DNA of 52,060 bases from Candidatus Zixiibacteriota bacterium (lineage in GTDB: Bacteria; Zixibacteria; MSB-5A5; GN15; FEB-12): positions 1 to 52,060 of the forward strand of contig JBFMDV010000038.1 in the NCBI GenBank assembly GCA_040753875.1, in the 5' to 3' direction. The notes below the pieces were generated by a model. It saw only the letters and a program-made list of their open reading frames with translations, ran no database searches and had not been told where the DNA came from. This document shows, piece after piece, positions 1 to 52,060 of this stretch. Position numbers and translations under genes: made by a program. Position 1 is the stretch's first letter; each line of letters opens with the position of its first letter.

Positions 1-18
1 AAGGAATGGAGGTGTAGA

Positions 19-1824
19 ATGAGGGTCGAGAGGTTCATCTGTTACTTGTCGGTCGTGATAGTAGTACTTGCGGCTGGCATTCGCGCGCAGTTCTATCACG
101 GTACTGATGGAATGGTACCATTGGGGATCGACTCGACAAAAGTGGTCGTCAAATTCGATGCTGGGGCATCGCCGCAAGACGTGTCGTCACGGATTGCCCG
201 AATTGTTGTGATAGTCCAGGATACCAACATGCTTCCGGGATTTGTGGCGTGTTCGTTGTCCGTTACAGATGGTTACATGGCATTCGTGGATTCGCTAAAC
301 AATGCCGAGGGGATTTACCTTGGCGAGCCATATTACTACTTTCCGAGTGGTCTGCCAGCGACGGTCGGCGAGACGTTTGTCGCGGCCTTCAACCTCGAAC
401 TGTCGGCATTTCAGATTGACAGCATCAACCTTCGGTATCGAGTTGTGATTGACCATGCCTTGGAGGGGATAGAGAACGTATTCATTCTCAGAAATACCGA
501 TTCTTCCGGCTATCGGCTTCTGGACATTACTAACCTTTACTACGATCTGCCGGAGACCCGCTATGCAGACCCACAGTTTGGCATCCGCGTACAGGCGATG
601 TCTTACAAGCTGTTCGATTACTATCATCTATACCAGCCGCACACCAAGAAGGTGATCGGTACGTTCAATAGCACTTCGGTCTGGGATTTTGCAGGACTGA
701 ACAATCCCGATACAGTGGCCGTGATAGATGACGGTGTCGACACACATGAGGACTTGCCTGCATCCAGAATTCTTGCGGGGCGCGATTACTTTCCCCCAGA
801 TTGGGATCCCCGACCCGGGTCGCAGCAAAACCACGGTCAGTCAGTCGCCGGAACAGTTGGCGCTTCTCACACGACAGACAGCGTGTCAGGCTTACAGACA
901 AGCAGCGGGATATTCTCGCTTAACCCAGGTGTAAAGATTCTGCCAGTGAAAATATTCTCCGATTTAGGACAGGGCATGCTCCCGGAAGAAATCGCTCCGG
1001 CCATCATTTGGGCATATGAAAATGGCGCAGACATTCTGTCCAACAGTTGGGGGTTACCACCTGGCTATATGGATGATCAGACGTTAAATGAGGCGCTTCA
1101 GGAGGCGAATACAATGGGGCGTTTTGGACGAGGCTGCCCTGTGATATTCAGTTCGGGAAATTGGGGAGGCAAATTCGCGGGCGTGGCATATCCGGCCAGA
1201 TTACCTTATTGCTTCGCTGTCGGCGCGACGCATTTGGACGACACCCGATGGGAGTACAGCAGCTATGGGGCTGACCTTGACCTCATGGCGCCAAGCGGAG
1301 ATACCGACTATCGCGGGGATGTCTGGTCACTGGACCGAATGGGGTCCCTGGGAAAGAACCCGAACGAGTACGGTGATTGCCCGCCGGTTGCCAACGATTT
1401 CGACTACAACTGTCATTTCGGCGGTACCTCCGCGGCTTGTCCGGTTGTGTCCGGCACGGCCAGCCTCCTTCTATCTCGCGATTCCATGCTGACCGCTGAC
1501 GTAGTCTATGAAATCCTTCGCTACTCGGCAGTTCCCATCGGTGCCACGGTGCCGAACGACACGTTTGGTTATGGGCGGGTGGATGCCTTCAGGGCTGTGC
1601 TTTCCATCGCGCACGGCGATGCAACGAACGATGGGGCAATTGACATATCTGATCTCACCGCAGTTTACGAATTCCTTTGTTGCAGCGGGCCGGATTTCTT
1701 CCCTAGCCACCTGCTGGGAGACTGTGACTGTGACGGCTTTGTAGATATTTCGGATGTCGTGTGGCTTGTGGATATGCTCTTCGAAAACGGCCCAGCTCCG
1801 GTCAAGCCGTGCTATGAGTTCTGA
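19..1824 (+). CDS. Secreted subtilisin-like serine protease (S8) with C-terminal dockerin-like repeats
   Basis: Secreted 601-aa endopeptidase of the S8 (subtilase) family. The start at 19 has GGAGG just upstream. A signal peptide covers roughly residues 1-23 and ends before 'QFYHG'. Residues ~25-215 form a family-unassigned pro-region. The S8 domain spans ~220-530: Asp237 in 'VAVIDDGVD', His272 in 'NHGQSVAG', oxyanion Asn381 in 'SSGNWG' and Ser471 in 'GGTSAACP', so the triad is complete. Residues ~533-590 hold two Ca-binding dockerin-like motifs, 'GDATNDGAIDISDL' and 'GDCDCDGFVDISDV'. Such C-terminal pairs are common on secreted proteins of Zixibacteria-like genomes and need not imply a cellulosome. 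The first ~70 residues resemble the truncated product encoded at 51708-51923, so the two are probably paralogues. The substrate is unknown. Confidence 0.93.
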   Translation: MRVERFICYLSVVIVVLAAGIRAQFYHGTDGMVPLGIDSTKVVVKFDAGASPQDVSSRIARIVVIVQDTNMLPGFVACSLSVTDGYMAFVDSLNNAEGIYLGEPYYYFPSGLPATVGETFVAAFNLELSAFQIDSINLRYRVVIDHALEGIENVFILRNTDSSGYRLLDITNLYYDLPETRYADPQFGIRVQAMSYKLFDYYHLYQPHTKKVIGTFNSTSVWDFAGLNNPDTVAVIDDGVDTHEDLPASRILAGRDYFPPDWDPRPGSQQNHGQSVAGTVGASHTTDSVSGLQTSSGIFSLNPGVKILPVKIFSDLGQGMLPEEIAPAIIWAYENGADILSNSWGLPPGYMDDQTLNEALQEANTMGRFGRGCPVIFSSGNWGGKFAGVAYPARLPYCFAVGATHLDDTRWEYSSYGADLDLMAPSGDTDYRGDVWSLDRMGSLGKNPNEYGDCPPVANDFDYNCHFGGTSAACPVVSGTASLLLSRDSMLTADVVYEILRYSAVPIGATVPNDTFGYGRVDAFRAVLSIAHGDATNDGAIDISDLTAVYEFLCCSGPDFFPSHLLGDCDCDGFVDISDVVWLVDMLFENGPAPVKPCYEF

Positions 1825-2066
1825 TTCTGGGCCTCCACTGGTGACGTGCCCTATTGCTCGCGCGAGGCGGCTATGGAATCCAACCTGCTGCGCTTCGTAC
1901 TGCACACCTTCGGCGAGTTGCTTGCAGGATGCAGGGAAGGGGATCTCTGGGACTCTGACATAGGAACGCAAGCGTCTTCAAATCAATTGCTTCCCCGTGC
2001 AGATAGCCGTACCTTGCAGGCACGTACAGAAGATAAAGGCGTCCGTATGGATCGCACGAGGAAACC

Positions 2067-3050
2067 ATGTCTCCAACCCGTTCTTTCTCGTGGGCGATTA
2101 GCGCCCTGACGGCGTGCGCCGTCCTGTGCGTCCCAGTCCTTCTCCCGGGCTGTGGCCAGAAAAACGAGTCGACCGACCAACCGGCCGATGCACGTCAGGC
2201 ATCCGAGTTAACTATCGGCGTCTCTCTTCTCACCCGAACGCATCCATTTTACCAGGACCTTGAGGCGGGACTTCAGCACGCGGCGGCCTCCAATGGCTAC
2301 AAGCTGCTCATCACGGCCGGGGAGTTCGATGTCGCCAAACAAAAAGATCAGCTTCAGGATTTCATCGTCCGGAAAGTGAACGCAATCATTGTCGCGCCGT
2401 GTGACTCCCGTTCGATTGGGACCTCGATTGCAGTGGCTAACGATGCCGGTATCCCGGTGTTTACGGCAGACATTGCCTGTCTGGCGGAAGGGGTGAAGAT
2501 TGTCACGCACGTTGCTTCTGACAATGTTACGGGCGGGCGCCTGGCGGCGCAGGCGGTGGCGAGCGCGATCAACGGCGTTGGGAAAGTGGCCATAATCGAC
2601 CACCCGGAAGTTGAGTCGGTGATTCAGCGAGTGAAGGGGTTTGAGGAAGAGATCGCCTCGACGCCCGGGATCACAGTAGTCGCAAAGCTTTCGGGGCATG
2701 GGACGAAAGACCAGGCGTTTCGCACGGCAGAAGATATGTTGCAGGCGCATCCGGATTTGGCGGCGATTTTCGGGATAAATGACGACTCGGCGCTGGGGGC
2801 ACTGGCGGCGGTCGAGAAGGCTGGTAAGCTGGGGAAGGTGAAGATAATCGGATTCGATGCCGTCCCGGAAGCGCGCGAGGCGATCAAGGCGGGAAAAATC
2901 TACGCCGATGTAATTCAGAAACCGCACGAGATTGGGATGAAGACGATCGAGGCGGTGAAGGCATATATGTCCGGCAGTGTCGTGCCGCCGGCAACCCTTA
3001 TTCCATGCGCGTTGTTCACGCAGCAGGATGCGACCAACGCAGCACAGTAA
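2067..3050 (+). CDS. Sugar ABC transporter substrate-binding lipoprotein (RbsB-like)
   Basis: Periplasmic receptor of a ribose/galactose-type (CUT2-like) ABC importer, 327 aa. It has a lipoprotein signal peptide with lipobox 'LLPGC' (Cys29), so it should be membrane-anchored. The mature part follows the periplasmic-binding-protein type 1 fold: 'LTIGVSLLTRTHPFY' opens the first lobe, 'VNAIIVAPCDS' and 'AGIPVFTADI' are typical of RbsB relatives, and 'AIFGINDDSALGALAAVEKAG' with 'KIIGFDA' mark the second lobe. It is followed after 25 nt by the ATPase gene and then the permease, so this is the first gene of a transport operon ending in a GH38 mannosidase. The ligand is probably a monosaccharide or small saccharide, perhaps mannose, but that is inferred only from the neighbour. 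The 1825-2066 gap upstream presumably holds its promoter; I see no clear boxes. Confidence 0.92.
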   Translation: MSPTRSFSWAISALTACAVLCVPVLLPGCGQKNESTDQPADARQASELTIGVSLLTRTHPFYQDLEAGLQHAAASNGYKLLITAGEFDVAKQKDQLQDFIVRKVNAIIVAPCDSRSIGTSIAVANDAGIPVFTADIACLAEGVKIVTHVASDNVTGGRLAAQAVASAINGVGKVAIIDHPEVESVIQRVKGFEEEIASTPGITVVAKLSGHGTKDQAFRTAEDMLQAHPDLAAIFGINDDSALGALAAVEKAGKLGKVKIIGFDAVPEAREAIKAGKIYADVIQKPHEIGMKTIEAVKAYMSGSVVPPATLIPCALFTQQDATNAAQ

Positions 3051-3075
3051 TGCGCATCAAGGTAATCAGCCGGCC

Positions 3076-4557
3076 GTGAATCGTCCGATGCTGCTCAACA
3101 TGAGCGGCATCCGTAAGGCGTTTCCGGGAGTGCTGGCGGTCGACGGCGGCTCGTTGGAGTTGGCGGCGGGGGAGATTCATGCCTTGGTCGGAGAGAACGG
3201 GGCCGGCAAAAGCACGCTCATCAAAGTACTCAGCGGCGTGCATGAGCCGGACGCGGGGGAGATTTCGTTCAATGGGGTGGCGGTTAGGTTTAAGTCACCG
3301 CTCGAGTCGCAACGAGCGGGGATTGCGGTAATCTATCAGGAGTTCACCCTCGTCCCGGCGCTTCCGGTGCACGCCAATCTGTTTCTGGGTCACGAGCCGA
3401 TACGGCGAGGGATGATCGATGCCGACCATGAGCGGCGCGAATCGCAAAGGCTGTTGAAGCGACTTGGTGTCGAGATCAATCCTGATGTTCTCGTTGCCGA
3501 GCTCAGTGTAGCGCAACAGCAACTGGTGGAGATCGCTCGTGCACTGACTCGTGAAGCACAGATACTGGTGATGGATGAGCCTACGGCCGCACTGGCGCCG
3601 CAGGAGGTTGACGCACTGTTTATCGTACTCAGGGAACTCACCAGTCGCGGGATGGGAGTAGTTTTTATCAGTCACCGTCTCGATGAGGTGCTCGCAATTG
3701 CTGACCGGATAACGGTGATGCGGGATGGCCGGACGGTCGGTATGTGGAATGCGAATCAGTTATCCCGCGCGCAGTTGATTGAGCAGATGGTGGGGCGGCC
3801 GTTGGAGAGAGAGTTTCCCAAGGTGAGATTGCCTTCGGGCGACACAGTCCTTGAAGTGCGCAAGCTATGCTCCGATCGCGTGTACGACATTTCTCTTAGC
3901 GCGCGACGGGGAGAGGTGCTCGGTATTGCCGGGTTGATGGGGGCGGGGCGCACGGAGACGGCGAGATTGATTTTTGGGGCGGACAAGAAAACGGGAGGGG
4001 AGATACTGGTGGATGGAAATGTTGTGCGGGTCAATACTCCGCGCGACGCGATACGGAGCGGAATCTGTTTGCTCACCGAAGATCGCAAGCTTCAGGGTCT
4101 TATTCTCAAGGCGGCAGCGCGGGACAATTTTTCACTGCCGAATCTGGCGCGCTGGTCGCGTCTGGGATGGGTGCGGCGAAGTATGGAGCGGGCGCGATTT
4201 GAGAAGCGCATTGCTGACCTCAGGATCCGACTGTCCGGTCCTGAGCAGCCTGCCGAGGATTTGTCCGGCGGCAATCAGCAGAAACTGCTCGTAGCGCGTT
4301 GGCTGGAGACAAATTCGCAAATTGTCATATTCGACGAGCCGACGAGGGGTATCGACGTAGGGGCGAAGTACGACATGTATCTGCTCATCAATGAACTGGC
4401 GGCGCAAGGCAAGGCAATCATTATGATATCATCGGAACTGCCGGAACTGCTCGGCATGTGCGGCCGGATTCTGGTGATGCGCGAAGGGCGCTTATCCGGC
4501 GAGATTACGGAAGTGTCATCCGCATCGCAACAGGAGATCATGGTGTTAGCGGTATGA
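3076..4557 (+). CDS. Sugar ABC transporter ATP-binding protein with two ATPase domains (RbsA/MglA-like)
   Basis: Cytoplasmic energy-coupling subunit of about 493 aa with two fused ABC domains, the usual design for ribose/galactose-type importers. First domain: Walker A 'GENGAGKST', signature 'LSVAQQQ', Walker B 'ILVMDEPTAAL'. Second domain: degenerate Walker A 'GLMGAGRTE', signature 'LSGGNQQK', Walker B 'IVIFDEPTRGID'; this asymmetry is normal for the family. The reading frame is open from 2977, but that would overlap the receptor gene. I prefer GTG 3076, with AAGG at 3059-3062, although ATG 3088 is also possible. The stop overlaps the permease start as ATGA (4554-4557), implying translational coupling. 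Confidence 0.9.
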   Translation: MNRPMLLNMSGIRKAFPGVLAVDGGSLELAAGEIHALVGENGAGKSTLIKVLSGVHEPDAGEISFNGVAVRFKSPLESQRAGIAVIYQEFTLVPALPVHANLFLGHEPIRRGMIDADHERRESQRLLKRLGVEINPDVLVAELSVAQQQLVEIARALTREAQILVMDEPTAALAPQEVDALFIVLRELTSRGMGVVFISHRLDEVLAIADRITVMRDGRTVGMWNANQLSRAQLIEQMVGRPLEREFPKVRLPSGDTVLEVRKLCSDRVYDISLSARRGEVLGIAGLMGAGRTETARLIFGADKKTGGEILVDGNVVRVNTPRDAIRSGICLLTEDRKLQGLILKAAARDNFSLPNLARWSRLGWVRRSMERARFEKRIADLRIRLSGPEQPAEDLSGGNQQKLLVARWLETNSQIVIFDEPTRGIDVGAKYDMYLLINELAAQGKAIIMISSELPELLGMCGRILVMREGRLSGEITEVSSASQQEIMVLAV

Positions 4558-5903
4558 AGCAGACTGATATCAGAGCCACATTGATGCGACTGTTGGTCGA
4601 GTACGGCATGTTGATCATACTGCTCCTTCTGTGCTTGTTGTTCACGGTGTTGACCATGTCTAAGCAAGTACCGACCGGGCGGAATGCAGCCGAGGGGGTC
4701 ACCGAGATACTGCATGAGCGACTTAAGCCCGGTGACAACCTGCTCATCGTCATACCCGATAACCCGGAGGATCATCAGTTTGTGGCCGGGCTGTCTGAAC
4801 CATCGCCGTGGAGGGTGGCGGTGCTGTCCGGGGATCCGGTCCGAGTGCGTAGTATGCTCGGGCCGATCGTCGACACGCTACCGGTTGGGAGCGTACTGGT
4901 CACGACACGGACCTATGCGCCGCTGGTACAGGCAGTGCTGGCGGAATTTGGAAAGTCTGACGCGGTCGAGATTATCACGCCGCCTACCTATCGCTGGCCC
5001 ACGTTTCTACTTGCCGAGAATATCAAGAATGTCGCTAACCAGATCACGGTGATCGCCATAATTGCGATTGGGATGACGATGGTGATTATCACGGCAGGGA
5101 TTGACTTATCCGTCGGGAGTCTGGTGGCGCTGTCGGCAGTAGTCGTGGCATGGCTGATAGGCTGGTTTGGAGGGGATGGCGCATCGACAACATTGATGAT
5201 CGCGGCGTGTTTAGGAGGGATAGTTCTGTGCGGAGTGATCGGTGCGTTCAGCGGCCTGATGATTACGGGGTTCGGCATTCCGCCGTTTATTGCGACGCTC
5301 GCAATGATGCAGGTGACGGCGGGGATTGCGTATATCATTTCGCAGGGGAAACCGATCTATCAGGTCCCGGAAGGATTCATCTGGCTTGGACGCGGCGCCG
5401 ACCCACTGCTGGGGATTCCCATTGCAGTTATCCTCATGGTTATGTTGTACGTTGTCGCGCATCTGCTGATGTCTCGCACGACACTGGGGCGTTATATCTA
5501 CGCCGTTGGCGGCAATGCCGAAGCGGCACGGCTGGCGGGAATTCGCGTGAAGCGAGTGCTGTTTTTCGTGTACGCGGTGTGCGGAATGCTGGCCGGGCTC
5601 GGCGGTGTGGTGATGGCCTCACAACTCAAGAGCGGCGCGCCAACTTATGGTCTTACCTATGAACTCTACGTGATTGCGGCTGTCGTAGTGGGTGGCACGA
5701 GTCTGAGCGGAGGCCAGGGACGGATACTCGGCACACTTATCGGGGCGTTTATAATCGCGGTGATTCAAAACGGCATGAATTTGACCAATGTCGAAAGCTA
5801 TACACAGAAAGTTGTCCTGGGACTGGTGATCCTTGGCGCGGTGATGCTCGACCGACTCAAACAGCGCGGGCTGCACCGTCGCAAAAAGGCAGCGCCTGTG
5901 TGA
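4554..5903 (+). CDS. Sugar ABC transporter permease (RbsC-like) with an extracytoplasmic insert
   Basis: Inner-membrane channel subunit of the sugar importer, 449 aa. RbsC-type permeases are usually about 320-340 aa; the excess is a soluble stretch at residues ~36-150 between transmembrane helix 1 (~18-35) and the conserved 'NVANQITVIAIIAIGMT' helix. The insert includes alternating hydrophobic strands such as 'NLLIVIPDN', 'WRVAVLSGD' and 'GSVLVTTRT', resembling a small Rossmann-like alpha/beta fold, and should face the periplasm. The rest is typical of BPD_transp_2: 'GIDLSVGSLVALS', 'YAVGGNAEAARLAGI' and 'VVVGGTSLSGGQG'. It overlaps the ATPase gene by 4 nt and lies 44 nt before the mannosidase gene. 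Its role in import is well supported; the role of the insert is unknown. Confidence 0.9.
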   Translation: MKQTDIRATLMRLLVEYGMLIILLLLCLLFTVLTMSKQVPTGRNAAEGVTEILHERLKPGDNLLIVIPDNPEDHQFVAGLSEPSPWRVAVLSGDPVRVRSMLGPIVDTLPVGSVLVTTRTYAPLVQAVLAEFGKSDAVEIITPPTYRWPTFLLAENIKNVANQITVIAIIAIGMTMVIITAGIDLSVGSLVALSAVVVAWLIGWFGGDGASTTLMIAACLGGIVLCGVIGAFSGLMITGFGIPPFIATLAMMQVTAGIAYIISQGKPIYQVPEGFIWLGRGADPLLGIPIAVILMVMLYVVAHLLMSRTTLGRYIYAVGGNAEAARLAGIRVKRVLFFVYAVCGMLAGLGGVVMASQLKSGAPTYGLTYELYVIAAVVVGGTSLSGGQGRILGTLIGAFIIAVIQNGMNLTNVESYTQKVVLGLVILGAVMLDRLKQRGLHRRKKAAPV

Positions 5904-5947
5904 TCAATGGCGAACGAAACGCGAATGGTGGATAAGGGAACAGTGTC

Positions 5948-8900
5948 ATGAAAAGAATGATCGTGGTTGTTGCGCTGATGACCGCAGCCTGCTTTGGGGC
6001 TGCGTTTGCCCAGGCGCCGACAGAAGAAAAGGCAAAGAAATTGTATGTGGTGGGGACATCGCACCTCGACACGCAGTGGCGATGGACCATTCAGAACAGC
6101 ATCAACGAGTATATACCATCGACGTTTCGGGACAATTTCAAGCTATTGGAATTGTTTCCCAAGTACGTGTTCAGTTTCGAGGGGGCATTCCGGTATTCGC
6201 TGTTCAAAGAGTATTTTCCGGAGGAATACGCGAAAGTGAAACCGTATATTGAGGCCGGACGCTGGCGGGTGACCGGCAGTTGGTGGGATGCGGTGGATGT
6301 CAATGTGCCGTCGTTTGAATCGTTGGTGCGGCAGACGCTCTATGGCAACGGCTATTTCAAGCGGGAGTTCGGCAAGACGAGCCGCGATATCTTTCTGCCG
6401 GACTGTTTCGGGTTTGGTTATGCGCTGCCATCGATTGCGAGGCACTGCGGACTGGAGAGTTTCTCCACACAGAAACTGACCTGGGGTTCGGCGTATGGTG
6501 TGCCGTTCGATATCGGCAAGTGGCAGGGGGTGGACGGTTCCACCATTTTCGCGGGGATTCGACCGGGCGACTATGTCGCCAAGATTGGCGGTGATTTGAG
6601 CCGCGACACGCTGTGGGATGGGCGCATCACGCGGCAGGGGGACAGTACGGGTTTGTACGGCGCTTATATGTATTTTGGTACCGGGGATATTGGCGGGGCG
6701 CCGGAATCGCTATCGGTGGCATGGTTACAGAAATCGGTTGAGAGCGATGGCCCCATCGAAGTGAAGTCAGTCGGTGCGGATGATCTGATAGGACTGGCGA
6801 ACTCATGCGACACCTCGCGATTGCCACGTTACAACGGGGAATTCCTTATGACCCGGCACGGAGTTGGTTGCTATACCTCGCAGGCGGCGATGAAACGATG
6901 GAACCGCAAGAACGAGCAGCTTGGGGACGCTGCCGAGCGGGCGTCGGTGATTGCGTACTTGGTGGCAGGACTGCCGTATCCGCGCGAGGAATTACGTGAC
7001 ACGTGGCAGCGATTCTTGTGGCATCAGTTCCACGATGATCTGACCGGCACGAGCATTCCGCAGGCGTATGAGTTCTCGTGGAGTGATGAGGTGCTCTGTC
7101 AGAACCGGTTTGCGCAGATACTGGAGAATGCGGTCGCGGCGACGGCGGTGCAATTGGTGACTCAGGTAAAAGGTACGCCGTTGGTGCTATTTAATCCCCT
7201 ATCAATCGACCGGGCCGATGTGGTGGAGGCAACAATTGCGTTTCCTGAAGGTGCACCGAAGTCGGTGAAAGTGTTCACGGACAGAAAGTCTGAGGTCCCA
7301 TCACAGGTCGTCACGCGATGGCCGGAGAGTCTGAAGGTTGTATTTCAATCGATCGTGCCCTCGGTTGGATACGCGGTTTACGATGTCCAAGGATCGAAGA
7401 AACCATCCGCGTTGCCGACTAATGTGAAGGCAACCGACCGGACACTTGAGAATGAGCGATATGTTGTGACGCTCAACGATGACGGCGATGTCTCATCGTT
7501 ATTTGACAAGAACCTAAAGAAGGAATTGCTCACAGCGCCCATCCAATTCCAACTCCTAAGGGACAAGCCGAAAAGATGGCCGGCATGGGAGATCGATTAC
7601 GAGGATATCATAGCGCCACCGCGAGCGTTTGTCGGCGGACCGGCGCAGATTCGTGTGCTTGAGAGCGGCCCGGCACGGGTGGCGCTGGAAGTTATGCGTA
7701 AGACAGATAAGTCATCATTCCGGACAGTGATCTCATTGGTGTCGGGCGGCAATATCGTGCAGCTTGACAACGAGGTCGATTGGTACGAACCGGAGACACT
7801 CTTAAAGGTCGCATTCACGTTGGCCTGTGCGAATGACAGCGTTACATATGATCTTGGACTCGGAACGATCAAACGCGGGCTCAATCACGAGAAGCTGTAC
7901 GAGGTGCCGGGGCATCAGTGGGCGGATATGACAGCCCAGGACGGATCGTACGGTGTAGCGGTGCTCAATGACTGCAAGTATGGATGGGATCATCCCGATG
8001 CCGGTACGTTGCGCTTGACGCTCATCCACACGCCGGGCGTGTACGATAGTTGGTCGTGGGTAGGGGATCAGAGTTCGCAGGATGTGGGGCATCACGAATT
8101 CAGCTTCGCGATTCAATCGCACTCCGGTGATTGGCAGCGGGGCGGGGCGGCATTGGAGGCGGTCAAGCTCAATCAGCCGGTTAGTGTGTGGCAGACGGAC
8201 CGGCATGCAGGTACGTTGGGACGGTTGTTCTCGCTGTTCCAATTGCCAATGATCACTGAAAAATCGGTTCGTACTCCTGATGGGCAATCACCTTTCTCCA
8301 AGAGTTATGAATATGGTGTTCTGGTTGAGGCCGGAAATCTTATCATGAATATTCCAGCAGACCGCAGACCGGGGCTCGATATCAGTTACATGACACCGCA
8401 ATTTATGCTAACAGCGATGAAGCTATCTGAAAATACAGATGACGTCATTATCCGGCTGCGCAATCTGGTTCTCGCTCCGGCGGATTCGGTGCCCATACGA
8501 TTCGGCCGGACAATCTCCTCGGCCACCGAAGTGAATGGTCAGGAAGAGTCAAAGGGAACGGCTCACTTCAGCGACACGATTCTCAAAGTAGCTGTAGGCC
8601 CATACCAGCCAAAGTCGTACGCTGTTAGGATGGTTGAGACCGCGCATGTACCGGTTGAGATAATATCACAATCGGTCAGCTTGCCCTTCGACCTTGATGG
8701 TATCAGCACTGATGCCGACCGAAGGGACGGCAATTTCGATGGTCACGGAAACAGTATCTCCGGCGACCTGCTGCCTGACACGCTGATTCATCTGAATATC
8801 CCGTATGTATTCGGTCCTAAAGTGAGCGGAGCGAAGAACGTTGTCAGTTGCACTGGACAGAAGATTACGCTGCCGCTCGGCGGGTATCAGGAGCTGTGCG

Positions 8901-10003
8901 TTCTCGCCGCATCTGTCGGTGGGCCGGCGGAAGGAACGTTTGTGATTGGCAAGGACTCAGTTCGCGTCTGGGTGCAGGACTGGGCGGAGCCGATTGGACA
9001 ATGGAACAACCGATTGGTGGCCGGTAATCTGGTCACTGAGCCGGAACAGATTGCGCCGGGCTATATCAACCGTCAGCCGGTGGCTTGGTACGGCTCCCAC
9101 CGGCACACTGCGGCAGGCGAGAACGAAGCGTACCGATTCAGCTATCTGTATCTGCTGACGTTCGATTTGCCGCCGGCGACCAAGTCGATCACACTCCCAA
9201 ACAATCCGCGAATCAAGGTGCTGGCTGCGACCGTGGCGAAGAAACCGTATGAGGATGTCCGCGCGGCGACACCGCTCTATGACGTCACTAACTCCACACT
9301 GGCGAGGATTGTAGTAGACAGCACGAGTTTCCTTGGTCAGGCTACAATTACGATGTCATCGCCTGTACCCGGCTCGGTCGTGCATTACACTCTTGATGGC
9401 AGCGATCCGACTGCTGAATCGCCGGTGTATGTTGAGCCGATTAGGGTGAATGCCACCACGGCAATCAAAGCGCGGGCGATCAAAGATGGCGCGGATGACC
9501 ACCATGTGGCATCGGTGACGGTGCACCAGTTGACGGCACGTGGGTCCTCGACATTAGTTAGTCCGGCCTACGGATTGAACTGCTCTTACTATGAAGGGGA
9601 GTGGAGCAAGCTGCCGAATTTCGATTCGCTGACGGCAGTGAGAGAAGTGGTTATGCCGGTGGTCGCAATTCCGCCCTTTGCCCGCAAGGAGTTGTATGGA
9701 CTGGTGTTCACCGGATATATAAATATCCCCAAGGACGGAGTGTATGAATTCGCCATCAGTTCCGATGACGGCAGCCATTTGATAATCGGCGACACGCTAT
9801 TGATCGACAACGACGGTCTGCATGGTGCCGGCGATGTTACGGGGTTGATCGCACTCAAGGCGGGCCCGCATAAGTTCGCCGTGAGGATGTTTCAGGCGAA
9901 AGGGGATCAGGACCTGGCGGTGTCGATCACCGGCCCGGGTTTACAGAAGCAGAAGTTGAACAAGGAGATGTTGTGGCATGGGGGGAAGCCGACGCGAAAG
10001 TGA
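5948..10003 (+). CDS. Secreted GH38 alpha-mannosidase with chitobiase-C-like and PA14 domains
   Basis: Exported glycoside hydrolase of 1351 aa, likely removing alpha-linked mannose from glycans outside the cytoplasm. AAGGGAA at 5934-5940 supports ATG 5948, and a signal peptide ends at 'AFAQA' (~residue 21). The N-terminal GH38 catalytic domain shows the metal-binding 'SHLDTQWRW' (His39, Asp41) and 'FLPDCFGFG' with the likely nucleophile Asp152; 'WHQFHDDLTGTSIP' is another GH38 hallmark. The GH38 middle and beta-rich domains run to about residue 900. Near 1130-1190 is a chitobiase-C/Fn3-like module ('SVVHYTLDGSDPT'), and about 1205-1345 is a PA14 domain ('GVYEFAISSDDGSHLIIGD'), usually carbohydrate-binding. 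It follows the sugar ABC genes by 44 nt and is probably cotranscribed, suggesting uptake of the released sugar. Confidence 0.93.
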   Translation: MKRMIVVVALMTAACFGAAFAQAPTEEKAKKLYVVGTSHLDTQWRWTIQNSINEYIPSTFRDNFKLLELFPKYVFSFEGAFRYSLFKEYFPEEYAKVKPYIEAGRWRVTGSWWDAVDVNVPSFESLVRQTLYGNGYFKREFGKTSRDIFLPDCFGFGYALPSIARHCGLESFSTQKLTWGSAYGVPFDIGKWQGVDGSTIFAGIRPGDYVAKIGGDLSRDTLWDGRITRQGDSTGLYGAYMYFGTGDIGGAPESLSVAWLQKSVESDGPIEVKSVGADDLIGLANSCDTSRLPRYNGEFLMTRHGVGCYTSQAAMKRWNRKNEQLGDAAERASVIAYLVAGLPYPREELRDTWQRFLWHQFHDDLTGTSIPQAYEFSWSDEVLCQNRFAQILENAVAATAVQLVTQVKGTPLVLFNPLSIDRADVVEATIAFPEGAPKSVKVFTDRKSEVPSQVVTRWPESLKVVFQSIVPSVGYAVYDVQGSKKPSALPTNVKATDRTLENERYVVTLNDDGDVSSLFDKNLKKELLTAPIQFQLLRDKPKRWPAWEIDYEDIIAPPRAFVGGPAQIRVLESGPARVALEVMRKTDKSSFRTVISLVSGGNIVQLDNEVDWYEPETLLKVAFTLACANDSVTYDLGLGTIKRGLNHEKLYEVPGHQWADMTAQDGSYGVAVLNDCKYGWDHPDAGTLRLTLIHTPGVYDSWSWVGDQSSQDVGHHEFSFAIQSHSGDWQRGGAALEAVKLNQPVSVWQTDRHAGTLGRLFSLFQLPMITEKSVRTPDGQSPFSKSYEYGVLVEAGNLIMNIPADRRPGLDISYMTPQFMLTAMKLSENTDDVIIRLRNLVLAPADSVPIRFGRTISSATEVNGQEESKGTAHFSDTILKVAVGPYQPKSYAVRMVETAHVPVEIISQSVSLPFDLDGISTDADRRDGNFDGHGNSISGDLLPDTLIHLNIPYVFGPKVSGAKNVVSCTGQKITLPLGGYQELCVLAASVGGPAEGTFVIGKDSVRVWVQDWAEPIGQWNNRLVAGNLVTEPEQIAPGYINRQPVAWYGSHRHTAAGENEAYRFSYLYLLTFDLPPATKSITLPNNPRIKVLAATVAKKPYEDVRAATPLYDVTNSTLARIVVDSTSFLGQATITMSSPVPGSVVHYTLDGSDPTAESPVYVEPIRVNATTAIKARAIKDGADDHHVASVTVHQLTARGSSTLVSPAYGLNCSYYEGEWSKLPNFDSLTAVREVVMPVVAIPPFARKELYGLVFTGYINIPKDGVYEFAISSDDGSHLIIGDTLLIDNDGLHGAGDVTGLIALKAGPHKFAVRMFQAKGDQDLAVSITGPGLQKQKLNKEMLWHGGKPTRK

Positions 10004-10014
10004 GCTTCGATGGG

Positions 10015-11304
10015 CTAACAGCAAATAGGCAGTGTTCCGCCGAAAAACAGAAAGTCGACTAGTTTTTGAAGATCACTAATGTCAATGGTGCCGGAGATAT
10101 CCATGTCGGCTTCGGCCGAGCAACTGGTGATTGAACCACCGAAGAATAGAAAATCAACTAACGCAGACAGGTCAGAGATGTCAATCGTCTCAAATAGATC
10201 TCCGTCGACATTACCGGACAGTGCATTACAGCAACCGCTCAGGCAGAACGGTCCTCGAAGCTGCGCGTACCAGTGCTTAGCTTTGTCGACAGCAGATTGG
10301 AGAATCTGAGATGTCCCATTGCGGATGGAAGCAAAAACGGAGTAGACGAGCATCGTGTCATTTGAGGGAAGTTTATAGTTGGTCATAAATGTGAGAACCG
10401 AATGAGCATCACCCGGCGGTTCCGAAATATAGAATCCTATGGAAAACACTCTGGTCATAAGAGAATCGAATATGAGCCCTGAAGCGGAGTCAACGAAGTG
10501 GTCGTTTGCGGCCGTATAGCCGCCGTGGACATCCGTTCGGAGACAACAATAGTCGAGTGCCACAAGGCTCTCAGTCTTCCATTCCATCAGCGCTATTCCG
10601 CCAAATCGCCTGTCGTTCTTCTGACACTCGAGCCCGACTTGTGACACGTATTCGAAACCCGATTGGTAAACCACTCGGTCATTGAATCCACCCCTATTCA
10701 CAGCATCGGTGTCGCTCGGCACATTCCAATCCACAAGTTGGCCGACCGTCACACCAATATGTGACCGACCGTCAGATGGGAATATGCGCATGAACTGCAC
10801 GATGAATTCGCAGCTATCGCCCGTCCGTGGTGCCCACCAGGTAATTTCCACTGCAAGAGAAGAGTCGCTTGTCAGCAACTGACCGGATTCGATGCGCTGG
10901 TAACTGCTGGTTGTGACGTTCGTATGGCTGAAGATTGGCGGGATGGTATCAATAATTGGTTTGAAGCCGTACGTAGAATCAGGTCCCTCGCCGAATACCG
11001 ACCAACTGCCGACCAACGTTGTGTCATCTTTGCGGTCGATGATGATCGGGGAGCCGTCGAAGAGGTAGACATCGGTCTCGCCGGGAATCGAGTCGACCGT
11101 GTCGCAGTCGCCGAAATCCCAGTAATCCATGTTAACTTTTCCTTCCCCCATATGGCCGACATTGCCGTTGGTGCCGACGACCAAGCGAAGACAGCTTGTA
11201 GCGATGGTGTCATAGATGACGGGAGTGGACTGGGCAAATAGGGTCACGGGGAACAACGAGATGAGAAAACAAACAAAATCGGATGTTGAACGAGCGCGAA
11301 TCAT
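10015..11304 (-). CDS. Secreted protein of unknown function with C-terminal dockerin-like repeats
   Basis: 429-aa exported protein. The start at 11304 precedes a signal peptide ending near 'LFAQS' (~residue 25). I do not recognise the central ~340 residues; they look beta-rich, with several Asp/Gly turns. The C-terminal ~70 residues hold two dockerin-like Ca-binding motifs, 'GNVDGDLFETIDISDL' and 'ADMDISGTIDISDL', each followed by 'LVDFLFFGG', the same module type as in the protease at 19-1824. A 'CCNAL' cysteine pair precedes the repeats. The gene is convergent with the mannosidase gene, with an 11-nt gap. Upstream, the minus strand has TATATT at 11343-11348 as a possible -10 box. Surface or extracellular location is likely; no enzymatic function is assigned. 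Confidence 0.85.
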   Translation of the reverse strand: MIRARSTSDFVCFLISLFPVTLFAQSTPVIYDTIATSCLRLVVGTNGNVGHMGEGKVNMDYWDFGDCDTVDSIPGETDVYLFDGSPIIIDRKDDTTLVGSWSVFGEGPDSTYGFKPIIDTIPPIFSHTNVTTSSYQRIESGQLLTSDSSLAVEITWWAPRTGDSCEFIVQFMRIFPSDGRSHIGVTVGQLVDWNVPSDTDAVNRGGFNDRVVYQSGFEYVSQVGLECQKNDRRFGGIALMEWKTESLVALDYCCLRTDVHGGYTAANDHFVDSASGLIFDSLMTRVFSIGFYISEPPGDAHSVLTFMTNYKLPSNDTMLVYSVFASIRNGTSQILQSAVDKAKHWYAQLRGPFCLSGCCNALSGNVDGDLFETIDISDLSALVDFLFFGGSITSCSAEADMDISGTIDISDLQKLVDFLFFGGTLPICC

Positions 11305-11402
11305 TGAGTCCCACCGTGTGTGGCGTATTTTTCGTCCCGATTGAATATACTCAACGCAGAGTCAGACGTCAATGATATTCGACTCTCGGTGCCGAACGGG
11401 TT

Positions 11403-12092
11403 TCAAAACAGCAGGAACATGTAGCGCAGAATGTAATAGACGCCGATCAAGATGAATATTGCGCCGGTACCGAAGCGCACGTAGCGTTCGATCTGCGTCA
11501 GGCGATTAAACAGGCGCCCGACCGAATTGATACTGAACGCCACCAGCACACCGAACAGAAGCACCGGCAGGCCTGTGCCGATGCCATAGAGGGAAGGAAG
11601 CAGGATGTATGACTGGTGCTGGACAGACAGCGGCACGAGACTCCCGAAAAACAGCGCTGCTGAGACTGGGCAGAACGACAGTGCGAAAAACGCCCCCAGA
11701 AGTCCGGCGCCCCATACGCTGCCCCGGGCGGCGCGTTCCTGAATCTTGTCACTCGGAGTGAGGCCGGGCAGCGCGACATTCAGCCAACCGAGCAGAATCA
11801 GTCCGACCAGGATGAGGATCGGTCCCAAAAGAGTATTCATGTACTTCTGCAAGAAGTTCGATACGCCGGGAATGGAAAGCAGGCCGGCTGTCACCACGGC
11901 GCCGATCACGACATAGGTCAGCAGTCGACCCACCACGTAACTGATGCCGGTCCAGAGGGCGTGACCGGCGCTTTCCATACGCTTGCCGATGAACGAAACC
12001 GCGGCTATGTTGGTGGCCAGGGGACAGGGACTTATCGACGTGAGAATCCCCAACCAGAGGGCGGAAAAGGCGGCCAGCATCAGTGAGTCCAT
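11403..12092 (-). CDS. arsG: ArsG-like membrane permease (CcdA/DsbD-fold)
   Basis: 229-aa inner-membrane protein with about six transmembrane helices. It belongs to the DsbD/CcdA fold: each half begins with a conserved Cys-Pro, 'SISPCPLATN' (Cys23) and 'LSFCPVSAA' (Cys141), the pair that carries electrons in CcdA relatives. The neighbouring ArsF- and ArsE-like genes match the ArsEFG arrangement, in which ArsG has been described as an efflux permease for trivalent aromatic aminoarsenicals. The start overlaps the upstream ArsF-like stop by 1 nt (TGATG), so the genes are coupled. Alternatively it could be a plain thiol-disulfide electron conduit feeding the two ArsF-like thioredoxin-type proteins; sequence alone does not decide. 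It is the last gene of the six-gene minus-strand cluster. Confidence 0.78.
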   Translation of the reverse strand: MDSLMLAAFSALWLGILTSISPCPLATNIAAVSFIGKRMESAGHALWTGISYVVGRLLTYVVIGAVVTAGLLSIPGVSNFLQKYMNTLLGPILILVGLILLGWLNVALPGLTPSDKIQERAARGSVWGAGLLGAFFALSFCPVSAALFFGSLVPLSVQHQSYILLPSLYGIGTGLPVLLFGVLVAFSINSVGRLFNRLTQIERYVRFGTGAIFILIGVYYILRYMFLLF

Positions 12093-12562
12093 CAGAGCCT
12101 CCGCAGATATTCCGAGACTTCGGCGTTCACGTAGTGCATGAAGGCCGGTTTATCGTCGACATATTTCCAAATGTCGTCGAGGCTTTTCCACTCCGACACC
12201 CGGCCATCGGCGGAATCCACAATGATCAGCGCCTGAGAATACAGTTGATAGTCGTCAACGAAATGCGTGTTTGGTTCAACTTCTCTGTTAATGACCCGCC
12301 ATTCAAGCTTCCCATTTTCCATGGGTTCGGCGAACCGGCTTTTCAGGGTTTCATCGATATAGGCTTCGATAGTGAGGCAGGTCTGGCAGCGTACGTTGCC
12401 GTGAAAATAATATGCGATGATGCGATGCTCGGTGCGGGAGCTTCGGCCGAGTGATGTCTCACTTCCTGCAGAAAGCCAGCCCATCTGACGGCCGGCAAAC
12501 ACGAGGATGCTGGCCGCGACCAAAAGCAGCAGGGCGAAGGTGGCGATTTTTTTTGGCGTCAT
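12092..12562 (-). CDS. arsF: ArsF-like membrane-anchored thioredoxin-fold protein, copy 1
   Basis: 156-aa protein with one N-terminal membrane anchor (~residues 6-25) and an extracytoplasmic thioredoxin-like domain. The family signature is 'YYFHGNVRCQTCLTIEAY', with a Cys59-x-x-Cys62 redox pair. The ArsF family has been reported to work with ArsE in reducing nitroaromatic arsenicals; whether this copy does so is inference. It is clearly related to the next gene upstream (12578-13069), sharing 'YYFHGNVRC-TC--IEAY', 'LEWRV-N' and a C-terminal 'VR/SLFL/YL' region, so the two arose by duplication. Start ATG 12560-12562 has a modest GGAG upstream. Its stop overlaps the ArsG-like start. Confidence 0.78.
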   Translation of the reverse strand: MTPKKIATFALLLLVAASILVFAGRQMGWLSAGSETSLGRSSRTEHRIIAYYFHGNVRCQTCLTIEAYIDETLKSRFAEPMENGKLEWRVINREVEPNTHFVDDYQLYSQALIIVDSADGRVSEWKSLDDIWKYVDDKPAFMHYVNAEVSEYLRRL

Positions 12563-12577
12563 GGATGCTCCGATCGG

Positions 12578-13069
12578 TTACTTGGCGGGGTCAAGGAACA
12601 GTCGCACTTCGCTCTGGATGTACTCAGTGAACTTCGCCTTCGCACCCGATAAGAGCCACACTTTGTCGAGGTTTGTCCAGCGAGTCTGTTCCCCATTATG
12701 GATGTCAGCAAGGACAACCGAGCGCGTGTACAAAAGGTACTCTTCGATGTAATGCTTGTTCGAGTCCTGGTCCGTGTTAACAACCCGCCACTCCAGGTCG
12801 CCGCGTTCGAGTTCGGCCGTGAAAGCGCTATCGATCGCTTCTTTCGTGTAGGCTTCGATCTTCCGGCAGGTGGCACAGCGAACGTTGCCGTGAAAGTAAT
12901 AAGCGACCACCTTGTGCGGTGCGACCGTGCTGTCACCGGTGTCGGCTCTGCTCGCTTCGACGGCGGCCTCGTCACGGGGCGTCTCGCCGGCGCGAGCTAT
13001 CAGCCAGCCGCCTATCCACAAAAGGGTGATAGCCGCACTCATAGCGGACATTTTCAAGTGTTTATTCAT
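12578..13069 (-). CDS. arsF: ArsF-like membrane-anchored thioredoxin-fold protein, copy 2
   Basis: 163-aa paralogue of the protein encoded at 12092-12562. An N-terminal helix (~residues 8-26) anchors it, and the thioredoxin-like domain carries 'YYFHGNVRCATCRKIEAY' with Cys65 and Cys68. The segment 'GDLEWRVVNTDQDSNKHY' matches the equivalent part of copy 1, but signal and linker regions differ, so the duplication is not recent. GGGAG on the minus strand about 9 nt before ATG 13069 supports the start. Only 15 nt separate it from copy 1, and 42 nt from the ArsE-like gene upstream. Two ArsF-type proteins in one operon could act on different partners, or as a heterodimer; neither can be shown from sequence. 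Confidence 0.78.
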   Translation of the reverse strand: MNKHLKMSAMSAAITLLWIGGWLIARAGETPRDEAAVEASRADTGDSTVAPHKVVAYYFHGNVRCATCRKIEAYTKEAIDSAFTAELERGDLEWRVVNTDQDSNKHYIEEYLLYTRSVVLADIHNGEQTRWTNLDKVWLLSGAKAKFTEYIQSEVRLFLDPAK

Positions 13070-13111
13070 TATCTGTTTCTCCCGGAATGAGTCGATTCAA
13101 CCATAGAGAGT

Positions 13112-13345
13112 TTATGCCAACAGTAGTTTGAGTTCTTCGATGGATGGGACCTTGCCGGACAGAATGACCTTGCCATCGATTGCAAGGGCCGGAGTCATCA
13201 TGACACCCATATGCATGATGGTGTTGATATCCGTCACTTTGAGCACCTCACATTCCAAGCCGATCTGCTGCACAGCAAGCCTGGTGTTCTCTTCGAGCTT
13301 CTTGCACTTGGGACAGCCAGTTCCCAGAATTTGAATCAGTTTCAT
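13112..13345 (-). CDS. arsE: ArsE/MTH895-type small thioredoxin
   Basis: 77-aa cytoplasmic thioredoxin-like protein of the MTH895/ArsE family. The redox motif 'GTGCPKCKKLEEN' (Cys11, Cys14) is at the N terminus and the cis-proline region is 'VMMTPALAIDGKVILSGK'. The frame is open up to 13363, but minus-strand AGGAGA directly precedes ATG 13345, so I use that start. It lies 10 nt after the permease stop and 42 nt before the ArsF-like copy 2, inside the same operon. Probable role: supplying reducing equivalents to the ArsF/ArsG-type membrane proteins or to a metal or arsenical substrate. These mini-thioredoxins often sit beside COG0701 permeases and ArsR regulators, as here. Confidence 0.85.
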   Translation of the reverse strand: MKLIQILGTGCPKCKKLEENTRLAVQQIGLECEVLKVTDINTIMHMGVMMTPALAIDGKVILSGKVPSIEELKLLLA

Positions 13346-13355
13346 TTGGCATCTC

Positions 13356-14657
13356 CTATTCAAAAGAGTATCCGTAGATCATGCCGGTAATCGTGGCCAT
13401 GACAACGACGATACTCACAAATACCACGGTCTTTTTCATTCCCATGATGCTTCGCAGTACCAGCATGCTTGGCAACGAAAGTGCCGGACCAGCGAGCAAA
13501 AGCGCCAGGGCCGGGCCTTTGCCCATGCCGCTTCCCAAGAGGCCCTGCAGAATGGGGATTTCAGTCAGCGTCGCGAAGTACATAAACGCGCCTGCAACCG
13601 ATGCGAACAGATTTGCCCAAAGGGAGTTACCGCCGACTGAACGGCTGATCCACTCCGAGGGAATAAGCCCCTCGTGGCCGGGCCGGCCCAGGAGTAGTCC
13701 CGCAATGAGCACGCCTACGAGCAACAGGGGTAGAATCTGCTTGGCGAATCCCCAGGTCTGTTCGAACCAACTGCCCATCTCGCCGTCATCGTTGCTGGTG
13801 ATGAGCGACAGGCCGACAAAGCCTGCGGCGAAGGGAATTAGCGGATGCTCTCGGAAAGTGAGCCCAAGCGCCACTACTGGAATTGCCGCAGCGAAGATCT
13901 TCCACCACCGCATGCGAAACCAAGTGATCAGGATAAGCCCCAGCGCAATTGCCGAAAGACCGGTGAGGTGCCACTTGAGTTCATAGATGGCGTTCCATAT
14001 CCCTGCCGGCTCGCTTGACCTTCCCCAGTTGGCAAATACGAGAATCGCGATCATAGAGGCAAAATAGAGCACGGTCTGCCACAACGGACGGGCAGCCGGC
14101 GGATCAGGCAGCGCAAGCTGAGCATCAGCTTTGGCAGATTCTTCCTTTCGATATATGAAATGCATGATCAGGCCGACAACGACACTGAACATAACCGCTC
14201 CTATCGTGCGGGCGAGTCCCATTTCTATGCCAAGGATGCGAGCCGTTAGAAATATGGCCAACACGTTGATCGCGGGTCCCGAATACAGAAAGGCCGTGGC
14301 GGGGCCGAGTCCGGCGCCCATTCGGTAGATGCCCGCGAAAAGCGGCAGGACGGTGCACGAACAGACTGCAAGGACTGTCCCCGAGACAGATGCTACCCCA
14401 TACGCCAGCACCTTGTTGGCTTTCGCGCCAAGATACCGCATGACCGATGCCTGGCTGACAAAGACGCCGACAGCACCTGCGATGAAGAAGGCCGGTATCA
14501 GGCAGAGCAGCACGTGCTCCTGGGCATACCATTTGACAAGTTGAAGGGACTCGGCGACGGCATTGTCGAAGCGCGGTGATCCGACCGGCAGGTAGAAGCT
14601 GATGAGGAAGGCGGCGACAATCACCGCCAACGGCTTCCATTCTCGTTTCCAATCCAT
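13356..14657 (-). CDS. COG0701/ArsP-type permease
   Basis: 433-aa polytopic inner-membrane permease of the DUF318/ArsP_1 superfamily, roughly ten transmembrane helices in two halves. Family motifs are 'VLAVCSCTVLPLFAGIYRMGAG' in the first half (Cys99, Cys101) and 'FMYFATLTEIPILQGLLGSGMG' in the second, with 'SGPAINVLAIF' and 'AGPALSLPSMLV'. ArsP proteins export trivalent organoarsenicals; longer relatives such as the SO_0444 type are linked to Cu/Zn efflux, so the substrate is uncertain. A strong dyad operator and promoter (14683-14702) lies directly upstream, matching the one before the ArsR-type gene, so this gene can be induced independently of arsR readthrough. The Shine-Dalgarno signal is weak. 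Confidence 0.85.
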   Translation of the reverse strand: MDWKREWKPLAVIVAAFLISFYLPVGSPRFDNAVAESLQLVKWYAQEHVLLCLIPAFFIAGAVGVFVSQASVMRYLGAKANKVLAYGVASVSGTVLAVCSCTVLPLFAGIYRMGAGLGPATAFLYSGPAINVLAIFLTARILGIEMGLARTIGAVMFSVVVGLIMHFIYRKEESAKADAQLALPDPPAARPLWQTVLYFASMIAILVFANWGRSSEPAGIWNAIYELKWHLTGLSAIALGLILITWFRMRWWKIFAAAIPVVALGLTFREHPLIPFAAGFVGLSLITSNDDGEMGSWFEQTWGFAKQILPLLLVGVLIAGLLLGRPGHEGLIPSEWISRSVGGNSLWANLFASVAGAFMYFATLTEIPILQGLLGSGMGKGPALALLLAGPALSLPSMLVLRSIMGMKKTVVFVSIVVVMATITGMIYGYSFE

Positions 14658-14682
14658 AGCCGGTTCTTTCTAATACGTGGTC

Positions 14683-14702
14683 ATTTGGCAAAATCGCCAA
14701 AT
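14683..14702 (-). promoter_or_regulatory. Operator dyad (ATTTGGC-N6-GCCAAAT) before the permease gene
   Basis: Perfect 7-bp inverted repeat ATTTGGC-AAAATC-GCCAAAT. Read on the minus strand it sits between TTGGCG and TATTAG boxes with a 19-nt spacer. The same core, TTTGGCGATWTTGCCA, occurs before the ArsR-type gene at 15076-15089, so this is probably that regulator's second binding site. Confidence 0.7.
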
Positions 14703-14717
14703 ATGGACCCAAAAAAA

Positions 14718-15044
14718 CTACTTTCGTTCCGCCAGGGCGACTTGCTCCTTCGCCGATAACTTTTGCACCTGTGACACACATCCGAAGAAATTCAGAATAC
14801 ACGGCACTTTCAATGAATAGAAGACCTGCAGGCCCCGCTTTTCATCCTGCACGATTCCGGCGGCTCTCAATATCGAGAGATGTTTGGAGACGGTAGAGGT
14901 ATCCGCGCCGATCATCTCCGTCAGTTCGCAGACACACCGCTCCTTCCTCGACAACTCGTCCACTATGAACAACCTGGTCGGGTGGGCCATCGCTTTGATT
15001 ATTCTGGCCTTGGCTTCAAAGTGCGCTTTGGTCTTGTTGTCCAT
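14718..15044 (-). CDS. ArsR/SmtB-family metalloregulator
   Basis: 108-aa winged-helix repressor of the ArsR/SmtB family. The recognition helix region carries the thiolate metal site 'RKERCVCELTEMIG' (Cys37, Cys39), close to the ELCVC motif of arsenic- and cadmium-sensing ArsR proteins, followed by 'TSTVSKHLSILRAAGIV', the DNA-contacting helix. Two more cysteines near the C terminus (Cys82, Cys89) could complete an alternative site. Derepression by As(III), Sb(III) or a soft metal is expected. It is the first gene of the minus-strand cluster, and its own promoter contains a dyad (15076-15089) matching the one before the permease gene, consistent with autoregulation. No strong Shine-Dalgarno is visible before ATG 15044. 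Confidence 0.9.
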   Translation of the reverse strand: MDNKTKAHFEAKARIIKAMAHPTRLFIVDELSRKERCVCELTEMIGADTSTVSKHLSILRAAGIVQDEKRGLQVFYSLKVPCILNFFGCVSQVQKLSAKEQVALAERK

Positions 15045-15075
15045 AGTTGTTTCAATGCCTGCAGTCGTTTATACG

Positions 15076-15089
15076 TGGCAATATCGCCA
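15076..15089 (-). promoter_or_regulatory. Operator dyad (TGGC-N6-GCCA) before the ArsR-type gene
   Basis: TGGC-AATATC-GCCA dyad about 32 nt upstream of the ArsR-type start. On the minus strand it sits between TTGGCT and TATAAA with a 19-nt spacer, and shares the core TTTGGCGATATTGCCA and the CCACGTAT that follows with the permease site at 14683-14702. This fits an autoregulated ArsR-family promoter. Confidence 0.68.
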
Positions 15090-15222
15090 AATAGCCAAAA
15101 AAATCAATGATTTTTTAGAGATTGTACAGAGTATCGTGACCGGCAGTGCAACAATCTGTTACGCATGGCCGACTGTCGGTCGAATTGTACTTGATGTGGA
15201 TCTAAGAGACCACGAAACTCAG

Positions 15223-16083
15223 TTAGCGCAGAAGAGAAGCCTGGATATTGCCGCTCACCACACTCAATGATGCTTCACATTCGTAACAGAATGTGCAACT
15301 GATCTCCAGCACTGTGGTAACCGGCTGGCCGTTAATGGTCTCCGGCGTATACCTGCCTCTCTTGAGGGCCTCAATAAGCAGGTCAGGGTAGACGCTGTTG
15401 GCGGGATAAACTTCCGTAACCGCCCAAGATATCCGTCCTTTCGGATCAATGGTAACAAGCGCCCGTACGAATCCAGTGTCGGTTTTCCGCTTGATGGTTG
15501 GCCAGCGTGGCGGCGGAATTTTGGCGACGGCCGGCAACATGGCGCCGGATCTTCTCTGATTGTTCGGGGAATAATAAGGAATCGGCGAAACCGGCGTGAC
15601 ATCGATGGGAAAGTCCGGTATGTCGTAGTCAGCAATCTCGTTGTTGCTGGTACCGGAAGTAGTAATGATTTCAGGTCCGTTCTCCGCACTTTCGCCCGGC
15701 ACAGTTGCCATTTCGTCGATTCTGGAGACCGGGTGCCATTGCGGCCGGATCGGGACTCCGAAATCGTGCACAATCTTGATCTTGGATGCAAAGCCACCGG
15801 CAAGAAATTCAGTTTGCGTCCTTGCCGCATCGGCCACTTGGCGACCGATTGGGCTTATGGCCCCCGCAGCATTGCCCGTCGAACCACCGATGGGAAGCTC
15901 TGGTGCGGAGGGCGTATCACCTATGTTCTTGCGGGTCGGTAATGCTAACCATGAAATCGTAATGATAGCGATGATGCTCACGCCGTACACGACGACCATA
16001 GACCGAACGAAGTTCGTCTGATAAGCTCGTTTGAGATCAAGCCCAAGCCAGTTCCAGTAAACCGGTGACGGACTATACCCCAT
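15223..16083 (-). CDS. TonB-like energy transducer
   Basis: 286-aa envelope protein with one N-terminal transmembrane helix (~residues 27-50, 'MVVVYGVSIIAIITISWLAL'), a long low-complexity periplasmic linker rich in Pro, Ser and Ile, and a C-terminal TonB-like domain ('FVRALVTIDPKGRISWAV', 'ALKRGRYTPETINGQPV'). Such proteins couple the proton motive force to outer-membrane receptors. A cysteine-rich 'EISCTFCYECEA' segment near the end is unusual for TonB. ATG 16083 is preferred over GTG 16095, four codons upstream. No ExbB, ExbD or TonB-dependent receptor gene is present in the window, so its partner is unknown. It sits between the ArsR cluster and the Pho locus and is probably transcribed alone. 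Confidence 0.75.
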   Translation of the reverse strand: MGYSPSPVYWNWLGLDLKRAYQTNFVRSMVVVYGVSIIAIITISWLALPTRKNIGDTPSAPELPIGGSTGNAAGAISPIGRQVADAARTQTEFLAGGFASKIKIVHDFGVPIRPQWHPVSRIDEMATVPGESAENGPEIITTSGTSNNEIADYDIPDFPIDVTPVSPIPYYSPNNQRRSGAMLPAVAKIPPPRWPTIKRKTDTGFVRALVTIDPKGRISWAVTEVYPANSVYPDLLIEALKRGRYTPETINGQPVTTVLEISCTFCYECEASLSVVSGNIQASLLR

Positions 16084-16095
16084 ATAACCCCGCAC

Positions 16096-16460
16096 TTTTC
16101 TACAAATAAGTACGCGATTAGAACACTATATGTTCAGAGTTATGATTTCTGGGCGGCGACTCACCACGGTCCGGTCAGCACGTGTCGCTGGTTATTCTCA
16201 TGTACTGCAGTGACTTATATCCAGGCGAGACAACAGGAAGCAAGCTGCGCCGAGTAAGAACCGCTCTGGTAGATTGTTGTCGGGTGGGGCCAGAATACTC
16301 TATATTACGGTCAGGCTTGGCAGGTTCATGACGTGAGAAACGCGGATACCATAGGAGATTATCTTACCGAAGCTTCACCATTCCCTAATGGAACGCTAAC
16401 GTTTGACTTTGTTCTAATGAGCGCGGTTGAACAATGTCAAACCCAGGAGAGAAGCGAATC
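16096..16460. other. Intergenic region between tonB-like gene and phoB
   Basis: 365 nt with no supported gene. It must hold the divergent promoters of the TonB-like gene and phoB. The only clear structure is the 11-bp-periodic Pho-box-like repeat block at 16374-16411, annotated separately, and the phoB Shine-Dalgarno AGGAGA at 16445-16450. Confidence 0.6.
16374..16411 (+). promoter_or_regulatory. Pho-box-like direct repeats before phoB
   Basis: Pentamers TTCAC, CTAAT, CTAAC and CTTTG begin at 16374, 16385, 16396 and 16407, exactly 11 bp apart. PhoB/PhoP family regulators bind 11-bp direct repeats, so this is a likely autoregulatory site about 50 nt before the phoB start. The same pattern recurs at 19040 and 21345. 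Confidence 0.6.
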
Positions 16461-17153
16461 ATGGCTAAAGAAGCGATTCTGGTAATCGAGGACGAAGAGG
16501 ACATTCAGGAACTGGTCAACTACAACCTGACCAAAGAGGGATACCAGGTTGCCTGTGTGGGATCTGGCGAGGAAGGCGTGCGCAGCGCCAAGGCGCGACT
16601 CCCACATATCATCATTCTCGATCTGATGCTTCCGGGCATTGATGGACTGGAGGTCTGTCGGATTCTCAAGAGTGAGCCGAAAACCCAACACATTCCTATC
16701 ATCATGCTGACTGCCAAGGGTGAGGAGAGCGATGTGGTGACCGGTCTGGAACTTGGGGCCGACGATTATCTCACCAAGCCGTTTAGTCCCAAGGTGCTGC
16801 TGGCGCGGATGCGAGCGATTCTCCGTCGCAAAGCCAAGCAGACGACAAAAGACGACACAGTCATCAATATACACGACATCGTCATTCATCCGGGACGGCA
16901 CGAGGTGCTCATGCAGGGGAAGTCGGTCGACCTGACGCTGACAGAGTTCCAGATCCTGCACCTGTTGTCCCGCCGTCCGGGTTGGGTGTTTGGCCGGTAC
17001 CAGATTGTCAACGAGATTCGCGGCGACAATGTCCTGATCACCGATCGGGCGGTCGATGTGCAGATAGTCGGCCTCCGCAAGAAACTCGGCACACGCGGTC
17101 GGTATATCGAGACGGTCCGCGGCGTGGGGTACCGTATGAAGGAGACGGCATGA
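16461..17153 (+). CDS. phoB: Phosphate-regulon response regulator PhoB (PhoP-type)
   Basis: 230-aa OmpR/PhoB-family transcriptional regulator. Receiver domain (~1-120): acidic pocket 'VIEDEED', phospho-acceptor Asp54 in 'IILDLMLPG', Thr in 'MLTAKGEE' and Lys in 'DDYLTKPF'. The winged-helix effector (~130-228) shows 'LTLTEFQILHLL' and 'VDVQIVGLRKKLG--G-YIETVRGVGYR', typical of PhoB. The frame is open from 16434, but AGGAGA at 16445-16450 fits ATG 16461. Its stop overlaps the kinase start (ATGA at 17150). Adjacency to phoR, a phosphate-selective-type porin and the whole pst-phoU operon makes the phosphate role secure. Pho-box-like repeats upstream suggest autoregulation. Confidence 0.94.
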   Translation: MAKEAILVIEDEEDIQELVNYNLTKEGYQVACVGSGEEGVRSAKARLPHIIILDLMLPGIDGLEVCRILKSEPKTQHIPIIMLTAKGEESDVVTGLELGADDYLTKPFSPKVLLARMRAILRRKAKQTTKDDTVINIHDIVIHPGRHEVLMQGKSVDLTLTEFQILHLLSRRPGWVFGRYQIVNEIRGDNVLITDRAVDVQIVGLRKKLGTRGRYIETVRGVGYRMKETA

Positions 17154-18934
17154 GCCGCAATCGCGTGCTCTGGTACCTTCTCGCGTCATATTTCCTCGTT
17201 CTCATCCTGTCGTTAGGGGCTGTTGGCTGGCAGATTTCCGTATCTTTCAAGCGATCGCAAATCGACCGTGCCGCTGAAGATCTCAAAGTTCGCGCCCTCC
17301 TGGCGACCAGCCAGCTTCAGAGCAGTTTTGTCACTAACGACTTTACCTACGCAGATTCTCTTTGTCGTACGCTCTCGGCTCGTGTCGGCGCACCAGTGAC
17401 TATTTTCCTGCCATCTGGCAAACCGATCGGCAGCTCCGAAAATCGCGAGTTGGACGCCGACATAGAGTCAACTCGCCCGGAGGTGAAACAGGCGCGACTC
17501 GGGCAGATCGGCACTGACGTTCGGTTCAGCCGTTCCTTGGGTCAGGAGGTCATGTTCGTAGCGCTGCCGGCGGCAAACGACCAAGGCGTGCAGGGGATAG
17601 TGCGCATGGCGTTTCCGGTCGGGTATATCGACTCCGGTATCAAGGACCTGCGCATGAAGCTCGTGATCGCGGGGCTGCTGATCGGGCTCCTTGCGATCGG
17701 CATCAGCGTGGCGATCACCTTTCGGATAGCGCGGCCGATCGAAACTCTCAAGAACGGGGCGACCCTTTTTGCAGCCGGTGACCTCGATCAGAGGTTGCCA
17801 GTGTCTGGCTTTGAGGAAACCCGCAAACTGGCCGCCGCGATGAATGACATGGCCGAGCAGCTCGACCGTCGCATTCGTGCCATCACGCACCAGCGCAACG
17901 AACAGGAAGCGGTGCTTGCAAGCATGATAGAAGGAGTTATCGCGGTCGATGCCGACGAGCGGGTGATGAATCTCAATCGCGCCGCCGCGCAGCTGCTTCG
18001 TGTGCCTCCTGAGGCGACGCTCGGCAGGACTATCCAGGAAGTCGTGCGTAACACCGAGCTTCAGAAATTAATGAGCCGAACGCTTGCCAGCCGCGCCCCG
18101 GTGGAAGGGGAGTTTATACTCACCGAACACGGCGAGCAGTTCATCCAGGTACATGGAGCGCAGTTGCCGGAGTCCGAGGGAAAGAACCCGGGCGCGGTGA
18201 TCGTCTTACACGACATCACGGCACTGCGACGACTCGAGAATCTACGCCGTGACTTCGTGGCCAATGTGTCGCATGAGCTGAAGACCCCCATCACCTCTAT
18301 CAAAGGATTTGTGGAGACGCTTCGGGACGGGGCGGTGGAGCACGCCGAGGACGCCCGCCGTTTCTTGGGAATTATCGAAAAGCATGTCGATCGGCTGAAC
18401 AACATTATCGAGGACCTTCTTACGTTGTCGCGGATCGAACAAGGGACCGAGCGGGCGGAGATTCTTCTGGAGGATGGGGATGTCTGCGAAGTCTTGCGCG
18501 GGGCACGCGACCTGTGTCTGGTCAAGGCCACCGAAAAGCGGCTCACGCTTGAGGTTCGATGCGATACGTCCCTGAGAGTTCGTCTCAACCCTGCGCTGCT
18601 CGAACAGGCAGTGGTAAACCTGATTGATAATGCCGTGAAGTACAGTGAGCCGGACCGACGAATTTCCATATCAGCTTCGGAGATGGAGGGGCGCATCACT
18701 ATCGAAATTCGGGACGAAGGGTGTGGTGTTGCCGCCGAGCACTTATCGCGTCTCTGGGAGCGGTTTTATAGGGTCGATCGCGCCCGTAGCCGCAGCCAGG
18801 GTGGGACTGGCCTCGGCCTTGCCATCGTCAAACATATCGCGCTGGCGCACGGCGGGAATGTCAGCGTGGACAGCATCCCCGGCCAGGGAAGCACCTTTCG
18901 CATTCATCTTCCGAGCGGTACTGCGCGACCTTAG
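17150..18934 (+). CDS. phoR: Phosphate-regulon sensor histidine kinase PhoR
   Basis: 594-aa inner-membrane sensor kinase. TM1 is at ~7-28, an extracytoplasmic domain of ~135 residues follows, and TM2 is '[19 protein letters not shown]' (~164-184). Then come HAMP ('[18 protein letters not shown]'), PAS ('[20 protein letters not shown]'), the HisKA box '[19 protein letters not shown]' with phospho-acceptor His375, and HATPase_c with N box '[11 protein letters not shown]', G1 'IRDEGCGV' and G2 '[12 protein letters not shown]'. The long extracytoplasmic loop is more like Bacillus PhoR than the E. coli version, which lacks it. It overlaps phoB by 4 nt (ATGA) and is translationally coupled. In the known pathway it acts through PstSCAB and PhoU, all encoded downstream here. 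Confidence 0.93.
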
Positions 18935-19039
18935 CCATCACCTTAAGATTCAGCCATCATCGTTCGCGTACTCGTTGTCCGGGATCGTGATGCGCCTGAG
19001 CACCGCCTCCAGTTCCACCCCTGACTCCACAGGGAAATA

Positions 19040-19072
19040 TTAACCGGCCCCTAACGAAATCCTAACTGGTGG
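19040..19072 (+). promoter_or_regulatory. Pho-box-like direct repeats before the porin gene
   Basis: TTAAC, CTAAC and CTAAC begin at 19040, 19051 and 19062, 11 bp apart. An 8-bp inverted repeat, AACCGGCC (19042-19049) and GGCCGGTT (19071-19078), brackets the block. TTTAAT at 19077-19082 could be the -10. This is the best of the three Pho-box-like sites. Confidence 0.65.
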
Positions 19073-19140
19073 CCGGTTTAATTGTTAGGAAGCTGGAGAG
19101 AGGAATCCAGTTAGGAACATGGACAGAAAGGGAAGAGAAC

Positions 19141-20394
19141 GTGAAACCACTCAAGCTTGGCTTGAGCCTGGCCGTCCTGACACTGGGCGTCATCGGCCGG
19201 GTGAACGCACAAAACGCCGACGATAGTCTCAAGGCCGTGGTCGATGAAACCAGGCAGCAGGTTGAAGGGATGGCCGAGAACATGGCCATTCTGACCGGAG
19301 ATGTGGAGAAACTGAAACAACTGAAAGTATCCGGGTACCTTCAAGCGCGTTATGAACTCAACGACAGCTCACGGTACGGCATCACCGGCGGCTACGATGC
19401 CACCAAGAACCTGAACGCGAACAACATCTATATCCGTCGCGGCCGTATCAAATTTCAGTTTCAACCGAACGCCTCCAGCCGGTATATCATCTACTTTGAC
19501 GCCTCGAAGGATAAAGTGTCCTTGAAAGAGGCATATGTGGACCTCAGCCACCGATTCAAGGAACATGCATTCACGCTGACGGCCGGGCAGTTCAATATTC
19601 CATTTGGGTACGAGATTGAATACTCGTCATCGAAACGGGATTTTCCCGAGCGAAGCCTGACCGAGCGGACGCTGTTCAAAGGGGAACGGGATCGCGGGGT
19701 CAACTTGAGCTGGACACTTCCAAAGAACGTCCAGTTCAATGCCGCCGTGCTTCAAGGATACGGTATAGAGGACAGCAAGTTCACCTGGTTTGACCCTACC
19801 AAACAGAAGGACGTTCTCGGACGCGTGAAGGTGAAGCTGGGGATGGTCGACTTTGGCGTGTCGGCGTATCACGGCAAAACATATGTACCGGGTACAGCCG
19901 CGGTGGCTCCGGTGACCACGTACATAGATGTGAACGGCAATGGTCTGGTGGATGCCGGTGATTCGGTGAGGACGACGACCGGCTCAGCCGCAACGCCGGC
20001 GGTCGAATACGACAAGAACCGGGTGGGCATCGATGCCCAGTTGTATCTCGATGTTCTGCCACTTGGCGGCACGGGCGTGCGGGCTGAGATGATCGGTGCC
20101 CGGGACAAAGGGAAGATGGAACGCGGCTGGTATCTGTGGTTATCGCAGGCTGTGTACAAGAACTTCGGCGGGGCGGTGCGATACGATTATTTCGACCCAA
20201 ACACCAGCGACGCTGCGAAGAGTGACGCCACCGGCACGCTTTCCCTGGCAGCACACTACTACTGGGATGCCAATGTCCGGTTAACGGCGGCGTACGATAT
20301 GCCGCGACTTCTGAAAGATAACTCGATCTTCTCCAAAGCGTCCGGCGACAAAAAGGACAACACGTTCACACTGCAGTTTCAGTATTCGATGTAG
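19141..20394 (+). CDS. Phosphate-selective-type outer-membrane porin (OprP/OprO-like)
   Basis: 417-aa outer-membrane beta-barrel protein of the porin O/P type. I start it at GTG 19141, preceded by AGGGAAG, because the product then opens with a clean signal peptide (~23 aa, ending 'GRVNA'). A short coiled-coil-like segment (~27-60, 'VDETRQQVEGMAENM') precedes the barrel, as in many porins of this group. The barrel begins 'LKVSGYLQARYEL' and includes 'IYIRRGRIKFQF' and 'LTAGQFNIPFGYE', hallmarks of the OprP family. It ends in 'FTLQFQYSM' with the usual aromatic C-terminal strand. Pho-box-like repeats directly upstream and pstS 23 nt downstream argue that it brings phosphate across the outer membrane under starvation. 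Confidence 0.88.
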   Translation: MKPLKLGLSLAVLTLGVIGRVNAQNADDSLKAVVDETRQQVEGMAENMAILTGDVEKLKQLKVSGYLQARYELNDSSRYGITGGYDATKNLNANNIYIRRGRIKFQFQPNASSRYIIYFDASKDKVSLKEAYVDLSHRFKEHAFTLTAGQFNIPFGYEIEYSSSKRDFPERSLTERTLFKGERDRGVNLSWTLPKNVQFNAAVLQGYGIEDSKFTWFDPTKQKDVLGRVKVKLGMVDFGVSAYHGKTYVPGTAAVAPVTTYIDVNGNGLVDAGDSVRTTTGSAATPAVEYDKNRVGIDAQLYLDVLPLGGTGVRAEMIGARDKGKMERGWYLWLSQAVYKNFGGAVRYDYFDPNTSDAAKSDATGTLSLAAHYYWDANVRLTAAYDMPRLLKDNSIFSKASGDKKDNTFTLQFQYSM

Positions 20395-20417
20395 CGAATA
20401 ACAGGAAAGGATTGACG

Positions 20418-21269
20418 ATGAAACGGATCATCTTACGCACCAGCGCGCTGATCGCGATTGTCACGGCAATTGTCATTGGCGCCAACTATCTCGGGATCGC
20501 AGCGGGCCAGGCGATATCGGTGAAGGGCTCCGACACGATGGTGTTGTTGGGCCAGCGCTGGGCCGAGGCGTTCATGAAGCAGAACCCGGGTATCGTGGTT
20601 CAAGTGACCGGGGGCGGTTCCGGAGTGGGGATCGCAGCGCTCATTAACGGCTCCACTGACGTCTGCGAAGCCTCGCGTCCCATGAAAGCCTCGGAGGTTG
20701 ATAAACTCAAAGAGCGCTTCAATTCTCCGGGCGTGGAAATCCCCGTGGCACGCGACGGGCTCTCCGTCTATCTGAATGATCAGAACCCGATCAGCGAACT
20801 CTCGATCGACCAACTTGCGGCCATATACAGCGGCAAGGCAACGAATTGGAAAGAGTTCGGCGGAAATGACGCCCGGATCATTCTGTATGGCCGCGAGAAC
20901 AGTTCCGGCACCTACGGATTGTTCAAGGACGAGGTCCTGAAGGGGCGCGACTTCGCACCGCAAACCCAGACGCTACCCGGAACCGCGGCTGTGGTGAACG
21001 CTGTGTCAAAAGACCCCAACGGGATCGGTTACGGCGGCGCGGCGTATGCCAAGGGCGTAAAGGACGCCAAGCTGAAACTGGATGCCAAGTCGACGGCGTA
21101 TCTGCCCACCGAAGAGAATGTCAAGAGCGGCGTCTATCCGCTTTCCCGGTATCTCTTCTGGTATCTCCGCAACAAGCCGATGGGCGATACCAAAAAGCTG
21201 GTTGATTTTGTGCTGTCCGAAGAGGGCCAGAAGATCGTGGCTGAGGTCGGCTATTACGGTTTGAAGTGA
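20418..21269 (+). CDS. pstS: Phosphate-binding protein PstS, copy 1
   Basis: 283-aa periplasmic phosphate receptor of the Pst ABC transporter. AGGAAAGG at 20403-20410 supports ATG 20418. It has an N-terminal signal sequence (~1-27). The binding-protein signature is complete: 'ISVKGSDTMVLLGQRWAE', 'VTGGGSGVGIAALING', 'YGRENSSGTYGLFKDEVL' and 'LPGTAAVVNAVSKDPNGIGYGG'. The Ser/Thr/Arg set around 'RENSSGTY' contacts phosphate in relatives. It lies 23 nt after the porin gene and is probably cotranscribed with it. Copy 2 follows with its own Pho-box-like promoter. Confidence 0.93.
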   Translation: MKRIILRTSALIAIVTAIVIGANYLGIAAGQAISVKGSDTMVLLGQRWAEAFMKQNPGIVVQVTGGGSGVGIAALINGSTDVCEASRPMKASEVDKLKERFNSPGVEIPVARDGLSVYLNDQNPISELSIDQLAAIYSGKATNWKEFGGNDARIILYGRENSSGTYGLFKDEVLKGRDFAPQTQTLPGTAAVVNAVSKDPNGIGYGGAAYAKGVKDAKLKLDAKSTAYLPTEENVKSGVYPLSRYLFWYLRNKPMGDTKKLVDFVLSEEGQKIVAEVGYYGLK

Positions 21270-21344
21270 TTCAATTGCTGTGCGTCCGGGAGAGATACTG
21301 GTATGGCCTCTCCCGGTCGCGTCTTCAACACGGCTCATGTAATC

Positions 21345-21371
21345 CTTGCATAATTCTAACAATTTTCTAAT
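21345..21371 (+). promoter_or_regulatory. Pho-box-like direct repeats before pstS copy 2
   Basis: CTTGC, CTAAC and CTAAT begin at 21345, 21356 and 21367, 11 bp apart, in the 176-nt gap between the two pstS genes. The right end overlaps a perfect 20-bp palindrome (21369-21388). This suggests that pstS copy 2 and pstCAB-phoU have their own phosphate-starvation promoter. Confidence 0.6.
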
Positions 21372-21388
21372 ATCGCTGCAGCGATATT
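21369..21388. repeat. Perfect 20-bp palindrome AATATCGCTG/CAGCGATATT
   Basis: AATATCGCTG is followed directly by its exact reverse complement CAGCGATATT, with no spacer. It overlaps the last Pho-box-like repeat and lies about 60 nt before pstS copy 2. No T-run follows, so an operator for a dimeric regulator is likelier than a terminator. Confidence 0.7.
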
Positions 21389-21445
21389 GGAAATTACCTG
21401 TTCGGGATAAACGGGAAACCTCGAAACGCCGGTAATGGAACTGAG

Positions 21446-22297
21446 ATGACGCACAGTTCGGCAGCTATATCAGGGTTACTGTGTTTGGTGGCGACGACCA
21501 TTGCGGGTGAGACTATAACGATTAAAGGTTCCGATACGATGGTCCGACTCGGACAGCGCTGGGCTGAGGAATACATGGCACTCAACAAAACAGCGGTGAT
21601 TCAAGTAACGGGCGGTGGCACTGGAGCCGGCGTGGCGGCGCTTCTCAACAGCGGCACCGATGTCTGCCAGGCCTCACGCGATCTAAGCGCTCGTGAATTC
21701 GAGCTGGCATCGAAAAAGCGAATTGCTCCCCTCCGGATCACTGTTGCTCTTGATGCGGTCGCCGTGTATTTGCACAAGGCGAATCCGGTCGAGAGTCTCA
21801 GCCTGGGGCAACTCAGGGGAATCTACACCGGAGCCATCACCAGCTGGCGCGATCTGGGCGGACCGGATCATCGCATCGTGCTATACAGCCGGGAAAACAG
21901 CTCGGGGACCTATGTTCTCTTTCGTGAGGTGGTGCTCAAGAACCATGATTATGCTCCGGAGGCGCAGACACTTCCCGGGACCGCCGCCGTGATCAATGCG
22001 GTCGCGCACGACCGATATGGTATCGGCTACGGCGGCATTGCCTGGGAGAGCAATGTCAAGCATGCGATGGTGAAGCCGACCGACACGAGTGCGGCGGTAT
22101 CGCCGACCGACGCGAACGTATCGCGGGGAGAGTATCCGATTGCGCGCAAGCTCTACTGGTTCACCAACGGCGAGCCGACCGGTGAACTGGCTCGGCTGCG
22201 GGATTTTGTGTTGTCGGATACCGGGCAGCAGATTGCGGCACACGCAGGTTATTTCCCGTTACTGACCAACGTGGTCGAGAAGACTGAAATGAAGTAA
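21446..22297 (+). CDS. pstS: Phosphate-binding protein PstS, copy 2
   Basis: 283-aa second phosphate receptor, colinear with copy 1 (20418-21269). Shared motifs are 'ITIKGSDTMVRLGQRWAEEY', 'VTGGGTGAGVAALLNSGTD', 'YSRENSSGTYVLFREVVL' and 'LPGTAAVINAVAHDRYGIGYGG'. It has a short signal peptide ending near 'TIAGE'. The Shine-Dalgarno is poor. It is preceded by Pho-box-like repeats and a 20-bp palindrome, and followed after 35 nt by pstC, so this copy heads the pstSCAB-phoU transcript. Two receptors of different affinity, or different growth-phase use, would be a reasonable explanation; sequence does not show which. The two copies are diverged, so the duplication is old. Confidence 0.92.
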   Translation: MTHSSAAISGLLCLVATTIAGETITIKGSDTMVRLGQRWAEEYMALNKTAVIQVTGGGTGAGVAALLNSGTDVCQASRDLSAREFELASKKRIAPLRITVALDAVAVYLHKANPVESLSLGQLRGIYTGAITSWRDLGGPDHRIVLYSRENSSGTYVLFREVVLKNHDYAPEAQTLPGTAAVINAVAHDRYGIGYGGIAWESNVKHAMVKPTDTSAAVSPTDANVSRGEYPIARKLYWFTNGEPTGELARLRDFVLSDTGQQIAAHAGYFPLLTNVVEKTEMK

Positions 22298-22332
22298 GAC
22301 GAGACGGCCGGCCACGGAAGATCGGCGCAAAA

Positions 22333-23292
22333 ATGAAACCGCTCACATTCAAACCCAAATCCCGCTGGCGGGAATTTATCGGTGAGAAGGCGATCTCCAT
22401 GAGCGCTTACGCCGCCCTTGTGGCTATCTTTCTCATTTTCATTTTCATCTTCAAGGAATCTCTCCCGATATTCACCGACCCCAAAGTCCGGCAGGAGGCA
22501 AGTCTTGATCGGTTGTTCCTGAAACAGCCGTTTTATGAAGACAGCGAGCGACTCTGGGTGTGGCAACCGACCTCCGACGAGCCAAAATACTCGCTCATGC
22601 CGCTGTTTATAGGCACATTCAAGGCGGCATTGATCGCCATGTTGTTTGCAACACCCCTGGCGGTTCTGGCCGCCATATATACATCCGAGTTTGCGTCGAA
22701 ACGGATGCGGGAGATCATCAAACCGACTATCGAACTGCTGGCCGGACTCCCATCGGTGGTGCTCGGCTTTTTTGCCTTGATAGTTCTGGCTTCTATATTG
22801 CAGGACACGTTTGGACTGGTTTTTCGTCTCAATGCTCTTAACGCGGGGCTGGCGCTGGGGATTACGGTAATCCCCGTGATCTTCACCATCGCTGAGGATG
22901 CGATGTCCGCAGTGCCTCATTCGCTTCGCGATGCCGCCACTGCGCTCGGTGCAACTCCCTGGCAGGTGTCCCTCACGATGGTGCTTCCGGCGGCGCTCCC
23001 CGGCATTGCGGCCGGTGTCGTGCTTGGATTCGGGCGGGCTATCGGCGAGACCATGATCGTCCTCATGGCTTCAGGTAACGCCGCCATAGTGTCCGGCAGT
23101 CTCACCGACTCGATCCGCACGCTGTCCGCGACCATTGCCGCGGAACTGGCCGAAGTCGTGTTCGGGAGCGGTCATTACAGCGTGCTGTTTTTCATCGGGA
23201 CGCTGCTGTTCCTGTTCACGTTTCTCATCAACCTTGGCGGTGATCTGGTATTGCACCGGCTAAAAGAGCGGCTACAGGGGAGAAGTTCATGA
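22333..23292 (+). CDS. pstC: Phosphate ABC transporter permease PstC
   Basis: 319-aa inner-membrane permease with about six transmembrane helices. TM1 is at ~20-44 and is followed by a periplasmic loop of ~45 residues ('FTDPKVRQEASLDRLFLK'). The conserved permease block is 'LAGLPSVVLGFFALIVL', and the cytoplasmic EAA-like loop is 'SLRDAATALGATPWQVSLTMVLPAALPGIAAGVVLGFGRAIGET', characteristic of PstC. It overlaps pstA by 4 nt. PstC and PstA form the channel used with PstS and PstB. Confidence 0.95.
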   Translation: MKPLTFKPKSRWREFIGEKAISMSAYAALVAIFLIFIFIFKESLPIFTDPKVRQEASLDRLFLKQPFYEDSERLWVWQPTSDEPKYSLMPLFIGTFKAALIAMLFATPLAVLAAIYTSEFASKRMREIIKPTIELLAGLPSVVLGFFALIVLASILQDTFGLVFRLNALNAGLALGITVIPVIFTIAEDAMSAVPHSLRDAATALGATPWQVSLTMVLPAALPGIAAGVVLGFGRAIGETMIVLMASGNAAIVSGSLTDSIRTLSATIAAELAEVVFGSGHYSVLFFIGTLLFLFTFLINLGGDLVLHRLKERLQGRSS

Positions 23293-24239
23293 CACCCATC
23301 ATCGAAACGCCGCACGGTACCGTTCAGAGGCTCGAGTTCGGCAGGAAAGGGACTGCCGTCATCCCTCGCGTGCTGATGTTCATAGCCGTCGTGCTGATCA
23401 TGCTGATGCTGGCGCTGATCGTGGGGAATATCGTGTATAGTGGCTTGGGCTCGATCACCTGGACATTCCTGACCAGTCCGCCGGAACAGGGGATGGAAGG
23501 GGGCGGTATCTTTCCAGCGATTTTCGGTACTCTGCTTCTGGTCATACTCATGGTTATCGCGGTCGTACCACTTGGCGTGTTGACTGCCATTTATCTGCAG
23601 GAGTATACGCGCCCGGATTCGTGGGGGACGCGATTGATACGCCAGGCCATCAACAATCTCGCCGGTGTGCCCTCAATCGTCTTCGGGTTATTTGGCTTGG
23701 GATTCTTCATCGGGTTTCTGGGAGGCGGTATCGACAAACTGTTTTTCGGAGGGGGGCGTCCGGTCTGGGGACAACCGGCGATCGTCTGGGCGTCGCTCAC
23801 CATGGCGCTGCTGACGCTTCCCGTTGTGATCGTCTCAACCGAGGAAGCGTTGCGGGCAATCCCGCGCGAGCTCAAAGAAGCCAGTTACGCGCTGGGTGCA
23901 ACCAAGGTGCAGACCATCTGGCGGGTGATCATTCCCCAGGCGCTGCCCGGGATCTTCACCGGCGCCATATTGGCTGTCGGACGAGGGGCAGGTGAAGTAG
24001 CCCCCATTATGTTCACCGGTGCGGCATACTACCTGCCGTACCTGCCGACAAAACTCACCGACCAGTTCATGGTGTTGGGGTATCATATTTATGTGCTGGC
24101 CACTCAGTCGCCCGATGTCGAACGGACAAAACCGATCCTCTATGGAACGGTCCTGGTGCTCCTGGTGTTGACCTTCTTATTGAACTTCATCGGGATATAC
24201 ATTCGCTCACGTATACGAACGAGACGTGTTAGTGCATAA
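23289..24239 (+). CDS. pstA: Phosphate ABC transporter permease PstA
   Basis: 316-aa inner-membrane permease, partner of PstC. Motifs are '[20 protein letters not shown]' and the EAA loop '[32 protein letters not shown]', followed by '[22 protein letters not shown]', standard for PstA. It starts within the pstC stop (ATGA at 23289-23292), so translation is coupled, and its stop overlaps the pstB start region. Confidence 0.95.
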
Positions 24240-25059
24240 AGAACCATCAGAAATCGGCACCGGGGCCTCACGGCCGGCGCAGCCCACCACGGCAGTCAAA
24301 GGACCCGATATCACCATAGCGGTATCGGACCTGAACTTCTACTACGGCACGAGTCAGGCCCTGTATGACGTGACGCTCGATGTCGACCGCAAACAGGTGA
24401 CGGCGCTCATTGGTCCATCCGGGTGCGGCAAGTCGACCTTCCTGCGGACGCTCAATCGGATGAACGACACGATCCCGGGAACGCGCCTGACCGGTCTGGT
24501 GCGGCTCGACGGTGAAGATATCTATAAGGAGATAAAGGACATCTCCTCCCTGCGGACGCGGGTAGGGATGGTGTTCCAGAGGTCAAATCCGTTTCCCAAG
24601 TCCATCTTCGACAACGTGGCGTACGGTCTGCGTGTGAACGGCATCAAGGACAAACGGTTTATTACCGAGGCGGTTGAGGAGACGTTAAAGAAAGCGTTCC
24701 TGTGGGATGAAGTAAAAGACCAGTTGGATAAGAATGCGTATATGCTTTCTGGTGGCCAACAGCAGCGCCTGTGTATCGCCCGCGCCCTGGCCGTTCGGCC
24801 GGAAGTGCTGCTCATGGACGAGCCGGCCTCGGCGCTCGACCCACTTTCGACGTCGAAGATCGAGGACCTGATAGGAGAGCTGAAAAAGAACTACACTATC
24901 GTCATTGTGACCCATAATATGCAGCAGGCTGCCCGCGTCTCGGACAGCACCGCGTTCTTCTACGAGGGGAGGATGGTCGAGTATGGTCCGACCAAGAAGA
25001 TCTTCACTAAACCGGACCAGACGAAGACCGAAGATTACATTACAGGGCGGTTCGGATAA
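24226..25059 (+). CDS. pstB: Phosphate ABC transporter ATPase PstB
   Basis: 277-aa cytoplasmic ABC ATPase driving phosphate import. Walker A is '[19 protein letters not shown]', the Q loop '[18 protein letters not shown]' is the PstB-specific form, signature '[15 protein letters not shown]', Walker B '[13 protein letters not shown]' and H loop '[16 protein letters not shown]'. The start is ambiguous: GTG 24226 or GTG 24232 both overlap the end of pstA. The first ~30 residues ('[17 protein letters not shown]') are a non-conserved extension. The gene is followed after 14 nt by phoU. Confidence 0.95.
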
Positions 25060-25073
25060 GAAAGGGTTCGGGC

Positions 25074-25748
25074 ATGTCGGTTCATTTGCGCAAAGAGATT
25101 GACAGACTCAAAAAACAGATCCTTACCCTCAGCGCCGCCGTGGAAGAATCGGTCCAGAAGGCCGTTAAAGCCATGGCCGAGCGGGACGACCGCCTGGCTC
25201 AGCGGGTCATCGATCAGGATATCGACATCGATGAGATGGAAGTTGAAGTGGAGGAGGAATGTCTCAAGATCCTGGCGCTGCACCAACCGGTCGCAATAGA
25301 TCTTCGCTTCATCATCGCGGTCCTGAAGATCAACAACGATCTGGAGCGGATCGGTGACCTGGCGGTCAATATCGCCGAGCGGGCGTTGTTTCTGTCACGG
25401 CAGGAGCCGGTACCGATGCCGTTCGATTTTCCGACCATGTCTGCCCTGGCGCAGTCCATGCTGCATCGGAGCCTTGATGCCCTCGTCAATATGAACAGCA
25501 CGCTGGCGAGCGAAGTCTGCCTGGCCGATGACGATCTTGACGCTATGAACCGGGAGATGTACTCACGAGTGCATGATGGTATACTGGCGAACCCGGACCG
25601 GATCGACTGTTTCATCCAGCTCCTCGCCACGTCGCGGCAGCTCGAGCGCATTGGGGATCACGCCACGAATATCGCTCAGGATGTCATTTACATGATCGAG
25701 GGGAAGATCGTCCGGCACCGCATGGGGGAATACGCCTCCGGAAAATGA
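25074..25748 (+). CDS. phoU: Phosphate signalling protein PhoU
   Basis: 224-aa cytoplasmic protein of two PhoU three-helix repeats. Each repeat shows the metal-binding pattern: 'DIDIDEMEVEVEEECLKILA' in the first and 'DDDLDAMNREMYSRV' in the second; 'RFIIAVLKINNDLERIGDLAVNIAE' and 'LATSRQLERIGDHATNIAQDVIYMIEG' are diagnostic. It links Pst transport to PhoR and represses the kinase when phosphate is plentiful. AAGGG precedes ATG 25074. It is the last gene of the operon; an imperfect hairpin (25750-25775) follows. Confidence 0.95.
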   Translation: MSVHLRKEIDRLKKQILTLSAAVEESVQKAVKAMAERDDRLAQRVIDQDIDIDEMEVEVEEECLKILALHQPVAIDLRFIIAVLKINNDLERIGDLAVNIAERALFLSRQEPVPMPFDFPTMSALAQSMLHRSLDALVNMNSTLASEVCLADDDLDAMNREMYSRVHDGILANPDRIDCFIQLLATSRQLERIGDHATNIAQDVIYMIEGKIVRHRMGEYASGK

Positions 25749-25749
25749 A

Positions 25750-25775
25750 CCGAGGCGCCTTTGGGAGCGTCTCGG
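25750..25775 (+). terminator. Possible hairpin terminator after phoU
   Basis: CCGAGGCGC and GCGTCTCGG form a 9-bp stem with one G-U pair and an 8-nt loop, starting one base after the phoU stop. No good T-run follows, so termination is uncertain. Confidence 0.4.
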
Positions 25776-25805
25776 TGGGTCCGAAATTGAACGGTAAGTT
25801 GGGAG

Positions 25806-26624
25806 CTATTTGGTCGAGATATCGTCGACCTTTATGGTAGCCCCGGTCGGCGAGGATTCATCCCGCTGCATTTCGATCTGGATCTGCTTGCTGCCATCGG
25901 GATTGGTCGTGATGGAAACCTGGCTGGCCGTAAAGCCGGCGCCGACCAGCCTGGCGGCGATTTCGCTCTCTATCTCGGCATCGGTCTTCCCGGCACCGTC
26001 CACCTCCACAGTGGTCATCCGATCCCGTACCTGTGCATACAGGCTGCCTGAGACGGTCTTTCGCACAGCTTCGATCACTGGTGTTGCGGTGGTCCCGGTA
26101 ACGAACCGAAGGGCGCCGGCAACTTCGCGGGCCGCCTGCATAGTGGGGAGTCCGGAGATCATGTAGTTGATTCCGGCCGAGTTGCCGGTGTAGCTAACCG
26201 AGCTGCCGGAGTACCCCAGGAGTTCCACCGCCTCGGAAATCTTGGCCGGCGAAACCAATGAGGATGACTCTGCCTTGAGACTTACCGAATACCCAACGGT
26301 CTGTTCATACGGGAACGGGACGATCGTGACGAAGGCGACCAGCGCCACGAGGAGGGCCAGGCTGGTGGTCATGCGAGGATGTCCGACAATATGCTGCTTC
26401 AACGCTGCCATGAGAGGATGCTCCTTTTCAGTTTTTGAGGCCGCCTGTGCTTCCACCTTGGTTCGCAGGAACGCCGGGGGAGTTGCGTTCTCGGGGCATT
26501 CCGCCCGCAGGTGACTGAACGCTTCGGCCAACCGTCGCTCTGCGTCCGCTTCCGCGAGTCTGGGAAAGCGTTGGGAACGCGCCCGGTCTCTATGGAAGAG
26601 GTTTCTGAGGTTGTGGTACTGCAT
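25806..26624 (-). CDS. Membrane protein paired with an ECF sigma factor (possible anti-sigma)
   Basis: 272-aa protein with a soluble N-terminal ~85 residues, one transmembrane helix (~87-104, 'TTSLALLVALVAFVTIVPF') and an extracytoplasmic C-terminal domain of ~165 residues. The start overlaps the sigma gene by 35 nt, so the two are cotranscribed and probably functionally linked; sigma/anti-sigma pairs usually look like this. However, the Cys/His signature of zinc-binding anti-sigma domains is absent. The C-terminal part has two alternating segments, each pairing a helix with a strand ('ISEAVELLGYSGSSVSYTG', 'IAARLVGAGFTASQVSITT'), which I cannot assign. The anti-sigma call is inferred from context and topology. 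Confidence 0.65.
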   Translation of the reverse strand: MQYHNLRNLFHRDRARSQRFPRLAEADAERRLAEAFSHLRAECPENATPPAFLRTKVEAQAASKTEKEHPLMAALKQHIVGHPRMTTSLALLVALVAFVTIVPFPYEQTVGYSVSLKAESSSLVSPAKISEAVELLGYSGSSVSYTGNSAGINYMISGLPTMQAAREVAGALRFVTGTTATPVIEAVRKTVSGSLYAQVRDRMTTVEVDGAGKTDAEIESEIAARLVGAGFTASQVSITTNPDGSKQIQIEMQRDESSPTGATIKVDDISTK

Positions 26625-27147
26625 ACGGCGCCTTACTTTCGCTGTGTGTTTTCAGGTTGGGCGTCTCGACGGCGGTCAGTGCGGCCACCATCTTTCGCCG
26701 TGATCGGGACAGCCAGGACTTGACGGTCCCCTCTGACCGGCCATACATCGCGGCCAACTCGTGAACGCTCCATCCCTCCAGTTCGTAGAGCACCACCAGA
26801 GTCCGGCGCATCGGTTTCAGCGCCGCCAATGCCCTCGCCACTGTCCGTTTCGCGGCGTACGCGTCCGCCGGATTATGACCAGTCACGTCATCGGTCAGCT
26901 CGGCCGATTGGAATTTCCTGTTCGAACGGCACCGGTTCTGGTAGGTATTCACCAGGATGCGGTACAACCAGGGTCGAAATGACGACTCATCTCGCAGGGT
27001 GCCGAATCGCCGGAGCGCTGTCAGCAGCCCATCCTGGTACAGATCGCTCCCCTCGTCGCGGTTCCCCGCCAATCGCCGGCAGAATGCCTCCGCCTTTGGG
27101 TGTTCCGGCTCCAGGAGTCTCCAGAATCTATCCGATCCGCTGTCCAT
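26590..27147 (-). CDS. ECF-type RNA polymerase sigma factor
   Basis: 185-aa extracytoplasmic-function sigma-70 protein. Region 2 is at ~20-85 ('GSDLYQDGLLTALRRFGTLRD', 'FRPWLYRILVNTYQNRCR') and region 4 at ~110-165, with the helix-turn-helix 'HELAAMYGRSEGTVKSWLSR'. The C-terminal tail (~168-185) is Pro/Lys-rich and overlaps the next gene. It pairs with the membrane protein encoded immediately downstream and is divergent from folE (115 nt gap). The target promoters are unknown. Confidence 0.88.
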   Translation of the reverse strand: MDSGSDRFWRLLEPEHPKAEAFCRRLAGNRDEGSDLYQDGLLTALRRFGTLRDESSFRPWLYRILVNTYQNRCRSNRKFQSAELTDDVTGHNPADAYAAKRTVARALAALKPMRRTLVVLYELEGWSVHELAAMYGRSEGTVKSWLSRSRRKMVAALTAVETPNLKTHSESKAPYAVPQPQKPLP

Positions 27148-27262
27148 CTACAGGTAAGACACTCAAAACAGGAGTTTGGTTGCACTCGACCGTGTCGCCG
27201 ATTGACGGAAACCGTTTGCCTTGGGCCTTTGTTCTGCCCTATGTTTACTCAGGAGGTCTATA

Positions 27263-27832
27263 TTGGAACAGTCTACGCCTGTCACGGATCGGCTTTCGAA
27301 ACTCTATGCTCAGTTGCTCGACGCCATCGGCGAGGATGTTTCCCGTCAGGGACTGAAAGACACGCCGGCGCGTGCCGCCAAGGCGCTGCAGTTCCTCACG
27401 CGCGGATACCAGCAGGACGCCGATGAGGTGATCAACAACGCTGTTTTCGACTCGGATATCAACGAGATGGTGCTGGTCAAAGATATCGAGTTGTACTCGC
27501 TCTGTGAGCACCACCTGCTTCCGTTTATCGGCAAGTGCCATGTCGCCTATCTGCCCAACGGCAAAGTACTGGGGCTCTCCAAAGTAGCGCGAGTAGTGGA
27601 TATGTTTGCGCGTCGCCTGCAAATTCAGGAGAAACTGACCAAACAGATAGCGGAAACAGTGCTCAAATATACTGGTGCTCACGGTGTGGCGGTGGTGATC
27701 GAAGCGCAGCACCTCTGCATGATGATGCGCGGCGTGGAAAAGCAGAACTCGGTCATGAAGACATCCTGTATCCTGGGTGAGTTTTGTCAGAACTCCAGCA
27801 CCCGCGCCGAATTTTTCAGCCTGATCAAGTGA
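27263..27832 (+). CDS. folE: GTP cyclohydrolase I (FolE, type IA)
   Basis: 189-aa enzyme converting GTP to 7,8-dihydroneopterin triphosphate, the first step of folate and biopterin synthesis. I start it at TTG 27263 because AGGAGG (27251-27256) is 6 nt upstream; the frame is open further but has no such signal. Zinc ligands are present: Cys81 and His84 in '[10 protein letters not shown]' and Cys152 in '[11 protein letters not shown]'. Other FolE hallmarks are '[18 protein letters not shown]' and '[10 protein letters not shown]'. The stop (TGA 27830-27832) touches the next start, so folE is the first gene of a three-gene cluster with a PTPS fusion and an SDR. That context suggests pterin cofactor synthesis rather than only folate. 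Confidence 0.95.
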
Positions 27833-29065
27833 ATGTACCTGACCCTCTCCAAGCGGTTTGAGATATCAACTTCGGTGTCACTGGCACGAGGCGATCGCAC
27901 TGATGCCGAAAATCGCCATTGGTACGGCCCGGCCTCGGCCAGTCGACTTGGTCACGGCTACAACTATGTGTTGTACGTTGTCTTTCACGGCGAGGTCGAC
28001 CCTGCAACCGGTATGATGATCAACGTGAGCACCGTCAAAGAGAGGGTGAACAAGCTGCTGGGGGCCCGGTACGATCACAAGTACCTGAATGTCGATACAG
28101 CGCCCTTCGACCGGATCGCGCCGACACCGGAAAATATCGCGAGACAGTTATCTGATGAGATACGGCCGCTGTTTTTGGGTGAGCGCGCATGTCCCGTGGC
28201 CGTTCATGTTGCCGCCACGCCGGATGACGCCGCCACTGTCTATGGGGACGGACGAGTTGAGAGACATCTGTTTGTCGAGTTCTCGGCTGCGCGTCGTACC
28301 AATTCGCCGCATCTGTCTGATGCTGAAAACGATGCGCTCTTCGGTCGCGCGGCCTCCAAAGCCGGCCACGGCCACAACTACCGCCTTCGCGTGACACTGA
28401 GCGGCTCGGTCGACGACGACTGGGGAGCAATAGCGCCATTTGAACGTACGGACAGCGCCATGAGGTCACTTCGCGAGTTGCTTGATCACAGGAATCTCAA
28501 TGACGAAGTCAGGGCGCTGCATGGAAAACCGATCACGACCGAATCCCTCGCCCGCTTTGTTCTTGAGCAGGTAAAGCAGACCTTGCCGGTAAGTCGTGTT
28601 CGACTGTGGGAGCTTCCGCATTTCTCGGTAGAGTATGTATCCGGAGCGCGGTTCATGATGACACTCGAGAAGTCGTTTCATGCGGCGCATCGGCTTCACA
28701 GCAAGGCGTTGGATGAGACGCAAAACCATGAACTCTACGGCAAATGCAACAACCCGGCAGGGCATGGTCACCAATACCGAGTTGAAGCGTCGCTGGTTGG
28801 ACCCTACGACGAGCGAACCGGGACCATGTGTAATCTGCTGGAATTCGACAATGGGTTCGAGCAGGCGCTCGCACCCTGGAGGTACAAGCATCTCGACCAG
28901 GAGGTCGCAGACTTTGCCGAACGACCGAGCACGGGGGAGAACATCGTCGACGCGCTCTGGCCGCGAGTGGACGTGGCCATGCCCGGTAACTTGCAGCGCC
29001 TGCGGCTCTGGGAAACTCCAAACAACCGGTTTACCTTGCGGAGGGCGTTATGGAGCGTTGCCTGA
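27833..29065 (+). CDS. Triple 6-pyruvoyltetrahydropterin synthase (PTPS/QueD)-domain fusion
   Basis: 410-aa protein made of three PTPS-fold domains in tandem; a normal PTPS/QueD is about 120-145 aa. Domain 3 (~273-410) is complete: zinc ligands His286 in 'SFHAAHR', His311 and His313 in 'GHGHQY', active-site Cys305 in 'LYGKCNNP', His353 in 'YKHLD', and substrate Glu369 and Glu394 ('STGEN', 'RLWE'). Domain 2 (~145-272) keeps 'GHGHNY', 'LDHRNL' and 'LWE' but has Arg154 for the first zinc His and lacks the catalytic Cys ('LFGRAAS'). Domain 1 (~1-135) is more degenerate ('LGHGYNY', no first His, no LWE). So only domain 3 should be catalytic. The gene abuts folE and overlaps the SDR gene by 16 nt. 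QueD is an alternative role, but no other queuosine genes are in the window. Confidence 0.88.
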   Translation: MYLTLSKRFEISTSVSLARGDRTDAENRHWYGPASASRLGHGYNYVLYVVFHGEVDPATGMMINVSTVKERVNKLLGARYDHKYLNVDTAPFDRIAPTPENIARQLSDEIRPLFLGERACPVAVHVAATPDDAATVYGDGRVERHLFVEFSAARRTNSPHLSDAENDALFGRAASKAGHGHNYRLRVTLSGSVDDDWGAIAPFERTDSAMRSLRELLDHRNLNDEVRALHGKPITTESLARFVLEQVKQTLPVSRVRLWELPHFSVEYVSGARFMMTLEKSFHAAHRLHSKALDETQNHELYGKCNNPAGHGHQYRVEASLVGPYDERTGTMCNLLEFDNGFEQALAPWRYKHLDQEVADFAERPSTGENIVDALWPRVDVAMPGNLQRLRLWETPNNRFTLRRALWSVA

Positions 29066-29742
29066 TCACGGGTGCGAGCGGTGGTATCGGACGGGCTGTC
29101 GCACTGCGTTTGGCCTTGAAACAACGACTACTGCTGCTTCACGGCCGTGACCGGGCGAGACTCGGTGAAACCGCCGCACAGGTCGCTTCACAAGGGGGGC
29201 AATCGCGGCAATTGGTCGGCGATTTGGCCGACACCGCCGCTGTCGAGCGAGTGATCGCCGATATCGGCCACGAACCGCTCCAGATGCTGGTCCACAGCGC
29301 CGGTATCGCCATCGTAAAGCCGATGGACGAGCATTCGGTTGAGGAGTGGCAGCAGGTACTCGCCGTCAATGTCACAGCGCCGTTCCTTCTCACGCAAAAG
29401 TTGCTGCCGCTCATGCCGCCCGGAGCGAGCGTCGTGAACATACTCTCGGTCGCTGCCAAGGTTCCTTTCGCGGGCTGGAGCAGCTACTGCATGAGCAAGT
29501 TCGCCCTGGATGGTTTTATGAGATCGGTACGCGAGGAAGTCCGCTCTCGGGGAATTCGCGTCATCAATATCTATCCGCAAGCAACTGCCACCGCGATCTG
29601 GAACGGTGTGCCGGGAGACTGGCCGCGCGAGCGGATGATGGCACCGGAGCAGGTGGCCGAAGCGGTAGCGTTTGCGCTTAGCCGTCCAGCAGACCTGCTC
29701 GTGGAAGATATCTCGCTGGGGAATCTTGGCGGTAACCTTTAG
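29050..29742 (+). CDS. Short-chain dehydrogenase, possible pterin (sepiapterin-type) reductase
   Basis: 230-aa classical SDR. The NAD(P)-binding motif is 'TGASGGIG' (7-14); 'LVHSAG' replaces the usual NNAG with SAG; the catalytic set is Ser133, Tyr146 and Lys150 in 'YCMSK'. His31-Gly-Arg33 after the second strand fits NADP. It starts 16 nt inside the PTPS fusion gene. In the known tetrahydrobiopterin pathway GTP cyclohydrolase I, PTPS and sepiapterin reductase act in that order, so by position this is the third enzyme. SDRs are too diverse to prove the substrate from sequence; another carbonyl reductase role is possible. Its end overlaps the convergent flavin reductase gene by 4 nt. Confidence 0.82.
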   Translation: MERCLITGASGGIGRAVALRLALKQRLLLLHGRDRARLGETAAQVASQGGQSRQLVGDLADTAAVERVIADIGHEPLQMLVHSAGIAIVKPMDEHSVEEWQQVLAVNVTAPFLLTQKLLPLMPPGASVVNILSVAAKVPFAGWSSYCMSKFALDGFMRSVREEVRSRGIRVINIYPQATATAIWNGVPGDWPRERMMAPEQVAEAVAFALSRPADLLVEDISLGNLGGNL

Positions 29743-30257
29743 CTCTCCCGCCTGATAAGGCACTGGACTACTTCTCCGACATACATCCGGTGATAGTCTT
29801 TCTTCGGATAATTGTCATGGATGGAAGCGTCCAGAAACTGCGAGGGTATGATATCCTGATAGTACACTTTCCGGCATTCGATCACCATTCTAGCCTCTGC
29901 GAAATAGACTAAACCGGTTGTGCCGGTCACAGGTGTCAGACCCGCTTTCTCCGCTTTGTTCATATCCCGCCCCGATACCCGGCCACAGAAATTGAGGATC
30001 GGGCGAAGCTTCTCCTCGAAAAACGACAGCGTGAAATACTCGGACCGTTCCATAAATTCATAGGTGTAGCGAGTCGGGCGGACAAAAACAAAGCAGACCT
30101 TCTTGTTCCACAGTTCGCCCAGCGCCCCCCATGATGCGGTCATGGTGTTGAACGACTCCGGCGTTCCGGCGGTGATGAGCATCCAGTCATCAGCTATGAG
30201 CTTGAACGGGTTGTCGGTCATGGCATACAGATCAAGGGGTACAAACTCTGCTTTCAT
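29739..30257 (-). CDS. Flavin reductase-like FMN-binding protein
   Basis: 172-aa soluble protein with the flavin reductase-like split-barrel fold. Motifs include 'NPFKLIADDWMLITAGTPE', 'FNTMTASWGALGELW', 'VCFVFVRPTRYTYEFME' and 'YFTLSFFEEKLRPILNFCGR', as seen in flavoredoxin-like proteins that bind FMN. The start at 30257 (minus-strand GGAGAG just upstream) is preferred over in-frame upstream codons. It converges on the SDR gene with a 4-nt overlap of the ends and is divergent from livJ. The electron donor and partner are unknown; a flavin- or Fe-S-linked electron transfer role is typical of the family. Confidence 0.85.
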   Translation of the reverse strand: MKAEFVPLDLYAMTDNPFKLIADDWMLITAGTPESFNTMTASWGALGELWNKKVCFVFVRPTRYTYEFMERSEYFTLSFFEEKLRPILNFCGRVSGRDMNKAEKAGLTPVTGTTGLVYFAEARMVIECRKVYYQDIIPSQFLDASIHDNYPKKDYHRMYVGEVVQCLIRRES

Positions 30258-30461
30258 AGAATCTCTCCATCGTATCTCCGATGGTACGGTACATGAACAG
30301 TGGCCATTTCGCAATGGCAATGGTCTGCCGTTGGTCCGGCAATTTGAACGTTGACACTGGCATCGCCCGACGCCATCTTGTAAACGAACTGCCGGTCCAG
30401 AAGCCGGTGTACTCCGAACGGTGCTTGACCGACACTAACTGCCTATGTGAGGAGCGTTCCC

Positions 30462-31595
30462 ATGCGACTACCTGCGATCATCATAATCGTATGCCTGTTA
30501 CTCATTGGTTTGATAGGCTGCGGCGGCCAGTCCGAGAAGGTGGTAAGAATAGCGTTGGCCGGACCACTCACCGGCGATGACGCCACCCACGGCCAGGGAA
30601 TGAAACGGGCCATGGAGATCGCAGTCGAGGACGCCAACGCCGCGAAAGTGCTTGGGGATATCAAGATCGAGCTTGCCGTGTTCGATGATCGCTCCGATCC
30701 GAAAGAGGCGGTTACGGTGGCCAATCAGATCATCTCCGACCGAAAGATCATCGGTGTCATCGGGCATTTTAATAGCGGCTGTTCCATCCCGGCCAGCCAG
30801 GTGTATGCCCGCCGTGATCTGGTCATGATCACGCCTGCCTCCACCAACCCCAAGCTGACTTTGCAGGGGCTCAAGAATGTCTTTCGGGTCTGCGGCACTG
30901 ACGATCTACAGGGGATATACGGTGCGAATTATCTGTATGACACATTGAAAGTTCATCGTGTGGCGGTCATCCACGACAAGACCGCTTACGGGCAAGGGTT
31001 GGCCGAGGAATTCCAGAAACAGTTTCTGTCCCGTGGCGGCACGATCACCAGTTTCGACGGCATCGACCGGGGGGACAAGGATTTCAAGGCGCTGCTAACG
31101 CGGATACGGGCCGACAACCCGGAGATCCTCTATTTCGGCGGCTTGTATGCGGAGGCCGGCCTGATGTCCAAACAGTGCAAGGACGTTGGGCTCATGGTGC
31201 CGCTGTTTGGGGGTGACGGTATCCTCACCAACGAATTTGTTCGCATCGCTGGCCCCGTTTCGGAAGGGGACTATTCCTCCATGGTGGGCCTGCCGCCTGA
31301 GAAACTCCCCGAAGCTAAGGACTTCCTGGACAAGTATGCGCGCAATTTCCCCGGTCTTGATGTCGAGCCGTTCGATCCCCTCACGTATGAAGCGGCCTCC
31401 CTGTTGCTCGATGCGTATGCCAGGGTGAACCAGGACCAGTCTAAGCTGATTTCGCAAATCGCATCGGGCACCTATCACGGGATTCTTGGCGAGACCTCGT
31501 TCGATGAACACGGCGACAACCGTCTCAAGCTGGTGAGTATTAACCGCGTGATCAACGGCAGGTTCCAGTTCTACGAACATCCCGCAGCTCTGTAA
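30462..31595 (+). CDS. livJ: Branched-chain amino acid ABC transporter substrate-binding lipoprotein
   Basis: 377-aa receptor of a LIV-type importer. TGAGGAG at 30448-30454 supports ATG 30462. It has a lipoprotein signal with lipobox 'LIGC' (~residue 20). Mature motifs are 'RIALAGPLTGDDATHGQGMKR', 'VIGHFNSGCSIPASQVYA', 'MITPASTNPKLT', 'FRVCGTDDLQG' and 'HRVAVIHDKTAYGQGLAEEF', all standard for LivJ/LivK. It is followed after 3 nt by livH and is the first gene of livJHMGF. Related receptors also bind urea or aromatic compounds, so the exact ligand is unproven. Confidence 0.93.
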   Translation: MRLPAIIIIVCLLLIGLIGCGGQSEKVVRIALAGPLTGDDATHGQGMKRAMEIAVEDANAAKVLGDIKIELAVFDDRSDPKEAVTVANQIISDRKIIGVIGHFNSGCSIPASQVYARRDLVMITPASTNPKLTLQGLKNVFRVCGTDDLQGIYGANYLYDTLKVHRVAVIHDKTAYGQGLAEEFQKQFLSRGGTITSFDGIDRGDKDFKALLTRIRADNPEILYFGGLYAEAGLMSKQCKDVGLMVPLFGGDGILTNEFVRIAGPVSEGDYSSMVGLPPEKLPEAKDFLDKYARNFPGLDVEPFDPLTYEAASLLLDAYARVNQDQSKLISQIASGTYHGILGETSFDEHGDNRLKLVSINRVINGRFQFYEHPAAL

Positions 31596-31598
31596 GCG

Positions 31599-32495
31599 AT
31601 GTTCCTTCAGCAACTCATCAACGGCCTGACTCTCGGCAGTATCTACGCCCTGTTTGCCCTCGGCTATACGATGGTGTACGGTGTACTATTGATGATCAAC
31701 TTCGCCCACAGCGAGATATTCATGGTTGGCGCCTATCTGGGGTTCTGGGTGTTGTCGTTACTCCCCATGCTCATGGCCCCGTCGCTGCCGGTCTATCTGA
31801 TGGTTATTTTTGTAGTCGCCATGCTCGGGACCGGCGCCCTGGCCGTGGCGGTCGAGCGAAGTGCCTACCGTCCGTTGCGTCACGCCCCTCGTCTGGCGCC
31901 CCTCATCAGCGCCATCGGCGTTTCCATATTCCTGCAGAATCTCGTCATGTTGACCGTCGGCGCCGACTCAAAACCGTATCCGGCATTGTTTACCGGCGCG
32001 CCCATCGAGTTTGGCGGCATTCGCCTTACGTCCCTCCAGATTCTGATCTTCGGCCTCGCCGTGGTGTTGATGATCCTGCTGCAACTGTTTATCACCCGAA
32101 CGAGGCTCGGTACCGCCATGCGCGCCGTGGCGCAGAACCATATCGTCTCTCAACTCATGGGCATCAACACCGGCAATATCATCGCGTTGACATTCTTCAT
32201 CGGCGGCGGGCTGGGGGGAGTGGCCGGAGTGCTGAATGGCCTCTACTATGGAAGCATCAAATACAACATGGGATTCATCCCAGGTATCAAGGCGTTCACG
32301 GCGGCGGTACTTGGCGGCATCGGCAATGTCAAGGGAGCGATGGTTGGGGGATTTCTACTCGGTGTTCTTGAAGCGCTCGCCGCCGGCTATATCTCATCGG
32401 AATACAAGGACGTGATCGCATTTGTTGTCCTCATCCTGGTACTGTTTTTCCGGCCCACCGGCATATTCGGTGAGGCGGTGACCGAGAAGATATGA
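31599..32495 (+). CDS. livH: Branched-chain amino acid ABC transporter permease LivH
   Basis: 298-aa inner-membrane permease, about eight helices. Typical sequence: 'QQLINGLTLGSIYALFALGYTMVYGVLLMINFAHSE' at the N terminus, 'MRAVAQNHIVSQLMGIN' in the cytoplasmic EAA-like loop, and 'KAFTAAVLGGIGNVKGAMVGG' near the end. It overlaps livM by 4 nt (ATGA). With LivM it forms the translocation channel. Confidence 0.94.
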   Translation: MFLQQLINGLTLGSIYALFALGYTMVYGVLLMINFAHSEIFMVGAYLGFWVLSLLPMLMAPSLPVYLMVIFVVAMLGTGALAVAVERSAYRPLRHAPRLAPLISAIGVSIFLQNLVMLTVGADSKPYPALFTGAPIEFGGIRLTSLQILIFGLAVVLMILLQLFITRTRLGTAMRAVAQNHIVSQLMGINTGNIIALTFFIGGGLGGVAGVLNGLYYGSIKYNMGFIPGIKAFTAAVLGGIGNVKGAMVGGFLLGVLEALAAGYISSEYKDVIAFVVLILVLFFRPTGIFGEAVTEKI

Positions 32496-33478
32496 ACATG
32501 CCCCGACGCTCAGTCCTGATCTGCCTTGTTCTGGCAGTCCTCATCGCTCTTCCCATCGTGCTGAACGCCCTCGGAAACTACTACATCATTCATGTTGCGG
32601 CGCTGGTGGGGATCTATTGCATCCTCTGCCTGGCGCTGAATATCACCATCGGCTATACGGGTCTGCTGGACCTTGGCTTCATGGCGTTTTACGCCATCGG
32701 CGCGTACACTGCGGCGCTCCTGAGTGTTGTGGGAGTATCGTTCTGGATCTCGCTTCCGGCGGCGGTAGTGGCGGGAGGATTCTTTCGATATGTGATCGGT
32801 GCACCGGTGCTTCGCCTGCGCGGTGATTACCTGGCGATCGTCACACTGGCGTTCGGCGAGATAGTCCGCCTCATCCTGAACAACTTTGACCTGCTGACGA
32901 ACGGCCCGAAGGGACTGCCGAGGGTCGGCGAGACAATGACGCCGGTACGGCTGGGTCTCTGGCGGCTCGATAACGATGTTCATTATTTCTACCTGATACT
33001 GTTTTTCGTTATCGCGGCGGTCTTTGTCAGCTATCGATTGGAGCACTCGCGGCTGGGGCGGGCGCTGGTGGCGATCCGGGAGGATGAACTGGCTGCGCAG
33101 CTCTCCGGTATCAACGTAGCTCGCACCAAGGCTGTCGCATTTGTCCTGAGTGGCATGTTCGGCGCGCTGGCCGGTGCCATCTATGTCCACTGGATCGGGT
33201 TTATCACACCCGACATGTTCACGTTCTGGGAGTCGGTCCTCCTGGTGTCCATGATCGTGGTCGGCGGCATGGGAAATATTGCGGGCACGCTCCTCGGCGT
33301 GTTGCTGTTGGTGGGAGGGCCGGAACTGCTGCGCTCGACACTGGGCACGCGGTTCGTCGATTATCGCCTGCTGCTGTTCGGGGCAGTGATGATCCTGGTG
33401 ATCATTTTTCGTCCGCAGGGGTTGTTGCCGTCGCGACGCCGTGCGCTTGAACTGCACCGCACCGATACTGGGTCCTGA
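32492..33478 (+). CDS. livM: Branched-chain amino acid ABC transporter permease LivM
   Basis: 328-aa inner-membrane permease paired with LivH. Motifs are 'LNITIGYTGLLDLGFMAFYAIGAY', 'LRLRGDYLAIVTLAFGEIVRL', 'GRALVAIREDELAAQLSGIN' and 'VLLVSMIVVGGMGNIAGTLLG', typical of LivM. It starts within the livH stop and ends 3 nt before livG. A long open frame exists on the opposite strand here, but it lacks any family features. Confidence 0.94.
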   Translation: MNMPRRSVLICLVLAVLIALPIVLNALGNYYIIHVAALVGIYCILCLALNITIGYTGLLDLGFMAFYAIGAYTAALLSVVGVSFWISLPAAVVAGGFFRYVIGAPVLRLRGDYLAIVTLAFGEIVRLILNNFDLLTNGPKGLPRVGETMTPVRLGLWRLDNDVHYFYLILFFVIAAVFVSYRLEHSRLGRALVAIREDELAAQLSGINVARTKAVAFVLSGMFGALAGAIYVHWIGFITPDMFTFWESVLLVSMIVVGGMGNIAGTLLGVLLLVGGPELLRSTLGTRFVDYRLLLFGAVMILVIIFRPQGLLPSRRRALELHRTDTGS

Positions 33479-33481
33479 CCG

Positions 33482-34237
33482 ATGCTTCTGCAAATGCGGA
33501 ACATTTCAAAGCGGTTTGGCGGCCTGAATGCGCTGTCCGAAGTGAATGCGGAGGTCGATATCGCTGGCGTGCTCGGTCTCATAGGCCCGAACGGTGCCGG
33601 CAAATCGACCCTCTTCAATGTCGTCACCGGCGTTTATCCGCCCGATAACGGCGCCGTCCTGTTCCGGAACCAGTCCATTGACGGATATCCGCCCCACCAG
33701 ATCGTCAAACTGGGGATCGCCCGCACGTTTCAGAATCTCCGCTTGTTCAACAACATGACTGCCCTCGAAAACGTGATGGTGGGCCGGCACTCGTGCACCC
33801 ATGCCACGCTTCTCGATGCGCTCCTCCGGACCCGTCGGGCGGCTCGCGAGGAGCACGAGATAGTCGACCGCGCGCGAGCTGAGCTTGAATTCGTCGGTCT
33901 CCTGCCGATGGGGAATGAACTGGCCAGGAATCTCAGTTACGGCAACCAGCGACGGATCGAAATTGCCCGGGCGTTGGCTTCCGATCCGGCACTGGTGCTC
34001 CTCGATGAGCCCACTGCCGGCATGAACCCGCGCGAATGCAACGAACTCATCGAACTGATACAGAAAATTCGCACTCGCAATATCGCCGTGATCATTATCG
34101 AGCACCGCATGCACGTGGTGATGTCCATCTCCGAGCGAATAGTTGTGTTGGACTACGGCGAGAAGATCGCCGAGGGAAGACCTGAGGAGGTGCAGCGTGA
34201 CCCGAAAGTGATCGAGGCGTATCTGGGGACGCAGTGA
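33482..34237 (+). CDS. livG: Branched-chain amino acid ABC transporter ATPase LivG
   Basis: 251-aa ABC ATPase. Walker A 'IGPNGAGKSTLFNVVTGVY', Q loop 'GIARTFQNLRLFNNMTALEN', signature 'LSYGNQRRIEIARALA', Walker B 'LVLLDEPTAGMNP' and H loop 'VIIIEHRMHVVMSIS' are all the LivG forms. The stop overlaps the livF GTG start (GTGA at 34234). It acts with LivF as a heterodimer on the LivHM channel. Confidence 0.95.
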   Translation: MLLQMRNISKRFGGLNALSEVNAEVDIAGVLGLIGPNGAGKSTLFNVVTGVYPPDNGAVLFRNQSIDGYPPHQIVKLGIARTFQNLRLFNNMTALENVMVGRHSCTHATLLDALLRTRRAAREEHEIVDRARAELEFVGLLPMGNELARNLSYGNQRRIEIARALASDPALVLLDEPTAGMNPRECNELIELIQKIRTRNIAVIIIEHRMHVVMSISERIVVLDYGEKIAEGRPEEVQRDPKVIEAYLGTQ

Positions 34238-34965
34238 GCTCGATGGATACAGGCACCCGACTTCTCGAAATCAGCAATGTACATCTGCTCTATGGTCAGA
34301 TCGCGGCGCTCAAAGGGGTTTCCCTTCACCTCGAGACGGGCGAGATCGTGGCGATCATTGGCGCCAACGGAGCCGGCAAGACCACGCTCATCAACACGAT
34401 CTCCGGGGTGCTCCATCCCAAGGAAGGCGAGATCCACTTCAGGGGGGAGATGATCAGCGGGCTTCCGGCCCACGCGATCGCCCGGAAACGGATCGTACAA
34501 ATTCCGGAGGGCCGGAAGGTGTTCGCGAAGCTGACGGTGCTGGAGAATTTGCAGATGGGGGCATTTGTCGTGCGGGACAAAGTCAGGATCCGGGCAGACC
34601 TTGAGGCTATGCAGACGCTGTTCCCGGTTCTGGCGGAACGACGCCATCAGCTTGCCGGTACGCTCAGCGGCGGTGAGCAGCAGATGCTGGCGATCGCGCG
34701 CGGTCTGATGGCCGGCCCTGAACTGCTCTTGTTCGATGAACCGTCCATGGGGCTGTCTCCCGTGATGGTTGAGAAGGTGTTCGGAGTTATCAATGACATC
34801 AACGCGCGCGGCATTTCCATCCTGTTGGTCGAGCAGAACGCGCGCAAATCACTGCAGATCGCCCATCGCGCGTACGTGCTGGAGACCGGTCATATCGTGC
34901 TGTCCGACCGGGCGGATCGTCTGCTCGAAAACGACCAGGTTAAGAAAGCGTATTTGGGGGCATAG
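34234..34965 (+). CDS. livF: Branched-chain amino acid ABC transporter ATPase LivF
   Basis: 243-aa ABC ATPase, last gene of the liv operon. Walker A is 'IGANGAGKTTLINTISGVL', signature 'LSGGEQQMLAIARGLM', Walker B 'LLLFDEPSMGLSP' and the family-specific 'ILLVEQNARKSLQIAHRAYVLETG' is clear. GTG 34234 overlaps the livG stop by 4 nt; ATG 34243 is an alternative. A strong hairpin terminator follows at 34991-35015. Confidence 0.95.
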   Translation: MSSMDTGTRLLEISNVHLLYGQIAALKGVSLHLETGEIVAIIGANGAGKTTLINTISGVLHPKEGEIHFRGEMISGLPAHAIARKRIVQIPEGRKVFAKLTVLENLQMGAFVVRDKVRIRADLEAMQTLFPVLAERRHQLAGTLSGGEQQMLAIARGLMAGPELLLFDEPSMGLSPVMVEKVFGVINDINARGISILLVEQNARKSLQIAHRAYVLETGHIVLSDRADRLLENDQVKKAYLGA

Positions 34966-34990
34966 GGCAGGCCCTGATAGCAAAAGAATG

Positions 34991-35023
34991 CCCCGGAGGG
35001 AACTGCCCTCCGGGGTCTTGTTT
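34991..35023 (+). terminator. Strong intrinsic terminator after livF
   Basis: Perfect 10-bp GC-rich stem CCCCGGAGGG/CCCTCCGGGG with 5-nt loop AACTG, followed by TCTTGTTT. It lies between the convergent livF and the secreted-protein gene ending at 35043, and an A-rich flank on the left could let it act in both directions. Confidence 0.88.
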
Positions 35024-35042
35024 CTGACTGAATATCCTCTCG

Positions 35043-37274
35043 TTATTTCATTAGAATCATCTTCTTGGTGGCGACGAATTCGGACGCTTCGACACGATAG
35101 ATGTAAACGCCCGAAGCGATATGGGAGCCGTCAAACTCAACCTCGACAGTCCCGGGGCCGCTCGTACCGGAGTATTCCTTCACCACCTGACCGCTGATAT
35201 TGAACACGGTGATCCGCCACGACGTCGCCCTGGGCAAGTCAAGACTGATAGTGGTTACCGGGTTGAACGGATTCGGATAGTTCTGGTTGAGGGCGAAGTC
35301 AGTGGGAAGACCACCTTCAAGTTTGGAAATCCTACCTTCTGGATCCCCCTCGGGCTGCACAACACCGCAGCAGTTGTTGCCTGGCGGGATACACCTTGCC
35401 GTTGCTCCTCCATTCACCTTTAGGGCATACTGCGGCTGACCACCGACCGCGTAGGCGTGCTCGTTAGACAAAGTGGCGCCCACTGAATAGTTCATCGGCT
35501 TGAACGAACATGTCAGGTTCTTGCCGACGTTAATACGTCCGAAGGCGACATAATCGGTAGACGGGTTCATGCCGGCGAAGCTGGAGTTGGTTGTGAAGCG
35601 TACGACATTGCTTCCCGGGTAAGTGACGACGACTCCTGTTGGTGTGCCGGTTACCGAATTGATGCACCAGCCGGCCGTGATGGCCACATCCAGGATAAAT
35701 GAGTCGAGCAGGAAATTGTTCCTGACCTTCATGTCAAAGTACGTACAGGCGTTCGTGGAGTTGAAGCCAAACGCCTTGAAATCGGCCATCAACACCTCAA
35801 TCGCATCATCGAACGACCCATAGGTCAGCAGCGATGTGTCGTTAGACCGGAAACAGTGAACATCGGGTACTGCCGTTGCGGCCGGGGCACCCGCAAACGT
35901 GGCGATGAAGGCAGGTGTGATAAACCTGTTTGCCCACGTGGGCGTTCCGAACAGAGCGGGCGTCCAGTCCATGCTGAGCGTCAGCAGGTGGGAAGGCGCG
36001 TCGCTATACGGCACCGTGTCGACTATGGTGTCCTGCTGGTACAAGCTGTTGTATTGATTGCTCGAGGTTGTGTAGCCGTACTTAAGTCCGTGTGTCTCTG
36101 TTGCCGGAACAGCGGAGAATCGCAACGCCTGGGTGTTCGTATTGACATTGAATGTGATGCCGTAGGTCTGGCCGCTTCGCAGCCCGGCCGTGAAGGTGTT
36201 GATCATGTTCACATGCCACTGGACGGTGCTGGAAGCATACATGCTCACAGTTCCGCCGCTGTTCAACGTGGCCGCGAAACTGGCGTGATCGTCCAGCACC
36301 ACACCGCCGTTGCCATAAGTCGGGCCCGGATTCATACTGCATGGGGATGGCTGTACGGCACAGCTATCAGTCCAAAAGGTGATTGGAACAGTTCCGTTGA
36401 CCTGCGGCGAATCGCACATGACCGTGAACCAGAGGCGGTACAGCGTGTCCCCGTCGAACTGCGGCATCTTGGCGGAGTTTATAGCGAGAAAGTCAAGCGT
36501 ATCGGCTGCGTAGTATTGCGCGAATACAAATCCGATTTCAGGCCCATGAGGAATGGAATCCAGACGCAGCTTGGTCTGGTCCCACACAAGGAAATGTTCG
36601 AACCAGTAGGTCTTAAAATCGGTCGTAGCGGTGACCGGTATCATGACCTTCTGACCAACGCCCCCCACCAGCGTGTCCGTGCCGATGGCATAATGGGCTA
36701 CATAGTCGTTTACCGATACCCGACCGTCAACGTAATTGCCCGCGACTGGCGCAACGGTCGGAAAGCCGGTAATTGTGAGCACGTTTTCCATGTTCGATTT
36801 GAAAAACAGAACGGAGTCGATACTTCCTTCGGCCTGGCATAGCGGCCGGAATTTCAGCGCAACAACGTCTCGGTACGAGCTCGGTACGGTCGCTGTGCCG
36901 CCGTACAACTCGAGACGGACCCAGGTGAGCGTATCACCCACGGAGTCGGTCCTGATAACGTCATTGGGGAACCCGGATCCTGTTACCGTATCGGCGTCAA
37001 GCAACTGCAGCTTGGTATGGTCGAATTTGATCCTCGCGATGGCATTCGTGAGGGTGACACCGTTGTGGGCGGGATCGGTGTCCTTGAAACTGAAGTGCAC
37101 CGTGGCCACGGTCTCGTTCGTATCCATGCGGGTGCCGCTGATGAACGCAGACGCCGAATCAATGCGGAAAAAGACATATGGGGACTCCGTGGCCATCGGG
37201 TTGGCCTCCGCGATGCCCGCTGTGACCAACATGATTCCCATCAATAGCGCAATGCACATGAGTAACCTGCGCAT
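35043..37274 (-). CDS. Large secreted protein with cohesin-like regions and a T9SS-type sorting domain
   Basis: 743-aa exported protein. A very strong minus-strand AAAGGAGGAG precedes ATG 37274, and a signal peptide ends near 'GIAEA' (~25). Two or more beta-sandwich regions resemble cohesins: about 30-160 ('ETVATVHFSFKDTDPAHNG', 'ARIKFDHTKLQLLDADTV') and about 195-350 ('VGGVGQKVMIPVTATTDFK', 'FLVWDQTKLRLDSI'). The region ~350-640 is beta-rich and unrecognised. Residues ~655-743 form a type-9 secretion C-terminal sorting domain ('FALNQNYPNPFNPVTTIS', 'GVYIYRVEASEFVATKKMIL'). Surface location is likely. Together with dockerin-like proteins at 19-1824 and 10015-11304 it could form a surface assembly, but binding is not shown. 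It is transcribed alone toward the livF terminator. Confidence 0.83.
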   Translation of the reverse strand: MRRLLMCIALLMGIMLVTAGIAEANPMATESPYVFFRIDSASAFISGTRMDTNETVATVHFSFKDTDPAHNGVTLTNAIARIKFDHTKLQLLDADTVTGSGFPNDVIRTDSVGDTLTWVRLELYGGTATVPSSYRDVVALKFRPLCQAEGSIDSVLFFKSNMENVLTITGFPTVAPVAGNYVDGRVSVNDYVAHYAIGTDTLVGGVGQKVMIPVTATTDFKTYWFEHFLVWDQTKLRLDSIPHGPEIGFVFAQYYAADTLDFLAINSAKMPQFDGDTLYRLWFTVMCDSPQVNGTVPITFWTDSCAVQPSPCSMNPGPTYGNGGVVLDDHASFAATLNSGGTVSMYASSTVQWHVNMINTFTAGLRSGQTYGITFNVNTNTQALRFSAVPATETHGLKYGYTTSSNQYNSLYQQDTIVDTVPYSDAPSHLLTLSMDWTPALFGTPTWANRFITPAFIATFAGAPAATAVPDVHCFRSNDTSLLTYGSFDDAIEVLMADFKAFGFNSTNACTYFDMKVRNNFLLDSFILDVAITAGWCINSVTGTPTGVVVTYPGSNVVRFTTNSSFAGMNPSTDYVAFGRINVGKNLTCSFKPMNYSVGATLSNEHAYAVGGQPQYALKVNGGATARCIPPGNNCCGVVQPEGDPEGRISKLEGGLPTDFALNQNYPNPFNPVTTISLDLPRATSWRITVFNISGQVVKEYSGTSGPGTVEVEFDGSHIASGVYIYRVEASEFVATKKMILMK

Positions 37275-37700
37275 AACTCCTCCTTTAGAGTTGGTTACGG
37301 TTTCGTTGGCGGCGGCAGAGTGTCGAAAAATACTCGAATTATGTTACGCTGAACAGCCTCACCCCCCTTCACACATGGAAGAAGGTTCCGGTTATGTTTA
37401 TCCCTACTGCTGCGATAGATGATGCGCGGTCGAAGTACCCATATCATACATCGCATGCGAACGCCTGTCAAGTGATTTCATGCGTCCGCACACGCGCGTG
37501 GCACCCCGAGACGGACGACGATGGCGTTTAGACGGAGGAGCGCCCTGCTTTGGTATCGGAACGGGCAAGCCGGAAATCGTGAAAACGCGACTTGACATCC
37601 TTCGGCCGAAAGGCCTATGATAGATGGTCATGGCGCCAATCATTGCCGGCGCGATACTCGTAAAATATGTCTGACTGACGGTCAGGATCCGAGCATCGGT
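37275..37700. other. Divergent intergenic region between secreted protein and redoxin genes
   Basis: 426 nt with no supported gene. It holds the Shine-Dalgarno of the minus-strand gene next to 37274 and the strong plus-strand promoter at 37592-37621. A small CTGAC-N5-GTCAG hairpin lies in the leader at 37671-37685. Confidence 0.6.
37592..37621 (+). promoter_or_regulatory. Strong sigma-70-type promoter for the redoxin gene
   Basis: TTGACA (37592-37597) and TATGAT (37616-37621) separated by 18 nt. The spacer holds a perfect 10-bp palindrome TTCGGCCGAA, a possible operator. A leader of about 75 nt precedes ATG 37701. Confidence 0.72.
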
Positions 37701-38258
37701 ATGCAAACGCAGCGCACAGTCATCATTCTCCTGGCGATCATCGTCCTCATGGCCATCGAGATCGTCTATTTGGTCCTTCAGAATCGGCAATTGCGCGCAG
37801 TGGTTGCCGAAACGACGGCAACGTTCAACACGCTCCAACAGAGCCAGCATGTCCCCGGCCTGACCGGACAGGACCTGCAGGGTAACCCGTTGCGTGTACA
37901 CTATTCGGCGGATGCTCCCCGGACTATTCTCGTGATGTTCTCTCCCGGATGTTCGGCGTGTAAGGATAATACGACATTCTGGCAGGAACTGTTTGAGCGC
38001 TCTGCATCGTCGCGTTTCCGATATCTCGGCATGTGCGTGGGAACGGAGGATGACGCCAGAGCGTACGCCACCGAACATGGTCTGACATTCCCGATCCTTG
38101 CTGTCACCGATGAGCGCCTGATAGGCGCATATAATGGGCACGTGCTGCCGCAAACGGCGATCGTCTCCCCCGAAGGAACTATCGTCAAGTCCTGGCCGGG
38201 AACACTCGATGAAACGGCGAAGAGTGAGGTTGTTGCAGGGGTGAAGAATCTCCAGTGA
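37701..38258 (+). CDS. Membrane-anchored thioredoxin-like redoxin
   Basis: 185-aa protein with one N-terminal membrane helix (~6-27) and an extracytoplasmic AhpC/TlpA/MauD-like thioredoxin fold. The redox motif is 'FSPGCSACKDNTTFW' (Cys84, Cys87) and the cis-proline segment is 'HVLPQTAIVSPEGTIV' (Pro150). A third cysteine, Cys112 in 'GMCVG', is extra. The frame is open from 37617, but ATG 37701 gives the expected signal anchor. A strong promoter lies upstream, and 76 nt downstream comes a gene for a small six-cysteine secreted peptide, so the redoxin may form or reshuffle its disulfides. That functional link is inference from adjacency and topology. Confidence 0.85.
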   Translation: MQTQRTVIILLAIIVLMAIEIVYLVLQNRQLRAVVAETTATFNTLQQSQHVPGLTGQDLQGNPLRVHYSADAPRTILVMFSPGCSACKDNTTFWQELFERSASSRFRYLGMCVGTEDDARAYATEHGLTFPILAVTDERLIGAYNGHVLPQTAIVSPEGTIVKSWPGTLDETAKSEVVAGVKNLQ

Positions 38259-38334
38259 TCAATGCGCGCCGCCAAGGCGCATAAAACCGTTCGGTGCTTA
38301 GACGAAACCGCAACCCGAAAGGAGGTGACATAGA

Positions 38335-38523
38335 GTGACGAGATTCAAAATCGTGAAAGCGTTGGTGCTGTTGCTCGCGTTCATGGTGCTGTTCCTGGGC
38401 GGTTTCAGCATTACCTCCGCCGGCAAGGTGGAGGCGGCCAAGTGCTGTTGGGTGATGGTCTGTACTGTAAACCCGCCGATCGTGTGCTGGGAAGTTTGCA
38501 AGCCCTGCCCGAGATTCCCGTAG
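38335..38523 (+). CDS. Small secreted six-cysteine peptide
   Basis: 62-aa precursor of unknown family. The Shine-Dalgarno AAAGGAGGTGA (38318-38328) is a near-perfect match to the 16S rRNA 3' end, 6 nt before GTG 38335, so this is very likely a real, highly translated gene. The N-terminal ~34 residues are a signal peptide with a hydrophobic core and a 'VEA' cleavage site. The predicted mature peptide of 28 residues has six cysteines (37, 38, 43, 51, 55, 58) in the pattern CC-x4-C-x7-C-x3-C-x2-C, plus two Trp. It could be a three-disulfide miniprotein, a metal-binding peptide or a secreted signal or toxin; nothing in the sequence decides. It follows the membrane redoxin gene on the same strand. 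Confidence 0.8.
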   Translation: MTRFKIVKALVLLLAFMVLFLGGFSITSAGKVEAAKCCWVMVCTVNPPIVCWEVCKPCPRFP

Positions 38524-38602
38524 ACCCGGCTCTATTTCAGGAGCCGCGTGAGCAACGCAGGTTAAGAGTGAGCGCACGTCGGTCTGGATCGAGGTGCGCC
38601 GT

Positions 38603-39694
38603 TCATTGCCGTTTCTTCCGATTCGCTACGAAATCCCAGAACACATACTTGCCCAGATTGTCGACTGAAGCGAAATATGCACGCCCCCGGTTCAATTCCG
38701 TCAGACGAGCCACAAATTGCTGCAGGTACGGGTCGTCAGTGACCATGAACGTCGTGATGGGGATTTTCTTCTTGCGGCAGGTGACCGCCTCGTCGAGCGT
38801 CCGGTTCACGATACGCGGGTCCAAACCCATCGGGTTCCGGTAGATTTGACCGTTCGCGCGGGTGATCATGGAGGGTTTGCCGTCGGTCACCATGAATATC
38901 TGCTTGTTGGCGTGTTTTTTGCCCAACAGGATCTGTCGCGCCGTGCGAAGGCCCGCCTGAGTGTTGGTGTGATACGGCCCGGCGCCGATATAGGGGAGAT
39001 CTTCGATAGCGATCTGGCGGGCATCGTCCCCGAACAACACGATCGACAGATCATCCTTGGGATATTTTGTGAGAATCAACTCCGTGAATGCCATGGCCAC
39101 CTGTTTGGCCGGCGTGATCCGGTCCTCGCCGTACAGCACCATCGAATGCGATATATCGATCATCAGCACGGTCGCACAGGAACTTGTCTTCTCCGATTCG
39201 AACACTTCGAGGTCATTCTCGGTCAGTTCGAGGCCAAGGTCCCCAGTGCGGCTGACGGAATTGAACAGGGAAGATGTGAAATCGATGTTGCGCGGGTTGT
39301 CCCCAAAGGCGAATGCTCGCTTTTCGGGAAGCGGCTCTTCGGAGGCGCCCCCCTCGTACGGGAGCGGGTGATCCCCCTTCCCGGAGGACCGCAGGCGGTT
39401 GAATATCTGGTCGAACGCGTCTTTGCGGAGTGTCCGTTCTCCTTTGGCCGAAAGCCGCATGCCCGCCTGTGTTTCCCGCACCAAATTGGCGTTTTTCAGC
39501 GCTTTGCGAAACTCGTCGAGGTCGTATTTTGAGTCGAGAATCCCCTGCTGCTGCAAACGCTGCATCAGGCGCAAGGTCTCCTCCACATCACCGTTCAGCC
39601 GCATCAACAGATACTGATAGATGGCCATCAGGTCGGTGAGGTTCTTGACCCGGGCGAACAACTCATCATCCCATTTCTGGTAGACGAATCTCAC
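38603..39694 (-). CDS. von Willebrand factor A domain protein
   Basis: 363-aa cytoplasmic protein. The N-terminal ~165 residues are helical and charged, and the C-terminal ~195 form a VWA domain with a complete MIDAS 'MIDISHSMVLYGEDR' (DxSxS), 'LSIVLFGDDARQI' and 'QIFMVTDGKPSMITR'. GTG 39694 overlaps the stop of the AAA+ gene by 4 nt (GTGA). MoxR-type ATPases and VWA proteins act as pairs in chaperone-like complex maturation; the target here is unknown. Confidence 0.88.
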   Translation of the reverse strand: MRFVYQKWDDELFARVKNLTDLMAIYQYLLMRLNGDVEETLRLMQRLQQQGILDSKYDLDEFRKALKNANLVRETQAGMRLSAKGERTLRKDAFDQIFNRLRSSGKGDHPLPYEGGASEEPLPEKRAFAFGDNPRNIDFTSSLFNSVSRTGDLGLELTENDLEVFESEKTSSCATVLMIDISHSMVLYGEDRITPAKQVAMAFTELILTKYPKDDLSIVLFGDDARQIAIEDLPYIGAGPYHTNTQAGLRTARQILLGKKHANKQIFMVTDGKPSMITRANGQIYRNPMGLDPRIVNRTLDEAVTCRKKKIPITTFMVTDDPYLQQFVARLTELNRGRAYFASVDNLGKYVFWDFVANRKKRQ

Positions 39695-41166
39695 CGCGAT
39701 CCCCCCAGACCTTTCAGCATGTCGGAGAACACGTCGGCATAGCGCACGATGGCATCGACCTCTTCACGGGCGATGATATTATTGTGGTGCAGCCCCTCAA
39801 GCACCAGTTCCAAGCGCAGCAGCAACTCACGTTCGTCGGCGATATCGAAATACTGCCGCACGACCTCTTTCAGGCCGGCTACACCCAGCAGCCGTTTGCG
39901 GTACTCGGCAAATGGCAACTCATCGGACAACTCCAGCTTCTTGCCGGCTGAAAAATAGTCCGTGATCGCCTCGTACGGATTCTGGGGCGCATGCTCTCCG
40001 CGCGGTTTCTCTTTCGTCGGTGTGGGGAAGTGCCGTAGGAACAGTGCGTTGATCGCCTTTCCGATCAGATTCTGGGTCACCAGGATCGCCCCCTCCTGTT
40101 CCCCCTCATAGACCAGCTCGATCTTGCCGGTGACCGAGGGAACGATCGCATATAAATCGCACACGCGGGGGAAGAGGTCGTTGTCGCTATTGCGTAGCGC
40201 CCGGCGCTCGATGTTGGACAACAGATTCTCATACGCCGAAATCGACACACGCGCCGACACACCAGAACTCTGGTCGACATGCTCGCTGGAGCGCGCCTGA
40301 AACGTGACCTCCTCAATGATGTCCTTCACGAATTCGGGGATCCGGACCGGCTTGTCCTTGGCGCTTTGCTCGCAGTCAGTAATGGCGCGGGCATCCTCGA
40401 TCGAACGCGGGTAATGGGTAATGATCTGCGAATCGATGCGGTCCTTCAGCGGTGTAATGATGTTACCACGGTTGGTGTAGTCTTCCGGATTGGCCGAAAA
40501 CACCATGACCAGATCGAGCGGCACGCGCAGGGGGAATCCGCGCACTTGGATATCGCTTTCTTCGAGTATGTTCAGAAGCCCCACCTGAATGCGCGGCTGG
40601 AGGTCCGGCAACTCATTGATGGCGAAAATACCGCGGTTGGTGCGCGGAATGATCCCCCAATGGATCACCTCTTCGTTGGAAATATCCAACTTCTCCCGCG
40701 CGGCCTTGATGGGGTCGATATCGCCGATCAGGTCGGCGATGGACACGTCGGGAGTAGCCAGTTTCTCGTGGTACCGTTCGTTCCGGTGCCGCCATTCGAT
40801 CGGCAATTTGTCTCCCCATTCGGCCAGAGCGGCTTTGGCGCGAGGGGAGATCGGCTTGAATGGGTCCTCGTTGAGATAGGTGCCGGCAATGACCGGCTGC
40901 CACTCGTCCAATAGATTCGTCAACAGACGGAGTATTCGGCTCTTGGCCTGGCCGCGCAGTCCCAGCAGAATGAAGTGATGACGGGACAGGACGGCGTTCT
41001 CGATCTGCGGGATGACCGTCTTTTCATAGCCGACGATCCCCGGAAAGGGCCTTTCTCCGGACTTGATCTTGGTCAGAAGATTTTGACGCATCTCCTCTTT
41101 GACCGGGCGGCTTTGCCAACCGGATTTCCGCAATTCGCCGAGCGTCCTGGGCAATGTATTCGTCAC
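39691..41166 (-). CDS. MoxR/Mg-chelatase-type AAA+ ATPase
   Basis: 491-aa AAA+ ATPase of the magnesium-chelatase/MoxR group. The P-loop region 'FILLGLRGQAKSRILRLL' lacks one glycine of the classic GxxxxGK[ST] (here GLRGQAKS), which is recurrent in this subfamily. The sensor/arginine region 'RGIFAINELPDLQPRIQVGLLNILEE' and 'LVMVFSANPEDYTNRGNIITPLKDRI' are typical. GTG 41166 has minus-strand AAAGGAGA upstream. It overlaps the VWA gene and probably forms an ATPase/VWA chaperone pair. In this subfamily the function is often annotated only as 'magnesium chelatase', but no chlorophyll pathway genes are present here, so that role is unlikely. Confidence 0.87.
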   Translation of the reverse strand: MTNTLPRTLGELRKSGWQSRPVKEEMRQNLLTKIKSGERPFPGIVGYEKTVIPQIENAVLSRHHFILLGLRGQAKSRILRLLTNLLDEWQPVIAGTYLNEDPFKPISPRAKAALAEWGDKLPIEWRHRNERYHEKLATPDVSIADLIGDIDPIKAAREKLDISNEEVIHWGIIPRTNRGIFAINELPDLQPRIQVGLLNILEESDIQVRGFPLRVPLDLVMVFSANPEDYTNRGNIITPLKDRIDSQIITHYPRSIEDARAITDCEQSAKDKPVRIPEFVKDIIEEVTFQARSSEHVDQSSGVSARVSISAYENLLSNIERRALRNSDNDLFPRVCDLYAIVPSVTGKIELVYEGEQEGAILVTQNLIGKAINALFLRHFPTPTKEKPRGEHAPQNPYEAITDYFSAGKKLELSDELPFAEYRKRLLGVAGLKEVVRQYFDIADERELLLRLELVLEGLHHNNIIAREEVDAIVRYADVFSDMLKGLGGSR

Positions 41167-41319
41167 ACCGTCTCCTTTAATGCTATCGCGCGTTATGCCC
41201 GTGTCCGGGCCTGTATAGGTAAACAGTGGTGCGGGGCAGTTGGTTCGTAAGATGGATGAGTTTGGCCTACGGCATTGCGAAAATGGGAAAGCAAGGCGAC
41301 CGCTGCCTGGCCGGGCGAC

Positions 41320-41562
41320 TTACCCGAGCGGCCGGAAATAGTTCCCGCGGGAAGCTTTCGCCACCGACCCGCTCGGCACGGCGAGCACTTCGGCCTTGAA
41401 CGGATGGCTCCCTTTGATCACGATAATGTCATTGGGACTGACGATGAAGGAGGCTTTCACGCGCCTCCCATTGACCTCGACCAAGCCGTTGTCGGATAGC
41501 TCCTTGGCCACGGCACGGCGTCTGACGATGCCGACTGTGGAAAGATAGTCGTCGATCCGCAT
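41320..41562 (-). CDS. S4-domain RNA-binding protein (HslR-like)
   Basis: 80-aa small protein with an S4 RNA-binding domain: 'MRIDDYLSTVGIVRRRAVAKELSDNGLVEVNGRRVKAS', followed by 'SPNDIIVIK'. Proteins of this type (HslR/Hsp15) act on stalled ribosomes. The ATG overlaps the SurA-like stop by 1 nt, so it is the third gene of the foldase operon. Confidence 0.9.
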   Translation of the reverse strand: MRIDDYLSTVGIVRRRAVAKELSDNGLVEVNGRRVKASFIVSPNDIIVIKGSHPFKAEVLAVPSGSVAKASRGNYFRPLG

Positions 41563-42866
41563 CAGCCTTCAAGTCGATTATCGATGTAGGTCCGTGTCTT
41601 GATCTGCGCCAACCATTTGTCCACCAGTTTGCCGGTCTTGTCCTGGCGGGCGAGCTCCTTGATTCTGTCGAAGTCGGATTCGAGCGTGTAAGTCTTCGAC
41701 GGCTGGTATTCGAGCAACTTGAGGATGTGCAGGCCATACTGGGACTTCACCGGTCCACGGTATTCGCCGGCGGTCTGCCATCCTGACACCGTCGCCACGA
41801 AGTCAGGGGGTAGCTGGCTGATTGCATACCACCCCAGTTCGCCGCCGGTGGCGCGCGTATCGTTGTCATTGGAAAAGGTCTTGGCCAGTTCGCCGAAATC
41901 GGCGCCCCCCTGTACAGCTTTCAACAGTGAATCGGCAAGCTGCATTGTGCGAGCCGAGTCGGCCGCCGACGGCGCCACGGCAAGCAGCACATGACGCAGC
42001 CGCAACTTGTCGTCCTGTCTCCCTTCGCACTTGATGATGTGATATCCGAATTGGGTCCGGATGACACCGCTGATCTCGCCTGGGTTGAGCGCGAAGGCAG
42101 CTCGTGCGAACTCGGGGACAACGTCGTCCTTGCCCACGTAGCCCAGGTCTCCGCCGTTGGCCCCCGCCCCGAGACTGGAGAATTGCGCGGAGATCGACGC
42201 AAAGTCCGCCCCCTCGAGAATGCGCTGGCGCAGCTTCTCGGCGGCAAGTTTTACCGAGTCCTCGACGACCGGCGATGCGTGGTACGTCAGTAAGATATGA
42301 GCCAGCTTGACACCCTCCGGCTGGTTCGGTATCGAATCCTTGAACTTGTGGTAAAACTCTTCCACCTCGTGGCGGGATACGGACACATCGGCTAGTTTTT
42401 TCTGTATCAGCCGCTGTTTGAGCATCTGATTCTCGAGATCACCCCGGTATCGTTTTTTCAAATCACGTAGCGTCAGCCCTTCCTGCGCCAGTGCCGTCAG
42501 GAACTCTTCGTTGGAGTTGAACCGTCCGGCCACCCGAGCTACTTGTTCGTCAAGCGCCTGGTCCACTTCTTCCGGTCGTACGCTGATAGAGGTGTCCTTC
42601 CTGGCCTCGATCAGAAACAACTGCTCCGAGATCATCTGGTCCAGCACTTCCTTCTGCATGGCCGCGAACTCGGCGTCGTTTTTCGGACGACGACCCGATT
42701 GAAATGCCGCCATCTGGACCTGAGTGGTCAGCTCGGACGACAGTATGACTTCGTTCCCTACGACGGCGACGATCTTGTCGATCATCTCTCGCTCCGCATG
42801 GGCTGCGCCGGTCGCAGCGAACAGCGCCGCCAGGACAATCAGACAATGTGTCAGCGTGCGGCGCAT
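41562..42866 (-). CDS. surA: SurA-type periplasmic chaperone / peptidyl-prolyl isomerase
   Basis: 434-aa exported chaperone. The frame is open farther upstream, but ATG 42866 gives a clean signal peptide (~24 aa, ending 'AAHAE') and overlaps the preceding stop by 1 nt. The N-terminal SurA-like region is 'IDKIVAVVGNEVILSSELTTQV' plus 'LDQMISEQLFLIEARK', and two PpiC parvulin domains follow at about 175-275 ('LAHILLTYHA', 'GGDLGYVGKDDVVPEF', 'QFGYHIIKCEG') and 285-385 ('LRHVLLAVAP', 'GGELGWYAISQLPPDF', 'YGLHILKLLE'). It should assist outer-membrane protein folding. Confidence 0.92.
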   Translation of the reverse strand: MRRTLTHCLIVLAALFAATGAAHAEREMIDKIVAVVGNEVILSSELTTQVQMAAFQSGRRPKNDAEFAAMQKEVLDQMISEQLFLIEARKDTSISVRPEEVDQALDEQVARVAGRFNSNEEFLTALAQEGLTLRDLKKRYRGDLENQMLKQRLIQKKLADVSVSRHEVEEFYHKFKDSIPNQPEGVKLAHILLTYHASPVVEDSVKLAAEKLRQRILEGADFASISAQFSSLGAGANGGDLGYVGKDDVVPEFARAAFALNPGEISGVIRTQFGYHIIKCEGRQDDKLRLRHVLLAVAPSAADSARTMQLADSLLKAVQGGADFGELAKTFSNDNDTRATGGELGWYAISQLPPDFVATVSGWQTAGEYRGPVKSQYGLHILKLLEYQPSKTYTLESDFDRIKELARQDKTGKLVDKWLAQIKTRTYIDNRLEG

Positions 42867-44614
42867 CAGTTCCTCTGCGCGGTGGTGCTGTCGGCCGAAG
42901 CATAGCGAGTTTTGTCGACCGTGCTCCACAGGACATCGTCGTTGACGGCTATAGTCAGGCTGCCCTTTCGGTCCGCCACCCACTGCTGGAACTCCTGCAC
43001 TTTCTGGTCGCTGCTGAGCTTCTGGATGATGGTTCGCTTGACGCCCAGGTAGTCTTTCAACTCGGCGTTCATCTTGTCGATGACATAAAAGACCGAATAG
43101 CGCCCCAGCGTGACGACCGGGCCACCGATCTCACCCACCGGCGTCTTCCAGGCCAGATCGAACACCTCCGGGAACCACTTCCGCTCTATATAGCCCAGGT
43201 CGCCGTCACTGCCGCGCTTGGCGGGACGCTCCGTGTATTCGGCAGCCTTCTTCTTGAAATCGTCGAGCGACCGGATCTGCTTGGTCAGTCGCCCCGCCAG
43301 GAGTTCATCAGACACCAGGATCTCGTACACGTGCACTTTGGCCGGATTGGTGTACTCGTCCGGGTGCTCGTCGTAGTACTTCCGCACCACGGCATCATCA
43401 GGTATGGGCAGGTGCGGGATCGAATCGTTTCGCATCATATCCGCCATCGTCCATTCCTTGAAGAGCTTTATCTTCTTCTTGAACAACTCCTCGTTCTCGA
43501 TGCCGGTCTGGTTGGCTTCATAGATGAGGATATCGTTCAGTTTTATCTGGAAGACGAATGACGCCAGAGAATCGTACTGGTCGAAATTGGGACGCATGGC
43601 CGCCGGGGTCTGCTGTTGGCGGGCGAGTGTCAGGTACTCGTACAGTGTGACCTGCCCGCCCGGCCAGGTGGCCATCACCAGTTCACGTTCGTTCCGGTCA
43701 AGCTGGGTATCATCGAAGTCGTTCCTGGGCAGTGTCGCCAGCAACTGGGGCGGATAGAGCTCCTCGCGCTTGTGCATGACATAATCGCAGGTGGTCCGGT
43801 CCACCGTCATCGGGTACTTCTTCTTGAGCGCGTCAAGATAATCCGACATCAGCTTCATCCGCTTGCCGCTGACCACCCTGTTGAACAGGTCCTCTTTCAT
43901 ATCGTTGTATGAGGCCCGCATGTCGTTCGGCTGGCGATCCACCAGCTTGATAACATGATAACCGTAGGGTGATTTGACCGGCGGAGAGATCTCTCCGGGC
44001 TCCAGTTTGAATACGGCCTGCTCGAACTCGGACAATTGAGGCGGAAATGCGCCCCAGGTAAAATAGCCAAGGTCACCACGGTTCCGCTTGGCCGACGGAT
44101 CCATCGAATAGTCGTAGGCGAGTTGGTCGAAGTTCTCTCCTGAAGTCAGTTTGGTGATAAGTATTTGCGCCGTGTCCTGCGACTTCACAAGGATCTGCGA
44201 GGCGCGGACCTTGTATTCGAGATGATTCCAGAAGTCCTTCATTTCGGCATCACTGACCGGCGACTTCTGCACGATGTTCTTGTCATACAGGACGTCCAGA
44301 AGAAACTTGTCCTTGTTGGCCAGCACCACGCGGGCTATCTCCTCGGACTTGTCGAGCCCCTTTTCATATGCAGCCTGAACCAGCATCCGGAGGACCATCA
44401 GGGTGTCCAGCAGTTCGCGCTTCTTGTCGAACTCCTCCTGGGCGTTCCGGTACGTGAAATGCATGTTCTCGATGTAATCCTTGAACTCGTTGACGGTGAT
44501 CTCCTCGTTGCCAACCTGGGCGATCGTCTCGCCGCCATTCTTACTGCAGCCGGTCATAAGACCTGCTGCCAGTCCGAGCGCCAGGAGGGAACTGAACATA
44601 TATCGTTTGCTCAT
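42866..44614 (-). CDS. Lipoprotein peptidyl-prolyl isomerase with two PpiC domains
   Basis: 582-aa PrsA/SurA-like foldase. The signal has lipobox 'LMTGC' (~residue 23), so it is a lipoprotein. The N-terminal chaperone helices (~35-135) are followed by PpiC domains at ~135-235 ('RASQILVKSQDTAQ', 'GDLGYFTWGAFPPQL', 'YGYHVIKLVDR') and ~420-530 ('VHVYEILVSDELL', 'GDLGYIERKWFPEVF'), separated by a long helical section. It precedes the SurA-like gene with a 1-nt overlap. A pair of foldases in one operon is common in FCB-group genomes. It probably acts at the outer face of the inner membrane or the inner face of the outer membrane. Confidence 0.9.
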   Translation of the reverse strand: MSKRYMFSSLLALGLAAGLMTGCSKNGGETIAQVGNEEITVNEFKDYIENMHFTYRNAQEEFDKKRELLDTLMVLRMLVQAAYEKGLDKSEEIARVVLANKDKFLLDVLYDKNIVQKSPVSDAEMKDFWNHLEYKVRASQILVKSQDTAQILITKLTSGENFDQLAYDYSMDPSAKRNRGDLGYFTWGAFPPQLSEFEQAVFKLEPGEISPPVKSPYGYHVIKLVDRQPNDMRASYNDMKEDLFNRVVSGKRMKLMSDYLDALKKKYPMTVDRTTCDYVMHKREELYPPQLLATLPRNDFDDTQLDRNERELVMATWPGGQVTLYEYLTLARQQQTPAAMRPNFDQYDSLASFVFQIKLNDILIYEANQTGIENEELFKKKIKLFKEWTMADMMRNDSIPHLPIPDDAVVRKYYDEHPDEYTNPAKVHVYEILVSDELLAGRLTKQIRSLDDFKKKAAEYTERPAKRGSDGDLGYIERKWFPEVFDLAWKTPVGEIGGPVVTLGRYSVFYVIDKMNAELKDYLGVKRTIIQKLSSDQKVQEFQQWVADRKGSLTIAVNDDVLWSTVDKTRYASADSTTAQRN

Positions 44615-44758
44615 ATCAGACTATGACCTCCACATCATCGTGTCTTGTACCAAGGGTGCATGCCCGGGGTTCCGAAGGGTACCCTGGCGGTAAAGCGGCC
44701 CAAGATAACAGCCGTGACCCGGTTTGCCAAGCGGTTTTGGGAGATGAAACGACCAGTG

Positions 44759-45730
44759 CTATTCGTAGTCGGACTCGAGATATTCCTGAGTGCTGGACTG
44801 GCGCACCAGCCGCTGTGAGAGCTTCTTGGTGAACTCAAGCGCCGAGTTCTCGCCATACACCTTGAGCATGTGATTCATGGCGATAACCTCTGAGATCACG
44901 GTGATATTCTTCCCCGGCGAGATGGGGACATTGATCTGCGGGATATTCACCCCAAGCAAAGTGGTGTGATAGTCTTCCAGCCCGAGCCGCTCGTACTGGG
45001 CGGTCTCCGACCACAGGGTGAGATGGACCTCCACCTCGATCCGCTTCTGCAGACGAATGGCCCTGATGCCGAACAGCTCCTCGACATCGATGATCCCCAC
45101 GCCCCGAATCTCCATGTGGTGACCGAGCAGCTCCGATCCGGAGCCGATTATGACGTCGGGCGCTACACGCGTGACGCGCACGACATCATCGGCCACAAGG
45201 CGGTGGCCGCGCTCAACCAGGTCGAGGGCTACCTCAGATTTGCCGATACCGGATTTCCCGGTATAGAGCAGTCCCACCCCGTAGACATCCACCAGCGTGC
45301 CGTGCACGTTGATGGTGGGCGCAAAAGTGTGATCGAGGTAGGCCGAAAGTCGCTGGCTGAGGTCGGCGGTCGTTAACCGGCTGGAGAAAACGGCGGTGTT
45401 GAATCTGTCACCGACAGTGATGAAATCGATCGGCGGCGTGATCCCCTTGGAGATGATCACCATCGGCAGGTCCTGCCCGAACATTTTTTCGGCGATCTCG
45501 ATGAGTCGTTCCCGGGATATTTGGCTCATGTAAGTCATTTCGGTCTCGCCGAGAATCTGTATTCGTTTGTTGGCGAACCGCTCGAAAAATCCCGTCAACG
45601 CCAGCCCCGGCCGGTGCAGCTCGGCGTTGTGGACGATCTTCTTCATCCCTTCGCCGTTGCCGGACAGCAGTGTGAGTTCAAGGTCCTGGCTGCGCGCCTG
45701 GAAGATCTTATCGACAGTAACGGTGGCCAT
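44759..45730 (-). CDS. hprK: HPr kinase/phosphorylase
   Basis: 323-aa bifunctional kinase/phosphorylase homologue that, in known cases, phosphorylates HPr at a serine. ATG 45730 is chosen over upstream in-frame codons. The N-terminal domain (~1-135) is followed by the catalytic domain: 'VHGTLVDVYGVGLLYTGKSGIGKSE' with Walker A GKSGIGKS at 158-165, 'RLVADDVVRVTR' and the HprK signature 'MEIRGVGIIDVEELFGI'. No gene for HPr or other PTS components is present in the window. There is no Shine-Dalgarno before the ATG, and the gene lies just after a strong terminator for the KAS III-like gene, so it needs its own promoter. Confidence 0.93.
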   Translation of the reverse strand: MATVTVDKIFQARSQDLELTLLSGNGEGMKKIVHNAELHRPGLALTGFFERFANKRIQILGETEMTYMSQISRERLIEIAEKMFGQDLPMVIISKGITPPIDFITVGDRFNTAVFSSRLTTADLSQRLSAYLDHTFAPTINVHGTLVDVYGVGLLYTGKSGIGKSEVALDLVERGHRLVADDVVRVTRVAPDVIIGSGSELLGHHMEIRGVGIIDVEELFGIRAIRLQKRIEVEVHLTLWSETAQYERLGLEDYHTTLLGVNIPQINVPISPGKNITVISEVIAMNHMLKVYGENSALEFTKKLSQRLVRQSSTQEYLESDYE

Positions 45731-45745
45731 GAGGTGATAAATATA

Positions 45746-45767
45746 GCCCGACCGGAAACGGTCGGGC
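45746..45767 (-). terminator. Intrinsic terminator between KAS III-like gene and hprK
   Basis: GCCCGACCG and CGGTCGGGC form a perfect 9-bp stem with a 4-nt loop (GAAA on the plus strand), followed on the minus strand by a T-rich TATATTTAT. It should end the minus-strand transcript of the KAS III-like gene. Confidence 0.8.
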
Positions 45768-45819
45768 AAGCTTGAAATCGGATTTTCGAGTCACCGCTCG
45801 TACGAAACGGCGCCAGAAC

Positions 45820-46968
45820 TTAGACTGAGATGACCGCCGTCAGGGGGTGTTTGACCTGTCCGAGCACCGCACTCGCCGAAAGTCCGCCGCCGAACGCAAA
45901 CCACACGAACCGCTTGCCCATCGACAGCGCCGCCGCGTTCAAGGCGACCGCAAGTGGGATGGATGCGGAAGTCGTATTGCCGAACTGACCCCCGGCATCG
46001 AGGACCGTTCCCTGGAAACCGTTCCGCTTCCACTGTGTGATGATCTCCTGGTTCAAGGTCAGGTTCGCCTCGTGAAGTGTTGCCAGGTCGATATCGCCAA
46101 GTGTCCACCCGGCCTTCTTCAGCGCCGCCTGTATCCCCGGGCCGCCGATGAGCGGAACCATCAACTCCCGCACCATGGCGCCGTCCATAGTGAGCCGATT
46201 CTGATACTCACGGATCTCCCGCTCCGTCTGGATCGGTCGGCTGGAGCCGCCGGCCGGTGTGATGATCACGTCGCCGTCCTTGCCGCTGGCCCAGCTCCAG
46301 AACTGCTTGGGCGAAAACCAGTCCTCCTCGGGCGGTACGGCAATGCACCAGGTGGCGGTGCCGGCATCGCCCAAAACGCAGGCGAACGCGCGGTCGCGCC
46401 AGTTGATCGTCGTGCTCATTTTGTCCGCGCCGATGACCAGCACGTTTTTCGCCATGCCCGATGAGATCAGCATGTAGGCATGGTGCAGACTGGTGACCCA
46501 GGTGCTGCAGGCGAGCGAACAATCAATACAATGAAACTCGCGCGGAGACTCGCCGATATGGGTGGGGATGCCGAGGCGATCCTGAAGGATAGCCGCATCC
46601 GGCGGGCTGTTCAAGTATGATGGTGTGACCGTGCCAAAGACGATACCATCGATCTCGGCCGGTCGAAGTCCTGTTTCGGCCAGAAGCGCCAGTGCCGCTC
46701 GGGCGGCCAGATCGATCGTCCCCTCGGCATCAGCGGCGAAACGCCGCTCCGAAAAGCCGATAAACCGCCGGATCCACCGATCGCTGGTTTCGAACTGTTT
46801 CTTCTGTTTGCGGTCGAGCACCTCGTGGCCGTTGCGGCGCTGTTCGGCCGCGATACTCATGCGCTCTTTGCGAAGGCGCGCGGCGATACGATCGTTCGAA
46901 ATGCGGTGGCGTGGCGCGTACGCGCTGATGCCGCCGATCCGCATGCCAAATCTCTGATAACTGCTCAT
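45820..46968 (-). CDS. 3-oxoacyl-ACP synthase III-like enzyme (KAS III)
   Basis: 382-aa thiolase-fold condensing enzyme of the FabH type. The catalytic triad is present: Cys154 in 'DCSLACSTWV', His299 in 'LHEANL' (HEAN in place of HQAN) and Asn331 in 'FGNTTSAS'. 'GGQFGNTTSASIPLA' and 'VLGDAGTATW' are further KAS III marks. It is longer than FabH (~320 aa), with an N-terminal insertion around residues 30-62 rich in Arg, Lys and Glu. It is a solitary gene, with no acyl carrier protein or fatty acid genes next to it, so a role beside primary fatty-acid initiation (secondary lipid or polyketide-like synthesis) is possible. A terminator follows. Confidence 0.87.
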   Translation of the reverse strand: MSSYQRFGMRIGGISAYAPRHRISNDRIAARLRKERMSIAAEQRRNGHEVLDRKQKKQFETSDRWIRRFIGFSERRFAADAEGTIDLAARAALALLAETGLRPAEIDGIVFGTVTPSYLNSPPDAAILQDRLGIPTHIGESPREFHCIDCSLACSTWVTSLHHAYMLISSGMAKNVLVIGADKMSTTINWRDRAFACVLGDAGTATWCIAVPPEEDWFSPKQFWSWASGKDGDVIITPAGGSSRPIQTEREIREYQNRLTMDGAMVRELMVPLIGGPGIQAALKKAGWTLGDIDLATLHEANLTLNQEIITQWKRNGFQGTVLDAGGQFGNTTSASIPLAVALNAAALSMGKRFVWFAFGGGLSASAVLGQVKHPLTAVISV

Positions 46969-47073
46969 GCCATCTTTCCGTCCGGCGGTCGGCCGATACC
47001 GATACCGTTATACCTCATCCATGTACCATACGATGCAGCCCGGTCAGTCAATGGCGACCGGAGGCGCTGTTGC

Positions 47074-47105
47074 CGCAACGAGAGCGCGCGGGCGCTCTCG
47101 TTGCG
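47074..47105. repeat. Long perfect hairpin between KAS III-like and RRM genes
   Basis: 14-bp arms CGCAACGAGAGCGC and GCGCTCTCGTTGCG with a 4-nt loop. It is the strongest hairpin in this gap and lies 66 nt beyond the RRM gene stop. No T-run follows on the minus strand, so it may stabilise the mRNA end rather than terminate. Confidence 0.75.
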
Positions 47106-47171
47106 ATGGATTTGCGCTCAAGCAGCAATTCTCCGGTCAACTACCGAAGCGCTGCCTGAGTTTGATACGAA

Positions 47172-47453
47172 CTACCAGCGATTCGGCCGGCGGTTGTTCA
47201 TCAGTTTGCTGCCGCGCGGTTGGGCCTCGCTCACCTTGAGCGTACGGCCGTCAAGATCCTGGCCGTTCAGGCCGGCGATGGCCGCCTGTCCCTGTTCTTT
47301 CTTCGGCATCTCGACGAAGCCAAAGCCGCGGGGCTGACCGGTCTCACGGTCGGTGATGATGGCGACCGACGATACCTCGCCGAACCCCTCGAACGCCGCA
47401 CGCAGTCCCTGCTCGGTCGTTCCGTGTGACAGGTTGCCGACATAGATGTTCAT
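47172..47453 (-). CDS. Bacterial RRM RNA-binding protein
   Basis: 93-aa single RRM protein. RNP2 is 'MNIYVGNLSH' and RNP1 is 'GQPRGFGFVEM', both canonical. The C-terminal tail 'EAQPRGSKLMNNRRPNRW' is basic and disordered. The start at 47453 is supported by AAAGG on the minus strand; the in-frame extension above it is not conserved. A good promoter sits at 47637-47665, leaving a leader of about 175 nt, which is typical of self-regulated or cold-responsive RNA-binding genes; that regulation is an inference. Confidence 0.92.
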   Translation of the reverse strand: MNIYVGNLSHGTTEQGLRAAFEGFGEVSSVAIITDRETGQPRGFGFVEMPKKEQGQAAIAGLNGQDLDGRTLKVSEAQPRGSKLMNNRRPNRW

Positions 47454-47636
47454 AAGAACCTTTCGTGTTTGTTCATTCCTGCCACGCCCTTGCCGTGTGT
47501 GACACCAGGTCGAACGGAATAAACGGTTATTTCCGGGCTTGTGCCCTGAGCCGACTGTGAAGATTTTTGGCAAGGGTTAACTTCGTGAGCTACGACTTGC
47601 TAAAAGATCAACGGGCGGCCGTATGTCTTGGTGCCA

Positions 47637-47665
47637 AGAATAGCATTGCTGCCGGGGCAAGTCAA
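47637..47665 (-). promoter_or_regulatory. Promoter for the RRM gene, with a long leader
   Basis: On the minus strand TTGACT (47660-47665) and TATTCT (47637-47642) lie 17 nt apart. Transcription should begin near 47630, about 175 nt before the start codon. Confidence 0.65.
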
Positions 47666-47707
47666 TAATTTTCTGGGAGCACGGAATGTACCGGGTACCC
47701 CACCGGC

Positions 47708-47783
47708 GTCGTCCTGAGCGTAGACGAAGGATTGCGGTGGGTTCGATGGCTTCCCGGCCGGTGGCCCACCCGCTTGCGGGTGG
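47708..47783. repeat. REP-like extragenic element with hairpin
   Basis: Contains CCTGAGCGTAGACGAAGGAT (47713-47732), close to a dispersed extragenic sequence of the CCTGAGC-x-GAAGGA form seen in many genomes, followed by a hairpin CCACCCGC-TT-GCGGGTGG (47766-47783). It sits directly after the S9 peptidase stop. No second copy occurs in the window. Confidence 0.45.
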
Positions 47784-47795
47784 AATCCGATGTGA

Positions 47796-49904
47796 TTACT
47801 TTAGCATCCTCCACAGATACGCGTACTCAAGCGCAATCACCCGCGCCCGCTGTTTGTTGTCCGCGCCGCTGGCGTGACCGCCGCTCAACTCCTCATAGAA
47901 AAATGTCTTGTACCCCATCTGCTCCATCCTGGCTGCCATCTTCCGGGCATGCCCTGGATGCACGCGATCGTCGGCGGTCGAGGTCCAGAAGAACACTTCA
48001 GGATACTTCACCCCGCTCTTGAGATTCTGATATGGCGAATACTTCTCGATGTACGCTCGCTGCTCCGCAATCTCCGGATCACCATACTCACCGATCCACG
48101 AGGAGCCTGCCCCCATCTTAGTGTAGCGCAGCATATCCAGAAGCGGTATCTGGCAGACCACCGCCTTGAACAGATCGGGCCTCTGCACAAAACAGGTACC
48201 GACCAGCAGCCCGCCATTGCTCCCACCCATAATGCCAAGATGGGCCGGCGAGGTTACACCACGACGAATGAGATCCTCGGCAACGGAAATGAAATCATCG
48301 AATGCCTTCTGTCGATTCTCCTTGAGGGCGGACTTATGCCATCGGGGACCGAATTCACCACCGCCCCGAATATTGGCCAGAACATATACTCCGCCGTTGC
48401 TCAGCCAGACCTTGCCGATGGTACGGGAATAGGACGGCAGCTCTGACGCACGAAATCCGCCGTATCCATACAATAAAGTGGGGTTATTTCCGTCAAGTTT
48501 CAGGTCTTTCCGCGAGACCATGAAGTATGGAATGGCAGTGCCGTCAGTGCTGGTCGCAGAGAATTGCTCGACCTTCAGATTGTCGCTTGAGAATCCTGCC
48601 GGAAGCGACTTTATCTCCCTGGGCGCAGCCGTGGGATCATCTAATAAATACAGCTTCGTTGGCGTGAGGAAATCGTCATAGGAAATCATCATGGTGTTGG
48701 AAAAACTGTTGGCGGATTTGATAGAGATCTGGCCCAGATCGGGGAGATTTATACTACCGTGCCCCCACGTGTCCTCGTCTGCCGACTCTTCAGGCCAATA
48801 GTAGAGTGCCTTGGCTCGGACGTTCTCCAGCACCGTTAGCAGAACAAAATCCTTGATGGCAGTAACACTTTGCAGCACGGTCTTGTCATCCGGCGTGAAA
48901 ATGACATTCAGTTTGGACTTGAGATCAGGCGATTTCAGATCGGCGGTGCGCATTGCCACAAGTGACCCTTCCGGAATCCCCAGCCATTCGGAGTTGAGAC
49001 GAACCAGCAAATGCCCCTTGAACGGGAAGACATAGGAGTCTCTCGGGAACGGCAGTTCGAACTTCAGTCCGCTCGAATCAACCAGCCAGTCTATCGAGTC
49101 CCAGAAATCGAGCGACTTGCTGAGCATCAGTGTATTCCCCTCCGGGCGAAATGACACAGAGGCACTGACCGATACATCGGTGCTGTCGCCTTCGATGATC
49201 GTGGTCGCTGCCGATAAAGGCGTTCCCCGATCCCACTTCTTGATGATCCGCGGGTATCCCGACAATGTCATGGAACCGGGCCCAAAATCGGTACCGACAA
49301 GGAGCGTGTTGGCATCATACCAGGTGACATCGCTCTTGGCTTCCGGCATATAGAAGCCGTCTTTGACAAACGCTTTTGTTTTGAAATCAAACTCGCGGTA
49401 CTCCGCCGCGTCGCGGCCACCGATCGACAGCGCGATCATGCTCCGGATCCTCCCGGGCGGAAGATTGGCCGCACCGGCATAGACATAATTCTTCCCTTCA
49501 TCAGCGCTCAGCTTGTCGATATCGAGCACCGCTTCCCACTGAGGATCTTTCTTGAGATATTCTGCAAGCGGGGTTCGCCGGATGATCCCTTTGACGTGTG
49601 TTTCATCCTGCCAGAAATTGTACACCTGCCCCTCGTCCAGAGTCCCGTACGGGATCCGGTCCTTGGCATTGAGAATGGTCAGGATCTCATCTTGGAATTT
49701 CACGAAATTGGGATCGTTTTCAAACGCCTTCAAGGTCAGTTCATCTTGAGCCTTCACCCAGTTCAGGGCGGTGCTGTCCTGAGCATTCTCGAGCCAGATG
49801 AATGGGTCGTCGTCGGCCCCGTTGGCTGTCTGTACGTAGATTGGATTGATGATAACGGCGACAGTTATCGCCAGTGCCAAAAGCAGTGCGGCTCTGATTC
49901 TCAT
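47796..49904 (-). CDS. Secreted S9A prolyl oligopeptidase
   Basis: 702-aa serine peptidase. ATG 49904 has CGGAGGT upstream and gives a signal peptide (~27-30 aa). The N-terminal beta-propeller (~70-430) covers the active site, starting 'DPFIWLENAQDSTALNWV', typical of the family. The C-terminal alpha/beta-hydrolase domain has nucleophile Ser562 in 'GIMGGSNGGLL', the Asp in 'STADDRVHPGHARK' and the His in 'LSGGHASGAD'. Usual length is about 700 aa, so it is complete. It should cleave short proline-containing peptides in the periplasm or outside the cell. It is monocistronic. Confidence 0.94.
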   Translation of the reverse strand: MRIRAALLLALAITVAVIINPIYVQTANGADDDPFIWLENAQDSTALNWVKAQDELTLKAFENDPNFVKFQDEILTILNAKDRIPYGTLDEGQVYNFWQDETHVKGIIRRTPLAEYLKKDPQWEAVLDIDKLSADEGKNYVYAGAANLPPGRIRSMIALSIGGRDAAEYREFDFKTKAFVKDGFYMPEAKSDVTWYDANTLLVGTDFGPGSMTLSGYPRIIKKWDRGTPLSAATTIIEGDSTDVSVSASVSFRPEGNTLMLSKSLDFWDSIDWLVDSSGLKFELPFPRDSYVFPFKGHLLVRLNSEWLGIPEGSLVAMRTADLKSPDLKSKLNVIFTPDDKTVLQSVTAIKDFVLLTVLENVRAKALYYWPEESADEDTWGHGSINLPDLGQISIKSANSFSNTMMISYDDFLTPTKLYLLDDPTAAPREIKSLPAGFSSDNLKVEQFSATSTDGTAIPYFMVSRKDLKLDGNNPTLLYGYGGFRASELPSYSRTIGKVWLSNGGVYVLANIRGGGEFGPRWHKSALKENRQKAFDDFISVAEDLIRRGVTSPAHLGIMGGSNGGLLVGTCFVQRPDLFKAVVCQIPLLDMLRYTKMGAGSSWIGEYGDPEIAEQRAYIEKYSPYQNLKSGVKYPEVFFWTSTADDRVHPGHARKMAARMEQMGYKTFFYEELSGGHASGADNKQRARVIALEYAYLWRMLK

Positions 49905-50256
49905 ACTACCTCCGAGGGGGTAAAGCATCTATTGCTACCGTAAATGTCTATCGTCAGAAGAGAAGCCGCAAGTGGATATTTGGAGGTCAGGAGGCCGATG
50001 TTGCCGCTGGTTAAGGACCCTTTCGGTTGATAATGCTTCTGCTTGTTGGTGCCTTCGACTGAAGATGCATTCGGTTGATGTTTCCTTGGGCTGCCGTAGG
50101 GCGGAACCGCTTCTGGTTCCGCCACTCATCTACCGGGTGTCGGGTTTCATGCTGAGGATACAATGCCACTCCGGTCTGCCCTCGTGGTGAATGTGGTAGC
50201 TAATTTAGCATGACTCTCTGACATTGAACGCATGAAACAGTGTCCTAAGAGGCTTG

Positions 50257-50287
50257 TGGTACGGCATGCGTTGATATGCGCGTACCA
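50257..50287. repeat. Hairpin TGGTACG...CGTACCA
   Basis: 7-bp outer arms TGGTACG/CGTACCA enclose an inner GCAT/ATGC stem with one bulged G and an 8-nt loop. It could be an RNA hairpin or a protein site; no T-run follows. Confidence 0.55.
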
Positions 50288-50388
50288 GCCATAACGGAAT
50301 TCATCACCCTTCGGGTGTTCTACGGGTTCCAAGCCCCCAGCCACATTTGAGTGGGAGTAGGGGGCGCTCTCGAATTCCAAGCACTCCC

Positions 50389-50409
50389 CACTGACAGAAA
50401 CTGTCAGTG
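50389..50409. promoter_or_regulatory. Dyad CACTGACAG-N3-CTGTCAGTG, copy 1
   Basis: Perfect 9-bp inverted repeat with 3-nt centre AAA. A near-identical dyad lies 86 bp downstream (50475-50495). Together they suggest binding sites for a dimeric regulator of the downstream gene. Confidence 0.6.
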
Positions 50410-50474
50410 AACCCTATATTCTGGTTGTTGCAGAATAAATTGCGGCGAAAGAGACGGCGTCGACAATCTCTTCG

Positions 50475-50495
50475 CACTGACAGATTCTGTCAGTA
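50475..50495. promoter_or_regulatory. Dyad CACTGACAG-N3-CTGTCAGTA, copy 2
   Basis: 8-bp perfect arms (ACTGACAG/CTGTCAGT) with centre ATT, matching the dyad at 50389-50409. A further half-site ACTGACA follows at 50496-50502. It lies about 75 nt before the -35 box at 50569. Confidence 0.6.
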
Positions 50496-50568
50496 ACTGA
50501 CAACTCCTGCCTGCAAGCCTGATCAGCGGCAAAAGTGTTGCATGGACAACAAAATCTCACTTTTCTTC

Positions 50569-50600
50569 TTGACACGCGGGGGGGGGGTATTCGTTATAAT
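50569..50600 (+). promoter_or_regulatory. Promoter with a G10 tract in the spacer
   Basis: TTGACA (50569-50574) and TATAAT (50595-50600) are both perfect consensus, separated by 20 nt that include ten consecutive G (50578-50587). The optimum spacing is 17 nt, so loss of two to three G would restore it. This is the layout of known phase-variable promoters. Confidence 0.72.
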
Positions 50601-50635
50601 TGAAACAAGACGAGGGAAGCACCTCGGGAGGTTTA

Positions 50636-51688
50636 ATGGACATGAGAGTGAAAGAACTGAGCGCGGTGTGTGTTCTGCTGTGTAGTGCATTCGGGCTATT
50701 CCTGTCGATGTGCACCGACCACGGGACTGATCCAAAACCAGAGGGGCCGAAGGACTATGCGGTGTTCTTTGGTGACTATACTGTACCGCCATATGAGCTT
50801 TACCGGTATCACGTCGTTTCTGGTAAGCTGGATTCGACCACTAGTCAGCCACAGTCGCTGATTTCGCCGACTGCAGTTTCTGCAGATGGAAAGCGCCTTT
50901 ACTGGTATGACGGAACAGTGATGGATGCTGAGACATTCGATGTATTGACACCATTGCCACATCGTGGTTATGTGGCTCCATCCCCGGACAACCAGCTACT
51001 CGCCGTGTGTGACACTGACCTTTTCATCCTCCGCACTTCGGATTTCTCGGTGGTCTATCATGACACGGATGCTGTCGCGAGCGGAACCTTCAGCGGCAAC
51101 AGCAAGAGATTCTATGGCAAGAAGGCCGCAGTAGGTGATTGCTACCCTATGTACAAGCTCGATCTGGAACAAGCGAATCAAGTGACCTACTCGTGCATTA
51201 AGGGTGGAATGGGTCTCGAACCATTGGTTATTTCGCCGGACGAGACTAAGCTGTATTTGTATCGCAAGTATGCCACGTTCCTTTGTTCCTTTGACGTCTA
51301 CGATTTGACTCTGGATTCGACTACGTTTAGTGAGCCATTGATTCCGGGCGGCGGAACGCTGGCGCAAACACCGGACGGCAAAGATGTGTATTTCACAAAC
51401 CCCGGTGATCTCATCTCGGGTCCCCCGCCCCCATACTCGCTGGCGGTCTATCATGTGGAGACAATGAAGATCGATACCGTCATGGACTGGGGTTTGGTGT
51501 GCTGGTCAGACAGCAGCCAGTTCTTGGGGTACAAACACATCGTTATCACGGCCGATGGCCGATGGCTTATGGGCACTACCATGGCTGACGGGACCATTAT
51601 TCGCAGAAATCTGCAGGACAGTGGGACAACAACGCGATGTGTGTTCGGGGCATGGCTCAAGTTCCCCAGGACTCAGAACGGACTGTAA
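50636..51688 (+). CDS. Secreted/lipoprotein-like beta-propeller protein of unknown function
   Basis: 350-aa exported protein. GGAGG (50627-50631) precedes ATG 50636; ATG 50642 is a second possible start. The N-terminal hydrophobic segment ends in 'FLSMC' (~residue 28), a non-ideal lipobox, so lipoprotein status is likely but unproven. The rest contains five to six WD/YVTN-like blades: 'VSADGKRLYWYDG', 'PSPDNQLLAVCDTDLFILRT', 'ISPDETKLYLYRK', 'QTPDGKDVYFTN' and 'ITADGRWLMGT'. Such propellers usually bind partners or act as surface scaffolds. Expression may be switched by the G10 promoter. A truncated protease paralogue follows after 19 nt. Confidence 0.8.
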   Translation: MDMRVKELSAVCVLLCSAFGLFLSMCTDHGTDPKPEGPKDYAVFFGDYTVPPYELYRYHVVSGKLDSTTSQPQSLISPTAVSADGKRLYWYDGTVMDAETFDVLTPLPHRGYVAPSPDNQLLAVCDTDLFILRTSDFSVVYHDTDAVASGTFSGNSKRFYGKKAAVGDCYPMYKLDLEQANQVTYSCIKGGMGLEPLVISPDETKLYLYRKYATFLCSFDVYDLTLDSTTFSEPLIPGGGTLAQTPDGKDVYFTNPGDLISGPPPPYSLAVYHVETMKIDTVMDWGLVCWSDSSQFLGYKHIVITADGRWLMGTTMADGTIIRRNLQDSGTTTRCVFGAWLKFPRTQNGL

Positions 51689-51707
51689 TTTTCGATGGAG
51701 GATTTTA

Positions 51708-51923
51708 ATGAAGAAGCATGGCGAGATCGTTACAATGGTCGCAGTTCTGATCATCTGTATGGTCGGTTCACTGCATGCACAATTCTATTACGGCAAGTAT
51801 GGGCCAGTGTCCATTACGGAGGACTCCAATCGGATTATCCTCAAATTTGAGATCACCGCCGGACAGGATAACCGCACGGAACTCTTGGCACAGTTAGCAG
51901 GAGTGCTGCAACTAGTGCTATAG
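51708..51923 (+). pseudogene. Truncated S8 protease paralogue
   Basis: 71-codon frame with a good GGAGGA site (51697-51702) before ATG 51708. Its N terminus, including a signal peptide and 'AQFYYGKYGPVSI', matches the first ~67 residues of the protease at 19-1824 ('AQFYHGTDGMVPL'), then ends within a few codons after the point equivalent to Gln67. The last codons, 'LVL', have no counterpart. The break falls at a TA dinucleotide (51913-51914), as expected for IS630-type insertion, and a transposase-like gene begins 61 nt farther. So the catalytic part has been cut off here; it may continue beyond the element outside the window. Confidence 0.75.
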
Positions 51924-52060
51924 CAACTATTAGTTGCCAATAATATTTAACAAGTGCATATTGATTCCTCAAGGAGGAATTGATATGGCACGTCCGGTGC
52001 GGATTAGATTGCGTCGGCTGCAGAAGGCAGAGCGACGGTTGTTACAGGGTAAATTGAGGG
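51913..52060 (+). mobile_element. Left end of a probable IS630-like insertion element (partial)
   Basis: Starts at the point where homology with the S8 protease stops. It begins at a TA, contains a perfect hairpin GCAACTA-T-TAGTTGC (51923-51937) near its end, and carries the transposase-like start at 51985. The right end lies outside the window. Confidence 0.5.
51985..52060 (+). CDS. Transposase-like protein, N-terminal fragment (runs off window)
   Basis: Only the first 25 residues are present, beginning 'MARPVRIRLRRLQKAERR'. A very good AAGGAGGAA at 51971-51979 precedes ATG 51985. The Met-Ala-Arg-Pro start with a basic, helix-forming segment resembles the N-terminal DNA-binding region of IS630-family transposases and related helix-turn-helix proteins. 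The position, right after the break in the protease paralogue, supports an insertion element. The family assignment rests on 25 residues and is tentative. Confidence 0.5.
   Translation, partial: MARPVRIRLRRLQKAERRLLQGKLR

Follow-up and report, generated by a model that had tools for sequence, protein, structure and literature searches.

A guanine tract in a promoter spacer as a candidate slippage-driven control of exported proteins in Zixibacteria

The promoter of a predicted exported beta-propeller gene in a Zixibacteria genome carries ten consecutive G's between perfect -35 and -10 hexamers, and G/C tracts placed in the same way recur before paralogous genes in that genome and across the phylum. 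We consider it probable that such tracts control transcription through slippage-driven changes in spacer length, working like the promoters of meningococcal porA and opc or of PPA1880 of P. acnes.

The promoter lies near the end of the analysed stretch of 52,060 nt (the window, on contig C38 of the source genome), and all of its parts in the window are on the plus strand. The -35 element TTGACA (50569..50574) and the -10 element TATAAT (50595..50600) are separated by a 20-nt spacer, CGC + G10 + TATTCGT, half of which consists of the G's of the tract (50578..50587). This arrangement, two consensus hexamers 20 nt apart with ten G's filling the spacer, had been described in an earlier sequence-only reading and was confirmed by inspection of the letters; its arithmetic, that the loss of three G's would give a spacing of 17 nt, is also correct. 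The pattern TTGACA-N(14-21)-TATAAT matched once in the window and never in 100 shuffles. The G10 by itself is unremarkable, since 0.14 such tracts are expected by chance in the window; what is remarkable is its placement within a perfect -35/-10 pair. The uninterrupted homopolymer of at least about eight bases between -35 and -10 that marks promoters of the porA, opc and PPA1880 type is present here as G10. Downstream of the -10 element, a leader hairpin, CGAGG-gaagca-CCTCG (50611..50626), directly precedes the ribosome-binding site GGGAGG (50626..50631). The fold of the hairpin is not exceptional (z -1.4), and an Rfam search gave no convincing match.

The downstream gene (50642..51688) has a second in-frame ATG at 50636; ATG 50642 is probably the start, since the paralog on contig C13 has AGT in place of ATG 50636. 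The protein family has a hydrophobic N-terminus, after which comes a Cys shared by at least 90% of the 18 homologs aligned. Profile searches hit solved propellers, among them a surface-layer protein (1l0q, E 1e-19), and PD40 was matched in 9 of 18 family members. The predicted structure has an N-terminal helix followed by successive beta strands (pLDDT 78). Taken together, the hydrophobic N-terminus with its Cys, the propeller profiles and the predicted fold support the exported beta-propeller that had been proposed as the product, and so place a putative surface or exported protein behind the tract. It is probably a lipoprotein, although the LSMC of the window protein itself is an atypical lipobox. 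The propeller family is present in 28 of the 54 genomes of the taxonomic family. Further downstream (51709-52060), the next gene is a short ORF of exported type that seems truncated; near position 51985, at the end of the contig, starts a different small ORF (MARPVRIRLRRLQKAERR...), possibly a mobile element.

The genus is represented by the source genome alone. A protein encoded in the window has a relative of 66% identity in a MAG named Candidatus Zixiibacteriota, in line with the assignment to Zixibacteria. Comparisons within the source genome used pattern searches and retrieved stretches of sequence; a scan of the genome contigs with the window protein as query gave no match. The promoter and leader module (50542..50647) is kept before paralogous genes on contigs C13, C12 and C28, and conservation with the paralogs reaches upstream only as far as the G-tract promoter (about 50542). 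In all four copies the -35 element is unchanged, the -10 element reads TATACT, TATATT and TATATT in the paralogs, and the hairpin and ribosome-binding site are kept. The tract itself differs. TTGACACGC-G10 was found identically a second time at C13:93607, before a paralog truncated by the end of its contig; the C12 copy has G5 and a spacer of 15 nt, and the C28 copy has an interrupted tract, GGGGAGTGGG, and a spacer of 20 nt. Between TTGACA and the start codon the C38, C13 and C12 copies are near-identical, their sole gap there corresponding to the five missing G's. A further paralog, on C32, is without the module. Beyond the module, a palindrome, ACTGACAGnnnCTGTCAGT, occurs in two perfect copies in the window (50390-50408 and 50476-50494; 0.02 expected even allowing two mismatches), and also upstream of the C12 and C32 paralogs and twice on C10. 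It is possibly the operator of a regulator.

A census of the source genome gave 41 G tracts of at least 8 bases. Six reached at least 10, compared with about 1.6 expected by extrapolating the G8/G9 ratio, and three of these six, on C38, C13 and C19 (the last read on the opposite strand, as a run of C), sit just downstream of TTGACA in a promoter-like context. A fourth, on C18, has a weaker -35 and is followed, about 175 bp downstream, by a gene for a lipoprotein. A run of 26 G's (L090, G000:C26:123501-123526), which adjoins a C8 run and a gap of N's, is possibly an assembly artefact.

Tract length also varied among relatives; all tract lengths are taken from assemblies and may be off by one base. 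In G003, which belongs to another genus, four paralogs of the same beta-propeller family carry TTGACAACTC(A/C)TTGA followed by G9, G9, G10 or G11, and similar promoters with G12 and G9AGGG precede similar genes in G028 and G042, respectively. In G009 two near-identical promoters both have G9, with spacers of 16 and 17 nt. Near-identical copies differ in the source genome (G10, G10 and G5) and in G003, and as these are paralogs, not strains, the differences indicate change over evolutionary time and not switching. The contigs of L117 (G042:C87) and L171 (G073:C82) stop at or inside a G9 and a C16 tract linked to TTGACA, which would be expected if assembly were interrupted by heterogeneous tract lengths or by difficulties in sequencing homopolymers.

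At the level of the order, TTGACA-N(0-13)-G9 matched 18 distinct tracts in 9 genomes, and the reversed pattern none. In the phylum there were 28 distinct tracts in 18 of 132 genomes, a count that requires an exact TTGACA and so misses weaker -35 boxes, against at most 4 for the reversed pattern and only 6 when the tract was placed upstream of TTGACA. For C9 tracts the count was 6, against 1. Sign tests gave 2e-5 and 2e-4, and p was about 0.004 when paralogs were collapsed to about 18 cases. Moreover, a strong -10-like hexamer stood at 15-21 nt in 21 of the 34 G/C tracts for which the downstream sequence was long enough, compared with a mean of 3.1 in shuffled sequence and 2.0 at random positions; the 34 are not fully independent, since some belong to paralogs and two were counted on both strands. 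The frequency of these hexamers peaks at spacers of 19-20 nt, and the tract lengths range from 5 to 15. The controls for orientation and position gave far fewer hits, and G/C tracts located specifically between -35 and -10 recur phylum-wide.

When the ORFs downstream of these tracts were inspected and their hydrophobicity scored crudely, the majority of the products had an N-terminal hydrophobic segment. They include proteins with lectin-like/dockerin and Ig-like domains as well as large exported proteins, and in our reading some appear to be thioredoxin-like membrane proteins, one of which was scanned and gave no Pfam match. L155 and L169 are exceptions that look cytoplasmic. The large exported protein of about 890 aa beside the C19 tract (L083:1-1428, G000:C19) gave no Pfam match over the 476 aa scanned, and its relatives occur in all 132 phylum genomes, often in many copies each. 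Only 2 of 30 fetched members of this family have a G/C tract of at least 9 just upstream, so the tracts are not tied to one gene family.

A single G/C tract between divergent genes was seen at L183 and L185 (G130), L083 (G000:C19) and L194 (G034:C127); the G037 relative of the G034 locus has no such tract upstream. At the C19 locus of the source genome a related gene pair surrounds a 13-base tract, and in G130 two tracts (L183, L185) each lie between a TTGACA and a TGTCAA, and the genes to the left and right are homologous. One TTGACA-tract-TGTCAA could thus serve two promoters. In Haemophilus influenzae, the divergent fimbrial promoters of hifA and hifB likewise share one repeat, although there it is a TA dinucleotide repeat before fimbrial genes, and the comparison concerns the G130 loci rather than the window locus.

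Sigma-70 promoters are strongly affected by spacer length, and long G/C runs slip during replication. In the mechanism we propose, the G10 tract would be a hypermutable spacer in a sigma-70-type promoter, where slipped-strand mispairing at replication would gain or lose G's, shift the distance between -35 and -10, and so change the strength of transcription of the beta-propeller gene. By analogy, the assembled G10 allele (20 nt) may be weak or OFF and G7-G9 alleles (17-19 nt) stronger, and the same device may operate at many Zixibacteria promoters of exported proteins. Three elements of this model are inferences: that slippage causes the changes, that tract length acts on expression, and that the changes can revert within a population.

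The nearest match is the promoter of PPA1880 in Cutibacterium (Propionibacterium) acnes, in which 11, 13 and 15 G's give spacers of 18, 20 and 23 nt and only the strain with 18 nt secretes the protein (PMC3224659). There, as here, a G tract lies in the -35/-10 spacer before a gene for a secreted protein; however, organism and protein are unrelated, and the length contrast is between strains there and between paralogs here. In Neisseria meningitidis, a change from 11 C to 12 C raises the expression of opc (PMC3447861), and a work whose title concerns porA spacing is cited in PMC5084427. Both have a G or C homopolymer, whose length sets expression, in the promoter of an outer-membrane protein gene. 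They differ from the present case in that they belong to a pathogen in which switching was demonstrated, whereas it is a proposal for the Zixibacteria promoters, and there is no sequence relationship.

Slippage-driven control of spacer length is favoured by paralog gaps located mainly in the tract, the controls on G/C tracts, the -10 peak, the mostly exported products and the published precedent. Against it counts that the spacer mode is 19-20 nt and not 17, a bias that needs explaining if all assembled alleles are weak. That mode could instead be a working optimum for G-rich spacers if the tract were an evolutionary tuning knob, which sets promoter strength via spacer length or the geometry of G-rich DNA and changes slowly, with no ON/OFF mixture within a population. 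The variation in P. acnes, where tract length follows clades, suggests such slow accumulation (PMC4746626). However, the spread of lengths from 5 to 15, and differences of one to five bases between recent paralogs with near-identical flanks, make this explanation rather unlikely.

We hold the other explanations to be much less credible. The perfect boxes at 20 nt, with 19-20 nt as the common spacing, would suit a MerR-type promoter whose activator twists a long spacer, but inspection of CGC-G10-TATTCGT revealed no dyad or inverted repeat that could be an operator, and the spacing is not fixed at 19-20 nt, being 15 nt in the C12 copy and varying widely elsewhere. This very improbable candidate was rejected on both grounds. 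A neutral homopolymer or an assembly artefact at an ordinary promoter might be supposed, as G10 alone is not rare and homopolymers are error-prone; the same placement in independent genomes and genera, the far lower orientation and position controls, and the agreement of source-genome copies on G10 at two loci leave it hardly any weight. It is similarly doubtful in the extreme that an upstream promoter, CTGACA-18-TATATT (50391-50420), mainly transcribes the gene and that the G tract is irrelevant. It is the sole promoter-like site with a 16-18-nt spacer in the scanned stretch and overlaps the palindrome, but 1.8 such sites are expected there by chance, and it lies outside the part conserved among paralogs.

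Slippage-driven control of spacer length is a known mechanism; the novelty lies in the lineage, the scale and the gene family rather than in the principle. A literature search on phase variation in Zixibacteria or candidate phyla, incomplete in its coverage, found nothing relevant, so the lineage is only apparently unreported. The recurrence of tracts before genes for exported proteins suggests that Zixibacteria may switch or tune surface proteins by the gain and loss of single bases, a strategy known from certain host-associated bacteria. Whether the lineage as a whole possesses contingency promoters, in which G/C spacer tracts would stochastically switch exported proteins and at some loci one tract would act on two divergent genes, we judge to be evenly balanced. 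Most known cases of phase-variable promoter spacers come from host-associated bacteria, where they are usually explained by immune escape. A phylum-wide set in environmental bacteria, if true, would point to other drivers, e.g., phage or grazer pressure on surface proteins, and the tracts single out possible surface proteins in a phylum of which few genes have been characterised.
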